Shown: one piece after another, positions 1 to 64,000 of the stretch
How positions within the stretch are numbered: position 1 is the first letter of the stretch
Layout: each line of letters opens with the position of its first letter
Origin: Flavobacterium sp. N1994
GTDB lineage: Bacteria; Bacteroidota; Bacteroidia; Flavobacteriales; Flavobacteriaceae
Direction: 5' to 3'
NCBI RefSeq assembly: GCF_025947145.1
Contig: NZ_CP109999.1
Location: 2,790,001-2,854,000, forward strand
DNA: 64,000 nt
Made by a program: the position numbers and the translations under genes
Notes under the pieces: generated by a model
What the model saw: only the letters and a program-made list of their open reading frames with translations
Databases searched by the model: none
What the model was told of the DNA's origin: nothing

Positions 1-2255
1 ACTTCTTTATTTGATTCTACTTTTGAATAGGTCAAAATTCCCTGAATTAAATTATCCATTTTTTCTACTTTATCCTCAATTAATTCAAAATATCGGTCAG
101 TTGTTTCATTAAAAATGTTTTTATTGTCCTCTTTTATCCATGTAATTAAAGAGTGAATACTTCGCAAAGGTGATTTTAAATCATGGGAAACCATGTGGGC
201 ATATTCGTTAAGTCTTTCGTTTTGTGTTTCTAATCGCTTTAAAAGTTGTTCTTTTTGAATCTCTAATTTTTTTTGCGCGGTTATGTCTAAATAGATACCT
301 ATTGAACCTATTACTTCTCCGTTTACATTATAATTGGGGGCACCACTAATCAACCAATATTTTTCTTCACCAACTTTATTAGTAATCGGAATTTCGTATG
401 AGTTTGAAATTCTATTCAATCTATTTATCATTTTTTCTTTTAAAATGATTTTACTTTTATTATTTAAAAATAAATCGGAAGCTTTTCTGTTAATTAATTC
501 AGTGTCTGCATAACCACTCATTTCAATAAAAGATTGATTAGCTAGTTTGATAATATCGTTGTTATCTACTTCTAACAGTCCCATATTCATATTGGCAATA
601 ATACTACTGTATTTTTCTCTTTCGGCTTCCAGACTTTCTCGGTATCTTTTTTTGATAGTGACATCTTCATAACTCCATAGATAACCGTCTAATTTCTTCC
701 CTCGATATATTGGAATAAAAGTTCTTTCTAGAATTCGTCCGTCTGCAAGTTCCACCATTTCTGCGATTACAATTTCTTTTTTATCGATGGTTTCATTCAC
801 TCGTTGTAAAAAATGATCAGGATATTTAAAGTAATCTTTGACTCCTTTTGCAATCATTTCACAGTCTAATCCCTTCATAATCTCTGGATCGGCGTCAATT
901 TCAAACAAGCTGCAAAATTTGCTATTGACTAACAATACTTTTTTGTTGTCATCTTCAAACAAAATCCCTGACTGTAAATTGGCAATCAATGAATTTAATC
1001 TATTTTGTGATTCTATCAATTGCTGATTAAATTCTTTTTCTAAAGAAATGTCTTCTTGTATAGTAAAGTATTTTTTAATCTTCCCTTGTTCATCATGCAA
1101 GGCCTGACCTTGAATTCGAACCCAATATTTTTGTTTGGATTTGGTATAGTTTATAATTTCACAATCAAAAGGCAACCCATTTTTTATCTGCTCTTTTAGA
1201 TATAGTTTTGTTTTTTTGTCTGTCTCCGGACCATATAATAAAACATCAGAACTATTTCCAATTATTTCTTCAATACTATATTCAGTCAAATCTAAAAAGC
1301 TAGAATTGACCCATTCGATTTTCCCATCTTTGTCCGAAATAAGAACTGGGTTGCTGTTTTTTTCAGCTATAGAAGAGAGAAGTTTTAATTGTTCTTCCTT
1401 TTCTTTTTCAATAGAAACATCTTCAATAATAGCAAAATATTGTGACACATAGCCCTCTGAATCAAAAATAGGTTGTCCATTTATTTTAGAACGAAATGAC
1501 CCTTTTTGTTTTTTGGTGTGGAGATATTCGACTTCAAAAGGGACGCCTTTGTAAAAAGCTTCAATCATTTTGTAAATTTCCTTTTTATTGGATAATTTAC
1601 CACTACCAACCTCAATCAGTGATTTTCCAATAATCTCTTTTTTTGAAAACCCCGTGATGTATTCAAAGGCTTCGTTACACCAAAATATTTCTCCTTGGGG
1701 TTGTGTAAATACCACCCCATTTTTATTGGCACTGGCTACTAATGATAGTCTGTTAAGTTCTTCTTTATCAATTTTAAGTTGTTTACTTTGGGTATCAATG
1801 GTTTTAATTAGTCCTTTTAACTCGATATTGTTTTTTTCTTGATTTTCGAGTACATGGAGTATTTCCAATGCAGAATCATGAAAGGCAAAATCACTACGTT
1901 CTAGTTTCTTTTGGCTTACCTCTCCTAATGACATGAGCCAAGGAGAGCCTAGAAAGAGAAAATTACTTTGTTGCCGCTCAAATTGACCTTTTAATGTTAA
2001 AGTTTTAATTCCTTTAGAGGTAAATATGACTGACTGGTTGAGTAAGGTTATGAAATTCTTTGAAGTGATGTTTTCTTTAAAAGGTCTTATCACCGTAAAA
2101 AAATCTGTAAATAATTTATCTTCTTCAAGGTTGGGCATCATCTTACCAATACTGTTCCCAAACTTCTTAATTGTGAGATTTTCATCAATTAGGATGTAAA
2201 AAGGGAAAATGGTATTTAAAGTAGAGTCCGTAAAAGTAAATTGTATATCTGCCAT
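1..2255 (-). CDS. PAS-rich sensor histidine kinase with HNOBA domain (3' end outside window)
   Basis: About 751 residues are visible before the window start cuts the gene. The N-terminal ~150 residues resemble the haem-NO-binding-associated (HNOBA) domain of soluble guanylate cyclases: a hydrophobic FLFLGSPWLMSL stretch at residues ~99-110 is followed by an FHD-containing linker and a helical signalling segment. Four PAS domains follow (roughly 160-280, 285-400, 410-520, 530-650). The HisKA box is SHDLKSPLRS, with the phospho-acceptor at about His691. The ATPase domain must lie beyond position 1. The start ATG at 2255 is 32 bp from the preceding receiver gene, so the two are probably cotranscribed. 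The likely role is membrane-independent sensing and autophosphorylation. The ligand is unknown, and no H-NOX gene is present in the window. Confidence 0.85.
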   Translation of the reverse strand, partial: MADIQFTFTDSTLNTIFPFYILIDENLTIKKFGNSIGKMMPNLEEDKLFTDFFTVIRPFKENITSKNFITLLNQSVIFTSKGIKTLTLKGQFERQQSNFLFLGSPWLMSLGEVSQKKLERSDFAFHDSALEILHVLENQEKNNIELKGLIKTIDTQSKQLKIDKEELNRLSLVASANKNGVVFTQPQGEIFWCNEAFEYITGFSKKEIIGKSLIEVGSGKLSNKKEIYKMIEAFYKGVPFEVEYLHTKKQKGSFRSKINGQPIFDSEGYVSQYFAIIEDVSIEKEKEEQLKLLSSIAEKNSNPVLISDKDGKIEWVNSSFLDLTEYSIEEIIGNSSDVLLYGPETDKKTKLYLKEQIKNGLPFDCEIINYTKSKQKYWVRIQGQALHDEQGKIKKYFTIQEDISLEKEFNQQLIESQNRLNSLIANLQSGILFEDDNKKVLLVNSKFCSLFEIDADPEIMKGLDCEMIAKGVKDYFKYPDHFLQRVNETIDKKEIVIAEMVELADGRILERTFIPIYRGKKLDGYLWSYEDVTIKKRYRESLEAEREKYSSIIANMNMGLLEVDNNDIIKLANQSFIEMSGYADTELINRKASDLFLNNKSKIILKEKMINRLNRISNSYEIPITNKVGEEKYWLISGAPNYNVNGEVIGSIGIYLDITAQKKLEIQKEQLLKRLETQNERLNEYAHMVSHDLKSPLRSIHSLITWIKEDNKNIFNETTDRYFELIEDKVEKMDNLIQGILTYSKVESNKE

Positions 2256-2287
2256 AGGTCAGCCGCACTGTCAAAAGAAGGTTTGTT

Positions 2288-2701
2288 TTATTCTGAAATC
2301 AATTCATTGCAACTCCAATAATCTAGTAGTTTTTGAATTTTATAAACATAGTCTTCATATTTTAAAGGTTTAAGAAGATACCCAGCAATGCCAATTTTAT
2401 AACATTCTTTGACATCTTTAAAATTACTAGAAGTGGTTAAAATAATGGTAGGGATATATCTTAATACAGGGTCTTTTTTTAAAATCGTTAAAAATTCTAT
2501 TCCGTTAAGTTTTGGCATATTCAAATCTAAAAGTATTATATCTGGAAGGTTTTCTTTTGTTTCTAAAATAGCTAATGCACTATCCCCATTATTGGATTCA
2601 ATTATTTGATGGGTTAGGCCTAAAGCAGCAATTACTCTGTTGAATTTCATCACCTCAATAGTGTCGTCTTCTATGAAAAGAATCTTTAATGTTTTTACCA
2701 T
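2288..2701 (-). CDS. Stand-alone response regulator receiver
   Basis: The 137-residue protein is one CheY-like REC domain with no output domain. The acidic pocket is E11-D12-D13, the phospho-acceptor is D59 (in ILLDLNMP), the switch Thr is T89 and the conserved Lys is K111 (LLKPL). It lies between a receiver-PAS protein upstream and the HNOBA kinase downstream. It has its own candidate promoter in the 124-bp gap before it, so it and the HNOBA kinase may form a separate transcript. Such single-domain receivers usually shuttle phosphate or bind a partner protein. The partner cannot be told from sequence. Confidence 0.93.
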   Translation of the reverse strand: MVKTLKILFIEDDTIEVMKFNRVIAALGLTHQIIESNNGDSALAILETKENLPDIILLDLNMPKLNGIEFLTILKKDPVLRYIPTIILTTSSNFKDVKECYKIGIAGYLLKPLKYEDYVYKIQKLLDYWSCNELISE

Positions 2702-2761
2702 TTTAACTTATAGATTTTCTTTTTAAATATTGATAATCAACATTTTTTGATTAAACAGTTA

Positions 2762-2769
2762 CAAAAATA
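2762..2769 (-). promoter_or_regulatory. Candidate -7 element for the receiver/HNOBA-kinase transcript
   Basis: The minus strand reads TATTTTTG here, an exact match to the Bacteroidota TAnnTTTG -7 consensus, about 60 bp upstream of the receiver start at 2701. A TTAAC sequence about 20 bp further upstream is only a weak -33 candidate. This suggests the last two genes of the signalling block can be transcribed independently. Confidence 0.4.
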
Positions 2770-2825
2770 TACGAAAGGAGTATTTTTAGGTTAAATAAAT
2801 AAATATTTTTTTAATTATGGAATTG

Positions 2826-3848
2826 TTATTTTTTATCTAGTTGTATCCCTTCTGATTTTTTTGTAATATCTTTAATTATTACGTCAAGTTCTTCGGCAGA
2901 TATTAATAAGTTATTTAATAAATTTTCACTGTCATTTTCTTCAATACCAAAATTTTTAATGATATCAATCAGACTCATCATCCTGGCTAAAGGCGCACGC
3001 ACAACATGCGATTGTATCCAGGCAATTTCTTTTAGTTTTTCATTTTGTTTTTCAATGGCTTCAATATAAGAAAGTCGTTCTGTAACATCACTTGCCAATA
3101 TAATTCGTCCAATAGAATCTTGAAATTGTATAATATTACTCTGAATTTCAACATAAATGATTTCACCATTTTTCTTTTTATGCCTAAAAGTCCCCAATGA
3201 ATGCGAGCCTTCATTTTCATTTAAAAATTCCACTCTTTTGTGCATTTCTGGGATGTCTTCAACAGGTCTAATGTCTTTAATCGTCATACCTAAAAACTCC
3301 TGTAATGAATATCCATAATGTTTTTCTGCGGCCTCATTTACATCTAAGAAGCGTAAAGAAACAGTATCATAAACCCACATAGGCTGCGGACTTAAATGAA
3401 ATAAATCGCTATATCGTTTTTCTGAAGTTGCTAATTGAAGTAAGGTTTTTTTCCTCTCAATATTGTAAATAATACTTTTATATAAAAGGTTGGCATCGAG
3501 TTCGTCTTTTATCAGATAATCAGAAATACCTAGTGATAATGATTTAATTCCAAAGGTATTATCAGACAGCCCTGTTAAAATGATTAATGGGGTTTCAGGA
3601 CAAAGCAAAAACATTTCTGTGATAAGTTCTTCTCCACTTTTATCAGGCAATGAAAGGTCTAATAGTATTAAGTCACTACAAATGGTAGCATCTGTTACTA
3701 ATTTTTTTGCTTCTTTGAAATTTTTAGCCCAGAAAATTTTTGGGGATAAAAACTGTTCTTCTAAATAATTTACAATAAGTGTATAATCACCTGGATTATC
3801 CTCAATAATCACAATTTGATACGGTTTATTATCTTTACTAGTTTTCAT
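2826..3848 (-). CDS. Receiver-PAS protein with histidine box but no ATPase domain
   Basis: The 340 residues hold a REC domain (~10-130; phospho-acceptor D64 in ILLDLSLP, Lys K114), a PAS domain (~145-260) and a C-terminal dimerisation/histidine-box helix with QSHVVRAPLARM around H281. The protein then stops about 55 residues later, where a kinase would carry the N, G1 and G2 boxes. The acidic residue that normally follows the histidine (HD or HE) is replaced by Val. It may be a phosphotransfer or dimerisation module fed by one of the neighbouring kinases, or a non-phosphorylatable scaffold. It lies 10 bp downstream of the receiver gene at 3859 and so is likely in the same operon. The domain order is seen directly. 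The function is inferred. Confidence 0.88.
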   Translation of the reverse strand: MKTSKDNKPYQIVIIEDNPGDYTLIVNYLEEQFLSPKIFWAKNFKEAKKLVTDATICSDLILLDLSLPDKSGEELITEMFLLCPETPLIILTGLSDNTFGIKSLSLGISDYLIKDELDANLLYKSIIYNIERKKTLLQLATSEKRYSDLFHLSPQPMWVYDTVSLRFLDVNEAAEKHYGYSLQEFLGMTIKDIRPVEDIPEMHKRVEFLNENEGSHSLGTFRHKKKNGEIIYVEIQSNIIQFQDSIGRIILASDVTERLSYIEAIEKQNEKLKEIAWIQSHVVRAPLARMMSLIDIIKNFGIEENDSENLLNNLLISAEELDVIIKDITKKSEGIQLDKK

Positions 3849-3858
3849 GGTATTTTAT

Positions 3859-4281
3859 TTAAGGTAGTTGTACTATACTTATCCAGAAGCTTTCAATCTT
3901 TGTTACAGCAAGCATGAATTCATTTACATCTACAGGTTTGGTAATAAAGCAATTCACATAATTGTTATAGGCTTTATTAATGTCCTTTTCAGAAGAGGAA
4001 GTTGTCAGCATAATAACAGGAATGTGTCTATATTTTGCACTTTCTTTAATGTATTGCAAGACTTCGTGTCCGTTTTTCTTTGGTAAATTAATGTCGAGCA
4101 AAATAAGATTGGGTAATTCCTCATCCTGAAAAGGTTCTTTTAGGGTTAAAAAATCAATAGCTAGTTTGCCATCCTTAACAACATTAATAGTGTTGATTAT
4201 TTTGCTTTCTCCCAATGCCTCTTGGGTTAGTAGAATATCCCCTTCGTTATCCTCTATTAATAAAATGTTTATTGCTTTCAT
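3859..4281 (-). CDS. Stand-alone response regulator, Rcp1/phytochrome-partner type
   Basis: This 140-residue REC-only protein has E10-D11, phospho-acceptor D63 (LLDINLP), T93 and K115 (ITKPVD). The long region between helix 2 and strand 3 and the LPNLILLDINLPKKNG signature are typical of Rcp1-like receivers that partner bacteriophytochrome-type or multi-PAS kinases. Its start codon overlaps the stop of the upstream kinase by 4 bp (ATGA type), so it is almost certainly translationally coupled to that kinase and is its most likely phosphate acceptor. No output domain is present. Confidence 0.93.
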   Translation of the reverse strand: MKAINILLIEDNEGDILLTQEALGESKIINTINVVKDGKLAIDFLTLKEPFQDEELPNLILLDINLPKKNGHEVLQYIKESAKYRHIPVIMLTTSSSEKDINKAYNNYVNCFITKPVDVNEFMLAVTKIESFWISIVQLP

Positions 4282-7200
4282 AATTTATGTTGTTTATTTT
4301 TTGGAATGGTAAAGTAAAAAGTACTTCCTTGTCCTTCTTTTGATTCTAACCAAATTTGGCCCTTTAAATTATCAATAATTTTCTTTGATATAGCTAATCC
4401 AATTCCAGTTCCAGCATATTGGTCGGTTGTATGCAAACGCTGAAATATGACAAATATTTTATCAAAATACTCTTCATTGATGCCAATGCCATTATCCGTT
4501 ATTTTAAATTGCCAATAATTAGTATGCTCATCAGAAGAGATAGTAATAATAGGTTTTTCGTTTGGTTTTGAATATTTTAAGGCATTGCCTATTAAGTTTT
4601 GAAATACCTGTTTTATTGGAGATGCAAACGTTTGTATTTTAGGAAGTTTGCCATACTCCATTGTGGCATTTTTTTCTTCAATTTGACTTCTGTAAAGTAA
4701 CCTAATTTCATCCAAAACGGAATTTAAATTAACTTCTTCAAGTTTATCTTCATGTTTGCCGATTCTGGAAAAATCTAATAAATCTAAAATGATTTGACGC
4801 ATACGTTTAGCTCCGTCAACTGCAAAGAAGATGTATTTTTTGCCTTTTTCATCAAGAACATCTTGATATTTATTTTCAATCTGAGTCAGAAAACTGGTAA
4901 CCATTCTCAAAGGTTCCTGTAAGTCGTGAGAGGCTACATAAGCAAATTGCTCAAGTTCTTGATTAGAAATAGCCAGTTCTTTTAAGTTATTCTCTAAGGC
5001 TTTGTTACTCTTTTTAAGTTTAGTTTCTGTAGCTTTTCTTTCCGTAATATTTTTGAAATAAACCGTCAAACCTATACTAGATGGGAAAGCATTTAACTCA
5101 AACCACATTTTACGTGCCTTAGAGTATGTTTCTAATCTGACGGGTTTTTTTTCTAATTTGGCTTTTAAAAAGGCACTATGTATTTTTTCTGAAATGCGCC
5201 CTTCGTATATTTCCCAAAAATTTTTCCCGATCATTGCGTTTTCCTTCATGCCCGATATTGCTTCGGCAACCTTATTCCAATAGGTGACATTCCAATTGTT
5301 GTCTAAAGTATAAAAACCGTCTTGAATACTTTCAAGCGTATCAAATAACTTTAATGTAGTTATATATAATTCCTTTTCTTGTTTTTTTCTTTCTGTTACA
5401 TCTCTTTCAATAGAAATCCAATGAGTGTATTCTCCTTTTTCATTAGTAACTGGATTTAATGAAAGGTTAACCCAATACTCTTTACCTTCTTTTGAATAAT
5501 TAATTATAGTAATTTCACATGGTTTCCAATTGTCAAGGGATTTGTAAAAAAGGGCTAATTCTTTTTTATCAGTATTGGGACCCTGCAATAGCTGGTGAGT
5601 TTTTCCGATAATTTCTTCGGGCTTGTAACCGCTCATACGGGTAAAAGAGTTATTGACATATACAATTTTTCTTCCCGATTCGTCAGAAGGTACTGCTTCT
5701 TTGATGACTATGGCATCATTCGTATTTGTTACTACCGATTCTAATAGTTTTAGTCGTACCTCTTCCTCTTTTTTCTTGGATATGTCCTGCATAGCGCAGA
5801 TGATTCTATTGGCTTTGCCATTTTTATCACGGATTATTATTCCTTTGTTGATGACATAGCAATAGTTACCATCATTTTTTTTGTATCGGTATTCTTCAAT
5901 CCAATTGTTCTCCTTGCTATTAATGGTAGTATGATAACTATTTGTGATTTTTTCTAAATCATCTGGATGAACGTTTTCCATCCAACTTGCACTATTGTCA
6001 TTTAGTTCTTTAAGATTGTATCCGAATATTTTTTTAAAACCATCTCCCCAATAAATTTTATCTTCTACTAAATCACAATCCCAAATGGCATCAAAAGTTG
6101 CTTTGGTTACATATTCAAAACGGTTAAGTGCTTTTTTAACTTCTTCAGTTCGCTCCTGAACTTTTTGTTCTAGTATTTCATTCAGTTTGTTCAGTTGTTC
6201 TTCAACCTTTTTTTGAGCAGTAACATCAATTAATGCCGATATAAAACAAGGTTCATCATCTATTTCAATTTTCTCAACTCTATAAAGTACCTCCAATAAT
6301 TCACCGTTAGGTTTTTTAATTGTTCCTTCAATATCTTTTTTCTGGTTCTCATCTTTCAAGATTTTGGAAATCAATTTTTGGCGTAATTCGGTATCAATAA
6401 TTTTTACATCAACCGATTTTTTCCCAATAAGGTCTTCACTTTTATATCCTGTTGTGTCGCAAAATGCATCATTCACTTGGATAAATGTACCATCTGACAC
6501 TTTTGTAATTGAAATGGCTACTGGACTAAAATCAAAAATAGAACTAAACTTTTTATTCGCTTTGATACTTTCTTCTTCTGCTTTTTTTCTCTCTGAAATA
6601 TCCCGGGCAATACAATAAATTTTACCTGTAATAGAATTGGGAGTAGCATTCCAATCTAACCAAAGATAGGAACCATCTTTTTTGCGATACCTGTTAGTAA
6701 AATGTATTACTTTCTCGCCAGATTTTAATTGGTTGTAGGCTTGTAATGAAGAGTCTATATCATCGGGATGAACAAAATCAATAAACGGTTTTGTTGTTAA
6801 TTCGTTTTGAGAATATCCTAATATGGTATTAAAACTGGAATTAGCAATTTCAAAATATCCTTCATCGTTGGCAATACAAGAAAAATCGTTACTATTCTTG
6901 AAGAAATATTCAAACTCTTTTAATCGTTTTTCGGCTTTTACTTTCTCGGTAACATCAAGTACACAATGGATAATGTATTGTAATTCAGAAGTGTCATTAA
7001 GCAATGGAATGTTCTCTGGTTCCCAATATTTCAGTTCAAATTTTGACGTTCCTCGAATAGGAATATCATATTTTTGAATTGCCATTTTATTCCTTTTGTT
7101 GGTTTGTACAACAGTATGTAATGAATGGGATAAATTTTTAACTCCATCAGCAGCTGAGTCTAAATCATTGTCTGGGAATGCTTCAAAAATCCCTTTCCCA

Positions 7201-7346
7201 ATTAAATCTTCGCGTTTAGAATTGGTAGCTTCTAGATAAGCTTTATTGACTTCGACAATAGTAAATTTTGGTGCGTCAATGTGCAAAACCAAACTTGGTG
7301 TAGGGGAAATGTTGAAGAATTCTGAAAGAGTGTTTTTACCAATCAT
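4278..7346 (-). CDS. Multi-PAS sensor histidine kinase
   Basis: The 1022-residue cytoplasmic hybrid-less kinase carries six consecutive PAS/PAC modules over roughly residues 1-750, then a coiled coil, a HisKA box (ASHDLQEPLRMV, His about 807) and a complete ATPase domain with N box QNLIGNAL, G1 DNGIGI and G2 GTGIGL. The fifth PAS resembles LOV domains in its GKTHQLLQGPNTD loop but lacks the flavin-binding Cys, so light sensing is not supported. The frame opens further upstream with a TTG at 7364. I prefer the ATG at 7346 because the extra six residues match nothing in the family. It is the first gene of a five-gene minus-strand signalling block. Confidence 0.93.
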   Translation of the reverse strand: MIGKNTLSEFFNISPTPSLVLHIDAPKFTIVEVNKAYLEATNSKREDLIGKGIFEAFPDNDLDSAADGVKNLSHSLHTVVQTNKRNKMAIQKYDIPIRGTSKFELKYWEPENIPLLNDTSELQYIIHCVLDVTEKVKAEKRLKEFEYFFKNSNDFSCIANDEGYFEIANSSFNTILGYSQNELTTKPFIDFVHPDDIDSSLQAYNQLKSGEKVIHFTNRYRKKDGSYLWLDWNATPNSITGKIYCIARDISERKKAEEESIKANKKFSSIFDFSPVAISITKVSDGTFIQVNDAFCDTTGYKSEDLIGKKSVDVKIIDTELRQKLISKILKDENQKKDIEGTIKKPNGELLEVLYRVEKIEIDDEPCFISALIDVTAQKKVEEQLNKLNEILEQKVQERTEEVKKALNRFEYVTKATFDAIWDCDLVEDKIYWGDGFKKIFGYNLKELNDNSASWMENVHPDDLEKITNSYHTTINSKENNWIEEYRYKKNDGNYCYVINKGIIIRDKNGKANRIICAMQDISKKKEEEVRLKLLESVVTNTNDAIVIKEAVPSDESGRKIVYVNNSFTRMSGYKPEEIIGKTHQLLQGPNTDKKELALFYKSLDNWKPCEITIINYSKEGKEYWVNLSLNPVTNEKGEYTHWISIERDVTERKKQEKELYITTLKLFDTLESIQDGFYTLDNNWNVTYWNKVAEAISGMKENAMIGKNFWEIYEGRISEKIHSAFLKAKLEKKPVRLETYSKARKMWFELNAFPSSIGLTVYFKNITERKATETKLKKSNKALENNLKELAISNQELEQFAYVASHDLQEPLRMVTSFLTQIENKYQDVLDEKGKKYIFFAVDGAKRMRQIILDLLDFSRIGKHEDKLEEVNLNSVLDEIRLLYRSQIEEKNATMEYGKLPKIQTFASPIKQVFQNLIGNALKYSKPNEKPIITISSDEHTNYWQFKITDNGIGINEEYFDKIFVIFQRLHTTDQYAGTGIGLAISKKIIDNLKGQIWLESKEGQGSTFYFTIPKNKQHKL

Positions 7347-7429
7347 ATTTGGAAAATATAGCAAACCATCTTTTCCTCCAAAAAAAAGGAATCTTGGGTT
7401 TTTATGTTAAATGAGTGGTTTATTGTTTA

Positions 7430-7437
7430 CAAAAATA
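7430..7437 (-). promoter_or_regulatory. Candidate -7 element for the multi-PAS kinase operon
   Basis: The minus strand reads TATTTTTG, matching TAnnTTTG exactly, 84 bp upstream of the kinase ATG. The possible -33 element about 21 bp upstream reads TTT, not TTTG, so the match is partial. Confidence 0.4.
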
Positions 7438-7567
7438 ATCGAATTTTCTTATATAGGAAAAGTTAGACTGTTAAAACTTTAACATTAAATAGTATTTTAT
7501 CGAGAGATATTCCATTCAGCTATGTTAAATAGTCATTCAGCGAATTTAAAAAACCATTCGTCTATTT

Positions 7568-7602
7568 TTTGAAAATAGGAGTAGCGATAGGTTATAAGTT
7601 TG
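7568..7602 (+). promoter_or_regulatory. Candidate promoter for the T9SS cargo gene
   Basis: TTTG and TAAGTTTG are separated by 23 bp, at the long end of the usual spacing for Bacteroidota promoters. A leader of about 155 nt would separate it from the ATG at 7764. Confidence 0.35.
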
Positions 7603-7763
7603 TTTATGAAATGCATCTGATAATTATTTTTTTAAGGCTTATATGCTGATTTTCAAGATTATTTCAATTGTGTTTTTGTCAATCAAACAATTAAAATTGA
7701 AGGTTTAAAATAGTAACTACTATTTAACTTCTCTAGAGATTAAACTTAAAACCCCAAACAATT

Positions 7764-9491
7764 ATGAAAAAATTATTACACCTCTCAACAAACAGAATCT
7801 TATTAGTATACTTTCTTTTTGGATTTTATTTTTCAAGCTATGGACAAGCCACTGCTATTACGACATGGGCAATTACCCCACCTGCAACCACACCGGCTTG
7901 GGATAATGGACTACCAAATGAAACAACAGATGCTGTTATTGCTGCTCCTCTTACTACCATCGGAGAAGCAAATATTTATGCTTATTCCCTGTCGATTACA
8001 AATAACGCCACGGTAAACATTTCTTCAGGAAATACAGTACGATTGAGTGGGGCATTAACTGTAGATTCAGGAAGTTCAATTACATTTAATGATAATGCAA
8101 ATTTGATTCAGGAAGGAACAACTAATTTGAATTCGGGTAACATAATTATGAAACGTAATAGTTCCCTATTAAAACGTTTGGATTACACCTTATGGTCAAG
8201 TCCGGTTACTGGCAGTCAAACCCTTTTGAATTTTTCGCCTCTAACTTTGACCAATCGTTTTTATAAATTCACCACTTATGAAGATATAGTACCGCCAGCC
8301 ACAACAAGCAGCACTAATCAGTATACTGTTGTTGATCCATCAACTACTACATTTGCTATGGCTCAGGGGTATTTAATTAGAATGCCTAACAATCATCCAT
8401 CAACCAATGCGACAAGTTGGGAGGGTAATTTTACAGGTGTTCCTAATAGTGGGGATTATAGTTTTACTATGGTTGATGGAGGAGTGGGGAATCGTTTTAA
8501 TTTGGTAGGTAATCCTTATCCTTCACCTATAGATGCTGCTAGTTTTGTAGCTGCTAATAGTGACAACATAACGGGAACCCTATATTTCTGGAGAAAAACG
8601 AACAATGCCTTATCGCCAAGTTATTGTTCTTGGAGTTCATTGGGTTTTGCTAGTAACGGAGAAGCGGAAGTTTATGATTTAAATGGGGTTATTCAAACTG
8701 GACAAGGTTTTTTTGTTGAAGGTTCAGGAAATGGGAATACCCTTATTTTTAATAATTCCATGCGCACAAATGATCATTCCGATCAGTTTTTTAAAAACTC
8801 AAACGTAACAAATACAGTTGAAAGTCATAGAATTTGGCTTAATGCCACTAGCTCGAATGGTTCTTTTTCTCAATTGCTTATAGGGTATTGTACCAATGCT
8901 ACTCAAGGTTATGATAGTGGGATTGATGGGAAATTTATTAATGATGGTGATATTTCTTTGACTACATTAATTGGAACTAATCGTTATGCAATTCAGGGAA
9001 GGGCCTTACCATTTACTACTTCTGATGTAGTGCCATTAAGTTTCAAAGCTACTAACGCAGGTACTTACACTATAGCGATAGATCATGTTGATGGGTTGTT
9101 TGCTGGAAACGCTCAAGATATTTTTATTAGAGACAATTTAGATGGTTCGTTACATAACTTGAACAATGCTTCATATACTTTCGTTTCAGAGGCTGGTACT
9201 TTTGCTAACCGTTTTGAATTGGTTTATCAAAATATGCTTAGTGTACCTAACAGCAGTTTTACCCCAAATTCTATTGTGATTTACAATCAAGAACATACTT
9301 TAATACTAAACTCAGGCTCAACAATGATGGCAACGGTACGTATCTTTGACATTAGCGGAAGAGTATTGTTTGAAAAAACAGGGATTAATGCTTCGGAAAC
9401 CAGAATAAATGTTGGTGTCGCCAATCAAGTATTGTTAGCTGAGGTAACCACAATAGAAGGATTGAAAGCAACAAAGAAAATAGCAAACTAA
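7764..9491 (+). CDS. Secreted protein with T9SS type C sorting domain
   Basis: The 575-residue exported protein starts with a Sec signal peptide (basic MKKLLHLSTNR, then a hydrophobic stretch ending near YGQA at residue ~28). The middle is Ser/Thr/Asn-rich, with the SSPVTG and VGNPYPSPID signatures common in large Bacteroidota cell-surface proteins. The last ~75 residues fit the ChiA-like type C T9SS sorting domain: a short beta segment, VRIFDISGRVLFEK, then a terminal TKKIAN. It should cross the outer membrane through the Por/T9SS machinery and be released or surface-held. No catalytic motif is visible, so its role is unknown. It stands alone, closed by a strong terminator. Confidence 0.88.
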   Translation: MKKLLHLSTNRILLVYFLFGFYFSSYGQATAITTWAITPPATTPAWDNGLPNETTDAVIAAPLTTIGEANIYAYSLSITNNATVNISSGNTVRLSGALTVDSGSSITFNDNANLIQEGTTNLNSGNIIMKRNSSLLKRLDYTLWSSPVTGSQTLLNFSPLTLTNRFYKFTTYEDIVPPATTSSTNQYTVVDPSTTTFAMAQGYLIRMPNNHPSTNATSWEGNFTGVPNSGDYSFTMVDGGVGNRFNLVGNPYPSPIDAASFVAANSDNITGTLYFWRKTNNALSPSYCSWSSLGFASNGEAEVYDLNGVIQTGQGFFVEGSGNGNTLIFNNSMRTNDHSDQFFKNSNVTNTVESHRIWLNATSSNGSFSQLLIGYCTNATQGYDSGIDGKFINDGDISLTTLIGTNRYAIQGRALPFTTSDVVPLSFKATNAGTYTIAIDHVDGLFAGNAQDIFIRDNLDGSLHNLNNASYTFVSEAGTFANRFELVYQNMLSVPNSSFTPNSIVIYNQEHTLILNSGSTMMATVRIFDISGRVLFEKTGINASETRINVGVANQVLLAEVTTIEGLKATKKIAN

Positions 9492-9544
9492 GAACAAATT
9501 CAAACTTATTAGAAGGTATGTTGCAGATACTTTTAAATTACAGG

Positions 9545-9576
9545 AGCCGATTAGGAAACTAATCGGCTTTCTTTTT
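9545..9576 (+). terminator. Intrinsic terminator of the T9SS cargo gene
   Basis: A perfect 10-bp stem (AGCCGATTAG paired with CTAATCGGCT) with a GAAA tetraloop is followed by a T-rich run, 54 bp after the stop codon at 9491. Confidence 0.92.
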
Positions 9577-9599
9577 AGTATAACTAAGTAAGCTAAATA

Positions 9600-9637
9600 A
9601 AAAAGCAAGCTATTTTTGGTAGCTTGCTTTTTATTTT
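9600..9637 (+). terminator. Second hairpin with T tract
   Basis: AAAAGCAAGCTA pairs with TAGCTTGCTTTT around a 7-nt loop and is followed by TTATTTTT. It lies directly before a fragment identical to the tRNA-Val 3' end, so it may once have terminated (or flanked) a lost tRNA copy. Confidence 0.75.
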
Positions 9638-9653
9638 TCTTGTGGGCGATGAG
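9634..9653 (-). pseudogene. tRNA-Val 3'-end fragment
   Basis: The 20-nt TTTTTCTTGTGGGCGATGAG is identical to 9870-9889, the 3' end and flank of the intact tRNA-Val 236 bp away. Only the acceptor 3' strand and the start of the T arm (about 11 nt of tRNA proper) survive. The rest is replaced by the dispersed repeat starting at 9652. It is best read as a decayed tandem tRNA copy, or as a short direct repeat left by recombination at the tRNA end. Confidence 0.55.
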
Positions 9654-9688
9654 ATTTGATATTAAGAGGAGGAAGCCCAGTGGGCTTC
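9652..9688 (+). repeat. Dispersed hairpin repeat, copy A
   Basis: A 20-nt box AGATTTGATATTAAGAGGAG is followed by a palindrome, GAAGCCCA-G-TGGGCTTC. The same 20-nt box, with a different but equally palindromic sequence, occurs at 47579-47616. The stem sequence changes while pairing and the CAGTG loop are kept. Confidence 0.7.
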
Positions 9689-9772
9689 AGGTATATTGAG
9701 CTTTAACTCATAAAGTATAATCTGGATTAGCTGCGCTGATCCCTTTTTGGGATTCTCTGAACAAGAAAACCA

Positions 9773-9798
9773 ACTTGTTTGCAACAAGTCGTTTTTTT
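9773..9798 (+). terminator. Hairpin with T7 tail
   Basis: A 7-bp stem, ACTTGTT/AACAAGT, with a TGC loop is followed after CG by seven T. No gene obviously ends just upstream, so it may terminate an unannotated short transcript between 9640 and 9770. Confidence 0.5.
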
Positions 9799-9844
9799 AT
9801 TTTATAACGCCTTACAAAAGCAAGCTTTTGACACCATTATAAAA

Positions 9845-9875
9845 TAAAAAAACCGAAACGAAGTTTCGGTTTTTC
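9845..9875 (-). terminator. Bidirectional terminator after tRNA-Val
   Basis: AACCGAAAC and GTTTCGGTT pair around GAA, with A and T runs on both sides, just downstream of the minus-strand tRNA. Confidence 0.85.
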
Positions 9876-9878
9876 TTG

Positions 9879-9953
9879 TGGGCGATGAGGGATTCGAACC
9901 CCCGACCCTCTCGGTGTAAACGAGATGCTCTGAACCAACTGAGCTAATCGCCC
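9879..9953 (-). tRNA. tRNA-Val (anticodon TAC)
   Basis: The minus strand folds into a full cloverleaf of 75 nt including the discriminator A. It has acceptor GGGCGAT/ATCGCCC, D arm GCTC/GAGC, anticodon stem TCTCG/CGAGA with loop TTTACAC (anticodon UAC) and a T arm with TTCGAAT. CCA is not encoded. One G-U pair sits in the T stem. Confidence 0.96.
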
Positions 9954-10022
9954 GCATTGTGCTTGAATGCGAGTGCAAATATAGACTACTTTTTTGATAA
10001 TGCAAATTAAAATTAAAAAAAA

Positions 10023-11243
10023 TTATAAAATTTCTGCTACTACAAAAGTGCTTCCGCCCACATAAATTAAGTCATTCTTTCCAGCATTTTCCTTTGCGAA
10101 TTGATAAGCATTTGAAACCGAAGAATATACTTTTCCAATTAGTCCAAAAGCAACTGCTTCTTGTTGTAGTATTGTTGCCTCTAATCCTCTTGGAATTTCA
10201 GGTTTACAGAAATAATATTTTGCTTTCTTAGGGAATAAAGGTAGAATTTCTGCCAAGTTTTTATCATTTACAACACCTAAAACAATATGCAATTGATCAA
10301 ATCGCTCTTTTTGTAATTGATTCAAAACGATACGAAGTCCATGAGCATTGTGAGCCGTGTCACAAATTATTTTTGGATACTCACCTAATTGCTGCCACCT
10401 TCCTTGTAAGTTAGTGTTTTTAATTACATTCAAAAAGCCATCTTTTATGTTGTCCACAGAAATGCATAGAAGTTCTTTTTTTTGTAAAACGCTAATAGTT
10501 TGCAAAACGGTTTTTTTATTCTGAATTTGATAATCCCCCACTAATGCTGAAGGGTAAGTTTCTTCAATTAAATCAGACGCAAAGAAGATTTCAGAATTTG
10601 TTTCCTTGGCTTTTGCTATAAAGACAGGTTTCGTTTCAGGAACATATTCGCCAATTACTACTGGAATGTTTGATTTGATAATTCCCGCTTTTTCATAAGC
10701 AATTGCTTCAAGAGTATCTCCTAAAAATTGAGTGTGATCCAATCCAATATTGGTAATTACAGAAATTAATGGTGTGATGATATTGGTGGAGTCTAACCGT
10801 CCGCCCATGCCCACTTCAATAATGTTGATATCTGTTTTTTCTTTGACAAAATATTCGAAAGCTAATCCAACCGACATTTCAAAAAAACTCAACTGATGGG
10901 CTTCAAAAAAAGGTTTGTTTTTAGTAATGAATTCCGAAACATATGCTTCGGAAATGGGCTTTCCGTTACTAGTAATTCGCTCCCTGTAATCTTTTAAATG
11001 GGGAGAAGTATACAATCCCACTTTATAACCTGCTTCCTGTAAAACAGAAGCTAGCAAGTGAGAGGTTGACCCTTTTCCATTGGTGCCAGCCACATGAATG
11101 CATTTTAAATATTGTTCTGGATTTCCTAAATGTTTGGCTAACAAAACAGTATTGGTAATGTCCTTTCGATAAGCCGCAGCACCTTGTGTTTGGTACATAG
11201 GTAATTTATTAAACATCCAATCTAAGGTTTCTTTATAGTTCAT
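10023..11243 (-). CDS. folC: Dihydrofolate synthase/folylpolyglutamate synthase
   Basis: The 406-residue Mur-ligase-fold enzyme adds glutamate to dihydropteroate or folates with ATP. The P-loop HVAGTNGKGSTSHLL lies at residues ~50-65, SPHLKDYRERI follows as the typical FolC loop, and VGMGGRLDSTN carries the metal-site region. DTAHNAHG and a DKN motif lie in the C-terminal domain. The length is normal for FolC. The gene is a single unit, divergent from exbB by about 130 bp, with the tRNA-Val downstream. Confidence 0.95.
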   Translation of the reverse strand: MNYKETLDWMFNKLPMYQTQGAAAYRKDITNTVLLAKHLGNPEQYLKCIHVAGTNGKGSTSHLLASVLQEAGYKVGLYTSPHLKDYRERITSNGKPISEAYVSEFITKNKPFFEAHQLSFFEMSVGLAFEYFVKEKTDINIIEVGMGGRLDSTNIITPLISVITNIGLDHTQFLGDTLEAIAYEKAGIIKSNIPVVIGEYVPETKPVFIAKAKETNSEIFFASDLIEETYPSALVGDYQIQNKKTVLQTISVLQKKELLCISVDNIKDGFLNVIKNTNLQGRWQQLGEYPKIICDTAHNAHGLRIVLNQLQKERFDQLHIVLGVVNDKNLAEILPLFPKKAKYYFCKPEIPRGLEATILQQEAVAFGLIGKVYSSVSNAYQFAKENAGKNDLIYVGGSTFVVAEIL

Positions 11244-11370
11244 AATTTTCGGAAAAATTTAACTGGGCAGTATACTTTAATACGTTTTTTTTCGTTTATA
11301 TTGTGAGGCGTATTCGACGAGTACAAAATTGAAATTATTTTCAGAATTAATAGTAAAAAAACAGATAAAT

Positions 11371-12087
11371 ATGATAAGCACGTTTTTACAGTTACAAGTT
11401 GACACCTTAGCACAAGCACTTCCTGCAGTGGATAAAGCCAATACTGCTCTGACAAACGAAGTTTCGGTTTTAGAATTTATTTTTAAAGGAGGAATCTTTC
11501 TAATTCCAATTGCTATTTTATTGTTCTACACGTTGTATGTAATTTTTGAACGCTATTTGTATATTCACAAAGCGGCCAAAATCGATACACACTTAATGAA
11601 AGATATTCGCAATCATTTAAATAATGCGAATATTGACTTGGCGGTTTCTTCTGCTGAGAGAAGTGGCAATGCACAAGGAGCCATCATTAAAGAAGGTGTG
11701 CTTACTATTGGAAGACATATTGGCGAAATTGAATCTAACATGGAACGTGCAGCCAATATTGAAATTGGTTACATGGAACGAAGACTCGGACAATTAGGTT
11801 TGATTGCTGGTATTGCACCAACGCTCGGATTTATTGGAACCATTTCGGGAGTAATTAAGATTTTCTATGCTATTTCGGTGACAGAAGATATTAGTATTGG
11901 AAATATTTCAGGAGGATTGTATGAAAAAATGATTAGTAGTGGTGCCGGACTTATAGTAGGTATTATTGCTTACAGTGCTTATCATTTATTCAATGGTAAA
12001 ATTGATGCCTTTTCATTATCGATTCAGAAGCAAGTATTAGAATTTATCAATATAATTCAAAGACCAAATGGCAATAAAACGAAATAA
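11371..12087 (+). CDS. exbB: ExbB/TolQ/MotA family proton channel
   Basis: The ~238-residue inner-membrane protein has a first TM segment at ILFKGG-to-YTLYVIF and two later TM segments in the typical G-rich LGLIAGIAPTLGFIGTISG and SSGAGLIVGIIAYSAYH regions. With ExbD it forms the proton channel that energises TonB. The frame opens at a TTG at 11329, but the ATG at 11371 (MISTFLQLQ) is the better start. It overlaps exbD by 20 bp, indicating coupling. A Bacteroidota-type exbB N-terminal periplasmic stretch precedes the first TM. Confidence 0.92.
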   Translation: MISTFLQLQVDTLAQALPAVDKANTALTNEVSVLEFIFKGGIFLIPIAILLFYTLYVIFERYLYIHKAAKIDTHLMKDIRNHLNNANIDLAVSSAERSGNAQGAIIKEGVLTIGRHIGEIESNMERAANIEIGYMERRLGQLGLIAGIAPTLGFIGTISGVIKIFYAISVTEDISIGNISGGLYEKMISSGAGLIVGIIAYSAYHLFNGKIDAFSLSIQKQVLEFINIIQRPNGNKTK

Positions 12088-12463
12088 ACGATTTCATGCA
12101 GAAGTCGCTACATCGTCTTTGAGCGACATTATGTTCTTCTTGTTGTTGTTTTTCTTAATTATATCGACTTTAGCAAACCCAAATGTTATCCGAATGACCT
12201 TGCCAAAATCGAAAACGAATGAAAAGACAAACAAACAATTAATCACGCTCTCCGTTACAGAGGAGAAGAAATTTTTCGTGGATAAAGAAGAAGTGGGTTT
12301 TGACCAATTGGAAGCTAAATTGTTGTCCAAAATGAATCCAGCTAAAGACCAAACGGTTATAATTAGGATTCCAGCCACTTTGCAAGTACAAGATTTAGTG
12401 GATGTATTGCAAATAGGAGTGAGGAATAAATTGAAGTTTTATATCGCCACAAGTCCAAAGTAA
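12068..12463 (+). CDS. exbD: ExbD/TolR family biopolymer transport protein
   Basis: The 131-residue protein has a short cytoplasmic tail, one TM segment (LSDIMFFLLLFFLIISTL, residues ~17-36, with the family's conserved Asp20 in the membrane) and a periplasmic domain. It partners ExbB in harvesting the proton gradient for TonB. It overlaps exbB by 20 bp and is followed 23 bp later by the DUF4468 gene, so all three are probably one transcript. A tonB gene lies convergently 600 bp downstream. Confidence 0.93.
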   Translation: MAIKRNKRFHAEVATSSLSDIMFFLLLFFLIISTLANPNVIRMTLPKSKTNEKTNKQLITLSVTEEKKFFVDKEEVGFDQLEAKLLSKMNPAKDQTVIIRIPATLQVQDLVDVLQIGVRNKLKFYIATSPK

Positions 12464-12486
12464 ATAAAAAATTAAATAGTAAGAAG

Positions 12487-13020
12487 ATGAAACTAAAAGG
12501 GATACTGTTGATGGTCTTTATTTCGGCATCAACCTTTGCACAAGACACCGCCTTCAAATTTTCAAAAGAAGGATTAACTGATTTTATAGTGACTTCATAC
12601 GATAGTCCGGCTAAAGATTTATTCAAAAGAACAGTAGCTTGGGTTAAAGAAAACAATAAAAGCGCAGACGCCGTAAAATCAGTAGTAGAAGATGAAAAAA
12701 TAACATTTCAAGGAGTTAAAGACAACTTCCTTTGCAGCAAAGCAGGAGGAACTACAGTTTGTTCCAATGCCACTTATACAATCGAAATTACTTTTAAAGA
12801 TGGCAAATATAAATTCGCTGTTACTGATATTGTATTAAAAGATATCAATGGAAAAATCGCTAGACCTAATTTAGACGACTTCTCTGAATACTATGATAAA
12901 GATGGCAATGTGAAAAAATATTTAAGTGATGCGCCTAACTCTTACGAAGGGTTGTTCAACGGGTTAAACCAAAGTTTAGTAACTTATATGGATAAAAAGA
13001 AGAAAGCTGATAACTGGTAA
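12487..13020 (+). CDS. DUF4468-type exported protein
   Basis: The 177-residue protein has a signal peptide (MKLKGILLMVFISASTFAQ) and a single alpha/beta domain. The pattern SKEGLTDFIV...DLFKRTVAWVKENNKS...VEDEKITFQGV and the later alternating TYTIEITFKDGKYKF fit the Bacteroidota DUF4468 / TBP-like-fold family, whose function is not established. It carries two Cys residues that could form a disulfide. It lies 23 bp after exbD, so a link with TonB-dependent uptake is possible but only by context. Confidence 0.8.
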   Translation: MKLKGILLMVFISASTFAQDTAFKFSKEGLTDFIVTSYDSPAKDLFKRTVAWVKENNKSADAVKSVVEDEKITFQGVKDNFLCSKAGGTTVCSNATYTIEITFKDGKYKFAVTDIVLKDINGKIARPNLDDFSEYYDKDGNVKKYLSDAPNSYEGLFNGLNQSLVTYMDKKKKADNW

Positions 13021-13040
13021 ACTTCTTAAAGAATAATAAT

Positions 13041-13074
13041 AAAAAAATCCCGATTGTGAAATCGGGATTTTTTT
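13041..13074. terminator. Bidirectional terminator between the exb operon and tonB
   Basis: AATCCCGATT and AAATCGGGATT pair around GTG, with an A7 run before and a T7 run after. It serves the exb operon on the plus strand and tonB on the minus strand. It just touches the tonB stop codon. Confidence 0.9.
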
Positions 13075-13951
13075 ATTGTTGTGCTCTTCGGAAAGTATAA
13101 ATTATTTTTCCAACTTGAACTTCTGGAGCGTTACTATCCGCTTGCCATTTAGTACTCATTGCAGCAATTTTTGCTTGGTCTACTAAACATTTTGCGGTAT
13201 TCGTCGTTCCTTGAACTCCAGCGGTAACTTTCAAAGTATTACCATTTCTGTCTACAGTAACTTCTACAGCAACTCTTCCTTGTTCTTGACAGATATAATC
13301 AGGTTGAGGTTTACTTAATGCTTTTCGGTTTCCTAATGAATACCCAGATCCACTTCCATTGCCTCCACCGTTTCCTGAGCCCGTTCCAGAACCACTTCCT
13401 GTTCCGTTTCCAGAACCGTTTCCACCACCAGAACCTGTTCCGCTTCCGTTACCGTAATAGCCATTAGAATTTAGATTCCCGTTAGCACTTCCTTTGTTTC
13501 CGCCTTTGGTATCATTTCCATCACCGCCTTTATTGCCTAGTATACTTGATAAGGCATCGTTAGCACTTTTAGAAACTTTTGGTTTTTCAGGTACAGGTTT
13601 GATGTCTTTTTTAACTTCAACTGGCGTTTTCTTAATGTTTTCCTTTTTAGGAATAACTACATTATCATCTGCGTTATCATCTGAAATGACATCTTCGTCA
13701 GGTGAAGTTTTAACTGGAGCAACTTTAGCTTGGTCTTTTACATTTAGAACTTCGCTTTTGTAATTATCTCCCATACCATATTCACTATCGCCAAAGTTCA
13801 TTTCGATACCGCCACCGCCACCGCCACCCATGAGTTTCATGTTAGCAGGGGGCCAAAAGCGCAAAAAGAAAAGTAATAGTAGCAACAAAGCATACACTAC
13901 TATCGTAATGGCTAAAGATTTTTTTTCATCGTTAGAGATTTCCAAACTCAT
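13073..13951 (-). CDS. tonB: Energy transducer TonB
   Basis: The 292-residue protein has a cytoplasmic N terminus, one TM helix (residues ~14-33, LAITIVVYALLLLLLFFLRF), a G7 run, a Lys/Pro-rich charged linker, a Gly/Ser/Asn low-complexity linker (~150-215) and a C-terminal TonB domain (~220-292: QGRVAVEVTVDRNG...GKIIYTFRRAQQ). It should span the periplasm and pass ExbBD energy to TonB-dependent receptors such as the SusC-like protein at 60220. The gene is convergent with exbBD. The Gly-rich part is encoded by near-repeat DNA that could vary in length. Confidence 0.9.
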   Translation of the reverse strand: MSLEISNDEKKSLAITIVVYALLLLLLFFLRFWPPANMKLMGGGGGGGIEMNFGDSEYGMGDNYKSEVLNVKDQAKVAPVKTSPDEDVISDDNADDNVVIPKKENIKKTPVEVKKDIKPVPEKPKVSKSANDALSSILGNKGGDGNDTKGGNKGSANGNLNSNGYYGNGSGTGSGGGNGSGNGTGSGSGTGSGNGGGNGSGSGYSLGNRKALSKPQPDYICQEQGRVAVEVTVDRNGNTLKVTAGVQGTTNTAKCLVDQAKIAAMSTKWQADSNAPEVQVGKIIYTFRRAQQ

Positions 13952-14030
13952 AGCTATTCTTTTGTCTATTTATACAATACTAACGTTTAAAAGTACTAAA
14001 TATTGTGTAATGTCAGCTGTTAATTTTTTA

Positions 14031-15257
14031 TTAAACCAATTGTTTTAAGGCAATTTCAAAAGCAGTGGCACTGATATTCTTTTTATCTGAATTTAAGTTA
14101 TGCGCTTTTTCTAAGGCTTTTTTTATGGTTTCTGAAATATCGTAGAAAATAGCTTCATCAGTCATTTGTACTTTTTTCTCCATGAAATAAGCAAAAACTC
14201 TGGCCATTCCACAATTCGAAATAAAGTCAGGAATTAAACTCACTTTACTATCAGTAGCTTCCATAATGCTTCCGAAGAAAATTTCTTTATCGGCAAACGG
14301 AACATTAGCTCCACACGAAATAACTTCTAATCCATGTTGGATTAAGTTGTCAATTTGTTCTTTGGTCACTAATCTTGAAGCGGCACAAGGAGCAAATACA
14401 TCAGCCCCTAGCGTCCAGATTCTTTCGTTGATTTCTGTAAACGGAATCATATTCTCAGCTACCAATTTGTTACCATCTTTATTTAAAAATAATCTTTTGA
14501 TTTCATCAAAAGTAAATCCTTCTTCATTGATGATGCCACCATCACGGTCAATAATTCCAACAATCTTAGCACCCATTTCTGCCAAATAAAATGCAGCTGC
14601 AGAGCCTACATTTCCGAAACCTTGTACAATGGCTTTTTTACCCTGTACATCACCACCATAAATATGATAATAATGACGCACGGCTTCAGCAACGCCATAA
14701 CCAGTAATCATATCAGCAACAGTATATTTCCGTAAAACATCTGGAGAGAATTTTGGATTTTCAATTACTTTGATTACGCCTTGACGCAATTGACCAATTC
14801 GATTGATTTTATCGGCTTCAGTTGGTTTGAAATGTCCGTTGAAAACTCCTTCTTGTGGATGCCAAACCCCACATTCTTCGGTAAACGGAATAACTTCATG
14901 AATTTCATCCACATTTAAATCGCCGCCAGTACCGTAATAACTTTTTAACAAAGGAGAAACCGCTTTATACCAACGTTGTAAAACACCTTTTTTGCGAGGG
15001 TCATTGGGGTCAAAGTTAATTCCTGATTTGGCACCGCCAATAGCTGGTCCAGAAACAGAAAATTTCACTTCCATCGTTTTGGCTAAAGAAAGGACTTCGT
15101 TCATGTCTAGTCCTTTTCTCATTCTTGTTCCACCACCAGCAGCTCCACCCCGTAAAGAATTAATGACCGTCCATCCTTCGGCATCGGTTTCAGTGTCTTT
15201 CCAGTTGAATATTATTTCGGGTTGTTTGTTTTCGAATTTTTTAAGTAATTCTTTCAT
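14031..15257 (-). CDS. Glu/Leu/Phe/Val dehydrogenase family enzyme
   Basis: The 408-residue oxidative deaminase has an N-terminal substrate domain with GGAAGGGTRMRKG, the catalytic-Lys segment GPAIGGAKSGINF and YYGTGGDLNVDE. A Rossmann domain follows with VQGFGNVGSAAAFYLAEMGAKIVGIID. These match the amino-acid dehydrogenase superfamily. The Lys and Asp catalytic residues are present. I cannot tell glutamate from branched-chain substrate specificity from sequence. The gene is monocistronic, with a TATATTTG promoter element 23 bp upstream of the ATG. Confidence 0.88.
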   Translation of the reverse strand: MKELLKKFENKQPEIIFNWKDTETDAEGWTVINSLRGGAAGGGTRMRKGLDMNEVLSLAKTMEVKFSVSGPAIGGAKSGINFDPNDPRKKGVLQRWYKAVSPLLKSYYGTGGDLNVDEIHEVIPFTEECGVWHPQEGVFNGHFKPTEADKINRIGQLRQGVIKVIENPKFSPDVLRKYTVADMITGYGVAEAVRHYYHIYGGDVQGKKAIVQGFGNVGSAAAFYLAEMGAKIVGIIDRDGGIINEEGFTFDEIKRLFLNKDGNKLVAENMIPFTEINERIWTLGADVFAPCAASRLVTKEQIDNLIQHGLEVISCGANVPFADKEIFFGSIMEATDSKVSLIPDFISNCGMARVFAYFMEKKVQMTDEAIFYDISETIKKALEKAHNLNSDKKNISATAFEIALKQLV

Positions 15258-15279
15258 TGTAATTAGTTTGTTTGTGGTG

Positions 15280-15287
15280 CAAATATA
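15280..15287 (-). promoter_or_regulatory. -7 element of the amino-acid dehydrogenase gene
   Basis: The minus strand reads TATATTTG, matching TAnnTTTG, 23 bp before the ATG at 15257. No clear TTTG -33 element is visible. Confidence 0.45.
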
Positions 15288-15335
15288 GGAATTTGAGATT
15301 TATAGATTGGGATTAAATAGGTAGGATTTAGGCAT

Positions 15336-15367
15336 AAAAAAACACCACTCCGGGAGTGGCGTTTTTA
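15336..15367 (-). terminator. Terminator after the small repeat protein gene
   Basis: The stem CCACTCC/GGAGTGG is flanked by A6 and T5 runs and lies just downstream of the minus-strand gene ending at 15383. Confidence 0.8.
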
Positions 15368-15382
15368 TGGGATAAAAAATTC

Positions 15383-15634
15383 TTATTTTTTGTTTTCTTT
15401 GAAACGTTTGTCTGGAGTACCATCTTTTTTAAGTGGTCCTTTAGCTTCTTTATTTTCTTTAAAACGTTTGTCTGGAGTGCCATCTTTTTTCAAAGGAGCT
15501 TTAGCTTCTTCTTTTTTAGCTGCAGGAGCTTTGGTTTCTTTAGCAGCTTTGTCTGCTTTTTTAGGAGCTTGTTGTGCTGAGGCAGTAAGCGTAAATCCTA
15601 TCATTGCCATTACGGCTAACATTAGTTTTTTCAT
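15383..15634 (-). CDS. Small exported Lys/Ala-rich repeat protein
   Basis: The 83-residue protein has a clear signal peptide (MKKLMLAVMAMIGFTLTASA, cleaved before QQAPKK). The mature part is Ala/Lys/Glu-rich and holds two near-identical 20-residue tandem units, each containing PLKKDGTPDKRFKENK. The DNA of the two units is also nearly identical (60-bp period), which points to a recent duplication. I recognise the KDGTPDKRFKENK unit as recurrent in small Bacteroidota proteins, but no function is known to me. The very basic charge suggests binding to an acidic polymer or nucleic acid. That is inference only. Confidence 0.78.
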   Translation of the reverse strand: MKKLMLAVMAMIGFTLTASAQQAPKKADKAAKETKAPAAKKEEAKAPLKKDGTPDKRFKENKEAKGPLKKDGTPDKRFKENKK

Positions 15635-15760
15635 CGTTTTTAAATTTTAAGATTGAGTAGCTAATGTATAAAAAAAGAAAATACAATTTGTTAAATATTA
15701 GTTATAAATCGATAGGTTTGATTAGTTTTAAACTTTACAAATAAACAACATTATATCAGC

Positions 15761-16174
15761 ATGGGAATTATAAAAAATTGGCATGAGCAACATTCAGAAA
15801 CCTTAAGTTTTGGTAGTCGTATAGCAGATAAAGTAGCTAATAATATGGGATCGTGGCGATTCATCATTATTCAAACCATAGTGGTTGCAATCTGGATGAT
15901 TTTAAATTTTGTAGCCTTTGTTTCTCATTGGGATCCTTATCCGTTTATTCTTTTGAATTTACTTTTTTCTACTCAAGCAGCTTATGCCGCACCTATTATT
16001 ATGATGGCCCAAAATCGTCAAAATGAGCGTGACAGAATTCAAGCACAAGCCGATTATCAAACTAATATTGATGCCAAAAAAGAAATTGAAGCTTTAACCA
16101 TCAAACTAAACTCAATGGAAGTCGATAAGCTGGATAAAATTATTAGGATATTGGAAGCGATGGATAAAAAATAA
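15761..16174 (+). CDS. DUF1003 family membrane protein
   Basis: The 137-residue protein has two TM helices (about residues 33-53 and 62-84). The family's GSWRFIIIQTIVVAIWMILN segment and PYPFILLNLLFSTQAAYAAP loop are followed by a conserved NRQNERDR and a C-terminal coiled coil. The family is widespread, and its role is uncertain (one member has been linked to manganese response in other bacteria). Its last 32 bp overlap the 3' end of convergent anmK. Confidence 0.88.
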   Translation: MGIIKNWHEQHSETLSFGSRIADKVANNMGSWRFIIIQTIVVAIWMILNFVAFVSHWDPYPFILLNLLFSTQAAYAAPIIMMAQNRQNERDRIQAQADYQTNIDAKKEIEALTIKLNSMEVDKLDKIIRILEAMDKK

Positions 16175-17225
16175 CTCCAGAAGAATGGTTGTGTTGGGCA
16201 CCAGTAACACTGCTAAGCACATTAATTTCATTTCGTAATTTTAATACGCCAAGCAATCCGAAAATCAAAGCTTCTTTGTATTCTAGAGTTTTTGCATCAG
16301 GAATAACAAGCTTCATTTGGGGTAAGTGAAATTGCATTCTTTCTATTAAAAAACTATTGTAGGCTCCACCACCAGTAACTAGCATTTGGCCTTCTTTTTT
16401 GGGTAGTGCTAAAGCGGTTTGCAACGCGATATGCTCTGTAAAAGTTCGCATTTTGTCTTCAGTTGGAATGCTGTATTCCTTTAGCAAAGGCAAAACAGTG
16501 GCTTTCACAAATTCAAATCCAAGTGACTTTGGAAATGGTTTTTTGTAATAGTCAAATTCATTTAAGTCAGATAACAAACGAGCATTCAATTGCCCTGATT
16601 TTGAAATAGTTCCTTTATCATCATAATCCAGACCAAGTTTGTTGGCATAATAATTCAAAACGGTATTGACTGGAGAAATATCAAAAGCAATTCTTTCTCC
16701 ATTCGTCTCAAATGAAACATTAGAAAATCCACCCAAATTCAAACAATAATCATACTCGGAAAATAAAATTTGGTCCCCAATAGGAACTAATGGAGCACCT
16801 TGTCCACCCAACTGAACATCTTGAACTCTAAAATCACAAACCACAGTTTGATTTAGGATATTGGCTATTTCAGGAAGATTGCCTATTTGAAGTGTAAATC
16901 CATTTTGAGGTTGGTGCAAAATGGTATGTCCATGAGAACAAATAGCATCAACATGTTGCAGTTGATGTCTTTCTATAAATGCTTTGATGACATTTGCCAA
17001 AAGTATAGTGTAATCCTGATTCAGTTTTGCTAATGCATCAGTGGAAAAATCAACGGCTACTTTTAGATTGTTTAACCAAAAAGGGTCATAAGAAATCGTC
17101 TCACATTCTAAAATTTCAAACTTCCATTTGCCCTCAATTATAGTGAAATGAATGTGTGCCAAATCAATACCATCAAGGGATGTGCCTGACATTACGCCGA
17201 TAACATGGTAGGTTTCTTTAAACAT
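16143..17225 (-). CDS. anmK: Anhydro-N-acetylmuramic acid kinase
   Basis: The 360-residue sugar kinase opens and phosphorylates 1,6-anhydro-MurNAc in cell-wall recycling. The ATP-site GVMSGTSLDGIDLA lies at residues ~10-24, GQGAPLVPIGD near 155, and LNLGGFSNVSF and LVTGGGAYN further on. All are family signatures, and the length is normal. It converges on the DUF1003 gene with a 32-bp overlap. Together with mpl at 51958 it indicates active muropeptide recycling. Confidence 0.95.
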   Translation of the reverse strand: MFKETYHVIGVMSGTSLDGIDLAHIHFTIIEGKWKFEILECETISYDPFWLNNLKVAVDFSTDALAKLNQDYTILLANVIKAFIERHQLQHVDAICSHGHTILHQPQNGFTLQIGNLPEIANILNQTVVCDFRVQDVQLGGQGAPLVPIGDQILFSEYDYCLNLGGFSNVSFETNGERIAFDISPVNTVLNYYANKLGLDYDDKGTISKSGQLNARLLSDLNEFDYYKKPFPKSLGFEFVKATVLPLLKEYSIPTEDKMRTFTEHIALQTALALPKKEGQMLVTGGGAYNSFLIERMQFHLPQMKLVIPDAKTLEYKEALIFGLLGVLKLRNEINVLSSVTGAQHNHSSGVIFYPSLPIS

Positions 17226-17245
17226 TGGCTAAATTTACGAAAACG

Positions 17246-17277
17246 TTTGAAATTTTGACTTTATTATCATACTTTTG
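17246..17277 (+). promoter_or_regulatory. Promoter of the acyl-CoA dehydrogenase gene
   Basis: TTTG (17246-17249) and TACTTTTG (17270-17277) are separated by 20 bp, a full match to the Bacteroidota promoter pattern. It lies 42 bp before the ATG at 17320. Confidence 0.7.
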
Positions 17278-17319
17278 GGCACCAAAATTAAAGAATAGAC
17301 TAACATAATTATCACAACT

Positions 17320-18459
17320 ATGGATTTTAATTTAACCGAAGAACATTTAATGATTCAACAAGCTGCTAGAGATTTTGCTCAAGCGGAATTATTACCAGGT
17401 GTAATTGAAAGAGATGAACATTCCAAGTTCCCAACAGAACAAGTAAAAATGATGGGTGAATTAGGATTCCTCGGCATGATGGTAGATCCAAAATATGGTG
17501 GTGCTGGATTAGATAGTGTTTCTTATGTTTTAGCGATGACTGAAATTGCTAAAGTCGATGCTTCAGCTGCTGTAATTATGTCGGTGAACAATTCTTTAGT
17601 TTGTGCCGGAATGGAAAAATATTGTTCGGAAGAACAAAAAATGAAATATTTAGTGCCTTTAGCTAAAGGTGAAGTTATAGGTGCCTTTTGTTTATCAGAA
17701 CCAGAAGCAGGAAGTGATGCAAGTTCTCAAAAAACAACTGCCAAAGATATGGGTGATTACTATTTGCTAAACGGAACTAAAAACTGGATTACCAACGGAG
17801 GAACGGCTTCTACTTATCTAGTGATAGCACAAACCGATGTGGAAAAAGGGCATAAAGGAATCAATGCTTTCATCGTTGAAAAAGGGTGGGCAGGATTTGA
17901 AATAGGTCCGAAAGAAAAGAAAATGGGAATCCGCGGAAGCGATACACACTCCTTATTATTTACGGATGTAAAAGTGCCAAAAGAAAACCGAATTGGAGCA
18001 GATGGGTTTGGATTCAACTTCGCTATGAACGTTTTGAACGGAGGAAGAATCGGGATTGCATCACAAGCTTTAGGAATTGCAACTGGAGCTTATGAATTGG
18101 CCTTAAAATATTCACACGAAAGAAAAGCCTTTGGCAAAGAAATTTTCAAACACCAAGCTATTGCCTTTAAGTTAGCCGATATGTTTGTAAAAATTACCGC
18201 GGCTAAATTGTTAATCATGAAAGCCGCTTGCGAAAAAGATGAAGGGAAAGACATTGCACATTCAGGTGCTATGGCTAAATTATATGCTTCTGAAATAGCT
18301 TTAGAAGTAGCTAATGAAGCTGTTCAAATTCATGGAGGTAACGGTTATGTGGCCGAATACCATGTAGAACGTATGATGCGCGATTCGAAAATCACCCAAA
18401 TTTATGAAGGAACTTCAGAAATACAAAGAATTGTAATTTCTCGTGGTTTGGTATCATAA
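17320..18459 (+). CDS. Acyl-CoA dehydrogenase (short-chain/butyryl type)
   Basis: The 379-residue FAD enzyme carries the signatures GAFCLSEPEAGSDA (residues ~127-140), QAIAFKLADM and QIHGGNGYVAEYHVERMMRDSKITQIYEGTSEIQ in segments. The Glu in YEGTSE at the C terminus is the catalytic base position of short- and medium-chain enzymes. It oxidises acyl-CoA to enoyl-CoA in fatty-acid or branched-chain amino-acid breakdown. It is a single gene with its own promoter and terminator, so its exact substrate cannot be read from context. Confidence 0.93.
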   Translation: MDFNLTEEHLMIQQAARDFAQAELLPGVIERDEHSKFPTEQVKMMGELGFLGMMVDPKYGGAGLDSVSYVLAMTEIAKVDASAAVIMSVNNSLVCAGMEKYCSEEQKMKYLVPLAKGEVIGAFCLSEPEAGSDASSQKTTAKDMGDYYLLNGTKNWITNGGTASTYLVIAQTDVEKGHKGINAFIVEKGWAGFEIGPKEKKMGIRGSDTHSLLFTDVKVPKENRIGADGFGFNFAMNVLNGGRIGIASQALGIATGAYELALKYSHERKAFGKEIFKHQAIAFKLADMFVKITAAKLLIMKAACEKDEGKDIAHSGAMAKLYASEIALEVANEAVQIHGGNGYVAEYHVERMMRDSKITQIYEGTSEIQRIVISRGLVS

Positions 18460-18512
18460 TTTTTTGTAAATTTGTTATTGAACTACATAAGATTTTAAAA
18501 TTAATACTCATT

Positions 18513-18542
18513 AAACCCTTTCAGCAATGAAAGGGTTTTTTG
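18513..18542 (+). terminator. Terminator of the acyl-CoA dehydrogenase gene
   Basis: AAACCCTTTC pairs perfectly with GAAAGGGTTT around AGCAAT, followed by more T, 54 bp after the stop. Confidence 0.9.
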
Positions 18543-18569
18543 ATTTGGAAAAATTAGTACATTTACTTC

Positions 18570-19247
18570 ATGTATGAAGAACTAAAATATTGGTATCTCC
18601 GTGATCACAAATTGTTTTGGACCTTGAGTATGTCTCAAATCAAGCAGTTGTGTATCATTACCGGATTTAAAAAAGCTAAAAAGGGCGATATCATTTATTT
18701 TTCTTCTTCCGATTTACCTCGTGTTTTTTTACTCAAAAAAGGAAATATCAAAATTGTTTCTGTGGATGAAGAAGGAAATGAAACCGTGAAGGATATCATT
18801 CAAAAAGGAGATTTGTTTGGCGAATTAGAATTAGATAGCGATCAAAACTCAAATGAATACGCTAAGGCACTTACCGATGATATCATCATTTGCAGTTTCC
18901 TACTTTCTGATTTTGAAAATTTACTATTGCAAAATCCAAGTTTAGCGTTGTCTTATACCAAATTCGTTGGACTCAAAATGAAACGCATTAAAAACAATTA
19001 TGCCAATTTGATGTCTAAAGATGCTAAAACTCGTTTGCTAACGTTTCTGAAAGATTGGGCTGACCGTGACGGAAAGAAAGAAGGCAATAGAGTCCTTCTC
19101 GAAAATTACCTTACCCAAACCGATATTGCTCAAATCATTTGTACCTCCCGTCAAACGGCCACTTTATTACTAAATGAATTAGAAGAAAACGGAATCATGC
19201 ACTACGGACGCAAAGAAATCATCATAGAAGATATTTCGAAGTTATAG
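18570..19247 (+). CDS. Crp/Fnr family transcriptional regulator
   Basis: The 225-residue protein has an N-terminal cyclic-nucleotide-binding-like beta-roll (~30-130: KKAKKGDIIYFSSSD, FLLKKGNIKIVSVDEEG, KGDLFGELELD), a dimerisation helix (~130-160) and a winged helix with YLTQTDIAQIICTSRQTATLLLNELEENG (~175-205), where the recognition helix is SRQTATLLLNEL. The cAMP-contact Arg-Ser of true CRP is not visible, and no Cys cluster for an Fe-S centre is seen, so the signal is unknown. It directly precedes the DM13/YHS/DoxX genes, whose two promoters both carry a TGT-N10-ACA dyad, which makes them its likely targets. Confidence 0.92.
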   Translation: MYEELKYWYLRDHKLFWTLSMSQIKQLCIITGFKKAKKGDIIYFSSSDLPRVFLLKKGNIKIVSVDEEGNETVKDIIQKGDLFGELELDSDQNSNEYAKALTDDIIICSFLLSDFENLLLQNPSLALSYTKFVGLKMKRIKNNYANLMSKDAKTRLLTFLKDWADRDGKKEGNRVLLENYLTQTDIAQIICTSRQTATLLLNELEENGIMHYGRKEIIIEDISKL

Positions 19248-19262
19248 TTTTTTTATTCTAAT

Positions 19263-19278
19263 TGTAAACTACCCGACA
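19263..19278 (+). promoter_or_regulatory. TGT-N10-ACA dyad, operator site 1
   Basis: The 16-bp TGTAAACTACCCGACA has the half-site arrangement and length of Crp/Fnr-family operators. It matches the site at 21120 in 13 of 16 positions. Its first base is exactly 37 bp upstream of the -7 box in both cases, which centres it near -40, the class II activator position. GACA sits where the -33 TTTG would be, so the promoter looks activator-dependent. Confidence 0.6.
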
Positions 19279-19299
19279 TTTCTCTTTTAGTAACTGTAA

Positions 19300-19307
19300 T
19301 AGCTTTG
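19300..19307 (+). promoter_or_regulatory. -7 element of the DM13 operon
   Basis: TAGCTTTG fits TAnnTTTG exactly. It overlaps the upstream TTG that opens the DM13 reading frame, so that TTG would be upstream of the transcript start. This supports the ATG at 19329 as the true start. Confidence 0.6.
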
Positions 19308-19328
19308 TTTAATAAAAAAACAAATGCT

Positions 19329-19742
19329 ATGAAAAAGATTTTTTTACTACCCATACTTTTCATTTTTGCCTCTTGTCAGGAAGAAGGACCTTTAACAAAA
19401 GACAGCCAAGCTGAAGTTATAACGCCAACAGCGGTATTGAAATACTCAGGCACTTTTGTACCAACTGACGGCATTGTTGTTTCAGGAAAAGCTAAGATTT
19501 ATCTCGAAAACAATCAGTACAAAGTACAACTCGACAATTTTTCTATTTCGGACGGTCCTGATTTGAAAGTCTATTTGTCTAAAGCGGCTACTCCAAATCA
19601 ATTTGTAAACCTTGGAAATTTAACTTCCCAAACGGTATATCTTATTCCAGCCAATGTAAATGTGGCCGACTATTCTCATGTATTAATCCATTGTCAGCAG
19701 TACAATCATTTGTTTGCTATTGCCGCATTAACATCAAATTAA
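19329..19742 (+). CDS. DM13-domain lipoprotein
   Basis: The ~137-residue protein starts MKKIFLLPILFIFASC, a lipoprotein signal with the lipobox Cys at residue 16. The mature part is one DM13 domain: AVLKYSGTFVPTDGIVVSGKAK, then GPDLKVYLSK and a C-terminal SHVLIHCQQYNHLFAIAAL, each a recognisable family segment. DM13 domains have been proposed to bind a redox group through a conserved Cys, and Cys is present here in IHCQQ. It probably faces the periplasm. It is first in an operon with a beta-barrel protein and a YHS protein, 6 bp and 26 bp apart, behind a Crp-type regulator. Confidence 0.85.
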   Translation: MKKIFLLPILFIFASCQEEGPLTKDSQAEVITPTAVLKYSGTFVPTDGIVVSGKAKIYLENNQYKVQLDNFSISDGPDLKVYLSKAATPNQFVNLGNLTSQTVYLIPANVNVADYSHVLIHCQQYNHLFAIAALTSN

Positions 19743-19748
19743 AAAATA

Positions 19749-20648
19749 ATGAAAAAGACACTTTTAGTTTTTGGGTTACTACTTGCCGTAAATTATATGT
19801 TTTCTCAGGGTTGTAGCGATGCCGGAATTTGTTCCATCAATCACGGATTTCAATCGGAGGATAAATCATTTAAAAGCACACTCGAATTGGCTGCTATTTA
19901 TAGTTTAGGCGAAGCGGATGTGGGGTATTTTTCTCCTTACATTTCGTACACAAAAAGATTCAGTGAGCGATTTTCTTTCACAAGTAAAGTTACTTACTCT
20001 ACGGCTCATGGAAGTTTTGGGACGCGTAGTCAATTTGGAGATGCTTTTTTAATTGGCAATTACACTTTCAAAGAAAAGAATAAGAAACAGTGGAGTACTT
20101 TATTGGGCTTTAAATTTCCGTTCACTGCTTCTAATCTTAAGATTAACGGCTATTCGTTACCCTTAGATTATCAATCTAGTTTAGGAACTATCGATTTGTT
20201 TTTGGGAACTAATTTGCATTACAAGTATTGGGATTTTAATGGCGCTTTGCAGCTTCCTATTGTGAACTTAAATAATAATTCTTATTTCAAAGAATACGGT
20301 GGAACCAATGATTTTCCATCGACCAATTTATTTGAGCGTAAGCCCGATGCCCTTTTAAGAGCTACTTATTCTCTAAAAACACCCAATAAGAAATTTACGT
20401 TTAAGCCTAATGTATTATTCATTTACCATTTGGGAAAAGACAGTTTTGAAAACATTTTTGGACAAAGAGAAAACATTAAGGGTTCGGATGGTTTAACCAT
20501 TAACGGAAATATAATAACTTCGTATAGTCTTACAAAACAAAGCAGTTTAGAATTGTCCTTGGCAACGCCTTTTGTGGTTCGAGATAGTCGTCCAGACGGA
20601 TTAACTAGAAGCTTTGTTCTAGGATTGCAATATCAATATTCATTTTAA
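19749..20648 (+). CDS. Outer-membrane beta-barrel protein of unknown function
   Basis: The 299-residue protein has a signal peptide ending near MFSQ. The mature protein opens with a Cys pair (GCSDAGICSINHGF), then shows alternating aromatic beta-strands to a C-terminal QYQYSF with terminal Phe, as in outer-membrane barrels. About 12 strands look possible. I do not recognise a named family with certainty; it resembles small transporter-like barrels. It lies 6 bp after the DM13 gene and 26 bp before the first YHS gene. The N-terminal Cys pair could hold a metal or form a disulfide. Confidence 0.75.
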   Translation: MKKTLLVFGLLLAVNYMFSQGCSDAGICSINHGFQSEDKSFKSTLELAAIYSLGEADVGYFSPYISYTKRFSERFSFTSKVTYSTAHGSFGTRSQFGDAFLIGNYTFKEKNKKQWSTLLGFKFPFTASNLKINGYSLPLDYQSSLGTIDLFLGTNLHYKYWDFNGALQLPIVNLNNNSYFKEYGGTNDFPSTNLFERKPDALLRATYSLKTPNKKFTFKPNVLFIYHLGKDSFENIFGQRENIKGSDGLTINGNIITSYSLTKQSSLELSLATPFVVRDSRPDGLTRSFVLGLQYQYSF

Positions 20649-20674
20649 TAAATTAAAAACATAAAATATAAAAC

Positions 20675-21103
20675 ATGAAAAAATTAATTTTAGTCCTGTT
20701 CGTTACAATGATTTCAGTACAAATCCAAGCTCAAAATCAGTATTTAAAAAATGGAGTAGCCATTCAAGGATTTGATCCAGTAGCTTATTTTGAAAGCAAC
20801 AAAGCCATCCAAGGCAGAAGCGAAATCAATACCGAATATAAGAAAGCCATTTATTTCTTTTCCTCTGAAAAAAACAGAGCCCTATTTCTAAAAAAACCAG
20901 AAAAATATGTACCGCAATATGGAGGGTATTGTGCCTACGGTATTTCCGAAGGTCATGCCTCCCCAACCGACCCACAAGCCTTTACCATTGTGGATGATAA
21001 ATTATACCTGAATTACAATTTGAAAGTAAAAGAAATGTGGTCAAAAGACCGTGCAGAACGCATTGTCAAAGCCAACGAGAACTGGAAAAAATTAAAAAAA
21101 TAA
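20675..21103 (+). CDS. YHS-domain exported protein 1
   Basis: The 142-residue protein has a signal peptide (MKKLILVLFVTMISVQIQAQ) and one YHS domain: AIQGFDPVAYFESNKAIQG, IYFFSSEKNRALFLKKPEKY and the core PQYGGYCAYGISEGH. YHS domains are small metal-associated folds found in copper and haem proteins. A Cys sits in the core where some homologues have selenocysteine. A paralogue follows at 21192. The two share the core and the order of motifs but differ in about half of the remaining positions, so the duplication is old. Confidence 0.88.
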   Translation: MKKLILVLFVTMISVQIQAQNQYLKNGVAIQGFDPVAYFESNKAIQGRSEINTEYKKAIYFFSSEKNRALFLKKPEKYVPQYGGYCAYGISEGHASPTDPQAFTIVDDKLYLNYNLKVKEMWSKDRAERIVKANENWKKLKK

Positions 21104-21119
21104 TATTTTTTGCCTCAAA

Positions 21120-21135
21120 TGTAAAGTAGCGGACA
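21120..21135 (+). promoter_or_regulatory. TGT-N10-ACA dyad, operator site 2
   Basis: TGTAAAGTAGCGGACA agrees with the site at 19263 in 13 of 16 bases and keeps the central TA. It is exactly 37 bp upstream of the -7 box TATCTTTG, the same spacing as site 1. Two sites with the same sequence, orientation and spacing near a Crp-family gene are unlikely to be chance. Confidence 0.6.
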
Positions 21136-21156
21136 AAGTCAAATTTTTACCCACTA

Positions 21157-21164
21157 TATCTTTG
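21157..21164 (+). promoter_or_regulatory. -7 element of the YHS2-DoxX transcript
   Basis: TATCTTTG matches TAnnTTTG. It lies 27 bp before the ATG at 21192 and covers the TTG at 21162 that would otherwise extend the frame, which argues against that upstream start. Confidence 0.6.
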
Positions 21165-21191
21165 TCTCATCAAATTATAAAACTTAAAAAA

Positions 21192-21650
21192 ATGAGAAAA
21201 GTATTTTTAGTATTGTTCGTTAGCTTTACAACAATAATGGTTGGGCAAACGGCTCAAAAAAGAATAGCAGAATTCAATCTTGATAAAAAAGTAGCCCTTC
21301 AAGGATATGATCCTGTGGCGTATTTTACCCAGAAAAAAGCGGTGAAAGGAAAGTCTACATTCACTGCAACAAATGAAGGAGTGATTTATAATTTTTCTTC
21401 TCAAGCTAATAAAGAAGCTTTTGTTAAATCCCCAGCAAGTTATGAGCCTCAATACGGAGGTTGGTGTGCTTATGCTATGGGTTCTACTGGAGAGAAAGTG
21501 GAAGTAGATCCTGAAACGTTTAAAATCACCAACGGGAAGCTATTTTTGTTTTACAATGCCTACTTCAATAATACTCTGAAATCATGGAATAAAGATGAGT
21601 CCAATCTTAATAAAAAAGCGGACGCTAACTGGAAAAAAATCATCAACTAA
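21192..21650 (+). CDS. YHS-domain exported protein 2
   Basis: The ~152-residue protein starts at the ATG at 21192 (MRKVFLVLFVSFTTIMVGQ is the signal peptide). The YHS domain reads ALQGYDPVAYFTQKKAVKG, YNFSSQANKEAFVKSPASY and PQYGGWCAYAMGSTGE. It differs from the 20675 paralogue mainly after the core, where it has EVDPETFKI. It has its own promoter with the second TGT-N10-ACA dyad and is followed 12 bp later by the DoxX-like gene. The likely location is the periplasm. A metal or haem ligand is inferred from the family only. Confidence 0.88.
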   Translation: MRKVFLVLFVSFTTIMVGQTAQKRIAEFNLDKKVALQGYDPVAYFTQKKAVKGKSTFTATNEGVIYNFSSQANKEAFVKSPASYEPQYGGWCAYAMGSTGEKVEVDPETFKITNGKLFLFYNAYFNNTLKSWNKDESNLNKKADANWKKIIN

Positions 21651-21662
21651 AAAACTAAAAAA

Positions 21663-22052
21663 ATGAAAAAATCAATATTCATTTGGATTGTAAAACTTAT
21701 TGCAGTGGTAATCCTAGTTCAAACTTTATTTTTTAAATTTACGGGAGCCGAAGAGAGTGTTTATATTTTTACCAAATTAGGAATTGAACCTTTCGGAAGA
21801 ATTGGTTCTGGAGTGGCAGAATTAATTGCTTCTATTTTAATTTTAATCCCAAGAACTACATTGCTTGGCGCATTAATTGGAGCAGGAACAATGCTTGGAG
21901 CTATTTTTTCACACTTGTTTGTGTTGGGTATAGAAGTGAAAAATGACGGTGGTGAATTGTTTACTTTGGCTATAATTACCTTGCTTTGTTGTATTATCTT
22001 ACTTTTTCAAAACAAGAATAAAATACCTGATTTACTCCGATTCAAAATCTAA
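21663..22052 (+). CDS. DoxX-like membrane protein
   Basis: The 129-residue protein has four TM helices (about residues 6-26, 47-64, 68-88 and 99-118) and the DoxX-like pattern IVKLIAVVILVQTLFFKFTGAEESV with GSGVAELIASILILIP. DoxX-like proteins are often part of envelope redox or oxidative-stress sets. It is the last gene of the transcript that starts with YHS2, 12 bp away. Confidence 0.85.
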   Translation: MKKSIFIWIVKLIAVVILVQTLFFKFTGAEESVYIFTKLGIEPFGRIGSGVAELIASILILIPRTTLLGALIGAGTMLGAIFSHLFVLGIEVKNDGGELFTLAIITLLCCIILLFQNKNKIPDLLRFKI

Positions 22053-22098
22053 AACTGAACTAGTAGAAAATCCGTAATTGATTAAAACATCAAAAAAT

Positions 22099-22587
22099 AT
22101 GCTCATAGCTTCTTTACATAAAACATTAAATGAATTGGTTTCGTTGTTAAAGCAACTTTCCAAAGAGGATTATACGGCTCCTTGTAGCGGATTGAGTAAC
22201 TCAAGTATTGGTGAACATACTCGACATATTATTGAAATGTTTCAGTGCCTAGAAAATCAATATAAGAGTGGCATTGTGAATTATGATAAAAGAAATCGGG
22301 ACTACCGAATTCAAACGGATACTGATTTCGCCCTGCAATGCTTTGCAGAAATAAAGATTCAAATAGAAAAAGAAAATAAAACATTGATGTTACAGCAAAT
22401 GGTTGACGGAGAAGAATTGCGAATTGAAAGCAACTATTTCAGAGAGTTATTATACAATTTAGAACATTGTATTCATCATCAAGCTTTAATAAAAGTAGCG
22501 GTTTTGCAATCGCAACATTTACAGGTTGACGAAAATTTTGGTGTCGCCCGATCTACAATAGAATACAGAAAACAATGTGCACAGTAA
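22099..22587 (+). CDS. DinB-like four-helix protein
   Basis: About 162 residues from the ATG at 22099; a TTG at 22078 in frame is the alternative start. The pattern of four long helices with SSIGEHTRHIIEMFQCL (His in helix 2) and NLEHCIHHQALIKVA (His triad in helix 4) fits the DinB/YfiT metal-binding superfamily. Members are often thiol-dependent transferases. Its 3' end overlaps the NRDE gene by 13 bp. Confidence 0.8.
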   Translation: MLIASLHKTLNELVSLLKQLSKEDYTAPCSGLSNSSIGEHTRHIIEMFQCLENQYKSGIVNYDKRNRDYRIQTDTDFALQCFAEIKIQIEKENKTLMLQQMVDGEELRIESNYFRELLYNLEHCIHHQALIKVAVLQSQHLQVDENFGVARSTIEYRKQCAQ

Positions 22588-23285
22588 GTTTTGTCAATGC
22601 TAATGGCAAAATAATCATCACTTCCAATAGAGATGAAAAAGTGCTGAGACCTAATGCCATCGAACCCAAAAATTATCTCATCAACAACAAGAATATTATT
22701 TTTCCAAAAGATAAAAAAGCGGGCGGAACTTGGTTTGCTGTTAATGAAAAGGCTACGGTTTTAGTGCTTTTAAACGGGGCAGAGGAAAAGCATGTCCTAA
22801 AAGAAAGTTACCGAAAAAGTCGCGGCTTGATTGTCCTAGAACTCATCAGCGGTGAATCGGTGATTCAAGATTGGGAAAGTATTGATTTAACAGCTATTGA
22901 GCCTTTTACTTTAGTGCTTTTTGAAAATCAAAAACTCTATCAGTTGCGATGGAATGAAATCGAGAAAAGTACTATTGCATTAGCAACTTCTCAAAGTCAT
23001 ATTTGGTCTTCATCGACTTTGTATTCAAAGGAAATCAGAGCCAAAAGAGCTAGTTGGTTTGCTGCATTTTTAGATATAAAACCGGCAGTTAATGAAGAAG
23101 AACTGTTTAATTTTCATCGCTATACGGAACCGGAAAATACAGAACATGGATTAGTAATCAATAGAAATGAAATGCTAAAAACCTTAAGCATCACGCAAGC
23201 CGTTGTCGAAAAAAATAAAGTCGAACTTCATTACTCGGATTTGATTGCCGAACGGGATTTTTCCAATACCTTTCTATCACTTTAA
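22575..23285 (+). CDS. NRDE/TANGO2 family protein
   Basis: The 236-residue protein has the N-terminal MCTVSFVNANGKIIITSNRDE, where Cys2 would be the nucleophile of the Ntn-hydrolase-like NRDE family. GGTWFAVN near residue 50 and the SHIWSSSTLYS segment are further family matches. Eukaryotic TANGO2 homologues affect haem and lipid handling. The bacterial role is not established. It overlaps the DinB-like gene by 13 bp and is followed by the ATP-grasp gene after 11 bp, so it sits in a co-transcribed run. Confidence 0.88.
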   Translation: MCTVSFVNANGKIIITSNRDEKVLRPNAIEPKNYLINNKNIIFPKDKKAGGTWFAVNEKATVLVLLNGAEEKHVLKESYRKSRGLIVLELISGESVIQDWESIDLTAIEPFTLVLFENQKLYQLRWNEIEKSTIALATSQSHIWSSSTLYSKEIRAKRASWFAAFLDIKPAVNEEELFNFHRYTEPENTEHGLVINRNEMLKTLSITQAVVEKNKVELHYSDLIAERDFSNTFLSL

Positions 23286-23296
23286 TCATTCGTAAT

Positions 23297-24331
23297 TTGA
23301 AACTCTTCTTCCATAAATTGTTCCATTGGGAATATTGGCCTTTCCAAATAGTGTACATCCCTATTTATTTTTTGTGGGGGTATTATGCTTTGAAGGCACG
23401 CACCATTTTCTTTTTCAATGCTTGTAATCCAAGTATGGAAAACGGTGGTTTTGTCATGGATAGCAAGATAAAAATCTATGATTTGATTCCGCAAAAATAC
23501 TATCCCAAAACAAGGTTTGTCCAAGAGAAAATTCCTTTTGATGAGGTTTTGAAAATCTTAGAATCTTCTAAAATTAATTTGCCATTCATAGTAAAACCGG
23601 ATATTGGACTACGAGGTTCAGCAGTGAAAAAAATCACCAATTTGGACGAATTAAGAAACTATCACCATAAAGCCAATTTTGATTATTTGTTGCAGAATTT
23701 GATTCCCTATCCTAATGAAGTAGGTATTTTTTATGTCCGTTTCCCTAATGAAAAACACGGAAGAATTACTGGCATTGTTGCCAAAGAATTTCTTATCGTT
23801 GAAGGTGATGGTTCGTCTACCATAGAAACATTATTGAAAGCCAATCCAAGATACGAATTGCAATTAAAGGCACTCGAAAAAGAATACGGAAGCCAATTAA
23901 AAACCGTATTGACAAAAGGAGAAAAACGCAACTTAGTTCCTTATGGAAACCACGCTCGTGGCGCCAAATTTTTAGATTACTCCCATTTAATTTCACCTGA
24001 ATTAACTCAGGTAATTGATGCTATGTGTCTTGAAATTACAGCCTTTTATTTTGGTCGTATGGACTTAATGTACAACACTTGGGAAGAGTTGGAAGAAGGG
24101 AAAAACTTCTCCATTGTTGAATTAAACGGAGCGGCTAGTGAACCTACCCACATTTATGACCCAAAACATTCGTTGTTTTTTGCTTGGAAAGAATTGGCAA
24201 GACACATCAGTTATATGTTTCAAATTAGTGCAGAAAATCATAAAAGGGGAGTCCCCTATTTGTCTCATAAAGTAGGGATGGAACAATACCGTTTGCATCT
24301 AGAACAATCCAACAAAATAGTCCATTTTTAA
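23297..24331 (+). CDS. ATP-grasp superfamily ligase-like protein
   Basis: The 344-residue protein has a hydrophobic N-terminal stretch (residues ~10-35) that may anchor it to the membrane. An ATP-grasp fold follows: LPFIVKPDIGLRGSAVKK (nucleotide-binding Lys), an ERNL-type region, FYFGRMDLMYNT and SIVELNGAASEPTHIYDP (metal-binding Glu/Asn). It resembles D-Ala-D-Ala-ligase-like proteins of the type found near lipid or capsule genes, but its acceptor is unknown. No ATG occurs before residue 46, so the start must be non-canonical. TTG at 23297 fits. It overlaps the LysE gene by one base (TAATG). Confidence 0.82.
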   Translation: MKLFFHKLFHWEYWPFQIVYIPIYFLWGYYALKARTIFFFNACNPSMENGGFVMDSKIKIYDLIPQKYYPKTRFVQEKIPFDEVLKILESSKINLPFIVKPDIGLRGSAVKKITNLDELRNYHHKANFDYLLQNLIPYPNEVGIFYVRFPNEKHGRITGIVAKEFLIVEGDGSSTIETLLKANPRYELQLKALEKEYGSQLKTVLTKGEKRNLVPYGNHARGAKFLDYSHLISPELTQVIDAMCLEITAFYFGRMDLMYNTWEELEEGKNFSIVELNGAASEPTHIYDPKHSLFFAWKELARHISYMFQISAENHKRGVPYLSHKVGMEQYRLHLEQSNKIVHF

Positions 24332-24957
24332 TGCAAAATCTCAAAAATATATTCGTTGGTTTTATAGTCAGTTTTCTGGGTTCTATTCCTTTAGGGTATT
24401 TGAATGTGGTTGGTTTTGAATTGTTTCAAAAATCAGGAATGCAAACCACGGTTATATTTTTATTTGGTGTGATTTGTATTGAATTTTTCGTGATTTATTT
24501 CACTCTGATCTTTGCCAAAAAACTAGCGGAGAATAAAAAAATAACCCAATTCATCGAGGGTTTTTCGGTGCTCTTTATGTTTGTTTTGGCGATTGTTTTC
24601 TATTTGGGTTCCAATGCAAAAACCAATCATGCTACTTCTTTTACTTATTCCCCATTTGTTTTAGGAATTGTATTGAGTTGTCTGAATTTTATTCAAATCC
24701 CATTTTGGACGGGTTGGAATCTCTGGCTTTTAAATGGTCAATATATTGAAGTTTCAAAATCAAGAAAATACTTTTATGTATTGGGGACGGTTACTGGAAC
24801 CTTTTTTGGCATGTTGACTCTAATTCTGTCACTACATTATTTTGCCGCCAACGTAGCATTTTTAGCTAAGTATTTAATCCAATTGATCATTCCTCTTGTG
24901 TTTTTTGGTTTGGGGATTTTTCAAGCGGTTAAGTTTTGCAAAAAATATTATTACTAG
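24331..24957 (+). CDS. LysE-type translocator
   Basis: The 208-residue integral membrane protein has about six TM helices, with the LysE-family opening FVGFIVSFLGSIPLGYLNVVG (residues ~6-26). Such proteins export amino acids or other small solutes. It starts on the last base of the ATP-grasp gene's stop (TAATG), so the two are coupled and may act on the same product. That is inference. Confidence 0.82.
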   Translation: MQNLKNIFVGFIVSFLGSIPLGYLNVVGFELFQKSGMQTTVIFLFGVICIEFFVIYFTLIFAKKLAENKKITQFIEGFSVLFMFVLAIVFYLGSNAKTNHATSFTYSPFVLGIVLSCLNFIQIPFWTGWNLWLLNGQYIEVSKSRKYFYVLGTVTGTFFGMLTLILSLHYFAANVAFLAKYLIQLIIPLVFFGLGIFQAVKFCKKYYY

Positions 24958-24990
24958 TTTTCATTTTCTTATTTTTACAAAAAAAAGATT

Positions 24991-25668
24991 TTGAAAAACA
25001 TCATCATCACAGGAACATCCAGAGGTATCGGTTACGAATTAGCATTGCAGTTTGCCAAGGCAGGACATCAAGTGTTAGCTATCTCAAGAAATATTCCTCA
25101 AGAGTTTCTTGGTAATCCAAACATCACTTCACGTTCGGTAGATTTATCCAAAGAGTCCGATTTGAATTCAATGGAAAATTTCCTTTCCAATGCCTGGAAA
25201 AATGTCGATATTATTATTCATAATGCTGGGAGTTTAGTTTTGAAGCCTTTTGCTCAGACGACTCAAGAAGATTTTGAAAACGTTTACAAAGTTAATGTTT
25301 TTGGGGTGGCCAATTTGACTCGAGTGTGCTTACCCTTTCTTAAAAAAGGAAGCCATGTAGTCTCCATCAGTTCCATGGGTGGTATACAAGGAAGTATGAA
25401 GTTTGCTGGACTATCAGCTTACAGTTCCAGTAAAGGAGCGGTAATCACCTTGTCCGAATTATTAGCCGAAGAATACAGAGAACAAGGCATTGCTTTCAAT
25501 GTATTAGCACTCGGAGCGGTAAATACAGAAATGTTACAGGAGGCATTTCCAGGATATGAAGCACCAATTTCTGCAAAAGAAATGGCCGATTATATTTTCA
25601 ATTTTGCCCTTACAGGTAACAAATATCACAACGGAAAAATAATTCAAGTGTCATCATCAACGCCATAA
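24991..25668 (+). CDS. Short-chain dehydrogenase/reductase
   Basis: The 225-residue Rossmann enzyme has the cofactor motif TGTSRGIG at residues 7-14, NAG at ~81-83, the catalytic Ser in SISSMGG, and the YSSSK catalytic Tyr/Lys pair at ~151-155. The Ser, Tyr and Lys of the SDR triad are all present. There is no ATG before the glycine motif, so the TTG at 24991 must be the start. It is 3 bp upstream of the SprT-like gene. The substrate is unknown. Confidence 0.88.
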   Translation: MKNIIITGTSRGIGYELALQFAKAGHQVLAISRNIPQEFLGNPNITSRSVDLSKESDLNSMENFLSNAWKNVDIIIHNAGSLVLKPFAQTTQEDFENVYKVNVFGVANLTRVCLPFLKKGSHVVSISSMGGIQGSMKFAGLSAYSSSKGAVITLSELLAEEYREQGIAFNVLALGAVNTEMLQEAFPGYEAPISAKEMADYIFNFALTGNKYHNGKIIQVSSSTP

Positions 25669-25671
25669 CCT

Positions 25672-26274
25672 TTGAGCGAAGTCTTATCGAAATATTTACC
25701 CGAACACTCTGTTCAAGCTTGCTTTGAGTTAATCAAAAGCAATAATGTGCATTTGAAAATCGTCAACGAACGGCAAACACGTCATGGAGATTATCGAAAA
25801 TCGTTGAATGGTAAACACGAAATTACCGTCAATGCTAACTTGAATAAGTACCGTTTTCTAATAACATTAGTTCACGAAATTGCTCATTTAGCAGCTTTTG
25901 AAAAATACGGCAGGATGATAAAGCCTCATGGTAACGAATGGAAACTCACTTTTCAACGATTGATGGCGCCGTTTATTCGTCCCGAAATCTTCCCTCATTC
26001 GGTATTGCCCTTAGTAGCCAATCATTTTAGAAACCCCACAGCTAGTAGCGATACCGATGCTAGATTGGCGTATGCTTTAAAACAATTTGACGAACGAAAA
26101 CCAGATGTTCATTATATTCACGAAGTGCCAAGCGGTAGTTTTTTCCGAATAAAGAATGGTAGAATATTTCAAAAGAAAGGTCTTCGTGTCAAGCGCTATG
26201 AGTGTTTGGAAGTGAAAACAGGCAGATTGTTTTTGTTTAATGCCAATGCTGAGGTGGAAATATTACCAGGATAA
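25672..26274 (+). CDS. SprT-like zinc metalloprotease domain protein
   Basis: The 200-residue protein has the zinc motif LVHEIAHLAAF (HExxH) at about residues 63-73 and PHGNEWKLTFQRLM further on, where the third zinc ligand His lies. This is the SprT/Spartan-type fold. The bacterial family is poorly characterised; eukaryotic homologues clear protein-DNA crosslinks. The start at 25672 is TTG, since no ATG precedes the zinc motif. The stop is 8 bp before the next gene. Confidence 0.85.
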   Translation: MSEVLSKYLPEHSVQACFELIKSNNVHLKIVNERQTRHGDYRKSLNGKHEITVNANLNKYRFLITLVHEIAHLAAFEKYGRMIKPHGNEWKLTFQRLMAPFIRPEIFPHSVLPLVANHFRNPTASSDTDARLAYALKQFDERKPDVHYIHEVPSGSFFRIKNGRIFQKKGLRVKRYECLEVKTGRLFLFNANAEVEILPG

Positions 26275-26282
26275 AGGACATT

Positions 26283-26777
26283 ATGAAAAAAGGAAACTTT
26301 ACTATTTTCTTGCTTCTTTTTGCTGAATTCTGTTTGGCACAAAACTATATCTTGCCCAACGAGGATTTGATATTTTCTTTTCCTACTAAAAATGGAAAGA
26401 AAATGGTTTTGGCAAAAGATAAAAATAATGCCTATATTATTTATAGATTTGGCACAGCAAATAATATTGAACTCGAATATCCTGAAAAAAATAAAGAAAG
26501 TTGGAATAAGTTTACTTATTCGTATTATTTTAGAGGGGGTGGAATTCAAAATGCAGGAATGGAAATAACTTCAATATTTTTTAAGATAGGTAATTTTGAC
26601 TATTTAATTTATGATGATTACTATTCCGAAAGCGATGAGTTAACAACAGGAATTTTAGTTACCAATTTGACCACAAATAAAGAAACTGATATTAAAGGAA
26701 ATTATGATAAAATCGAAGGCACTCTATACGACATCAGGCAAAGTGGTCTTTTAAAAATGGATGATAGAATAAGATAA
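26283..26777 (+). CDS. Exported protein of unknown function
   Basis: The 164-residue protein has a signal peptide (MKKGNFTIFLLLFAEFCLAQ) and an all-beta-looking mature part rich in Tyr, Asn and acidic residues (NNAYIIYRFG, YSYYFRGGGIQ, DYLIYDDYYSES). I do not recognise the family. It lies between the SprT-like gene and the nucleotidyltransferase gene, 8 bp and 3 bp apart, so it is transcribed with them. Confidence 0.7.
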   Translation: MKKGNFTIFLLLFAEFCLAQNYILPNEDLIFSFPTKNGKKMVLAKDKNNAYIIYRFGTANNIELEYPEKNKESWNKFTYSYYFRGGGIQNAGMEITSIFFKIGNFDYLIYDDYYSESDELTTGILVTNLTTNKETDIKGNYDKIEGTLYDIRQSGLLKMDDRIR

Positions 26778-26780
26778 AAA

Positions 26781-27842
26781 ATGAATAAAAATTATTACGC
26801 CATATTAATGGCTGGGGGAGTAGGTTCCCGTTTTTGGCCCGTTAGTACTACTGATTTACCAAAACAATTTCACGACATGTTGGGTTCGGGAGATACCTTG
26901 ATTCAAAAGACATTCAGTCGTTTGTCAAAATTGATTCCGATAGAAAACATATTAATTCTAACAAACGAACGCTACAACGATTTGGTTCTAGAACAATTGC
27001 CTATGGTCAAACCAAAGCAAGTTTTGCTAGAACCCGCGATGCGAAATACAGCACCTTGTATTTTATATGCCTCTTTGAAAATCCAAAAACAAAACCCAGA
27101 TGCTGTTATGGTAGTAGCACCAAGCGATCACTGGATTGAAGATGAAGTGGCGTTTTCAAGAAATCTACAACAATGTTTCGACTTTTGTCAAGAAGAAAAT
27201 GCTTTGATGACTTTGGGGATCCAACCCACATTCCCCAATACCGGTTTCGGGTATATCGAATTTGATAAAACAGATGCTAATCCGATTAAAAAAGTAAATC
27301 AGTTCCGTGAAAAGCCCGATTATGAAACCGCAAAATCCTTTCTTGCTGCTGGAAATTTCCTTTGGAATGGCGGTATTTTTATATGGAGTGTAAAATCAAT
27401 TACCGAAGCGTTTGAAAAGTTCCAACCTCAAATGAATGCCCTATTTCAGGAAGGTTTTGATACTTATAATACTGAAAATGAAAAACAATTCATAGAAGAC
27501 CATTACGAAAATGCAGAAAATATTTCCATTGACTATGCCGTAATGGAAAAAGCCAAAAACGTATTTGTGTTACCAGCTACTTTTGATTGGAATGATTTAG
27601 GAACTTGGGGGCAACTTCACGAAAAACTAGATAAGGACGAAAACAACAACGGCGTTATCAATGCTAAAGTAGTGTTGGAAAATGCTTCCAATAACATCAT
27701 TCGTTCCGATGCCAATAAAATTATAGTGGTTGACGGTTTAAACGATTATATAATTGTAGATAAAGAAGGGATTTTACTAATTTATCCCAAAAGTAAAGAA
27801 CAAGACATTAAGCGAATTACTGGTTTAGCTAATGAATTATAA
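26781..27842 (+). CDS. manC: Mannose-1-phosphate guanylyltransferase
   Basis: The 353-residue enzyme makes GDP-mannose from mannose-1-phosphate and GTP. The nucleotide motif AGGVGSRFWPVST lies at residues ~11-23, PSDHWI at ~112, FREKPD at ~174 and WNGGIFIWS at ~195. It lacks the C-terminal isomerase domain of bifunctional ManC/AlgA, so it is the short form. It ends the plus-strand run and is closed by a strong terminator. The sugar donor would feed surface polysaccharide or glycoprotein synthesis. Confidence 0.92.
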   Translation: MNKNYYAILMAGGVGSRFWPVSTTDLPKQFHDMLGSGDTLIQKTFSRLSKLIPIENILILTNERYNDLVLEQLPMVKPKQVLLEPAMRNTAPCILYASLKIQKQNPDAVMVVAPSDHWIEDEVAFSRNLQQCFDFCQEENALMTLGIQPTFPNTGFGYIEFDKTDANPIKKVNQFREKPDYETAKSFLAAGNFLWNGGIFIWSVKSITEAFEKFQPQMNALFQEGFDTYNTENEKQFIEDHYENAENISIDYAVMEKAKNVFVLPATFDWNDLGTWGQLHEKLDKDENNNGVINAKVVLENASNNIIRSDANKIIVVDGLNDYIIVDKEGILLIYPKSKEQDIKRITGLANEL

Positions 27843-27843
27843 A

Positions 27844-27873
27844 TAAAAAAGGAGCAGTAATTGCTCCTTTTTT
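27844..27873. terminator. Bidirectional terminator after the guanylyltransferase
   Basis: AAAAAAGGAGCA pairs with TGCTCCTTTTTT around GTAAT. It serves the plus-strand run and the convergent Mla ATPase. Confidence 0.9.
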
Positions 27874-28636
27874 ATTCTTCTTTATTCTGTGCTTTCCTAA
27901 TTTTTTTGAAAAGATTAGAGGAATACACAAAGTCGGTTATGGCTTCGTTATCGGTTCTGAAAATGTCTTTTTTGGTTCCTTCCCAAGCTAAAATCCCTTG
28001 TTTCAGAAAAATAATTTTCTCACCTATTTCCATTACCGAATTCATATCGTGTGTATTAATTACAGTAGTGATATTGTATTCTACCGTAATTTCATGAATC
28101 AGATTGTCAATGATAATGGCTGTTTTTGGGTCTAAGCCCGAGTTAGGTTCGTCGCAAAAAAGGTATTTCGGATTGTTTACAATGGCACGAGCTATCGCTA
28201 CCCGTTTTTGCATCCCGCCCGAAAGTTCAGATGGTTTTTTATCGTGGGCATTTTTTAAATCTACTCTATCGATTACAAAATCAACACGCTCTTTAATTTC
28301 GGCAGCCGTTTTTTTAGAAAACATTTTCAATGGAAAGCCTACATTTTCTTCAACAGTCATACTGTCAAAAAGGGCACTACCTTGAAATACCATTCCTATT
28401 TCGGTTCGTAAAGCTCTTTTTTCATCATCGGTTAAAAGGGAATAAACTCTCCCATCAAAAGAAATGGTGCCTTTATCTGGTGTATGTATTCCAAGTAAAC
28501 TTTTAAGTAAAACTGTTTTTCCAGATCCACTTTGCCCGATAATTAAATTGGTTTTCCCCGTTTCAAAAATGGTAGAAATCCCTTTTAATACTTTGCTGTC
28601 TCCAAATGATTTCTCTAGGTCTTTAACTTCTATCAT
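27872..28636 (-). CDS. ABC transporter ATPase, MlaF type
   Basis: The ~254-residue ATPase has the Walker A IIGQSGSGKTVLLKSLLG, signature LSGGMQKRVAIARAI and Walker B YLFCDEPNSGLDP; the NSGLDP variant is typical of Mla/retrograde lipid transport ATPases. The frame could open at 28696, but the ATG at 28636 (MIEVKDLEKSFG) gives a TAATG overlap with the permease stop and a normal MlaF length. Together the pair should move phospholipids between membranes. Confidence 0.92.
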   Translation of the reverse strand: MIEVKDLEKSFGDSKVLKGISTIFETGKTNLIIGQSGSGKTVLLKSLLGIHTPDKGTISFDGRVYSLLTDDEKRALRTEIGMVFQGSALFDSMTVEENVGFPLKMFSKKTAAEIKERVDFVIDRVDLKNAHDKKPSELSGGMQKRVAIARAIVNNPKYLFCDEPNSGLDPKTAIIIDNLIHEITVEYNITTVINTHDMNSVMEIGEKIIFLKQGILAWEGTKKDIFRTDNEAITDFVYSSNLFKKIRKAQNKEE

Positions 28637-29382
28637 TAGGTCAAAAGTAATTGGGTTAATATATAATTGGCCATAATAATGGTTACCGCTGTCCACACAA
28701 ATGAGACGGTACTAGCTTTCCCTACTTCTAGCGCTCCGCCTTTCATATAATAACCATGAAACGATGGAATAGTGGCTAATATTAATGCAAAAACAAAGGT
28801 TTTAATAAAAGCATACACAATATGAAACGGAATAAACTCTTGTTGTAACCCCGTTATAAAATCATTACTAGAAGCAAATCCACCATAAACAGCAGCAATC
28901 CAACCTCCAAAAATCCCTAAAAACATACTGATACCAATTAAAAATGGGTAGAGTAGTAAGGCGATTAATTTTGGGAATACTAAGTAATTTAGGGAATTAA
29001 CTCCCATTACTTCTAAAGCGTCAATTTGTTCTGTAACCCGCATTGTTCCAATACTAGAAGTGATGAATGAACCCATTTTACCCGCCATAATTATCGAAAT
29101 AAAGGTTGGCGCAAATTCTAATATTACCGATTGTCTAGTGGCAAAACCAATAAGGTACTTTGGAATTAAGGGATTCGTCAAATTCAAAGCAGTTTGAATA
29201 GAAACAACACCACCTACAAAGAAAGAAATAAAGCACACAATACCGAGTGAGCCAATAATTAAATCATCAATTTCTTTGAAGATTAATTGTCTCATCACCG
29301 ACCACTTAGTAGGTTTATTGAAAATTTCTTTCCACATCAAAAAATATTTTCCGATTTGCGATAAATAGCGGACTAACATCAT
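28636..29382 (-). CDS. ABC transporter permease, MlaE type
   Basis: The 248-residue protein has five or so TM helices and the MlaE signatures FVGGVVSIQTAL (~58-69), IIMAGKMGSFITSSIGTMRVTEQIDALEVMG in segments, and FGGWIAAVYGG. It is translationally coupled (TAATG) to the ATPase downstream. The MCE-domain substrate-binding protein is not in the window and must be elsewhere. The likely role is lipid transport that keeps outer-membrane asymmetry. Confidence 0.92.
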   Translation of the reverse strand: MMLVRYLSQIGKYFLMWKEIFNKPTKWSVMRQLIFKEIDDLIIGSLGIVCFISFFVGGVVSIQTALNLTNPLIPKYLIGFATRQSVILEFAPTFISIIMAGKMGSFITSSIGTMRVTEQIDALEVMGVNSLNYLVFPKLIALLLYPFLIGISMFLGIFGGWIAAVYGGFASSNDFITGLQQEFIPFHIVYAFIKTFVFALILATIPSFHGYYMKGGALEVGKASTVSFVWTAVTIIMANYILTQLLLT

Positions 29383-29410
29383 GGGCTAAAAATATTGTCA
29401 AAAATAGGGA

Positions 29411-29434
29411 GAAGTTATGAGTTATGAGGTATGA
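29411..29434 (+). repeat. Heptamer repeat GTTATGA
   Basis: Three imperfect tandem copies of GTTATGA (third GGTATGA) lie between the glycosyltransferase and permease genes. A related array in the reverse orientation is at 46269-46303. Confidence 0.5.
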
Positions 29435-29452
29435 GTTGGTGGTTTTTTAGCT

Positions 29453-30301
29453 TTACATTAGCTTTTCCTTCATCTTTTTCAAACGATAACTTCTAATAAA
29501 TTTAGCTTGTTCGGCAGTAACTAAAAGTGGTTTTTTATCTGATTTAGCCTTCCAAAATCCGTTGATATAATCTATAAACAATAGTGGCTTTCCTTTTCGT
29601 AGGGCTAGTTTTAGCGAGGCTATGGCAGTAATAAAGAATCCGTAACCCAAGGTATAAAAAGCTTCGCCTTGTTTGTAACGCGCGGTTTTATTATAGCTAG
29701 CTCCTGTGGGTTTAAGATGTTTGACTTTTAAGGAGGTATCAGTTATCACTTTCCAATTATAAAATTTGCATAACAATTCATCCACGGTGTCCCAACCCAT
29801 AGCAGGTTTTAATCCTCCAATTTGTTGGAAGGCTTCTTTTCTGTAGGCTTTAAAAGCACCACGGATGTGGTCTTTATCGGTAAGGTTTTCCAAAATCCAT
29901 TCCCCATTCTTTTCAATATAAGCAAAGCCCCCCGCCATTCCTATTTGGTCGTCTGATTGAAAATGGGAGAGTATGGTTTCAAAATAAGTAGGAGGAAATA
30001 TCAAATCGGCATCTACTTTTACCATGACTTCATAGTGGTCGTCTAAGGTTGCTAAGCCCTTTTGAAAAGCTTGAATTACTTTACTGCCCGGAAGATGTAT
30101 CGCTTCAGAAGATTTATTTACCAATGAAATCCAAGGATGATTTTGAATAAAACTAGCAACAATGGCTTCTGTATGATCTGTTGAATTGTCATTAACCACT
30201 ACTAGTTTCTTAGGCAAAACAGTTTGCTCAACTATAGATTGTAGGGTTTGTGCAATATATTTTTCTTCATTATGAGAAGGAATGACAATATAATAATCCA
30301 T
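29453..30301 (-). CDS. Family 2 glycosyltransferase
   Basis: The 282-residue GT-A enzyme has IPSHNEEKYIAQTLQSIVEQ at the N terminus, VVNDNSTDHT, and the nucleotide-sugar metal motif VKVDADL (DAD) at ~96-99. A C-terminal region, GWDTVDELL followed by an amphipathic segment, suggests membrane association. The acceptor and donor are unknown. It is likely in surface glycan or lipid glycosylation. It stands between the WG-repeat gene and the Mla pair, with its own AT-rich upstream region. Confidence 0.88.
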   Translation of the reverse strand: MDYYIVIPSHNEEKYIAQTLQSIVEQTVLPKKLVVVNDNSTDHTEAIVASFIQNHPWISLVNKSSEAIHLPGSKVIQAFQKGLATLDDHYEVMVKVDADLIFPPTYFETILSHFQSDDQIGMAGGFAYIEKNGEWILENLTDKDHIRGAFKAYRKEAFQQIGGLKPAMGWDTVDELLCKFYNWKVITDTSLKVKHLKPTGASYNKTARYKQGEAFYTLGYGFFITAIASLKLALRKGKPLLFIDYINGFWKAKSDKKPLLVTAEQAKFIRSYRLKKMKEKLM

Positions 30302-30343
30302 TGTTGCTATCGGTTGATAGGGTAAAAATATAAATTAGAAAAC

Positions 30344-30377
30344 AAAAAAAAGGATTTCAATTAAGAAATCCTTTTTT
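30344..30377 (-). terminator. Terminator of the WG-repeat protein gene
   Basis: AAAAGGATTTC pairs with GAAATCCTTTT around AATTAA, and T follows on the minus strand. It lies 26 bp after the stop codon. Confidence 0.85.
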
Positions 30378-30402
30378 AAAATCAACTATAAAATATAAAC
30401 AT

Positions 30403-31047
30403 CTATTCTGCGTTAGCTAATTCTGTAGTTTTACCTTTCTTTTTAGTGAAAGCTTCGATAGTATCGTAAATTACAGGAATTACTTCTTTACCAGTTTTGT
30501 CAATAAAACCAAGTTTTTCTTTTCTGTTTTTAACTAGGGCCCAATTTTTTCTAACATCGTCAAATTTAGACACTTCTACGTATTTTACTGGAACAACAAT
30601 GTTACCATCTTTGTCAATAAATCCTTTTAGACCTTGGCTTTCAACAAGTATCCATTCTTTGGAATACTCACCAAATTTTCCAACTTTGTCATACATAGGA
30701 GGAACGATTTCTTTTCCAGCTTCGTTCATGAAGCCATATTTTCCATCTTTAATAATCAAGGCCCAACCATCGTTGTACTCATCATAATTTTCAATGGTTT
30801 GATACTTTGGTTCTACCACAATTTTTCCGCTTTTGTCAACGAAACCATATAGGTTTTCTAGTTCTACTTTAGCCCAATTTGGATGCATTTTATCAAAGTC
30901 ATCAATAGCATTGTATTTTGGTGGAATTACTTCAACACCTGACTCGTTGATGATACCGAATTTCTCATCGGATTTAACAATAAATAATTTTTGACCGAAT
31001 GAAAAAGTGAAAACAGTCAACATCGAAAAAGTAAATAGTTTTTTCAT
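30403..31047 (-). CDS. WG-repeat exported protein
   Basis: The 214-residue protein has a signal peptide (MKKLFTFSMLTVFTFSFGQ) and about five WG-type repeats of 35-40 residues with the pattern KYGFMNEAGKEIVPPMYD. WG repeats form beta-propeller-like sheets and often occur in cell-surface or periplasmic proteins. It stands alone with an unusually clear promoter and terminator, so it is probably expressed well. The function is unknown. Confidence 0.85.
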   Translation of the reverse strand: MKKLFTFSMLTVFTFSFGQKLFIVKSDEKFGIINESGVEVIPPKYNAIDDFDKMHPNWAKVELENLYGFVDKSGKIVVEPKYQTIENYDEYNDGWALIIKDGKYGFMNEAGKEIVPPMYDKVGKFGEYSKEWILVESQGLKGFIDKDGNIVVPVKYVEVSKFDDVRKNWALVKNRKEKLGFIDKTGKEVIPVIYDTIEAFTKKKGKTTELANAE

Positions 31048-31082
31048 AATAAATAGATTTAGGGTTTTGTTTAATTACAGGT

Positions 31083-31115
31083 CAAACATACTAAGATTGT
31101 CGATTAAATGACAAA
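31083..31115 (-). promoter_or_regulatory. Promoter of the WG-repeat gene
   Basis: On the minus strand TTTG (31112-31115) and TATGTTTG (31083-31090) are separated by 21 bp, an exact match of both Bacteroidota promoter elements. It lies 36 bp before the ATG at 31047. Confidence 0.75.
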
Positions 31116-31344
31116 TAAAATCGACGAAATGCATTTTTTTTTGCAAAAAGTAGGAAATACTTATTATAAAACTTACAATTGTTCTTTTTTGTAAACTAAA
31201 ATAGTACCCTTTTTTTTCTTTATTTCTTTCTAAAAAGAGTAGTGATAAAGGAAAGAATTAACGAAATAAGTCAATATACTTCAGTGATAAAATATATAGT
31301 ACTGAAAATCAAATAATTAAATTAATTCAGTATAAAAAAGGCAC

Positions 31345-31374
31345 AAAAAAACCATCTTACTAGATGGTTTTTTT
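31345..31374 (-). terminator. Terminator of the methyltransferase gene
   Basis: AAAACCATCT and AGATGGTTTT pair around TACT and are flanked by A and T runs, downstream of the minus-strand methyltransferase. Confidence 0.9.
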
Positions 31375-31393
31375 ATTGGATTGCTATCGGAAG

Positions 31394-31918
31394 TTATTTT
31401 ACTTTTTCAGCATAGACCATATAATAACGAGGGGTAAAATATCTCAATAAAGGGCGGAAACCCAATTTCTTTACAGGATGCGTGAACTTTACTCGGTCTA
31501 TAATTTTCCAACCTGTCTTTTCTAAAAGCCAATCTAATTGCCAATCTTCAAATTCGTGATAATGTCTATCCCATTTATCCGTTTTACTTCTATAAGCTGG
31601 AGAAAACCATAATCGCATAGGAATAGAGATTAATACTTTATCGCATGTAACATTTTCCAAAACAGTATATGGATTTAATAAGTGCTCAAAAATCTCAAAA
31701 GCGGTGAAGACTTCATACTTTTCATTTTGTAAAGCAGATTGGTCATTGTCTAAATCTTCCCCTTTGGTATTGATTACGGTATAGCCATGCTCTTCCATGA
31801 TTTTAGAAAAGGGATTAGGCACCCCAAGATCAAAAATGGTTTCAGTGGGTTGGATGTGTTTCTGTAAAAAAGCTAACGTTAAATTAAAGCGTTTGCTGGG
31901 ATAGGTCTTCTCGTACAT
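31394..31918 (-). CDS. SAM-dependent methyltransferase-like protein
   Basis: About 174 residues. The fold pattern is that of a class I methyltransferase (TIFDLGVPNPFSKIMEEHG for motif I, TAFEIFEHLLNPY near motif II, KVLISIPMRLWFSPAY), but motif I is DLGVPNPFS and not the usual G-x-G-x-G, so SAM binding is uncertain. The frame also opens at an ATG at 31984 that would overlap the ketoacyl synthase by 23 bp. I prefer 31918 (MYEKTYPSKRF), the first ATG that leads into the fold. It follows the KAS III gene, which suggests a shared pathway. Confidence 0.75.
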   Translation of the reverse strand: MYEKTYPSKRFNLTLAFLQKHIQPTETIFDLGVPNPFSKIMEEHGYTVINTKGEDLDNDQSALQNEKYEVFTAFEIFEHLLNPYTVLENVTCDKVLISIPMRLWFSPAYRSKTDKWDRHYHEFEDWQLDWLLEKTGWKIIDRVKFTHPVKKLGFRPLLRYFTPRYYMVYAEKVK

Positions 31919-31961
31919 GTAATATGTTGCAAAATTATAGAGTGCGAAGTTACAAACTTTA

Positions 31962-33020
31962 TTACATTCTGTATACAATTGCATTCACGTTCATACCTGC
32001 TCCAACCGATGCGAAGAGAATTACATCTCCTTTTTGGATGCTTTGATTTTCGATTTTACCTTTAACTAAGGAATCATATAAGGTAGGAACGGTAGCAACA
32101 CTAGAATTTCCTAATTCATGAATACTCATGGGCATGATGCCTTCAGGAGGCGTTTCATGGTAAAGTTTGTAAAAACGTTGTATGATGGCTTCATCCATTT
32201 TTTCATTGGCCTGATGAATCAATACTTTTTTTACATCTTTGATATCGATACCACTATTATCTAGACAGGCTTTCATGGCTTTTGGCACATTGCTTAAAGC
32301 AAATTCATAAATTTTTCTACCGTTCATTTTGATATAGCGCACATCGGGATCATGGGTTTTATTGAATGAATTCCCAAAAAACAGATAATACGCCTCGTCA
32401 TATGTGAAAGTAGCCGTTTCATGTGCCAATATTCCTCCTTCTTCTTCAGTAGCTTCAATGACAGTAGCTCCTGCACCATCCGAATAAATCATACTGTCTC
32501 TGTCGTGTAAATCTACTACACGTGAAAGGGTTTCGGCACCAATAACTAAACATTTTTTGGCCATTCCTGCTTTTATAAAGGCTTGGGCTTGAATTACCCC
32601 TTCTACCCAACCAGGACAACCAAAAAGCATATCATAACAAACACATTTTGGGTTTTTTATACGCAAATCATATTTCACTCGAGTAGCCAAACTGGGTAGT
32701 AAGTCGGTTTGGATGGCCCCTTTTTTTACGTTACCAAAATTATGTGCAAAGATGATATAGTCTAAGGTTTCGGGGTCAATATTAGCATCTTCAATAGCTT
32801 TTTTAGCTGCTATGGTGGCTATGTCTGAAGTAAGTAAATCATCGGTAACATAACGTCTTTCTTTAATACCGGTGATTTCTAGAAATTTTTCGGCTACAAC
32901 ATCATTCGGATGAGGAAAAGGAGTTCCGTCATCATTTAAAAATACATGTGCTGCAAAATCTTTATTGGATACTATTTGTGTAGGGATATAACTTCCCGAA
33001 CCTGTTATTTTTATATTCAT
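31962..33020 (-). CDS. Ketoacyl-ACP synthase III-like enzyme
   Basis: The 352-residue thiolase-fold enzyme has Cys135 in DMLFGCPGWVEGV, His269 in VLIHQAN and Asn305 in ELGNSSVAT, which together form the Cys-His-Asn triad of KAS III. It has a short extra segment after residue 24 (HVFLNDDGTPFPHPNDV) relative to FabH. The housekeeping FabH is probably elsewhere. This copy sits beside a methyltransferase-like gene and may start a special fatty or polyketide product. Substrate inference is not possible from sequence. Confidence 0.88.
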   Translation of the reverse strand: MNIKITGSGSYIPTQIVSNKDFAAHVFLNDDGTPFPHPNDVVAEKFLEITGIKERRYVTDDLLTSDIATIAAKKAIEDANIDPETLDYIIFAHNFGNVKKGAIQTDLLPSLATRVKYDLRIKNPKCVCYDMLFGCPGWVEGVIQAQAFIKAGMAKKCLVIGAETLSRVVDLHDRDSMIYSDGAGATVIEATEEEGGILAHETATFTYDEAYYLFFGNSFNKTHDPDVRYIKMNGRKIYEFALSNVPKAMKACLDNSGIDIKDVKKVLIHQANEKMDEAIIQRFYKLYHETPPEGIMPMSIHELGNSSVATVPTLYDSLVKGKIENQSIQKGDVILFASVGAGMNVNAIVYRM

Positions 33021-33142
33021 TATTTTAAATATTTCATTACGAAATTATTAATAAAAATAATTGTTGATTATGTAATTTCCAACTAATTTCCAACTATTGT
33101 GAATAATGTAAAGAATCACCTTTATTATTATTGAACTAATAA

Positions 33143-33523
33143 TTATTTATCTTTTTCTTGTATGATTTTAATCTGCATAATGGTGGCAATACTTAAGGCT
33201 TGGGTTTTTATTTGCTCTGCTTTTTCGCCTTTGAAGTTTTCATCAACAGCAGCATAAAAGTGATTTAGCCAAATGTTGAATAGTTCAGGCGATAGGTATT
33301 CTTTAGCACTTACATCCAAATGTATTTGTGTCAAATTATTGAAATAACCTCCCGTTCCTAAAATAGCCTGTGACCAAAATGTAACTAAAATAGGCAAATG
33401 TTCTTCCAACTTTATCTTTACCACCTCCGTAAAAATATAGCTTATCGAAGCATCAGCCAATAACTTTTTGTAGAACTCGTCCACCAATACATAAAGGTCG
33501 TCTTGGTTCTGAATGTCGCGCAT
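33143..33523 (-). CDS. Group III truncated haemoglobin
   Basis: The ~126-residue protein starts at the ATG at 33523; an upstream TTG would add three residues. The pattern LPILVTFWSQAILGTGGYFNN (E helix) and HLDVSAKEYLSPELFNIWLNHF, with the proximal His in the segment before the LS-x-E-L-F-N-x-W helix, fits group III truncated globins. It binds haem and diatomic gases such as O2 or NO in the cytoplasm. It is a single gene. Confidence 0.9.
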   Translation of the reverse strand: MRDIQNQDDLYVLVDEFYKKLLADASISYIFTEVVKIKLEEHLPILVTFWSQAILGTGGYFNNLTQIHLDVSAKEYLSPELFNIWLNHFYAAVDENFKGEKAEQIKTQALSIATIMQIKIIQEKDK

Positions 33524-33847
33524 AATTATCAATTGAGTCCCAAAGATACCTTTTCCTCTTTTTCTAAAAACTGATTGTTGTCATTTTTTTAAGAGAAAAA
33601 GAACGCTAGTCTTCAGTCTAGTATTGGTGCGGTTTTCTTCGTAGTGTGTCCGATGTGTGTGCGATGTGTGTGCGATGTGTGTCCGATGTAACTATAGTTT
33701 TACTCGGACACACATCGGATAGAACCCGTACAGAACCCGCACACACTAGGAAGGAGAATGGCATGATTTATGTAGGAAGCTATTCTATAGCTCTAATAAT
33801 AAGGTAATTAAGAAGAGCTGATTGTTTAATTTAAATTCATCAAAAGT
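33524..33847 (+). other. Intergenic region with 11-bp repeat array
   Basis: The 324 bp before the orphan gene at 33848 hold the repeat array and inverted copy at 33645-33742. The flanks show no open frame. The sequence from 33745 on has no TAnnTTTG match, so the promoter of the orphan gene is not obvious. Confidence 0.6.
33645..33742 (+). repeat. 11-bp tandem repeats with inverted copy
   Basis: Four direct 11-bp units of TGTGTSCGATG run from 33645 to 33688 (S is C, G, G, C). After an AT-rich spacer holding AACTATAGTT, the inverted form CGGACACACATCGGA lies at 33705-33719, pairing with 33671-33685 with one mismatch. Two further 11-bp units, AGAACCCGTAC and AGAACCCGCAC, run from 33721 to 33742. 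The period stays one helical turn throughout. Confidence 0.8.
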
Positions 33848-34573
33848 ATGGCAACTCTAAATCGAAAAATGCAATTACAGGGGCTTATTGGTCCGGTGTA
33901 TACCCGTATTCTGAATGGTAAACCAATAGTGCAACCTTGTCCGGTTGACCCGAAACAAAGTAAGGGTACTCGCGTTAGTTCAGCTAACTTTAGGTATGCG
34001 GTTGAACAATCCAAAGGGATAAAAAACGGGTTGCGTCCTTTGCTGCAGGTGGGTACGGATCCTTATGCTAGTCAAAGATTGACGGGAGCATTACATAAAG
34101 CCTTTCATTTTCCGCAGAACTCTTCAAAGCATTTGACTTTGTTTTCCGCTGACTTATCAGCACTAGTGGGTTTTGAATTTCATAAGGATAGCCAGCTACA
34201 GGATTATCTTCCAGAGACGTTGTCTTTTAGGATTACAGAAAGTGGTACGGTGCAACTCCCTACTGTAGCTATAGAGCCTTTGTTGTCTATGAGAGTGCCT
34301 ATTTCCTATAGGGGAGGAGAAGTAGCGATACTGGTGTTGGGCTTTCCTGCTGAAGAAGGAAGAGCAGTAGTTACAGAGGTCTTTGGGTTTGAGCTAGAGC
34401 AAAGTGTCCCAACCACCCTAACTTTAGAAACCCAATCGTTTCCAACGGGTACTAGGATTATAGTTGCTGCCCAACTATTGTTATGGGATACTCGTACGGT
34501 GCTGGGGGCTAAGAATTACTGTAATAGCAAACAGTTTAATCCGGTGCAGATTATGTTTACTGGGGTGGTGTAG
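33848..34573 (+). CDS. Orphan protein, distantly DUF6266-like
   Basis: The 241-residue protein has no signal peptide or TM segment. The N terminus (GLIGPVYTRILNGKPIVQPCP, then KQSKGTRVSSANFRYAV) has the pattern of the Bacteroidota DUF6266 family, which opens with a Gly-rich GK-V strand and a K-T-x-A-Q segment, but the match is weak. The C terminus is beta-rich (LTLETQSFPTGTRIIVAAQLLLW). The coding sequence looks visibly more GC-rich than its neighbours. It is alone on its strand, behind the 11-bp repeats and between two minus-strand genes. Phage structural or surface roles are both possible. Confidence 0.7.
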   Translation: MATLNRKMQLQGLIGPVYTRILNGKPIVQPCPVDPKQSKGTRVSSANFRYAVEQSKGIKNGLRPLLQVGTDPYASQRLTGALHKAFHFPQNSSKHLTLFSADLSALVGFEFHKDSQLQDYLPETLSFRITESGTVQLPTVAIEPLLSMRVPISYRGGEVAILVLGFPAEEGRAVVTEVFGFELEQSVPTTLTLETQSFPTGTRIIVAAQLLLWDTRTVLGAKNYCNSKQFNPVQIMFTGVV

Positions 34574-34692
34574 GGGTTAGTTTTCAGTCGCAGTTCGTAG
34601 TGAGCAGTCTTCCTAATAGTGTGGATTTACAATTCGTTTTCAAGTTAATGGGATGCTTCCACTGTTAGCATGACAAGTTTTAGGATACAAAG

Positions 34693-35808
34693 TTATTTTT
34701 CAGTGGCAGTCTTTTGTAAACTGCCTTCCAATACTTGCGTAATGGCCTTTTTTATGTCTTCCAAGGGTATGGTATCCGTTTTCCAGCCGTAGGGGTAGGT
34801 CAGGTGGGACTCTTCTTGAACTTCACAAAACACGTGCCTATTTCCGTTAGCTATTTGGATGGTTTTTTCCACAGTGAATTTCCGTAGTACTTTATCTCCG
34901 TTTGGATTTAATAGGTTGATTGTATAGGATACATCCAGTGCTTCTTTTGGATCTTCCAGCGATTTATACACTAGTAGTCTTTGTTTGTTCCATTCGTATT
35001 CATCAATGGCCACTGTTTTATATTTTGTGAACTCTTTGGGAAGTTCATTGTTTTTATAAGCGGCTTTCAACAAATCAAAAACAGCATCAGCCTTGGCATA
35101 TTCTTTTGCTGCATTGTACGCTTTAATGAGTTTTGGGTAATTGTTATAGTCCTTAGGCTTGAGTGCTATTGCTTCTGCATAGGCTTTTGCCGATTTTTGG
35201 TAATTTTGGGTAAACGTATACTCTAATTGGCCAATGAATAAAAGGGTGTTTACATAATACGTATTTTGTTTGGGCACTTTTTGAGCAGCAACGTAATACA
35301 GTTTGAGGGCTTTTTCATAATCTTGTTTTCCGTGATAAATGTAAGCTACCCAGAAATAGGGTTCGCCAAAAGTATTGGGGAAACGCGTGGCTTCTTCAAA
35401 ATAATCGAGTGCCTTGTCTTCCTTACCCTGGTATTTGTAAATAAGCCCTTTTTGATTCATATACTCCTGATTGTTGGGTTCCTTTTTTAGAGCCATATCC
35501 ACTTCAATAAGTGCTTCTGGGTATTTTCTCAGAAAAGTAAGGGCTACTCCTTTGTAGAAATGGGTAAGCGCATTATCAAAACCTTTGGCAATAGCCTTGT
35601 CATAAAAAGAAATAGCTTTATCATCATTTTCCAATTGAAAAAAGGCAAAGCCTACTTGATATAATTCTTCACCAGTTAGTGCATCAGCCTTGTCCTCTAG
35701 TTTGATAAGTGCTTCATACTCTTTTTGATCATAAAGGGCAGCAACCGTTTGCCCATAAAATTGAGGGTACACAAAAACGGTAATAATAGATAGTATTATT
35801 TTCCTCAT
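34693..35808 (-). CDS. Exported tetratricopeptide-repeat protein
   Basis: The 371-residue protein has a signal peptide (MRKIILSIITVFVYPQFYGQ) and six or seven TPR units (DDKAISFYDKAIAKGFDNALTHFYKG, KYPEALIEVDMALKKEPNN, KEDKALDYFEEATRFPN and more, in segments) up to about residue 250. The last ~110 residues are a beta-rich domain with VRKFTVEKTIQI. TPRs mediate protein contacts in the periplasm. The binding partner is unknown. The gene is alone, about 280 bp from the HAD gene. Confidence 0.85.
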   Translation of the reverse strand: MRKIILSIITVFVYPQFYGQTVAALYDQKEYEALIKLEDKADALTGEELYQVGFAFFQLENDDKAISFYDKAIAKGFDNALTHFYKGVALTFLRKYPEALIEVDMALKKEPNNQEYMNQKGLIYKYQGKEDKALDYFEEATRFPNTFGEPYFWVAYIYHGKQDYEKALKLYYVAAQKVPKQNTYYVNTLLFIGQLEYTFTQNYQKSAKAYAEAIALKPKDYNNYPKLIKAYNAAKEYAKADAVFDLLKAAYKNNELPKEFTKYKTVAIDEYEWNKQRLLVYKSLEDPKEALDVSYTINLLNPNGDKVLRKFTVEKTIQIANGNRHVFCEVQEESHLTYPYGWKTDTIPLEDIKKAITQVLEGSLQKTATEK

Positions 35809-36086
35809 AGCTTGTGTTATAAGAGTGGCAAAACAGTAGTTCCATTTATCTAGGCGGATAATTTACAAAGTAAAGATATGCTTTTTTTAAATAAAAAACA
35901 TATAAGTATTTGGTTAATAGTGATTTGAGGTTATTTAAAACCAAGTAACTTAGCCCTACTACTTTTGTTGTTAGTGCTTAAGTGTTGAGAATACCCCATT
36001 CAAATCAAATGTCTACTAGTTGTAATGGATAAAGGGAAAAGATCACACGAAAGGTTTTGTGCGGGAACTAGTGGGTATTTGTCGCT

Positions 36087-36689
36087 TTATATTGTGATGA
36101 TCTTCGAAAGGTCAGCTTCCAATTGTGCGGGATTTTGAAAATGAATGGCATAAAAACCAAGTTCTTGAGCTGCTTTTACATTGTTGATATTGTCGTCTAT
36201 AAAAATGCTTTCTTCCGCTTTTATCGAATATCGGTCGAGCAACAATTGATAAATTCTTTTGTCTGGTTTTATCAGCTTTTCTGTTCCTGAGACTACTATG
36301 CCTTCAAACTCCTTAAAAAAAGAAAATCTTCTGTAGGCAATGTCAATGGTTTCCGAAGACCAGTTGGTCAAACCATAAAGGGGATACTTTTCTTTGAGTT
36401 TATACAGTAATGCTACAGTTCCAGGGATTTCGTCTTTCAACATCGTTTCCCATTCCCCATAAAAAAGTGCTATGGAAGCACTGTGTTCTGGGAACTTCTT
36501 TTGCAATTCTATAGTAGCTTCTTCAAGAGAACGTCCTCTGTCTTGCTCTATATTCCATTCCTCTGTACAAATATTTTTCAGGAAAGACTCCATTTCATTG
36601 GTGTCTTGAAAATGGTTTTTATATAAATGCCTTGGATTCCAGTCTACTAAAACGCCTCCAAAGTCGAATACTATGTTTTTGATAGTCAT
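36087..36689 (-). CDS. HAD family hydrolase (YihX-like)
   Basis: The 200-residue phosphatase has the nucleophile motif FDFGGVLVDWN (Asp nucleophile) at ~9-20, LTNWSS for motif II, a KPDKRIY Lys motif and FIDDNINNVKAA for the metal-binding DD pair. DFGGVLVDWNPRHLY is characteristic of the YihX-like sugar-phosphatase group. It should hydrolyse a small phosphomonoester in the cytoplasm. The exact substrate is unknown. Confidence 0.88.
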   Translation of the reverse strand: MTIKNIVFDFGGVLVDWNPRHLYKNHFQDTNEMESFLKNICTEEWNIEQDRGRSLEEATIELQKKFPEHSASIALFYGEWETMLKDEIPGTVALLYKLKEKYPLYGLTNWSSETIDIAYRRFSFFKEFEGIVVSGTEKLIKPDKRIYQLLLDRYSIKAEESIFIDDNINNVKAAQELGFYAIHFQNPAQLEADLSKIITI

Positions 36690-36760
36690 GCTATTTATGT
36701 TATTGTGATTGTGGTCTTGTCCTTTAGGTAAAAGGGGCTATTTCTCATATCTAAAAATTA

Positions 36761-36793
36761 AAATCCCAAACTCTTACTTAGAATTTGGGATTT
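36761..36793 (-). terminator. Terminator of gcvP
   Basis: AAATCCCAAA and TTTGGGATTT form a 10-bp stem around 13 nt, with T following on the minus strand. It lies 22 bp after the gcvP stop. Confidence 0.75.
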
Positions 36794-36814
36794 ATGATAG
36801 TTAAGTTTTAAATG

Positions 36815-39658
36815 TTACATATACGCCTCAATAGGAGCACAAGAGCAAACTAAATTTCTGTCACCATAGGCATCATCAACACGACGTACGCTTGGCCAGA
36901 ATTTATTGTCGTGAATATAATCCAATGGATAGGCTGCTTGTTCACGAGTGTAAGGGTAAGTCCAAGTATCACCAGTTAACATAGCTAAAGTATGCGGTGC
37001 ATTTTTTAATACGTTATTCGCATCGTCAGCACTGGCTTTGTCTATTTCTTTTCTGATGGAAATCATCGCATCACAAAAACGATCTAATTCGGCCACATCT
37101 TCTGATTCAGTAGGTTCAATCATTAAAGTTCCGGCTACCGGGAAAGAAACCGTAGGAGCATGGAAACCATAATCCATTAAACGTTTGGCGATATCGGTAA
37201 CTTCAATTCCGTTTTGTTTGAACGAACGGCAATCTAAAATCATTTCGTGAGCCGCACGTCCCATTTCTCCTGAATATAAAACAGGGTAATGTTCTTCTAG
37301 GCGAGCTTTAATATAATTGGCATTTAAGATTGCATATTGTGTGGCGCTTTTCAACCCTTCAGCCCCTAGCATAGTGATATAGCCGTAAGAAATCAAACAT
37401 ACTAAAGCTGAACCATAAGGTGCCGCAGAAATAGCTGTAATGGCTTGGTCGCCACCTACTTTAATTACAGGATTAGTTGGTAAAAACGGCACTAGTTTTT
37501 CGTTGACACATATTGGTCCAACACCAGGTCCACCACCACCGTGAGGGATAGCAAAGGTTTTGTGTAAGTTCAAGTGACAAACATCGGCACCAATTGTGGC
37601 AGGATTGGTTAATCCTACTTGGGCATTCATATTAGCACCATCCATATACACCAAGCCACCGTTATCGTGAATGATTTTAGTGATTTCACAAATAGCGCTT
37701 TCAAAAACACCATGAGTAGATGGATAGGTTACCATCAAACAAGAAAGATTGTCTTTGTGTTCAATCGCTTTGGCTCTTAAATCTTCAACATCAATATTAC
37801 CGTTATCCATTGTTTTGGTTACGATAATCGTCATCCCAGCCATGGCAGCTGAGGCAGGATTAGTCCCGTGCGCCGAAGAAGGAATCAGACATACATTTCG
37901 GTGATGATCGCCACGAGATAAATGATACGCTCGAATCGTCATTAACCCGGCATATTCTCCTTGGGCGCCTGAGTTAGGCTGTAATGTTGTGCCTGCAAAA
38001 CCAGTAACCACATTTAATTGGTGTTCTAGTTTTTTAAGCATGGTGATATACCCTTCTGCTTGTTCCATAGGAGCGAAGGGGTGTATGCTGTTCCAATTCG
38101 CCATTGATAAGGGTAACATTTCAGCAGCAGCATTTAATTTCATGGTACAAGAACCTAACGAAATCATCGAGTGGTTTAAGGATAAATCTTTACGTTCCAG
38201 TTTTTTGATATACCGCATCAACTGACTTTCCGAATGATGGTTGTTAAACACATCATGCATCAAGAAAGCTGATTTTCTTTCTAAGCTAGGCGTAAAATTA
38301 TCAGAAGTAGATAGGTGAGTAATAGTTATTTTCTCTTTTCCAGTAGCTTCTGCAAAGATGGCAATGATTTGATTAATATCAGAAATCGAAGTCGTTTCGT
38401 TTAACGAAATAGCCATCGTGTTGGCATCTACATAAAAGAAATTCACTTCGTTTTTCTCGGCAATGGCTTTTACTTTTTGAGCATCCGCTTTTACTAGAAG
38501 GGTGTCAAAGAATGAAGCGTTAGTTTGGTATACGCCTAATTTATTCAAAGCATCTGCCAAGGTCACCGCAGAAGAATGTACTTTATTCGCAATATAGCGC
38601 AATCCTTTTGGACCATGATATACCGCATACATTCCGGCCATAACGGCTAATAACACTTGAGCAGTACAAATATTAGAAGTCGCTTTTTCACGTTTGATAT
38701 GTTGCTCACGAGTTTGTAATGCCATACGTAAAGCCCTGTTCCCGTTAGTATCAATAGTTACTCCAATGATTCTTCCTGGCATGGAACGTTTGTATTCTTC
38801 TTTGGTAGCAAAAAAGGCAGCGTGTGGACCACCATATCCCATCGGAATTCCGAAACGTTGTGTGGTTCCTACTACTACATCAGCTCCCATTTCTCCTGGA
38901 GGGGTTAATTTTACTAAAGATAAAATATCGGCAGCTACGGCTACTTTTATTTCGTTGGCTTTGGCTTTTGTGATAAATCCAGCATAATCATTTACCTGAC
39001 CGTATTTGCCAGGGTATTGTAAAATGGCTCCAAAAAAGTCAGTTGAAAAGTCAAAATTTTCGTGGTTTCCAATTACTAATTCGACACCAATTGGCGTAGA
39101 ACGCGTTTGTAAAACGGATATCGTTTGTGGCAACACTTCTTCTGAAACGAAGAATTTGTTAGCATTGTTTTTCTTTTGGTCACGAGAACGAACGTCAAAT
39201 AATAGCGCCATAGCTTCGGCAGCAGCGGTACTTTCGTCTAGTAAAGAAGCGTTGGCTATTTCCATACCCGTCAACTCGATAACGGTAGTTTGGAAGTTCA
39301 AAATAGCTTCTAATCTCCCTTGTGCAATTTCAGCTTGATAAGGCGTATAGGCAGTATACCAACCTGGGTTTTCAAAAATATTTCTTTGTATTACAGCCGG
39401 AACTATAGTGGGGTGATATCCTAAACCGATGTACGATTTGAAGACTTTGTTTTTCTTGCCTAATTCCTGAATGTGATTTAAGTATTCATATTCGGTCATC
39501 GGGGCCTCCAAATTAAGGTCGTTTTTTAAACGGATATCATCAGGAATGGTTTCGTAAATCAGTTGCTCCATGTTTTCGACACCGATGGCTTTGAACATGT
39601 GGTTAAGGTCGCTCTCACGTGGACCTATATGGCGTAATGCAAATGCGTCTGTTCTCAT
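36815..39658 (-). CDS. gcvP: Glycine dehydrogenase (decarboxylating), P protein
   Basis: About 947 residues. The N-terminal FALRHIGPRESDLNHMF is the family opening, GAQGEYAGL and SSAHGTNPASAAM lie in the C-terminal half, and NLHKTFAIPHGGGGPGVGP carries the PLP-binding Lys. It is the single-chain form that decarboxylates glycine in the glycine cleavage system. The other components are not in the window. The frame opens at a TTG at 39706, but the -7 element at 39708-39715 lies right there, so the ATG at 39658 (MRTDAFALRH) is the start. Confidence 0.96.
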   Translation of the reverse strand: MRTDAFALRHIGPRESDLNHMFKAIGVENMEQLIYETIPDDIRLKNDLNLEAPMTEYEYLNHIQELGKKNKVFKSYIGLGYHPTIVPAVIQRNIFENPGWYTAYTPYQAEIAQGRLEAILNFQTTVIELTGMEIANASLLDESTAAAEAMALLFDVRSRDQKKNNANKFFVSEEVLPQTISVLQTRSTPIGVELVIGNHENFDFSTDFFGAILQYPGKYGQVNDYAGFITKAKANEIKVAVAADILSLVKLTPPGEMGADVVVGTTQRFGIPMGYGGPHAAFFATKEEYKRSMPGRIIGVTIDTNGNRALRMALQTREQHIKREKATSNICTAQVLLAVMAGMYAVYHGPKGLRYIANKVHSSAVTLADALNKLGVYQTNASFFDTLLVKADAQKVKAIAEKNEVNFFYVDANTMAISLNETTSISDINQIIAIFAEATGKEKITITHLSTSDNFTPSLERKSAFLMHDVFNNHHSESQLMRYIKKLERKDLSLNHSMISLGSCTMKLNAAAEMLPLSMANWNSIHPFAPMEQAEGYITMLKKLEHQLNVVTGFAGTTLQPNSGAQGEYAGLMTIRAYHLSRGDHHRNVCLIPSSAHGTNPASAAMAGMTIIVTKTMDNGNIDVEDLRAKAIEHKDNLSCLMVTYPSTHGVFESAICEITKIIHDNGGLVYMDGANMNAQVGLTNPATIGADVCHLNLHKTFAIPHGGGGPGVGPICVNEKLVPFLPTNPVIKVGGDQAITAISAAPYGSALVCLISYGYITMLGAEGLKSATQYAILNANYIKARLEEHYPVLYSGEMGRAAHEMILDCRSFKQNGIEVTDIAKRLMDYGFHAPTVSFPVAGTLMIEPTESEDVAELDRFCDAMISIRKEIDKASADDANNVLKNAPHTLAMLTGDTWTYPYTREQAAYPLDYIHDNKFWPSVRRVDDAYGDRNLVCSCAPIEAYM

Positions 39659-39707
39659 TAAAATGTAAGTTCTAAAGTGTGTATAGTTGTGCTTTTTTTT
39701 GCGCAAA

Positions 39708-39715
39708 CAAAAGTA
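39708..39715 (-). promoter_or_regulatory. -7 element of gcvP
   Basis: The minus strand reads TACTTTTG, matching TAnnTTTG, 49 bp before the ATG at 39658. A TTAG about 23 bp upstream is only a partial -33 match. Confidence 0.45.
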
Positions 39716-39813
39716 ATTATTAATGTTCTAATTTTGTGCTAAACAAAGTCTAATGTTTTGAGAATTTTTCAACTAAAAAGGCCCCTTATTAACAGTTTGA
39801 TTACTTTTATACT

Positions 39814-40629
39814 ATGCGATTCCTAAAGGCACTTCTCGATTTTTATATCAACAGCAGTATTCACGTGGCTTTGTCTTGTTATGCTTTGGTTCGAATGACG
39901 GGATATTTGTTTGACATTACCGAAATACAATCACCAGCTTGGTTTGCTTTTTATGGAACGATAGTGGGGTATAATTTTGTGAAATACGACGCTTTGGCCA
40001 GAACACAAAAATTGCAAATGCGAACCGAATTAAAAGGAATTGCGGCATTGAGTTTTCTTTCTTTTTTAGCTACTGGATTTTACTTTTTACAATTGGAACG
40101 CAACACCAAAATCATTGCTTTCGTTTTTCTGATTTTGACGTTACTGTACACTTTACCCTTTTTTCCTAATAGAAGAAACGCACGTAATTGGGCTGGAGTA
40201 AAGATTTATATTGTGGCTTTGTGCTGGGTTGGGGTGACTTTGTTTTTACCCATTGTGAATGCTGGACTATCTATGAATTTAACGGTTATGTTGGTGGCAC
40301 TACAGCGATTTGTTTTGGTTTTTGTGTTGATCTTAATCTTTGAAATCATCGATTTGAAAATTGATGATCCTAATTTAAAAACGGTGCCACAACAGATAGG
40401 AGTTAAGAAGACAAAAATAGTGGGAGGGTTGTTACTAGTGGTCTTTATACTGTTAGAATTTTTAAATTCGGATTTTAGTTTTACCACTTTGTTTTTAAAG
40501 TTGGGCATTGCTTTCACGGTATTTCTTTTCCTTTTATTTGCTTATGAAAAAAGGTCAAAATATTACAGCTCTTTTTGGGTAGAGAGTATTCCTATTTTGT
40601 GGTGGGGGTTAGTGGTGTTCCTCCAATAA
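39814..40629 (+). CDS. UbiA-like membrane protein with degenerate first motif
   Basis: The 271-residue protein has seven to eight TM helices. The second aspartate-rich motif and its tail are present (FEIIDLKIDDPNLKTVPQQIG, residues ~173-193), as in UbiA prenyltransferases. The first motif, N-D-x-x-D-x-x-x-D, is replaced by NFVKYDALART around residue 52-62. It may therefore bind a diphosphate poorly or act on another substrate. It is divergent from gcvP and convergent with the M3 peptidase gene. No menaquinone genes are nearby. Confidence 0.75.
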   Translation: MRFLKALLDFYINSSIHVALSCYALVRMTGYLFDITEIQSPAWFAFYGTIVGYNFVKYDALARTQKLQMRTELKGIAALSFLSFLATGFYFLQLERNTKIIAFVFLILTLLYTLPFFPNRRNARNWAGVKIYIVALCWVGVTLFLPIVNAGLSMNLTVMLVALQRFVLVFVLILIFEIIDLKIDDPNLKTVPQQIGVKKTKIVGGLLLVVFILLEFLNSDFSFTTLFLKLGIAFTVFLFLLFAYEKRSKYYSSFWVESIPILWWGLVVFLQ

Positions 40630-40656
40630 AAAAACCGAAGCATTATCTCCGGTTTC
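40625..40656 (+). terminator. Weak terminator after the UbiA-like gene
   Basis: AAACCG and CGGTTT pair around an 11-12-nt loop with an A run before and only a short T tract after. The evidence is thin. Confidence 0.4.
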
Positions 40657-40679
40657 TAACTATCTAAAAATCTAATGAT

Positions 40680-42704
40680 CTATATTAATCCCGCTCTTTT
40701 TAACAAGGCTTCAGGTTTTGGCTCTTGTCCGCGGAAGCGTTTGTATAATTCCATTGGCAATTCGGTTCCGCCTTTTGACAGTACGTTGTCTTTGAATTTG
40801 GTGGCCACTTCTTTGTTGAATATACCTTTCTCCTGAAAGTATGCAAAAGCATCTGCATCTAAAACTTCGGCCCATTTGTAACTGTAATAGCCAGAAGAAT
40901 ATCCTCCTTGGAAGATATGGGAGAACGAAACACTCATACAATTTTCAGCTACATCTGGATATAAGGTGGTGTGGTCCATAGCTGCTTTTTCAAAAGCTTT
41001 GATATTGTCAATAGTTTGTGGCTTGGCATGATACGCTATGTCTAATATTCCAAAACTCAATTGACGTAAGGTTGCCATTCCTTCTAAAAAGCTTGCACTT
41101 TCTTTAATCTTCTCTACATACTGTTGTGGAATGATTTCTCCCGTTTCATAATGTTTAGCAAACAACGCTAAAGCTTCAGGCTCGTAACACCAGTTTTCCA
41201 TCACCTGACTTGGTAATTCCACAAAGTCCCAATACACCGATGTTCCTGATAAACTTGGATAAGTTGTATTGGCTAACATACCATGTAAAGCGTGTCCGAA
41301 TTCATGGAATAAAGTAGTCACTTCATTAAAGGTTAATAGCGATGGTTTGGTTTCGGTAGGTTGCGTGAAATTGCAAACGATAGACACATGAGGTCTTTCA
41401 TTTACGCCATCCTTAATAAATTGTGGTTTGAACGAAGTCATCCAAGCCCCGTTTCGTTTTCCTTTTCTTGGAAAAAAATCGGAGTAGAAAATGGCTACTA
41501 GTTTTCCTTCGAAGTCTAGTACTTCAAAAGTTTGAACATCGTCATGGTATTTTTCAATATCGAATACTTCTTTGAAGGTAATACCGAATAACTTTTCTGC
41601 TACTGTAAACGCACCATTCAATACGTTTTCCAATTTGAAATAAGGCTTAAGAATCTCGTCGTCTAAACTGAATAATTTTTGTTTCAATTTCTCCGAATAG
41701 TAAGCGCCATCCCATTTCTCTAGACTTTCTAATCCGTCAAGTTCTTTGGCGAAAGCGGTTAGTTCGGCAAATTCTTTTAAAGCGGCTGGTTTGGCTTTTT
41801 CTAGCAAATCATTTAAAAACGATTGTACTTTTTCAGGGTTTTGTGCCATACGCTCTTCCAAAACAAAATGAGAATGCGACTTATAGCCCAACAACTGCGC
41901 TCTTTCGTGACGCAATTTTACTATGTTTTTTACGTTTTCCTGATTGTCATAATCATTTTCTTGAAAGGCTTTTTTACCAGCGGCAATAGCCATTTCTTTT
42001 CGCAACTCCCTATTGTCAACATAAGTAACAAAAGGCAAATAACTTGGAAAATCTAGGGTAAATAACCAACCATCTAAATCATCTGCTTTGGCTAAAGAAC
42101 GCGCCATTTCTTTCGCTCCATCTGGTAGACCTTTTAAATCCCCTTCGTTGGTGATGTGTAATTTATAACTGTTGGTTTCCGCCAATACATTTTCACCGAA
42201 AGTCAGTTTTAGTTTGGCTAATACGGTGTCTATTTTTCGTAAAATTTCCTTTTTATCTTCAGGAAGTAAAGCTCCGTTTCGTGCAAAACTTTTGAATTTT
42301 TTATCTAATAAAGTGGCTTGCTCTGGCGTTAGGTTTAACGAGTCTTTTTGGTCATAAACGGTCTTTACTCGTTGGAACAAATCCACATTTAAAGCAATGT
42401 CGTTACTGAATTCGGTTAACAAAGGCGATACTTCCTGAGCAATCTTTTGCATTTCGTCACAGGTTTCAGCCGAATTCAGATTGAAGAAAATAGACGATAA
42501 TCGGTCTAATGCTTCTCCCGAGAAATCTAAAGCTTCAATGGTGTTGGCAAAAGAAGGAGTTTCGGGATTGTTTGTTATACTGTCAATTTCTGCTCTAGCT
42601 TTGGCAATGTTTTCGATAAAAGCGGGTTGGTAATCTTCTAGTTTTATCTGGCTAAAAGGTGCCGTATTATGTTTAGTAGTGAAGGTTTCTGTTAAGATTT
42701 TCAT
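40680..42704 (-). CDS. M3 family metallopeptidase (oligopeptidase A / Dcp type)
   Basis: The 674-residue zinc peptidase has the HExxH site LFHEFGHALHGML (~458-470) and downstream Glu in the SVYWDFVELPSQVMENW segment. KYHDDVQTFEV and RFRGQEPKPEALLKRAG at the C terminus are typical of the Dcp/oligopeptidase A branch. There is no signal peptide, so it acts in the cytoplasm on short peptides. It lies 3 bp after purE, so it is transcribed with purK-purE by position. Confidence 0.93.
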   Translation of the reverse strand: MKILTETFTTKHNTAPFSQIKLEDYQPAFIENIAKARAEIDSITNNPETPSFANTIEALDFSGEALDRLSSIFFNLNSAETCDEMQKIAQEVSPLLTEFSNDIALNVDLFQRVKTVYDQKDSLNLTPEQATLLDKKFKSFARNGALLPEDKKEILRKIDTVLAKLKLTFGENVLAETNSYKLHITNEGDLKGLPDGAKEMARSLAKADDLDGWLFTLDFPSYLPFVTYVDNRELRKEMAIAAGKKAFQENDYDNQENVKNIVKLRHERAQLLGYKSHSHFVLEERMAQNPEKVQSFLNDLLEKAKPAALKEFAELTAFAKELDGLESLEKWDGAYYSEKLKQKLFSLDDEILKPYFKLENVLNGAFTVAEKLFGITFKEVFDIEKYHDDVQTFEVLDFEGKLVAIFYSDFFPRKGKRNGAWMTSFKPQFIKDGVNERPHVSIVCNFTQPTETKPSLLTFNEVTTLFHEFGHALHGMLANTTYPSLSGTSVYWDFVELPSQVMENWCYEPEALALFAKHYETGEIIPQQYVEKIKESASFLEGMATLRQLSFGILDIAYHAKPQTIDNIKAFEKAAMDHTTLYPDVAENCMSVSFSHIFQGGYSSGYYSYKWAEVLDADAFAYFQEKGIFNKEVATKFKDNVLSKGGTELPMELYKRFRGQEPKPEALLKRAGLI

Positions 42705-42707
42705 AGT

Positions 42708-43190
42708 TTATTTTTTCATTTCGTCCGATGATTTATTCACCGCTTCTTTCAAGGTTTCTTTGTATAAAATTATTTTATCCAGAATCATTTTATCATGACT
42801 TCCGATGATTTGGGCTGCTAGAATTCCGGCATTCTTGGCTCCGTTTAAAGCAACAGTAGCTACAGGGACACCACCAGGCATTTGTAAAATAGACAAAACA
42901 GAATCCCATCCATCAATGGAGTTACTAGACTTTACTGGAACACCAATTACAGGCAAAGGTGACATCGAAGCTACCATTCCGGGTAAATGAGCCGCTCCTC
43001 CCGCTCCAGCTATAATTACCGAAATGCCACGAGTATGAGCTTTTTTACTAAAGTCAAATAATTTCTCAGGAGTACGGTGTGCCGAAACAATATCGACTTC
43101 CGTTTCGATGTCAAAACTTTTTAGGATATCTATGGCTTCCTGCATGATTGGCAAATCGCTTTGACTTCCCATGATGATGGCTACTTTCAT
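42708..43190 (-). CDS. purE: N5-carboxyaminoimidazole ribonucleotide mutase
   Basis: The 160-residue class I PurE has GSQSDLPIMQEA at the N terminus, VSAHRTPEKLFDF near residue 35-47, IIAGAGGAAHLPGMVAS for the substrate loop and MPGGVPVATVALNGAKNAGILAAQII for the CO2-exchange region, given in parts. It converts N5-CAIR to CAIR in purine synthesis. It follows purK on the same strand after a 100-bp AT-rich gap and precedes the M3 peptidase by 3 bp. Confidence 0.96.
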   Translation of the reverse strand: MKVAIIMGSQSDLPIMQEAIDILKSFDIETEVDIVSAHRTPEKLFDFSKKAHTRGISVIIAGAGGAAHLPGMVASMSPLPVIGVPVKSSNSIDGWDSVLSILQMPGGVPVATVALNGAKNAGILAAQIIGSHDKMILDKIILYKETLKEAVNKSSDEMKK

Positions 43191-43195
43191 GTTAT

Positions 43196-43286
43196 TTTAA
43201 ATTTTAAATTTTGAATTTTAAATTTTGAATGAAATTTGTTCATCGTTAAACATAATCATTTATAATTTAAAATTTATAATTCATAA
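43196..43286. repeat. AT-rich degenerate repeats
   Basis: Repeated ATTTTAA/ATTTTGA units and their reverse complements (TTATAATTTAAAATTTATAATT) fill the purE-purK gap. Long weak hairpins are possible. No other feature is seen. Confidence 0.45.
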
Positions 43287-43290
43287 TAGT

Positions 43291-44442
43291 TTATGAAATT
43301 ACTCTAATAGTATTCTTTACTTCTTCCGCAATTCTTCTAGCTTCATTCATATCTTCATTGACAATAGTCACATGACCCATTTTGCGGAAAGGTCTTGTTT
43401 CTTTTTTGCCATAAATATGTGGAGTTACTCCTTTTATTGCCATAATTTTTTCGATATTTTCATAAATAACGTTGCCGTGATAGCCTTCGGCACCGACCAA
43501 ATTGACCATAACTCCAGCCAATTTACTCGCAGTACTTCCTAATGGTAAATCCAAAATAGCGCGTAAATGATTTTCAAACTGCGAAGTATAACTCGCTTCA
43601 ATACTATAATGTCCTGAGTTATGAGGACGAGGTGCTACTTCGTTAACTAAAATTCCTTCATCGTGCGTTTGGAACATTTCTACTGCTAGTAATCCAACAT
43701 GATTATAGGCTTTGGCTACTTTTAATGCTTTTTCAGTAGCTTTTTTGGCGATGTGAAAGTCGATTCTGGCTGGACAAATTACATATTCTACTTGATTCGC
43801 TTCTGGATGGAATTCCATTTCTACTACCGGATATGCTTTAACTTCTCCCGAAACGGAGCGCGCTACAATAACGGCTAATTCATTTTTAAAGGCTACCATT
43901 TGTTCAGCAATGCATTCTACATTTGGTAAATTTTCTAAATCAGAAACCGAACGGACTACTTTAACTCCGTTACCATCGTAACCAAATTGAGCCGCTTTCC
44001 ATACAAAAGGGGTTTCTATCAAACCATTTTCTATTTCCGCTCTTAATCCGTTTAGTGATGGAAACCTTTTAAAAGCAGCGGTTGGGATTTGATTTTCGAT
44101 ATAAAAATCTTTTTGAACGCCTTTATTCTGGATTAATCTCAAGGTTTTTAGAGAGGGATACACTTTCAATCCTTCGGATTCCAATTTTTCTAACGCCTCT
44201 AAATTTACGTTTTCAATTTCGATAGTCAAAAGATTTACTTTTTTCCCAAAATCATAAACGGTATCAAAGTCCATTAAATCGCCAATAAAAAATTTGGTAG
44301 CCCCATATTGACAAGGAGCATCCATACTTGGGTCGAAAACATACGTTTGAATGTCAAACTTTCTCGTTTCAGCCAAGAGCATTTTGCCTAATTGCCCACC
44401 ACCGAGAATGCCTAGTTTAAAATTGGATGAGAAGTAATTCAT
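43291..44442 (-). CDS. purK: N5-carboxyaminoimidazole ribonucleotide synthase
   Basis: About 383 residues. The ATP-grasp enzyme makes N5-CAIR from AIR, ATP and bicarbonate. LGILGGGQLGKMLL opens the fold at residues ~9-22, and LLAVEMFQTHDEGILVNEVAPRPHNSGHYSIEAS in parts carries the metal and substrate residues. The frame opens at a TTG at 44472, but the ATG at 44442 (MNYFSSNFKLGIL) is the better start. It probably forms an operon with purE and the M3 peptidase gene. Confidence 0.96.
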   Translation of the reverse strand: MNYFSSNFKLGILGGGQLGKMLLAETRKFDIQTYVFDPSMDAPCQYGATKFFIGDLMDFDTVYDFGKKVNLLTIEIENVNLEALEKLESEGLKVYPSLKTLRLIQNKGVQKDFYIENQIPTAAFKRFPSLNGLRAEIENGLIETPFVWKAAQFGYDGNGVKVVRSVSDLENLPNVECIAEQMVAFKNELAVIVARSVSGEVKAYPVVEMEFHPEANQVEYVICPARIDFHIAKKATEKALKVAKAYNHVGLLAVEMFQTHDEGILVNEVAPRPHNSGHYSIEASYTSQFENHLRAILDLPLGSTASKLAGVMVNLVGAEGYHGNVIYENIEKIMAIKGVTPHIYGKKETRPFRKMGHVTIVNEDMNEARRIAEEVKNTIRVIS

Positions 44443-44490
44443 TCGTAGTAGTTGTTGTAGTTGTTGGCACAAAGATAACTATTAGTTGAA

Positions 44491-45024
44491 CTATGGCAAA
44501 CGTTTTAAAATGTCTTTAACAGCAAAACGATATCCAGGAGTTGGATTAGGAATTGTCTTAGAAAGGATAAGCTTTAATTCCTCATGTATCCAAGGATGTT
44601 TCTTGCCTAACAGAAATAAAGCACGCATGGCAAATGCTGCTGGTGCTACTTTAACATCTGTAATCAGCCAATCTAAACACGTCTCAATAATCTGTTTTTC
44701 TTGCTTTGCTGTGAGGGTTATGGCTTTGCTTTTGACTAATTGAAAACAAATTTTCGCACTAGGACGAATGGCCTTTTCAATTGTATAATGTGTTAATGCT
44801 GAACAAAATGTGTCAACAATTGGTGTTAAAAAGGATGTGTTTTTGACACTGATTAATTCCATTATCCACAAAGCTTTGTAATGAATCTTGTCTTTAGGAT
44901 GGCAAGCTATTAAAGCTAAATCATCAAGGTATTCAGGATGGGATAACACAAAAGCAGTATTTTCATCTCTACTTTTGCGATGAGCGGTTCCTTGTTCAAT
45001 TTGTTTGTAAAATTCTGCGTTCAC
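44491..45024 (-). CDS. HEAT-like alpha-helical repeat protein
   Basis: About 177 residues, all helical, with a HEAT/ARM-like pattern of paired helices (LALIACHPKDKIHYKALWIMELISVKN; APAAFAMRALFLLGKKHPWIHEELKLILSK, in parts). I see no catalytic motif. The frame opens at a TTG at 45048, but the GTG at 45024 (VNAEFYKQIEQG) gives a more natural start. No ATG precedes residue ~60. A scaffold or DNA-binding role is possible, as in alkylation-repeat proteins, but is not shown. Confidence 0.7.
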   Translation of the reverse strand: MNAEFYKQIEQGTAHRKSRDENTAFVLSHPEYLDDLALIACHPKDKIHYKALWIMELISVKNTSFLTPIVDTFCSALTHYTIEKAIRPSAKICFQLVKSKAITLTAKQEKQIIETCLDWLITDVKVAPAAFAMRALFLLGKKHPWIHEELKLILSKTIPNPTPGYRFAVKDILKRLP

Positions 45025-45088
45025 GAAGTAAATATACCAAATTTGCAAAAAAGTGCTAATACTTAGTAGGTAATACTCAAGACTTCTT

Positions 45089-45096
45089 TAAATTTG
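45089..45096 (+). promoter_or_regulatory. -7 element of the hpt-adk transcript
   Basis: TAAATTTG matches TAnnTTTG, 25 bp before the hpt ATG. The -33 region holds only TTAG. Confidence 0.45.
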
Positions 45097-45121
45097 CACC
45101 TTATTTTAAATTCAAAACCAC

Positions 45122-45652
45122 ATGATACATCTTCACGATAAAACTTTCGAGCCATTCATTTCTTCTGATGAAATTGATTTTGCAATTAAGAATATGGCCA
45201 AACAAATGGATGATGATTTTTTTGATGATGTGCCTGTATTCATTGGTGTTTTGAACGGAGCCTTTATGGTATTGTCTGATTTAATGAAACAATATCGTGG
45301 GATGTGCGAAGTAAGTTTTGTAAAAATGGCCTCCTACGAAGGAACGCAATCCACTAACCAAATCAAACAATTAATCGGTCTTAACCAAGATTTAGAAGGA
45401 AGAACGGTTGTTATTGTGGAAGATATTGTGGATACAGGAAATACGGTAGAAGAATTGAAAGCTATTTTCAAAGAAAAAAAGGTAAAGCATTTAAAAATCG
45501 CCACCCTTTTCTTCAAACCCGAAGCCTATAAAAAAGACATCAAAATCGATTATGTAGGGATTAGAATTCCAAACAAATTCATAGTAGGTTACGGTTTAGA
45601 TTACGACGGATTAGGAAGAAACCTTCCAGACATTTATCAATTAGCACAATAA
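45122..45652 (+). CDS. hpt: Hypoxanthine phosphoribosyltransferase
   Basis: The 176-residue enzyme carries the PRPP loop TVVIVEDIVDTGNTVEEL (~98-115), VLNGAFMVLSDL at the N terminus and IPNKFIVGYGLDYDGLGRNLP at the C terminus, all HPRT signatures. It salvages hypoxanthine or guanine with PRPP. It is 21 bp upstream of adk, so both salvage genes are on one transcript. Confidence 0.95.
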   Translation: MIHLHDKTFEPFISSDEIDFAIKNMAKQMDDDFFDDVPVFIGVLNGAFMVLSDLMKQYRGMCEVSFVKMASYEGTQSTNQIKQLIGLNQDLEGRTVVIVEDIVDTGNTVEELKAIFKEKKVKHLKIATLFFKPEAYKKDIKIDYVGIRIPNKFIVGYGLDYDGLGRNLPDIYQLAQ

Positions 45653-45673
45653 TTTATAATTCAAAATAATACA

Positions 45674-46246
45674 ATGATTAACATCGTTCTTTTCGGAAAA
45701 CCAGGTGCAGGAAAAGGCACACAAGCTGAATTTTTAAAAGGAAAATACAATCTAACCCATCTTTCGACGGGAGATATTTTTAGATACAATATTAAGAATG
45801 ATACCGAGTTGGGGCAATTGGCTAAAACCTTCATGGATAAAGGTGATTTAGTTCCAGATCAAGTGACCATTCAAATGCTTCAAAGTGAAGTCGATAAAAA
45901 TCCACAGTCTGCTGGTTTTTTGTTTGATGGTTTCCCAAGAACGTTAGCGCAAGCCGATGCATTAGATAAATTCTTAGAATCAAAAGGACAAAGCATAACG
46001 GCTACCGTAGCGTTAGAAGCCGATGATGAAATTTTAGTACAACGTTTGTTAGAAAGAGGGAAAACTTCTGGTAGACCAGACGATCAAGACGAAGAAAAAA
46101 TTAGAAATCGCTACGACGAATACAATCAAAAAACCGCACCATTGATGCATTATTATAACGCACAAGGCAAATTCCACAAAGTGGATGGTATCGGTTCTAT
46201 AGAAGAAGTAACACAACGATTAAGCCAAGTAATCGACAACCTATAA
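45674..46246 (+). CDS. adk: Adenylate kinase
   Basis: The 190-residue short-lid adenylate kinase has the P-loop GKPGAGKGTQAEFL (~7-20), HLSTGDIFR, GFLFDGFPRTLAQADAL and ERGKTSGRPDDQDEEKIRNR (the LID without the zinc Cys cluster). It interconverts AMP, ADP and ATP. It follows hpt by 21 bp. Confidence 0.97.
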   Translation: MINIVLFGKPGAGKGTQAEFLKGKYNLTHLSTGDIFRYNIKNDTELGQLAKTFMDKGDLVPDQVTIQMLQSEVDKNPQSAGFLFDGFPRTLAQADALDKFLESKGQSITATVALEADDEILVQRLLERGKTSGRPDDQDEEKIRNRYDEYNQKTAPLMHYYNAQGKFHKVDGIGSIEEVTQRLSQVIDNL

Positions 46247-46268
46247 TTGAAATTTTTGGTTAGAAGTT

Positions 46269-46303
46269 ATATTCATAACTCATAACTCATAACTTATAAC
46301 TCA
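46269..46303 (+). repeat. Heptamer repeat (TCATAAC) before the CorC-type gene
   Basis: Four imperfect copies of TCATAAC sit directly before the ATG at 46306. On the opposite strand this is the GTTATGA heptamer seen at 29411-29434. Confidence 0.5.
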
Positions 46304-46305
46304 AA

Positions 46306-47580
46306 ATGGAAATCTTAATCATTCTTTTTTTAATTCTACTCAACGGCGTTTTCTCTATGTCGGAAATCGCGCTGATATCGGCTCGTAAAACCCGTTTGGA
46401 AACAGCTGCTAAAAAAGGAAATACCAATGCTAAAGTGGCTCTAGACTTGGCTAATTCTCCGAACAAATTTCTATCTACGGTTCAAATCGGAATTACTTTG
46501 ATTGGAATTTTAACAGGGATTTATTCTGGCGATAAAATCACGCACGATGTTCAAGGGTATATTGCTACTTTTCCAGTATTGAAACCCTATTCTGTGAGTA
46601 TCGGTGTAGGTATCGTTGTAGTGATATTGACTTTTTTCTCTTTAGTTTTAGGCGAATTATTACCCAAAAGAATCGGACTCAATTACCCAGAAGCAATAGC
46701 TAAAGGTGTCGCTGTTCCCATGAAAATGGTCTCTATAGTGACGATGCCCTTTATTTGGTTATTGACTAAATCAACCGATGGAATACTGAATCTTTTAAAA
46801 ATAAAACCCACCGCCGACGGAAAAGTTACCGAAGAAGAAATCAAAGCTATCATCAAAGAAGGAACCGAAGGGGGCGAAGTACAAGAAATTGAACAAGATA
46901 TTGTTGAGCGTGTGTTTCACATTGGTGACCGAAAAATAAATTCATTAATGACCCACCGTCAATCGATAGTATATCTTTCCCATGACGATAGCGTTGCCGA
47001 ATTAAAAGCAAAAGTGTTAGACGAATTGCATTCGGTTTATCCTGTTTGCAAAGAAAATCTAGACGACGTCGAAGGAATTGTTTTATTGAAAGATTTATTT
47101 GCCGGATTTGAAAAAGGGCCTTTCGATTTAAAAGCCATTACCAAAGAACCAGTATATTTAATAGAACATACATCAGCTTATAAAGCTTTGGAGAATTTCA
47201 AAAAGTCTAAAGTGCATTATGCCTTGGTTACTGATGAATACGGAGTTTTTCAAGGTATCATTACTTTGAATGATATCTTAGAAGCTTTGGTGGGAGATGC
47301 GTCCGATTTTGATGAAGATGAATACCAATTAATAGCTCGCGAAGACGGGACATGGTTAGTAGACGGATTGTATTCCTTACATGATTTCCTAACCTTTTTC
47401 GATATGGATGAGTTGACGAACGATTATGAAGTAACCACATTAAGCGGACTAATCATGACCGAAATGGGTAAGATACCCACTACTGGAGAAAAACTCATTT
47501 GGAACAAATTTGAATTAGAAATCATCGATATGGATGGTGTTAAGATTGATAAAGTGCTAGTTAAAGCATTAAAAGAATAG
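46306..47580 (+). CDS. CorC/HlyC family CNNM-type protein
   Basis: The 424-residue protein has an N-terminal DUF21 membrane domain with about four TM helices (residues ~1-150), two CBS domains (~205-325: HRQSIVYLSHDDSVAEL and YALVTDEYGVFQGIITLNDILEALVGD in parts), and a C-terminal CorC_HlyC transporter-associated domain. Such proteins are linked to magnesium or cobalt efflux. It lies downstream of adk and upstream of obg, and its stop codon overlaps the dispersed hairpin repeat. Confidence 0.9.
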   Translation: MEILIILFLILLNGVFSMSEIALISARKTRLETAAKKGNTNAKVALDLANSPNKFLSTVQIGITLIGILTGIYSGDKITHDVQGYIATFPVLKPYSVSIGVGIVVVILTFFSLVLGELLPKRIGLNYPEAIAKGVAVPMKMVSIVTMPFIWLLTKSTDGILNLLKIKPTADGKVTEEEIKAIIKEGTEGGEVQEIEQDIVERVFHIGDRKINSLMTHRQSIVYLSHDDSVAELKAKVLDELHSVYPVCKENLDDVEGIVLLKDLFAGFEKGPFDLKAITKEPVYLIEHTSAYKALENFKKSKVHYALVTDEYGVFQGIITLNDILEALVGDASDFDEDEYQLIAREDGTWLVDGLYSLHDFLTFFDMDELTNDYEVTTLSGLIMTEMGKIPTTGEKLIWNKFELEIIDMDGVKIDKVLVKALKE

Positions 47581-47616
47581 ATTTGATATTAAGAGGAGAA
47601 TGTCCAGTGGACATTC
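47579..47616 (+). repeat. Dispersed hairpin repeat, copy B
   Basis: The 20-nt box AGATTTGATATTAAGAGGAG is identical to 9652-9671. The hairpin here is GAATGTC-CAGTG-GACATTC. It is followed by GGCTTTTTT, so this copy may also terminate the CorC-type gene, whose TAG stop shares the first two bases of the box. Confidence 0.75.
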
Positions 47617-47652
47617 GGCTTTTTTGTTATCATTGTAATAAAGAGAGAAAAA

Positions 47653-48687
47653 ATGACAGAAGGTAACTTTGTAGACTACGTAAAAATATATGTTTCTTCC
47701 GGAAAAGGAGGGAAGGGTTCTTCTCACTTGCACCGAGAAAAATTTATTGAAAAAGGAGGACCTGATGGCGGAGATGGAGGTCGTGGAGGACACGTAATTC
47801 TAAAAGGCAATAAAGGACTTTGGACTTTGTTTCACCTTAAATTCGCACGTCACGTCAAAGCGGGACACGGTGGCGATGGAGGAAGTTCTCGAAGTACAGG
47901 TCATGATGGAGAAGATAAAGTAATCGAAGTGCCATTAGGAACTGTAGTGCGCGATAAAGAAACAGATGAAATTCTATTCGAAATTACAGAACATGGCGAA
48001 GAAAGAATATTAGCCAAAGGGGGTAAAGGAGGCTTAGGAAACTGGAACTTTAGAAGTTCTACCAATCAAACGCCACGTTATGCACAACCGGGTATGCCTA
48101 CCGAAGAAATGGATGTCATATTAGAATTAAAAGTGTTAGCCGATGTTGGTTTAGTAGGGTTTCCCAATGCTGGAAAATCCACTTTACTTTCTGTGTTAAC
48201 ATCAGCCAAACCTAAGATTGCCGATTATCCTTTTACTACTTTGAAACCTAATTTAGGTATCGTAGCTTATCGTGAATTCAAATCGTTCATCATGGCGGAT
48301 ATCCCCGGAATTATTCAAGGAGCTGCTGAAGGGAAAGGATTAGGACATTACTTCCTAAGACACATCGAGCGTAACTCAACATTATTATTTCTAGTGCCAG
48401 CCGATGCTGAAGATATCAAAAAAGAGTATGAAATCTTGCTTGACGAATTACGTCGCTACAACCCAGAAATGTTGGATAAAGACAAACTAATTGTGGTTTC
48501 CAAATGCGATATGCTTGATGACGAACTTAAAGCCGAACTCAAAGCACAACTCGATAAAGAATTCAAAGGAACACCTTATCTCTTCATTTCCTCAGTAGCT
48601 AACCAAGGGCTAACCGAACTAAAAGACAAACTTTGGGAAATGCTAAACGTAGATGCCGAAGAACCTGAAAATAGTCATGGTATATAA
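47653..48687 (+). CDS. obg: GTPase Obg/CgtA
   Basis: The 344-residue protein has the Gly-rich OBG fold ([30 protein letters not shown]) over residues ~1-155 and a G domain with P-loop GFPNAGKST (~170), the G3 region [17 protein letters not shown] and the SKCD-type G4 (VVSKCDML). It links ribosome maturation and stress responses. It follows the CorC-type gene and hairpin repeat and is closed by a terminator. Confidence 0.97.
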
Positions 48688-48692
48688 ATAGA

Positions 48693-48721
48693 AAATCCCG
48701 AAGCAATTCGGGATTTTTTTG
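48693..48721 (+). terminator. Terminator of obg
   Basis: AAATCCCGAA and TTCGGGATTT pair around GCAA and are followed by T5, 5 bp after the obg stop. Confidence 0.92.
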
Positions 48722-48852
48722 TATCTACACATTGCGCTACTTTAATTGATTTTGACTAAAGCAAAATTGTAGAGTGGAGATGATCACTCTCCCTTTTGCA
48801 AATAATAATCCAGTTGCAAAGGATTTTAACTCTATTTTTCTGTTAAATACCT

Positions 48853-48883
48853 TTCGTTAAAATCCTAAAAAAAACTATATTCG
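48853..48883 (+). promoter_or_regulatory. Candidate promoter of the S46 peptidase gene
   Basis: TTCG (48853-48856) and TATATTCG (48876-48883) are separated by 19 bp. Both differ from consensus by C for T at the same position. It implies a leader of about 75 nt. Confidence 0.5.
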
Positions 48884-48963
48884 CAACGCTTTTAACAGTT
48901 GTAGTTGTAACAAATACAAGTATCAACATACTACTAGCATTCAATCTATTAACTTATTACTTT

Positions 48964-51123
48964 ATGATGAAGAGAATTATTGTATCGGCAATCGTGGCAC
49001 TACTATTACTACCAACGACCATGAAAGCCGACGAAGGAATGTGGTTCCTAATGTTTATCGAACGTTTAAACCACCGCGACATGCAAAAGGAAGGACTAAA
49101 GTTGACTTCTGAAGAAATCTACAGCATCAACCACCACAGTCTTAAAGACGCCGTAGTACAATTCAACGGTGGATGTACTGCAGAAATTGTTTCCAAAGAT
49201 GGTTTAGTATTAACCAATCACCACTGTGGATATGATGCCATCGCAGAATTATCAACCGCCGACAACAACTTACTAAAAAACGGTTTTTGGGCACCAAACA
49301 GAGCTGCTGAAAAACATCCAGAAACTAGCTTATTCGTGCGCTTCTTTGTTCGTATGGATGATGTTTCCAAAAGAATTTTAGCCAAAGTTACCCCATCGAT
49401 GTCGGAAGCCGATAGAGAAAAAGCCATCAATGCTGAAATTGCCCTTATCGAAAAAGAAAACAACGAAGGCGGAAAATATACCGTTTCTGTAAGATCCTTT
49501 TTCCAAGGAAATGAATACTACTATTTCGTTTACCAAGACTATAAAGATGTTCGTTTAGTAGGAGTACCACCAGAAAGTTTAGGAAAATTTGGTGGAGACA
49601 CCGACAACTGGGAATGGCCACGTCATACTGCAGACTTCTCTATGTTCCGTGTTTATGCTGATAAAGACGGGAATCCAGCAGCGTATTCAGAAAGTAATGT
49701 TCCATTGCAACCAAAACACTATTTGCCTGTAAATCTTAGTGGCGTAAAAGAAAATGATTTCGCTATGATACTAGGCTATCCTGGTAGAACCAACCGTTGG
49801 ATGCCAGCAGGAGGTATTGAACAAAACGTTAAGTTTGCCTATCCAGCGTGGGTTGAAGGAGCCAAAACTGGAATGGATAACATGAAAAAATACATGGACC
49901 AAAGTGATGCGCTTCGTTTAGTGTATGCATCTAAATACGCCTCAACTGCTAACTATTGGAAAAATCGTCAAGGAATGATTGATGCCTTATCGAAATTTGG
50001 TACCGCCAAATCAAAAGCAGCACAAGAAGCCAAATTTGATAAATGGGCCAATAAGCCAGAAAATAAAGCCAAATACGGTAACGTGGTAACCAATATCAAT
50101 AAGTACTACGCCTTGACCAACGAGAAGTCAAGACACGACAATTATTTACAACAATTATTCAGAACTAGTGCTACAGGGAGTGTTGCTAGATCCTTAGGTA
50201 AACTTTTAGACGCTTACACTAAAGCTGATGAAACAAAACGTGCAGCTTTGAAAGAGAACGTTCTAGCGGTTGCCAGTAAATTCTTTGAAGACACTTATCT
50301 ACCAGCTGAAAAAGATATTTTAACGGCTCAATTAGAGTTGTATTCGACTAAATCGGCAGGATATCCTTTAGCACCATCAGTACTTGCTTTACAAAAAAGC
50401 AATCAAGGGAAAGGGTTCAAAAACTATGTAGACGCGACTTTCAATTTGAGTATCTTCTCCTCGCTTGATAGAGTAAAAGCTTTCATTGAATACCCAAGTC
50501 AAGGATTATTAGACAATGATCCGTTGTATAGTTTGTCTACTGATTTGATTGCTTATTCCAATGTAAAATCGGATGCCATTGCGAAAGCTAAAGATGCTTT
50601 TGATGCTTCTTTCAGATTGTTAGTAGAAGGTTTAAGAGAATCTAAAATTGGCGATATCAAATATCCAGATGCTAACTCTACGCTACGTTTAACTTACGGA
50701 AAAGTACGTTCGTTACCAGCTGACAAACGAAACGATGCTTCCATCAACAATTACACAACCCTAGACGGACAAGTCAAAAAGTATAAAAAAGGAGATGAAG
50801 AATTCGACTTGCCTACCAAAGTTTTGGAAATGAACAAAAAGAAAGACTACGGGCGATATGCGGATAAAGACGGAAGCCTACACGTCAACTTCTTAACCGA
50901 TAACGACATCACAGGAGGAAACTCAGGTTCGCCAGTACTTAACGGAAAAGGGGAACTAATAGGAATAGCCTTTGACGGAAATATCGAAGCCATGGCAGGA
51001 GATGTTATCTTCGATAAAAAATTACAAAGAACCATCAACGTTGACATTCGTTATGTACTTTGGGTTATCGAGAACTTCTCGGGAGCCAAAAATATTGTAG
51101 ACGAAATGACCTTGGTGAAATAA
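48964..51123 (+). CDS. S46 family dipeptidyl peptidase, DPP7-like
   Basis: The 719-residue serine peptidase has a signal peptide (residues ~1-22), the catalytic His in LTNHHCGYDAI (86-87), Asp in the GDTDNWEWPRHTADFS segment and Ser654 in GGNSGSPVLNG. At residue 672 the S1 pocket residue is Gly (IAFDGNIE), the DPP7 type that prefers hydrophobic P1, not the Arg of DPP11. It removes dipeptides in the periplasm for protein use. It is a single gene with its own promoter. Confidence 0.92.
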   Translation: MMKRIIVSAIVALLLLPTTMKADEGMWFLMFIERLNHRDMQKEGLKLTSEEIYSINHHSLKDAVVQFNGGCTAEIVSKDGLVLTNHHCGYDAIAELSTADNNLLKNGFWAPNRAAEKHPETSLFVRFFVRMDDVSKRILAKVTPSMSEADREKAINAEIALIEKENNEGGKYTVSVRSFFQGNEYYYFVYQDYKDVRLVGVPPESLGKFGGDTDNWEWPRHTADFSMFRVYADKDGNPAAYSESNVPLQPKHYLPVNLSGVKENDFAMILGYPGRTNRWMPAGGIEQNVKFAYPAWVEGAKTGMDNMKKYMDQSDALRLVYASKYASTANYWKNRQGMIDALSKFGTAKSKAAQEAKFDKWANKPENKAKYGNVVTNINKYYALTNEKSRHDNYLQQLFRTSATGSVARSLGKLLDAYTKADETKRAALKENVLAVASKFFEDTYLPAEKDILTAQLELYSTKSAGYPLAPSVLALQKSNQGKGFKNYVDATFNLSIFSSLDRVKAFIEYPSQGLLDNDPLYSLSTDLIAYSNVKSDAIAKAKDAFDASFRLLVEGLRESKIGDIKYPDANSTLRLTYGKVRSLPADKRNDASINNYTTLDGQVKKYKKGDEEFDLPTKVLEMNKKKDYGRYADKDGSLHVNFLTDNDITGGNSGSPVLNGKGELIGIAFDGNIEAMAGDVIFDKKLQRTINVDIRYVLWVIENFSGAKNIVDEMTLVK

Positions 51124-51157
51124 TCTACCTTTGTCTTCAGTACAAAACAAAAATCTA

Positions 51158-51189
51158 AACCTTCTTGAAGTAATTCAGGAAGGTTTTTT
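51158..51189 (+). terminator. Terminator of the S46 peptidase gene
   Basis: AACCTTCTTGAA pairs with TTCAGGAAGGTT (one wobble) around GTAA and is followed by T4. Confidence 0.8.
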
Positions 51190-51224
51190 GCGTTAAATGT
51201 TTTATAGAAATCCTAATAATAAAC

Positions 51225-51232
51225 TACATTTG
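51225..51232 (+). promoter_or_regulatory. -7 element of the TPR-mpl transcript
   Basis: TACATTTG matches TAnnTTTG, 28 bp before the ATG at 51260. The -33 element at 51200-51203 reads TTTT, so it is partial. Confidence 0.5.
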
Positions 51233-51259
51233 CTTTTAGCATCAAGTATATGATAGTAA

Positions 51260-51958
51260 ATGAAAAAGTTACTTTGTCTTATTTTTTTTGTTTCCACCAT
51301 GACCTTCTCACAAACTAATTTTGAGAAAGCTGAGAAGTTGTTTAGCCAAGAGAAATATGCTATGGCTAAACCAATCTTTGAGAGCATTTTACTTGAAGAT
51401 CCCCATCATCTTAAAACATTAGAATACCTAGGCGATATAGAAGGAATTAACAAATCTTGGGATAAAGCTATGAGTTATTATGGCAAATTAAAAATACTCA
51501 AACCTTCGAATGCCAATTACTATTATAAATACGGGGGGTGCCTCGGAATGAAAGCAAAAGAGAGCAACAAATTCAAAGCACTCGGAATGATAAGCGATAT
51601 CAAATTCCATTTTGAAAAAGCCATTCAGCTCAATCCAAATCACATAGAAGCGCGTTGGGCATTAATCGAATTATACCTTCAACTTCCAGGAATTGTTGGA
51701 GGAAGTGAACGCAAGGCTGAAAATTATGCTGCTGAATTATTAAAAATTTCTCCTGTTGATGGCTATCTTGCCAAAGGCCATATTGCTGAGTATTTTGAAA
51801 GATACAAAGAAGCCGAAAAACAATACAGTAAAGCGATTGCCATAAGTGGTTCTAAAACCAGCTATCAAAAATTAGCCGATTTATATAAGAACAAAATGAA
51901 TCAGCCACAAAAAGCCAAAATACTTTTAGAAAATTATCAAGAACGAAACAAATCATAA
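51260..51958 (+). CDS. Exported TPR protein
   Basis: The 232-residue protein has a signal peptide (MKKLLCLIFFVSTMTFSQ) and four or five TPR units between residues ~20 and ~225 (KAEKLFSQEKYAMAKPIFES, HFEKAIQLNPNHIEARWAL, EYFERYKEAEKQYSKAIAIS). It overlaps the start of mpl by the TAATG arrangement. Such coupling with a muropeptide ligase suggests a periplasmic or envelope-associated role, but the partner is unknown. Confidence 0.85.
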   Translation: MKKLLCLIFFVSTMTFSQTNFEKAEKLFSQEKYAMAKPIFESILLEDPHHLKTLEYLGDIEGINKSWDKAMSYYGKLKILKPSNANYYYKYGGCLGMKAKESNKFKALGMISDIKFHFEKAIQLNPNHIEARWALIELYLQLPGIVGGSERKAENYAAELLKISPVDGYLAKGHIAEYFERYKEAEKQYSKAIAISGSKTSYQKLADLYKNKMNQPQKAKILLENYQERNKS

Positions 51959-53313
51959 TGAGAACTCATTTTATAGCCATTGGTGGAGCCGCCATGCACA
52001 ATTTGGCATTAGCCTTACACAACAAAGGATATCAAGTTACAGGAAGCGATGACGCCATTTTTGAACCTTCCAAATCCAGATTAGAAAAGAAAGGATTATT
52101 ACCAGTCGAGTTGGGTTGGTTTCCAGAAAAAATCACTGCAGATATAGAAGCTATCATTCTCGGAATGCATGCCAAAGCCGATAATCCTGAGTTGTTAAAA
52201 GCGCAAGCACTAGGATTAAAAATCTATTCTTATCCAGAGTTTCTTTACGAACAATCTAAAAACAAAACGAGGGTTGTTATTGGAGGGTCTCACGGAAAAA
52301 CAACTATTACATCCATGATTCTTCACGTGATGCATTATCATAATATCGAAGTGGATTATATGGTAGGCGCTCAATTAGAAGGGTTTGACACCATGGTACA
52401 TCTAACCCATGAAAATGATTTTATTGTTTTAGAAGGTGATGAATATTTGTCATCACCTATAGACAGAAGGCCAAAGTTTCATTTGTACCAACCTAATATC
52501 GCTTTGCTTTCGGGGATTGCTTGGGATCATATCAATGTGTTTCCAACCTTTGATAATTATGTAGAGCAGTTTGAAATTTTTGTCAACCAAATTACTAAAG
52601 GTGGAATTCTAGTCTATAACGAAGAGGACGAAACGGTTAAAAAAGTAGCCGAAGAAACCACCAATACCATCCGAAGATTGCCTTATCAAACGCCAAGTTA
52701 TACTGTTGAAGATGGAACTACTTTACTAGACACTCCAGAGGGACCAATGCCAATTGAGGTTTTCGGAGCACATAATCTAAATAACCTAGCCGGAGCCAAA
52801 TGGATTTGCCAAAACATGGGCGTAGATGAAGCCGATTTCTACGAAGCCATTGCAAGTTTCAAAGGTGCCAGCAAGCGTTTAGAAAAAATAGCTGAAGGAA
52901 AAGGTAAAGTAGCTTATAAAGATTTTGCTCATTCGCCAAGTAAAGTTGCAGCCACCACTAAAGCCGTAAAAGCACAATATCCCAATAGAAAGCTAGTGGC
53001 CTGTTTAGAGTTGCATACTTATAGCAGTTTGAATCCTGAATTCTTAAAAGAATATGAAGGCGCTCTTGATGCGGCAGATGTTGCTGTAGTGTTCTATTCG
53101 CCAGATGCGGTCAAAATAAAACAGCTTGAAGAAATAACGTATGATCAAATTGCGCAATCTTTCAAACGCAACGATTTGATTATTTACACAGATCCAGCAG
53201 CGTTTAAGGATTTCCTTTTCAATTACGATTTGAATAACTCAGCCTTACTCTTAATGAGTTCGGGGAATTATGGCGGATTGAATTTTGATGAGGTGAAGGG
53301 ATTGATTAATTAA
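51958..53313 (+). CDS. mpl: UDP-MurNAc:L-Ala-gamma-D-Glu-meso-DAP ligase
   Basis: The 451-residue Mur-ligase-fold enzyme has FIAIGGAAMHNLALALHNKG at the N terminus, the ATP loop VVIGGSHGKTTITSMIL (~106-122) and Mpl-type features: LEGDEYLSSPIDRRPKF and AWDHINVFPT. It joins recycled tripeptide to UDP-MurNAc in peptidoglycan recycling. It differs from MurC in the N-terminal and DxSP-type loops, so I call Mpl. It is coupled to the TPR gene (TAATG) and 36 bp before radC. Confidence 0.9.
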   Translation: MRTHFIAIGGAAMHNLALALHNKGYQVTGSDDAIFEPSKSRLEKKGLLPVELGWFPEKITADIEAIILGMHAKADNPELLKAQALGLKIYSYPEFLYEQSKNKTRVVIGGSHGKTTITSMILHVMHYHNIEVDYMVGAQLEGFDTMVHLTHENDFIVLEGDEYLSSPIDRRPKFHLYQPNIALLSGIAWDHINVFPTFDNYVEQFEIFVNQITKGGILVYNEEDETVKKVAEETTNTIRRLPYQTPSYTVEDGTTLLDTPEGPMPIEVFGAHNLNNLAGAKWICQNMGVDEADFYEAIASFKGASKRLEKIAEGKGKVAYKDFAHSPSKVAATTKAVKAQYPNRKLVACLELHTYSSLNPEFLKEYEGALDAADVAVVFYSPDAVKIKQLEEITYDQIAQSFKRNDLIIYTDPAAFKDFLFNYDLNNSALLLMSSGNYGGLNFDEVKGLIN

Positions 53314-53349
53314 ATTAAAATTCTTACATTTATCATTATTTAAGTAGTG

Positions 53350-54042
53350 ATGAGTGAACAAAATTTCTCTATAAAACATTGGGCAGAAGATGATAAGCCA
53401 CGGGAAAAGCTAATGCTAAAAGGTAAAACAGCTTTGAGCGATGCCGAGTTGGTTGCCATCCTAATTGGTTCTGGAAGTCGGAATGAAAGTGCTGTTGGAT
53501 TAAGCAAAAGAATACTCGCGAGTGTTGATAATAACCTAAATGCGTTAGGTAAATTATCGTTGAAGCAATTACTAGAATTTAAAGGAATAGGAGAGGCGAA
53601 AGCAGTAACGATAACCGCTGCCTTAGAATTAGGGAGAAGACGCAGAATAGAAGAGTCGGTTGAGTTGCAAAAAATAACTTCCAGCAAAGCCGTTTTTGAA
53701 ATCATGCAACCTATAATAGGGGAGTTGCCTCATGAAGAATTTTGGGTGTTGTATCTCAACAATTCCAATAAAGTAATTTATAAATCGCAGTTGTCTAAAG
53801 GCGGAATTACTGGAACCGTAGTGGATGTGCGATTAATTTTCAAAACCGCTTTGGAACACAATGCTACTTCCGTAATTTTGTCACACAATCATCCTTCCGG
53901 AAAGTTGCAAGCCAGTGATGCTGATAAGGAAATTACCAAGAAATTAAAATTGGCAGGAGAACAATTAGACATTAAAGTATTAGACCATATTATCATTACT
54001 GAAAACGGATATTACAGCTTTCAAGACGAAGGCATTTTTTAA
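53350..54042 (+). CDS. radC: DNA repair protein RadC
   Basis: About 230 residues. The N-terminal helix-hairpin-helix region (KQLLEFKGIGEAKAVTITAALELGRR in parts) is followed by an MPN/JAMM domain with EEFWVLYLNN, and the metal site SHNHPSGKLQASDAD (H-x-H-x-n-D). The frame can open at a GTG at 53347, but the ATG at 53350 is better. The true biochemical role of RadC is debated. Confidence 0.93.
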   Translation: MSEQNFSIKHWAEDDKPREKLMLKGKTALSDAELVAILIGSGSRNESAVGLSKRILASVDNNLNALGKLSLKQLLEFKGIGEAKAVTITAALELGRRRRIEESVELQKITSSKAVFEIMQPIIGELPHEEFWVLYLNNSNKVIYKSQLSKGGITGTVVDVRLIFKTALEHNATSVILSHNHPSGKLQASDADKEITKKLKLAGEQLDIKVLDHIIITENGYYSFQDEGIF

Positions 54043-54043
54043 T

Positions 54044-54727
54044 ATGAAACACATCACCGACATCTTTTTCGATTTAGATCATACGCTTTGGGATTTTGAT
54101 AAAAATTCAATCTTAGCCTTTGACAAAATCTTTAGGGAACATCATCCTACCATTGATACTAATGCTTTTATAGAAGTCTATGCTCCTATAAATCAAGCCT
54201 GTTGGAAATTGTATCAAGTCGATAAAATCACCCATGAGGAATTGCGTTATAACAGATTGAAGCAATCTTTCGATAGGATTGAATATGCTATTTCTGATGA
54301 AGCTATTGATAAAATAGCACATGATTATATTGAATTCTTACCGGATAATAATCAACTGTTTGAGGGTGCTATTGAAATTTTGGATTACTTGGAACCTAAG
54401 TACAATTTGCACATTATTACTAATGGTTTTGCTGAGGTTCAACAGCGAAAAATCAATAATTCAGGATTGCAGCATTATTTTAAAACGATAACAAATTCGG
54501 AAATGGCGGGTGTAAAAAAACCACACCGTAACATATTTGAATTTGCTTTATCTTTGGCTAATGTTGCTAAAGAGAATGCCATTATGATTGGTGATTGTAT
54601 CGATGCTGACGTGCGTGGTGCATTAGATTTTGGAATGAAAGCTGTTTTGTTTGATGAAAAAGAAATCCATAATATCCATGGCGTTGTAACTATAAAGCAT
54701 TTATTAGAATTAAAAAATATGATGTAA
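54044..54727 (+). CDS. YjjG-type HAD nucleotidase
   Basis: The 227-residue phosphatase has FFDLDHTLWDFDKNS (motif I) at the N terminus, ITNGFAEVQ for motif II, KKPHRNIFEFAL for motif III and IGDCIDADVRGALDFG for motif IV. This is the YjjG pattern, which removes noncanonical pyrimidine nucleotides. It starts 1 bp after radC and overlaps the next gene by one base, so it is coupled to both. Confidence 0.9.
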   Translation: MKHITDIFFDLDHTLWDFDKNSILAFDKIFREHHPTIDTNAFIEVYAPINQACWKLYQVDKITHEELRYNRLKQSFDRIEYAISDEAIDKIAHDYIEFLPDNNQLFEGAIEILDYLEPKYNLHIITNGFAEVQQRKINNSGLQHYFKTITNSEMAGVKKPHRNIFEFALSLANVAKENAIMIGDCIDADVRGALDFGMKAVLFDEKEIHNIHGVVTIKHLLELKNMM

Positions 54728-55446
54728 TGAAAAAAATATTTTTGTTCCTAGTTTTCCTAGTTAGTCTTCCTGCTATTTCACAAAGTATAAATGACTACCA
54801 ATATGTTATTGTACCCATAAAATATGATTTTTTTAAAGAAAATGATAAATACAGTTTGAATACATTAACAAAATTATTACTTCAGAAATACGGACTTAAA
54901 TCGTATTTGAGTACAGAAACTTTTCCAGACGAGGGTCAAAACGATAGATGTTCTATTTTGTATGCTTCGCTTGACGAAAAAAATGGAATGTTTGCTACCA
55001 AAGTAAAAGTAGTACTCAAAGATTGTAGAGACAAAGTAGTTTATGAAACAGATTTTGGCACTAGTAAGGAAAAAGAATATGCTGTTGCCTATACTCAGGC
55101 GTTGCGTGCAGCTTTTAAGTCTTTTGACAAACTGAACTACAAATACAATGGGAAAAATGATGTTAGGACAGAAACTGCAGTGGTAATAAATAAAAATGAA
55201 GATTCAAATCAAGTTGTAAATACTAATTCCGAATTCTATTTTGCCCAACCTATAGCGAATGGGTTTCAAGTGGTAGATAACGAACCAAAAGTTATCATGA
55301 GATTGTTAAATACCTCACAGTATAATGTTTTTATAGCAATTAAAGGAAATGCTAATGGAGTGGTGTTTCAGAAAGATACTCACTGGTACTTTGAATATTA
55401 TGAAAATGGCAATCATTTTTCAGAACTATTGCACCTTAAATTTTAA
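54727..55446 (+). CDS. Exported protein of unknown function
   Basis: The 239-residue protein has a signal peptide (MKKIFLFLVFLVSLPAISQ) and a mixed alpha/beta mature part with ISDYQYVIVPIKYDFFKEN-like opening and two Cys (NDRCSILYAS; VLKDCRDK) about 65 residues apart that may form a disulfide. I do not recognise the family. It overlaps the YjjG-type gene by TAATG and converges on rarA with a 4-bp overlap at the 3' ends. Confidence 0.75.
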   Translation: MKKIFLFLVFLVSLPAISQSINDYQYVIVPIKYDFFKENDKYSLNTLTKLLLQKYGLKSYLSTETFPDEGQNDRCSILYASLDEKNGMFATKVKVVLKDCRDKVVYETDFGTSKEKEYAVAYTQALRAAFKSFDKLNYKYNGKNDVRTETAVVINKNEDSNQVVNTNSEFYFAQPIANGFQVVDNEPKVIMRLLNTSQYNVFIAIKGNANGVVFQKDTHWYFEYYENGNHFSELLHLKF

Positions 55447-56720
55447 TATCCATACTTATCTTTCCATCGATTCTTTAGGAAATTGCGCAATTCGTTTTCT
55501 CGAGCGTTATTCCCTGGTTTGTAGAAAGCCGTATTTTTGATTTCATCAGGCAAATATTCTTGCTCCGAAAAATTATTTTCATAACTATGCGAGTATTGGT
55601 ATTCTTCCCCATACCCTAATTCTTTCATAAGTTTAGTAGGAGCATTTCGCAAATGAATGGGCACCGATAAATCGCCAGTTTGTTTTACTAAGGCCTGCGC
55701 TTCACCTATTGCCATATAACTTGCATTACTTTTTGCTGAAGTAGCTAAATAAACTGCACATTGACTTAGGATAATTCGGCTTTCAGGATAACCAATGGTA
55801 GAAACTGCCTGAAAGGTATTGTTCGCCATAATAAACGCCGTTGGATTCGCATTGCCAATATCTTCGCTCGATAAAATCAACATTCTTCTTGCTATGAATT
55901 TCACATCTTCACCGCCTTCAATCATTCGAGCTAACCAATATACCGCTCCATTAGGGTCACTTCCTCGAATGGATTTTATAAATGCTGAAACAATATCATA
56001 ATGTTGTTCTCCTGTTTTGTCGTAGAGTACCGTGTTTTGCTGTACCAATTCTAAAACTTTATCGTTGGTTATGGTAATTTGACCCTCAGGGCTTGCATTT
56101 ACCACGAGTTCAAAAATATTTAATAGTTTGCGTCCATCACCACCCGAAAGTCTAAGGAGCGCTTCGGTTTCTTTTAATTTTATTTTTTTGGTCGAAATGA
56201 TTTGGTCTTCCTTCATCGCTCTTTCTAACAACGCCAACAAATCTTCTTTAGAAAACGGATTCAGAATATAAACCTGACAACGTGACAAAAGTGCTGGAAT
56301 GACTTCGAAACTTGGATTTTCTGTTGTTGCGCCAATAAGCGTTATCCACCCTTTTTCAACCGCTGCTAAAAGTGAATCTTGCTGCGATTTACTAAACCGA
56401 TGAATCTCATCTATAAACAAAATAGGATTTTTGGCAGTAAACAATCCGCCACTGAGTTTCGCTTTTTCAATCACATCCCGGATGTCTTTCACGCCACTAT
56501 TGATAGCACTAAGTTCATAAAAAGGGCGATTGCTTTGTTTGGCTATAATTTGTGCTAAAGTGGTTTTCCCCGTACCTGGTGAGCCCCAAAATATCATAGA
56601 CGGAATAATGCCACGAACAATTTGTTGCGTTAGAGAACCATTTTCACCCACCAAGTGAAGTTGGCTAATGTAGTCCTCTAATCGTTGTGGTCTGATGCGT
56701 TCGGCAAGTGGTGCTTCCAT
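55443..56720 (-). CDS. rarA: Replication-associated recombination protein A
   Basis: The 425-residue AAA+ ATPase has Walker [16 protein letters not shown] (~44-58), Walker [21 protein letters not shown] and sensor [13 protein letters not shown]. The C-terminal domains are typical of RarA/MgsA/WRNIP1. It acts on stalled replication forks. Its last bases overlap the convergent 54727 gene. It is divergent from the rhomboid gene across a 358-bp intergenic region. Confidence 0.95.
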
Positions 56721-56777
56721 GGTGTAAAAATACAGTTTTAATTATTTTGAAGCCCATCGTTCGGGTAAATTTTAAAT

Positions 56778-56839
56778 CTTGTTCCCGCTGTCCGTTCTAT
56801 CTCGTCAAAAAAGACAAGATGCCACTCCCATCGGGGCTA
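56778..56839 (-). repeat. TAGCCCCG...AGCGGGAA element, copy 1
   Basis: On the minus strand the element begins TAGCCCCGATGGGAGTGG, holds the hairpin ATCTTGTC-TTTTTT-GACGAGAT and ends GAACGGACAGCGGGAACAAG. The plus-strand copy at 57853-57924 has the same borders with a different, longer hairpin. From memory, closely similar sequences recur in Flavobacterium intergenic DNA. Confidence 0.65.
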
Positions 56840-56889
56840 TTTACAATCTCTAGGCTCCTTTTAAAAGCAGTGATCATTTCTTCCCGAAA

Positions 56890-56990
56890 CTTTCCCGCTA
56901 GGTAGCGACAACCTTTCGGGAAAGCACAGAACCTTCAAGATACCTAGCAATACCCTTTCGGGTGAGTACAAATCCTTCTAGCTATATATC
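56890..56990. repeat. Hairpin and two degenerate ~46-bp repeats
   Basis: An 8-bp stem CTTTCCCG/CGGGAAAG (56890-56924) overlaps the first of two approximate repeats. The common parts are CTAG, CCTTTCGGG and CCTTC with 46-bp spacing. Confidence 0.4.
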
Positions 56991-57078
56991 GGCTAAATTT
57001 TGGGATAAACTGACAAATTAGCATTACTTTTAGTTTGGCTATATTTTTGAGAAGTAGTAAAAAAATTAATCAGATATA

Positions 57079-57843
57079 ATGAACGATTACCATAATTTTA
57101 AGTTTACCCCTTCGGTTTGGATTGTACCTTCGTTACTGCTTATTATGATATGGGCTGTTTTCTTTTTTGAACATAGCTTTGCAATTGATTTATCCTCACA
57201 CGGTATTTTACCAAGAACCTTAACTGGATTGCAAGGCGTTATTTTTAGCCCGTTTTTGCATGGAGATTTGAATCATATTGCCAACAATTCTATTCCGTTA
57301 TTTATCCTAACAACAGCTTTAATTTATTTTTATCGAGACGTTTCTTTGAAAGTATTGTTCTATGGGATTTTGCTTTCTGGAATTATAACTTGGGTAATAG
57401 GCAGAGACTCTTTTCATATAGGGGCTAGTAGTTTGATTTATGTTCTAGTTTCCTTTATTTTCTTCAAAGGAATGATGACCCAATATTACCGATTGATGGC
57501 GTTATCCCTTACAGTAGTGATGCTCTATGGCGGAATGATTTGGTATGTTTTTCCCGAAGTGGATAAACAAATCTCTTGGGAGGGACATCTGGCAGGTTTG
57601 ATTACTGGTTTTTTCTTTGCGATAAGATTTAAAACCCCCGATTATGTAAAAGCAACACAATATCCTTGGGAGAAACCCGATTTTAATCCGGAAGAAGACC
57701 CTTTTATGAAACGATTTGATGAGCATGGTAACTTTGTTAATACACCAAAACCTGAAGAAATTGTTGAAGAGGCAACATCCGTTCTGCCTCAATATGTTTA
57801 TGTTTATAAGCAAGCTACTAACGATGACAAGGAAAACGAATAG
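57079..57843 (+). CDS. Rhomboid family intramembrane serine protease
   Basis: The 254-residue protein has six TM helices and the rhomboid signatures FLHGDLNHIANNSIPL (His/Asn), the Ser motif IGASSLIY around residue 120 and the catalytic His in WEGHLAGLITGFFFA. The Ser motif reads GASS, where most family members have GxSG, but the nucleophile Ser is in place. The Asp/Glu-rich C-terminal tail (~residue 200 on) is cytoplasmic. It is flanked by two inverted copies of the same intergenic element. Confidence 0.88.
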   Translation: MNDYHNFKFTPSVWIVPSLLLIMIWAVFFFEHSFAIDLSSHGILPRTLTGLQGVIFSPFLHGDLNHIANNSIPLFILTTALIYFYRDVSLKVLFYGILLSGIITWVIGRDSFHIGASSLIYVLVSFIFFKGMMTQYYRLMALSLTVVMLYGGMIWYVFPEVDKQISWEGHLAGLITGFFFAIRFKTPDYVKATQYPWEKPDFNPEEDPFMKRFDEHGNFVNTPKPEEIVEEATSVLPQYVYVYKQATNDDKENE

Positions 57844-57852
57844 TTTACTGTC

Positions 57853-57924
57853 TAGCCCCGGTAGTAATGAAAATAAAATGTCCCGAGATATCGGGACATT
57901 TTATTGTAATGGATAGCGGGAATA
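57853..57924 (+). repeat. TAGCCCCG...AGCGGGAA element, copy 2
   Basis: The element begins TAGCCCCGGTAGTAATG, holds the perfect 15-bp stem AATAAAATGTCCCGA/TCGGGACATTTTATT with a GATA loop, and ends GTAATGGATAGCGGGAATAG. Its borders match copy 1 on the other strand at 56778-56839. The long hairpin can also end transcription of the rhomboid gene and of rlmB. Confidence 0.75.
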
Positions 57925-57976
57925 GGGATTACTGATACTTCCCGAGCCTTTCGCTTCTTATTATTTTGTTGATGGA

Positions 57977-58711
57977 TTACTTTCTTTGTCTTACTGTTTC
58001 ATATAGAAACGCACCACAAGCTACTGAAACGTTCAGGGATCCAATGGTTCCAAACATAGGGAGTTTGGCTTTAGCGTCTACAATTTTTAATACTGATGGA
58101 TTGATGCCTCGGTCTTCGCTTCCCATGATGATGGCTACAGGTTCGTTTAATGAAATGTCATATATATTATCTTCTGTTTTTTCGGTGGCTGCTACGGTCT
58201 TAATGCCACTCCCTTGAAGATAGAAAATGGCGTCTTTGATATGATCAACTTTACAGATGGGCACATTGAAAACGGCTCCAGCTGACGTTTTAACCGTATC
58301 GCCATTAACAGGAGCTGAACCTGTTTTTTGGACAATGATTCCGTCAACTCCAGTACATTCAGCGGTTCTGATGATGGCTCCAAAGTTTCTGGCATCGCTT
58401 AGTTGATCTAAGATTAGGAATAATGGCATTTTGCCACTTTCTACAACGCTATCTACTAAAGTTTCAAGTTTTACAAAAGTGATAGGAGCAATGGTTGCTA
58501 CGGCACCTTGATGGTTGTTGGGAGTTAATCTGTTTAATTTTTCAACGGGAACGTAAGAGAAATTGATGCTATTTTTTTTCATCACTTTTAGTAGTTCCTG
58601 CATCAATTCACTTTGTGCATCCGATTGAATAAAGACTTTGTCGATTTCTTTTCCTGCATTAATAGCTTCTATAATAGCTCTGATTCCGAAGATTTGGTTT
58701 TCTTTTTCCAT
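57977..58711 (-). CDS. rlmB: 23S rRNA (guanosine-2'-O)-methyltransferase, RlmB type
   Basis: About 244 residues. The SPOUT-class TrmH family enzyme has an N-terminal substrate-binding domain (FGIRAIIEAINAGKEIDKVF) and the knotted SAM domain with ILDQLSDARNFGAIIRTAEC, VAIIMGSEDRGI and GSLNVSVACGAFLYE. These are motifs 1-3. The frame opens with an ATG at 58735, but the ATG at 58711 (MEKENQIFG) starts at the usual family position. It is convergent with the rhomboid gene. Confidence 0.9.
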   Translation of the reverse strand: MEKENQIFGIRAIIEAINAGKEIDKVFIQSDAQSELMQELLKVMKKNSINFSYVPVEKLNRLTPNNHQGAVATIAPITFVKLETLVDSVVESGKMPLFLILDQLSDARNFGAIIRTAECTGVDGIIVQKTGSAPVNGDTVKTSAGAVFNVPICKVDHIKDAIFYLQGSGIKTVAATEKTEDNIYDISLNEPVAIIMGSEDRGINPSVLKIVDAKAKLPMFGTIGSLNVSVACGAFLYETVRQRK

Positions 58712-58726
58712 GGCGCAAAGATATAA

Positions 58727-58756
58727 AAAAACCATCCCGAAAAGGGATGGTTTTAG
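58727..58756 (-). terminator. Terminator of the SusC/SusD operon
   Basis: AAACCATCCC pairs with GGGATGGTTT around GAAAA and is A- and T-flanked, 20 bp after the SusD-like stop. Confidence 0.88.
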
Positions 58757-58775
58757 TGTTACATTTATTTTGAGA

Positions 58776-60215
58776 TTAGTGTACGTCCCAGAATAATTTT
58801 GTTGTTAGTGTATTTCCACCAATTGCTGAAGATGCAGCTGCATTGTTGGCTGAATTTAATGTTTCTTCTCTTGCAGGATATGTATATCTTGTTGGCACTT
58901 GATTTACTGCTGCATCAACAGGTGCAGTTAAAACAGGGAAATCTAATCTTCTGTATGAAGTCCAAGATTCAAATCCACGATTATACAAACCTAAATAAGC
59001 TTGTTCTCCTATTTTTTGTTTCCATGTTCCCGTTGCTGTTGTATAGGCAACACTTAATTGTGATAAATAGGTTGAGATATCGCCAGCAGAAACACCCCAG
59101 TAACTCATAGATGCTGTAATGGCAGCATTATAGTGAGATTCAGCAGTTCCTCCAACAGCAATTCCTCTTTCAACAGCTTCTGCTAAAGTGAACTCTACTT
59201 CAGTTGCATCCATAATTAATCCTTCAAAAGTAGGGTCAAGTAAAGTAGTTCCAATGTGTGAGAAGTTAGCAAAAGTATTTCCATCACCCGGAGTACCACC
59301 TACATAATTGCTGCCATTTATATCAAAATACGCTGATCTTCTAGGATCATTTAAACCATTCATTTGATCGATAACAGTGCTTGTTGGAACAAAATCATTT
59401 CTTCCACTTGCTACTACATCCACAAATATTGGATTTGCATTTGGTTGTGCAGATAAATACTTTAATGCTGTATTATTACTGTTACTTGTAATGACGCCAT
59501 CAGCTACAGCAGCTAATGCCTGTGCGCTTGCATAGGTATGATCAATATCATCCATATTGATTGCCATTTTTAGTCTAAGTGAATTCGCAAATAATTTCCA
59601 TTTTGCAGCACTACCAGCGTATATTAAATCAGCATCTCCAAAACTATCATAACCAGAGTCTAAAGTAGTTGATGCAGCAGTTAATTTACTAATTAAATCT
59701 TTGTAAATAGTTTGTGCATCATCATATTTAGGTAGTGGATGAGCTTCAACATCTAATGCCTCTGAATAAGGAACATCTCCAAATGTATCAACTAAAACAG
59801 AATAGGAATAAGCACTTAGAATATCAACTATAGCAATTCTGTTTGCATTTTCTTTTTCTTCTTGAGTTGTTGCAGGAACATATTGCATTAACAATTTTCT
59901 AGATTCTTGTAAATCTTTTAATACATCTCTGTAAATAACACCCCAGTGATTATCTGGAACCGTTCTGGTAGTTACATCGTAGTTACTTTCGTCAGTGTAT
60001 GTAGTTTCAGTCCATTGTTGAGTAAACAATCTGAAAACATTATTGTTGACATTAGTACTTACCATTTGGTCTACTATGTTTTTCTGTGCATTTGTGAACA
60101 CGTAAGTTGCAGGTACAACAGTAGCGTCTTTGGTGTTTTGGTTTAAACCTGTTATGTCGTCAGTACATGAAAATATTCCTGTAAAGACCACAATCATTAA
60201 TAATATCTTTTTCAT
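58776..60215 (-). CDS. SusD/RagB family outer-membrane lipoprotein
   Basis: The 479-residue lipoprotein has a signal with the lipobox FTGIFSC (Cys17) followed by TDD. The helical TPR-type scaffold (FTNAQKNIVDQMV, YRDVLKDLQESRKLL, DILSAYSYSVLVDTFGDVPYSEAL) is that of SusD proteins, in a form close to the SusD-like lipoprotein group. It binds the ligand at the outer surface and hands it to the SusC-like barrel. It lies 4 bp after that gene, on the same transcript. Confidence 0.93.
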   Translation of the reverse strand: MKKILLMIVVFTGIFSCTDDITGLNQNTKDATVVPATYVFTNAQKNIVDQMVSTNVNNNVFRLFTQQWTETTYTDESNYDVTTRTVPDNHWGVIYRDVLKDLQESRKLLMQYVPATTQEEKENANRIAIVDILSAYSYSVLVDTFGDVPYSEALDVEAHPLPKYDDAQTIYKDLISKLTAASTTLDSGYDSFGDADLIYAGSAAKWKLFANSLRLKMAINMDDIDHTYASAQALAAVADGVITSNSNNTALKYLSAQPNANPIFVDVVASGRNDFVPTSTVIDQMNGLNDPRRSAYFDINGSNYVGGTPGDGNTFANFSHIGTTLLDPTFEGLIMDATEVEFTLAEAVERGIAVGGTAESHYNAAITASMSYWGVSAGDISTYLSQLSVAYTTATGTWKQKIGEQAYLGLYNRGFESWTSYRRLDFPVLTAPVDAAVNQVPTRYTYPAREETLNSANNAAASSAIGGNTLTTKLFWDVH

Positions 60216-60219
60216 TAGA

Positions 60220-63200
60220 TTAGAATTTAAAAGTTAAATTACATCCTATATTTCTTGTTGATGGTAACGAACCAACAGAATATCCAGCTGATAAATTACC
60301 TGAACCTAAACCACTTTCAGGATCAGCATCTGGTAGGTTTTTCTCAATTATCCATAAGTTAGTACCCACTATGCTTAATTTTAAACCATCAAGAGACATT
60401 TTTCCTATCCATTTTTTTGGAAACTCATAACTGATAGCTACTTCTCTTAATTTTATATAAGAAGCATCATATATGAAAGCTCTGTTTGGTTGTCTTCTGT
60501 AACCAAAGCTATTACCATAATATTCTGGACCAGGAGCTCTAACTGTGTTTGGAGTTCCATCTGCTTGTACTCCGGGAAGAATAATACCTCCAGAATCAGC
60601 ACCAGTAGTTATAGGGTTTCTGATAGGATTTCCTAAATCATTGTTTGCAGCAGTTTCTGCATATAAACCAGTTGCTAAGCCATATGATCTATCCAACGAG
60701 AAAATATCTCCCCCTTTTTGCATATCAATTAAGAAACTAAAAGAAAAGTCTTTGTATGTAAATTTGTTTTTTATACCACCAATCCAATCTGGAGTAATAT
60801 TTCCAATAACATTATTACTATTGTTGTTTAAAACATATCTACCGTTAGCCCCTACAATTCTTTGTCCATTTAAATAAGTGAAATCAGATCCCTTTATTAC
60901 ACCATAAGGTTGCCCAACTTGTGCATTAAGAGTAACACCCCCTTGGAAGCTTCCAAGTTGTAGGTTGTCAACTCCACTTACTAATGAAACTACTTCGTTA
61001 CGGTTACTAGACCAGTTTAAAGTTATGTCCCAAGAAAATTTTTCTGTTTTTACAGGTGTACCTGTAACTTGTAATTCAAATCCTTTGTTTTCTACTGAAC
61101 CAGCATTAATAACTCTTGTGTTTATACCAGTAGAGGTTGAATAAGGCGCATTAAATATTTGATCTACTGTTAATGATTTGTACATAGAAAAATCAAAATT
61201 CAATCTTCTATTTAATACACTCATTTCCAAACCAACTTCTTTAGTATCTGTTTTTACAGGTTGAAGAAACGGATTGTTTTTAATTGAATTTACAGAATAC
61301 AACTGTTGATCGCCAAATGGATCAACTCTTGTATAGGTATCTATAAGAGATTGTGTAGGACTTCCAAGAGGGCTTTCTGCATAAGCAATTCTAACTTTTC
61401 CATAATTTAACCAGCTTGCTTTAGCTAATTCAGAAAAAATAACACTACCGCTAATTGATTTTGTTGTTAAAACATTATCACCAGCAGGTAAGGCAGCAAA
61501 AGCATCTCTTCTTATTGTACCTTCTAAATAGGCTAATTTGTTATATCCTAATGTAAGCTGACCATAATAACTATTAACACCGTCTTTAATATCACTTTCT
61601 ACAGCAGGAGGAGGAGTTCCGACAGAATTCTGAATACTATAAATTCCTGGTAATAATAATCCACCTTGTGTTGAAGCTAAAATAGTAGCTACTTTAGTTC
61701 TTTTGATCGTTCCACCGGCAAGAGCTCTAACATCAAATTTTCCGTAATCTTTATAGGCATTGAAAATTAAATCGTAATTATTTTCACGATATGTTTTGTT
61801 AAATCTTTGATAACCAGAAGACTCGTCTAAACGATTTATGCCGAATTCAGCAGCAATTGAACCTTGGCTTCTTCTTTCTTCTTGAAGTTCGCTATAAGAA
61901 TCATTTGATATTCTTGTTTGAGCAGATAACCAGTTGTTGATTTTATAATCTAAATTAAGATATCCAATAAATCTGTCTCTTTCGTCACTTTCGTAGTTTT
62001 TATTTCTTTGAAAATAAGGATTGTCCCAATACGCTGGAGTTAAATCAGTTGGACTTTTAATATTCCAAGTTACGTTTTGTCCGCCAGAAGCATTGTAAAC
62101 TTGTTCTAATTCTTTTATATCAACGTTTACTGGCCACCATTGACGGAAATTTGAAAGGATGTTATCATTATATCCAGTTGAATTTCTTCCGATGGTGTTT
62201 TGAGTAACATAACTTGCAAAAACAGAAGCAGTTAATTTTTCATTAAATTTATGAGTAAACTTAGCGCTAAAATTATTTTTCTTTAACTCACTATTTGGCA
62301 TTAAACCAGTTTGATTTAAGTTAGAAAAATTAATTAAGAAACTTGATTTATCATCAGCATCTTCAATAGAAATAGAATTGTTTAAAGATACTGGAGTTTC
62401 AAAAAACGTTATAGGTCCATTTGCAGCTGCTTTCCAAGGAGTCTTTTGTCCAAAATTTGGAGAATATGGAGTGAATGCATTCCATTGGTACACTAGGCTG
62501 TTATCAAATGGAGCTCCAAAAGAAGCATCTTCGTATGTTGGAACAATATTATCTATTATACCATCACCATTTATGTCAGACTGATCAAAATAGCCATCGC
62601 CGCTTGGGCCATAGTACAATCCATATCCTTCACCGTATTTAGTTTGGTAATTAACGAAAGTGCTTTTATCAATACTACCGAAAATAGCTTCGCTAGATAC
62701 AGTTACACCAATACCTTTTTTTCCAGATTTTCCTTTTTTAGTTGTAATCATTAAAACACCGTTACCAGCTTGATACCCATATAGAGCACTTGCAGCTGGT
62801 CCTTTTAATACGTTTACAGATTCAACGTCATCTGGATTAATGTCGGATGCAGTACTTCCATAATCAAATGTAGTCCCTCTACCGTTTCTTTGTTGTGTAG
62901 AATTGGTGTTTGCATTGTTAATTGGAACCCCATCAATTACTATAAGCATTTGATTTCCACCAGTTAAATTTCTAACACCTCTACCAACCACGTCAGTAGA
63001 ACCCCCGAAGTTATTGTTTCTTCTAACTTGTACACCAGCAACTTTTCCGGATAAATCATTTAAAATGTTTCCTCCTGTGCCACCTGCGTTTAAATCTCTT
63101 CCTTTAACTTCTTGTGTGGCATAACCAAGAGATTTTTTCTCTCTTTTAACACCTAATGCCGTCACGACAACTCCTTCAAGTTCAACAGCGTCATCTTTCA

Positions 63201-63480
63201 TTTTTACATTAATTGATGAAGATGATGCAGTAACTTCTTGAGATTTCATCCCTATGAAATTAAAAATCAATGTTTGGGATGATGTCGCCTTGATGGAGTA
63301 TTTACCATCCATATCGGTTTGTGTGCCAGACTTAGTTCCTTTTACAAGAACGTTTACTCCGGGAATGGGTAATCCGCCGTTATCAGTAACAACACCAGTA
63401 ACTACCCTGTCCTGTGCAAAAGAGATTTGCACTAATAACGCTATGAATAACGTTAAGAATCCATTTAACTTTGTTTTCAT
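60220..63480 (-). CDS. SusC/RagA family TonB-linked outer-membrane protein
   Basis: The 1086-residue protein has a signal peptide ending at ISFAQ, a carboxypeptidase-like domain (~25-95: VTGVVTDNGGLPIPGVNVLVKG and DGKYSI in parts), a TonB box region, a plug (~110-240: VIDGVPINN, VLKGPAASALYG) and a 22-strand beta-barrel to GCNLTFKF. It imports a glycan or peptide with SusD and uses TonB energy. No glycosidase or sensor is next to it in the window, so the substrate is unknown. Confidence 0.94.
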   Translation of the reverse strand: MKTKLNGFLTLFIALLVQISFAQDRVVTGVVTDNGGLPIPGVNVLVKGTKSGTQTDMDGKYSIKATSSQTLIFNFIGMKSQEVTASSSSINVKMKDDAVELEGVVVTALGVKREKKSLGYATQEVKGRDLNAGGTGGNILNDLSGKVAGVQVRRNNNFGGSTDVVGRGVRNLTGGNQMLIVIDGVPINNANTNSTQQRNGRGTTFDYGSTASDINPDDVESVNVLKGPAASALYGYQAGNGVLMITTKKGKSGKKGIGVTVSSEAIFGSIDKSTFVNYQTKYGEGYGLYYGPSGDGYFDQSDINGDGIIDNIVPTYEDASFGAPFDNSLVYQWNAFTPYSPNFGQKTPWKAAANGPITFFETPVSLNNSISIEDADDKSSFLINFSNLNQTGLMPNSELKKNNFSAKFTHKFNEKLTASVFASYVTQNTIGRNSTGYNDNILSNFRQWWPVNVDIKELEQVYNASGGQNVTWNIKSPTDLTPAYWDNPYFQRNKNYESDERDRFIGYLNLDYKINNWLSAQTRISNDSYSELQEERRSQGSIAAEFGINRLDESSGYQRFNKTYRENNYDLIFNAYKDYGKFDVRALAGGTIKRTKVATILASTQGGLLLPGIYSIQNSVGTPPPAVESDIKDGVNSYYGQLTLGYNKLAYLEGTIRRDAFAALPAGDNVLTTKSISGSVIFSELAKASWLNYGKVRIAYAESPLGSPTQSLIDTYTRVDPFGDQQLYSVNSIKNNPFLQPVKTDTKEVGLEMSVLNRRLNFDFSMYKSLTVDQIFNAPYSTSTGINTRVINAGSVENKGFELQVTGTPVKTEKFSWDITLNWSSNRNEVVSLVSGVDNLQLGSFQGGVTLNAQVGQPYGVIKGSDFTYLNGQRIVGANGRYVLNNNSNNVIGNITPDWIGGIKNKFTYKDFSFSFLIDMQKGGDIFSLDRSYGLATGLYAETAANNDLGNPIRNPITTGADSGGIILPGVQADGTPNTVRAPGPEYYGNSFGYRRQPNRAFIYDASYIKLREVAISYEFPKKWIGKMSLDGLKLSIVGTNLWIIEKNLPDADPESGLGSGNLSAGYSVGSLPSTRNIGCNLTFKF

Positions 63481-63577
63481 TATTTATTTGGTTATAATTA
63501 GTCATCCAAAATTCTTAAAAAAATCTTAATAATCCTAATGAAAAGTTAAATCAATGTGTTAAAATTTGTATTTTTTT

Positions 63578-64000
63578 TTAAAAATTAGCTTTAAAACTAA
63601 TATGAACTATTGAATTGGACAATTTTATGGCTTGATCCTTTGTGCTTCCATTAGCATAGACTAAGTTAAATAGCCCGTTTTTAGATAATAAACCAAAGCC
63701 AAAACCTAAACCGAGTAAGTTTTCTTTACTATTTGAAGTGTTGTCTTGCAAGCTTGCGAAATCAATAATGGTGTGTATGTATATGTTCGGTGCTAAAACA
63801 TACCTGTATTCTGTTAGAATAGAATTAAAAGTATTAGCTTGAAGGCTATTTTCGCTAAATCCTCGAATAGAGTTGATGCCACCAAATCGTTGCAATTCAT
63901 TAATAATATAATTACCACTTTGAAGATAAAAATTTTGTGATTTAATATTGATGATGTTTTTTGGATTGAGATATAAATTATGATTTAAATTTAAACGAAT
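63578..64000 (-). CDS. Omp85/surface-antigen-type barrel protein (5' end outside window)
   Basis: The visible 140 C-terminal residues are a beta-barrel end with the Omp85-like motif FGGINSIRGFSENS (the G-x-x-S-x-R-G-F/Y loop), followed by alternating strands (TEYRYVLAPNIYIHTIIDF; LLGLGFGFGLLSKNGLFNLVYANG in parts) to a terminal ...HISFKANF. The frame is open to the window end and lacks its start. It may belong to the BamA/TamA or surface antigen group. It is upstream of and on the same strand as the SusC-like gene, about 100 bp away. Confidence 0.78.
   Translation of the reverse strand: MRLNLNHNLYLNPKNIINIKSQNFYLQSGNYIINELQRFGGINSIRGFSENSLQANTFNSILTEYRYVLAPNIYIHTIIDFASLQDNTSNSKENLLGLGFGFGLLSKNGLFNLVYANGSTKDQAIKLSNSIVHISFKANF

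Follow-up and report, generated by a model that had tools for sequence, protein, structure and literature searches.

A Crp/Fnr-family regulator of Flavobacterium predicted to activate genes for the repair of oxidant damage in the cell envelope

In this study, we describe a gene cassette of Flavobacterium sp. N1994 headed by a Crp/Fnr-family regulator, which is predicted to bind sites centred at -41.5 and which probably switches on genes for the repair of oxidant damage, in particular methionine sulfoxide, in the cell envelope. The cassette lies in a stretch of 64,000 nucleotides that was analysed as a whole (the window).

Results

The cassette stands between an acyl-CoA dehydrogenase gene and a DinB gene, and all of its features are on the forward strand. 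In its left border region, behind the acyl-CoA dehydrogenase gene, a predicted intrinsic terminator with an 11-pair stem and a T tail (18513..18538) was called by a consensus scan, which found 3 terminators in the window against 2.5 expected. The regulator gene (18570..19247) encodes 225 aa with an effector domain and a Crp-type HTH. It is followed by a predicted DM13 lipoprotein (19329..19742; PF10517, 45.5 bits against a Pfam gathering score of 25), whose lipoprotein signal was judged by eye and whose motif HCQQYNHLF contains a Cys conserved across 24 ORFs. The next gene (19749..20648) encodes a predicted exported outer-membrane beta-barrel with an N-terminal GCSDAGIC motif and no match in Pfam or NCBIfam; its strand-rich model, of low confidence (pLDDT 67), gave the outer-membrane barrels FapF and a COG4313 channel as top Foldseek matches. 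Two predicted exported members of the YHS domain (seleno)protein family NF041384, both in the Cys form, come next: YHS1 (20675..21103; 157 bits) and YHS2 (21192..21650; 133.7 bits), against a cut-off of 70. One of them lies above the Pfam YHS cut-off of 30.3 (30.9) and the other below it (25.8). The last gene (21663..22052) encodes a DoxX-like membrane protein, which passes PF07681 marginally (24.1 bits against a gathering score of 23.6) and falls short of DoxX_2 (PF13564; 24.8 against 26.3). Searches of solved structures with YHS2, DM13 and the barrel found nothing. The Pfam and NCBIfam scores bear out the families assigned by an earlier sequence-only reading, i.e., Crp/Fnr, DM13, two YHS and, weakly, DoxX.

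The set of DM13, barrel, two YHS proteins and DoxX singled out by that reading is indeed present here, but it is only one cargo variant among relatives. YHS2 and DoxX form the commonest core, whereas the DM13-barrel pair, YHS1 and a peroxiredoxin-like gene come and go; YHS2 is the commonest cargo gene, with 71 homologous ORFs in the best 80 named loci with the regulator. Non-redox genes (DUF1348, AraC, methyltransferase) are found among the cassette neighbours in some loci, and the AhpD-like set of some loci lacks a site-box pair of its own. DinB and TANGO2 genes follow the cassette in most of the best 80 named loci. We rejected them as cassette members and treated them as flank, because DinB directly adjoins the acyl-CoA dehydrogenase gene in three regulator-negative genomes that lack the cassette at this place (G010, G029 and G007); DinB was found in only 5 of 24 regulator-negative genomes, the 24 being chosen out of 78.

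Two 16-mers in the cassette, TGTAAACTACCCGACA (19263..19278) and TGTAAAGTAGCGGACA (21120..21135), share 13 bases and differ at positions 7, 10 and 12. Each begins 37 bp 5' of a TAnnTTTG box, namely TAGCTTTG (19300..19307) and TATCTTTG (21157..21164), predicted as the sigma-A type -7 boxes of promoters 1 and 2 after the consensus given in PMC9723704. Both observations agree with the sequence-only reading. The 16-mers are imperfect dyads, with consensus half-sites TGTAAACT and TGTCGGCT. As TAnnTTTG occupies -12 to -5 in F. psychrophilum (PMC9723704), the spacing of 37 bp would place the putative regulator-binding sites at -49 to -34 with their centre at -41.5, which is the class II activator position proposed earlier. 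The downstream half of the site (GACA) occupies the expected place of the -33 TTTG element. The regulator gene has a predicted promoter box of its own, TACATTTA (18558..18565), without a TGT-N10-ACA site; its TA at -12 puts the start on the A of ATG, predicting a leaderless transcript. Autoregulation was rejected as a rule, as the 160 bp before the regulator contain TGT-N10-ACA in only 6 of the 80 named loci.

The window shows no enrichment of TGT-N10-ACA by itself, with 18 occurrences where 16.65 are expected. Together with a box at 37 bp the motif occurs twice, whereas 150 first-order Markov resamplings of the window gave 0.02 such pairs on average and never two or more. The full pattern TGT-N10-ACA-N21-TAnnTTTG has four occurrences in the 3.35-Mb genome (reversed control, 0): two in the window, one before an MsrB-MsrA gene and one inside a reading frame. 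A tighter dyad, TGTAANNNANNNGACA, taken without the box, is not enriched genome-wide, with 5 matches where the reversed control has 7. A box at 37 bp accompanies three of the five; of the remaining two, both inside reading frames, one is boxless and the other has a box at 38.

Conservation of the dyads upstream of orthologues had been suggested as a test of the reading, and here the spacing proved near-invariant in both the genus and a sister Crp/Fnr clade. In the best 80 named loci, with 17 site-box spacings allowed, cassette genes are preceded by 90 site-box pairs, 89 of them spaced by 37 bp and one by 36 bp. The latter precedes DM13, as do 22 pairs at 37 bp; another 35 at 37 bp precede YHS2, and for 32 of the 90 the first gene encodes a peroxiredoxin-like AhpC/TSA protein. 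All 29 sister-clade loci examined likewise have a spacing of 37. Within the site, AAA (-46 to -44), TA (-42/-41), C (-39) and G (-37) are nearly fixed, in 57 to 61 of 61 distinct 45-mers; TGT, ACA and the box were preconditions of that scan, and their conservation there proves nothing. The overlap of the site with the core promoter would also suit a repressor that blocks polymerase by binding over the -33 region until a signal releases it. We regard this alternative as very unlikely, since a nearly single spacing and the replacement of the -33 TTTG by GACA suit an activator touching polymerase, whereas a repressor would be expected to tolerate shifts.

The predicted site also tracks the regulator across genomes. 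Among 121 genomes of the same genus, 43 have the regulator, and 32 of these show the site-plus-box pattern, compared with 4 of the 78 that lack the regulator (Fisher p 1e-15, although the genomes are related and the counts not independent). Some of the 11 regulator-positive genomes without an exact match have TAnnTTTA boxes or TGTCGG half-sites, which the pattern misses. Two genomes, G017 with a site before MsrB and G029 with a site before DM13, have no detectable regulator orthologue; they may have lost the regulator, or the site may serve another factor in them. These two genomes could be taken to mean that a different protein binds the site throughout and that its nearness to the regulator is coincidental. 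Such a coincidence is extremely improbable given the distribution of the pattern among the 121 genomes, and in the sister clade, too, all 29 loci have the site behind a Crp/Fnr gene of their own.

The search for sites gave 61 in total, 30 in regulator cassettes and 31 elsewhere. Of the 31, as many as 26 lie upstream of a gene for a predicted exported redox protein, namely MsrB or MsrB-MsrA (19; methionine sulfoxide reductases), DsbH-like thioredoxin (four), DM13 (two) and YHS (one); these gene classes, save for representatives, were assigned by eye. The other five precede unrelated genes (a GMC-type oxidoreductase, a glgC-like gene, a barrel-like exported protein and an endonuclease III-like gene) or, in one case, no gene. 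In N1994 itself, one outside site (G000:C1:1142312) lies about 1.67 Mb from the cassette before a predicted lipoprotein MsrB-MsrA (NF004042, 353 bits against a cut-off of 330), so that the same site precedes both MsrB-MsrA and YHS2-DoxX in one genome, export being judged by eye.

The earlier reading had named metal, peroxide or NO as the likely signal. Because a gene for a predicted exported MsrB follows most of the sites outside the cassette, we now read the likely job of the system as the repair of oxidised envelope proteins. A regulon for copper or iron homeostasis, in which the regulator senses metal, the YHS, DoxX and barrel proteins handle it in the envelope, and Msr guards against metal-driven oxidation, seems unlikely to us. 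YHS domains are classed with metal handling, and the DUF2063 and UPF0276 families are linked to copper elsewhere. Members of both occur in the doxX operon of H. influenzae (PMC7907618). However, by-eye inspection of the cassette variants and of the first genes behind the 31 other sites revealed no metal transporter, metallochaperone or P-type ATPase, and most of the latter genes encode MsrB, thioredoxin, DM13 or YHS proteins.

The regulator belongs to the Crp/Fnr superfamily (PF00027, 47.5 bits against a cut-off of 27.5; PF13545, 44.3 against 27). Membership in the cAMP-activated CRP (48 bits against an NCBIfam equivalog cut-off of 266) and in the [4Fe-4S] O2 sensor FNR (47.4 bits against a subfamily cut-off of 228, with the N-terminal Cys missing) was rejected, and the protein is also below the NCBIfam cut-off for NtcA. 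In an alignment that did not include CRP itself, the likely counterpart of the Arg that holds the cAMP phosphate in CRP (R82) is position 94; all 33 sister-clade proteins have Arg there, and 38 of 44 focal proteins have S, V, N or T. An anaerobic or nitric-oxide response of the FNR/DNR type would fit the superfamily, and a single-sequence search ranks the CO sensor CooA first among solved relatives and FNR and DNR below it; Cys108 also aligns with a Cys kept in six of seven paralogues examined. Sensing of O2 or NO is nevertheless improbable, as the regulator has no Cys before residue 28 that could serve as an FNR-type N-terminal cluster ligand, it lacks the N-terminal CxxC present in six of the seven paralogues, its alignment to FNR (8qto) begins only at residue 11, and no nitrate, nitrite or NO reductase was seen by eye as the first gene behind the sites.

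Discussion

The pathway that we propose starts with a regulator that is likely made constitutively, because its own promoter has no site, and that would be activated by a signal. The activated dimer would bind the site and, standing in for the -33 TTTG, would work by class II activation. Promoter 1 would then drive DM13-barrel-YHS1 and promoter 2 YHS2-DoxX, while a third promoter, at the distant site, would drive MsrB-MsrA. Judging from the protein families, Msr would repair exported proteins by reducing their oxidised methionines. The supply of electrons or the removal of the oxidant would fall to DoxX, YHS and DM13, joined in relatives by the peroxiredoxin-like protein and the DsbH-like thioredoxin. 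The weakest step is the trigger, probably a strong oxidant (hypochlorous acid or a peroxide, for example) that Cys108 and Cys28 might sense jointly. A structure model of the regulator (pLDDT 70, pTM 0.45) was too poor to judge this pair, and the retention of Cys108 in six of seven paralogues speaks against a role peculiar to this regulator. More tentatively, the protein could be dedicated to sensing reactive chlorine or peroxide through the thiols of Cys28 and Cys108 and, in a role like that of the ECF sigma factors of Haemophilus and Neisseria, could switch on from -41.5 sites a scattered envelope-repair regulon of exported MsrB/MsrBA, DsbH-like thioredoxin, peroxiredoxin, YHS, DoxX and DM13-barrel; we find this possible without favouring it.

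The predicted regulon resembles systems known from other bacteria. According to PMC7907618, RpoE2 of H. influenzae controls periplasmic MsrAB as well as a DoxX operon upon HOCl exposure, and the SigE regulon of N. meningitidis includes trx-msrAB and, besides, a DoxX cluster. As there, Msr and DoxX would be placed under one envelope-stress regulator, here as predicted from the sites. However, the regulator is an ECF sigma factor in those organisms and a Crp/Fnr protein in Flavobacterium, and the H. influenzae doxX cluster has DUF2063 and UPF0276 partners (PMC7907618) rather than YHS, DM13 or the barrel.

The arrangement of the sites is reminiscent of class II activation by CRP and FNR in E. coli, where a dimeric TGT-N10-ACA-like site, likewise with its centre at -41.5, covers the upstream core promoter element. 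In contrast to those systems, the promoters here carry a TAnnTTTG box, the regulator lies far below the NCBIfam CRP and FNR cut-offs, and the half-sites are TGTAAA and TGTCGG rather than TGTGA or TTGAT. The proteobacterial MsrP hypochlorite systems also repair oxidised methionine outside the cytoplasm, although MsrP is a molybdoenzyme, whereas the reductases found here are MsrB or MsrB-MsrA with predicted lipoprotein signals. A further parallel is the sister clade, which shares the 37-bp rule, the site behind the regulator gene and Cys108, but differs in an operator close to TGTTAGCTAGCTAACA, in a Cys at position 20 instead of 28, and in a mostly lipoprotein-like target, with an RskA_C match in the one tested. 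To our knowledge, the NF041384 family has no proven function; both cassette members, Cys forms well above its cut-off, are predicted to be co-regulated with Msr.

In the open-licence literature, we found neither YHS domain, DoxX and methionine sulfoxide reductase together nor YHS domain and Flavobacterium together, and the matches listed there describe no Crp/Fnr-Msr system in Flavobacterium, which is not proof of absence. Two of the DM13, YHS and DoxX families do occur together in one paper, which concerns Staphylococcus saeP.

The results predict for a Crp/Fnr regulator of Flavobacterium a genome-wide regulon that can be put to the test, and they supply a simple reading rule: the site starts 37 bp ahead of TAnnTTTG, as seen in 89 of 90 cases in one Crp/Fnr clade and in 29 of 29 in another. 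The poorly understood exported families of the cassette, i.e., the seleno-type YHS proteins, DM13 and the FapF/COG4313-like barrel, would be tied to methionine sulfoxide repair, which makes their functions testable. If the proposal is true, a Crp/Fnr activator would govern the protection of exported proteins from oxidants in Flavobacterium, a task that falls to ECF sigma factors in Haemophilus and Neisseria.

Results

Both 16-bp TGT-N10-ACA dyads that the sequence-only reading had described behind the Crp/Fnr-family regulator gene (18570..19247, +) were recovered, at 19263 and 21120, and a TAnnTTTG promoter box begins 37 bp after the start of each (19300 and 21157). The dyad pattern by itself occurs in the window at the level of chance (18 observed against 16.65 expected); with a box at 37 bp it was found twice, compared with an average of 0.02 over 150 Markov resamplings. 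The whole 3.35-Mb genome of the strain holds four such site-box pairs, and none of the reversed pattern; the one of the four that falls within a reading frame is likely a chance match. Taken without the box, the dyad TGTAANNNANNNGACA is not enriched in this genome (5 matches vs 7 for the reversed control), a box standing at 37 bp in three of the five and the other two lying within reading frames. Behind the third site of the genome, C1:1142312, lies the gene of a predicted lipoprotein. It combines SelR and PMSR domains and scores 353 bits (cut-off 330) in the bifunctional methionine sulfoxide reductase (Msr) family MsrB/A, NF004042.

The spacing was counted in the best 80 of 211 loci of regulator relatives in named genomes, the majority with a Flavobacterium or Flavobacteriaceae title. 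A site-box pair stands immediately 5' of an annotated cassette gene in 77 of the 80; two further loci (L138 and L152) have the pair near a contig end with no gene start called behind it, and L172 is the sole locus of the set without any pair. The count admitted any spacing from 29 to 45 (17 in all), a box of TAnnTTTG or TAnnTTTA and a distance of at most 130 bp from the gene start; the spacing is 37 in 89 of 90 pairs (35 before YHS2, 32 before a peroxiredoxin-like gene and 22 before DM13) and 36 in one, also before DM13. In a further set of loci, a scan restricted to spacings of 33 to 41 and to TAnnTTTG gave one pair at 36 (L043, before DM13), together with four at 33, 33, 40 and 41, one of which lies 129 bp 5' of a regulator gene and the rest have no annotated gene behind them. 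The site consensus from 61 distinct 45-mers is TGTAAACTAgCcGACA; besides the letters required by the scan, hardly any variation was seen in AAA at -46 to -44, in TA at -42/-41, in C at -39 or in G at -37, and the spacer for the most part varies freely, with a run of T at -26 to -23 as the exception.

In F. psychrophilum, TAnnTTTG is placed at -12 to -5 in an excerpt of PMC9723704. On this basis the site would span -49 to -34, with its centre at -41.5, and GACA indeed occupies -37 to -34 in place of the -33 TTTG, as had been read from the sequence. CRP and FNR act as class II activators from a site centred at -41.5, and the regulator would likewise bind there and activate transcription. The predicted leaders are 17 nt for DM13 and 23 nt for YHS2. 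The regulator's own promoter, with its box TACATTTA at 18558, carries no site, and its transcript is predicted to be leaderless.

Regulator orthologues (E <= 1.2e-59) were found in 43 of 121 genus genomes, the strain itself included, sampled evenly out of a larger group. The pattern TGTAANNNANNNGACA-N21-TAnnTTTG gave 61 sites across 36 of the 121, compared with 1 for the reversed control, and matches occur in 32 of the 43 regulator-positive genomes vs 4 of the 78 others (Fisher p 1e-15, kinship ignored). Among these four, G079 retains its msrB site while stop codons interrupt its regulator gene; behind the site of G115 no gene was called; and in G017 (msrB site) and G029 (DM13 site) no regulator orthologue was detectable. 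The decayed copy lies at G079:C13:504028-504275; a partial copy, a 70-residue fragment, was also seen at G105:C21:5515-5724. Under a stricter pattern just 4 of 299 family genomes matched, the strain itself with three sites and G194, G404 and G238 with one each, that of G238 lying 16 bp past the matched stretch of its own regulator homologue.

Thirty of the 61 sites lie within regulator cassettes and the other 31 at least 3.2 kb away from a regulator. By families assigned by eye, with representatives checked by family search, what follows these 31 is an MsrB or MsrB-MsrA predicted to carry an export signal (19 sites, two of them in the regulator-negative G017 and G079), a DsbH-like thioredoxin (4), DM13 (2), YHS (1), or some other gene or none (5). 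As separate observations, a locus of G047 (L075, contig C48) has an extra regulator copy immediately 5' of an exported MsrB and a DUF1223-like gene (by eye), with a second site 3.2 kb further, 5' of a glgC-like gene. In G032, which has no regulator orthologue, msrB lies immediately 5' of DinB-TANGO2, and TGTAAATTCGTTAACA stands 37 bp before a TAnnTTTG about 150 bp 5' of the MsrB reading frame (L249).

In 198 further family genomes, one per genus for nearly all, a regulator homologue (E <= 1e-30) was found in 59, from which the 29 loci examined, of other genera (L216-L244), represent a sister Crp/Fnr clade. The spacing is 37 in all 29, with an operator that is commonly TGTTAGCTAGCTAACA, so the 37-bp rule extends past the cassette. 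The site starts right behind the regulator stop codon in 25 of the 29, at most 9 bp behind it in three and 301 bp behind it in one. The gene that follows is lipoprotein-like by eye in 27/29, and the single target tested gave an RskA_C match.

A typical locus runs from acyl-CoA dehydrogenase and regulator through variable cargo to YHS2, DoxX, DinB and TANGO2; in the window, the DoxX-like gene ends at 22052. Some loci have no cargo; in others it is, for example, DM13-barrel, DM13-barrel-YHS1, a peroxiredoxin-like protein (AhpC-TSA, WCPYC), or AhpD-like, DUF1348 and AraC genes, a group to which the 80-locus count assigned no separate site-box pair. Flavobacterium aquatile LMG 4008 (L179), not known as a pathogen, has the regulator together with the DM13-barrel variant. 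The best 80 of 211 loci hold 71 YHS2, 34 peroxiredoxin-like, 24 DM13, 9 YHS1 and 25 barrel reading frames, one barrel gene being split in two. A search for DinB in 24 genomes chosen from the 78 regulator-negative ones found it in 5, and in three of these the dehydrogenase adjoins DinB with no cassette gene between; the cassette thus behaves like an accessory block. L141 (CALPIE020000011.1), titled as a Bifidobacterium breve MAG, has the cassette with a regulator of 89% identity, and looks like a mislabelled bin. Elsewhere in the window are two Flavo-1 RNAs (RF01705), one on each strand and roughly 1 kb from each other, 57850-57927 (+) and 56777-56842 (-), and a small Lys/Ala-rich protein (15383-15634, -) that begins like a signal peptide and contains PLKKDGTPDKRFKENK as a repeated unit.

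Export signals were seen by eye at the start of DM13, YHS1, YHS2, the barrel and the peroxiredoxin-like protein, each of which has a conserved cysteine. The barrel had no family match in profile searches; its model (pLDDT 67, pTM 0.64) gave FapF and the COG4313 channel as first structural matches, at low TM-scores (0.38 to 0.48 over the first 20 matches).

Domain profiles place the regulator in the Crp/Fnr superfamily; its scores fall far under each of the cut-offs for CRP, FNR and NtcA. It has no N-terminal CxxC, which 6/7 paralogues carry, and near the start of its recognition helix it has R194 and Q195, where the paralogues have T (6/7) and E (7/7). Cys108 is present in 79/79 focal (the regulator and close orthologues), intermediate and sister proteins, and also in 6/7 paralogues; Cys28 is present in 45/46 focal and intermediate proteins; its place is taken in the sister clade by a cysteine at position 20 (33/33). 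The invariance of Cys108 and the conservation of Cys28 make a two-cysteine switch, and with it cysteine sensing, possible; the structure model is too weak for judging it.

Discussion

The regulatory architecture is real and strongly conserved, and the core of the sequence-only reading is upheld. No prior description of it was found among the matches listed, in open-licence literature on Crp/Fnr, Msr, YHS, DoxX and DM13.

Excerpts of PMC7907618 describe H. influenzae RpoE2 as controlling periplasmic MsrAB and also a DoxX operon upon HOCl, and its authors liken RpoE2 to N. meningitidis SigE, whose regulon contains trx-msrAB and also a DoxX cluster; in an excerpt of PMC11024254, H. influenzae HOCl resistance requires MsrAB. 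The flavobacterial set is like these regulons in gene content, but its regulator belongs to a different class. Because the non-cassette sites precede MsrB and thioredoxin genes with export signals, a functional reading suggests itself, in which an inducer would act through the regulator and the exported products would form an electron path: Crp/Fnr class II control in these flavobacteria likely serves the repair of oxidant damage in the envelope.
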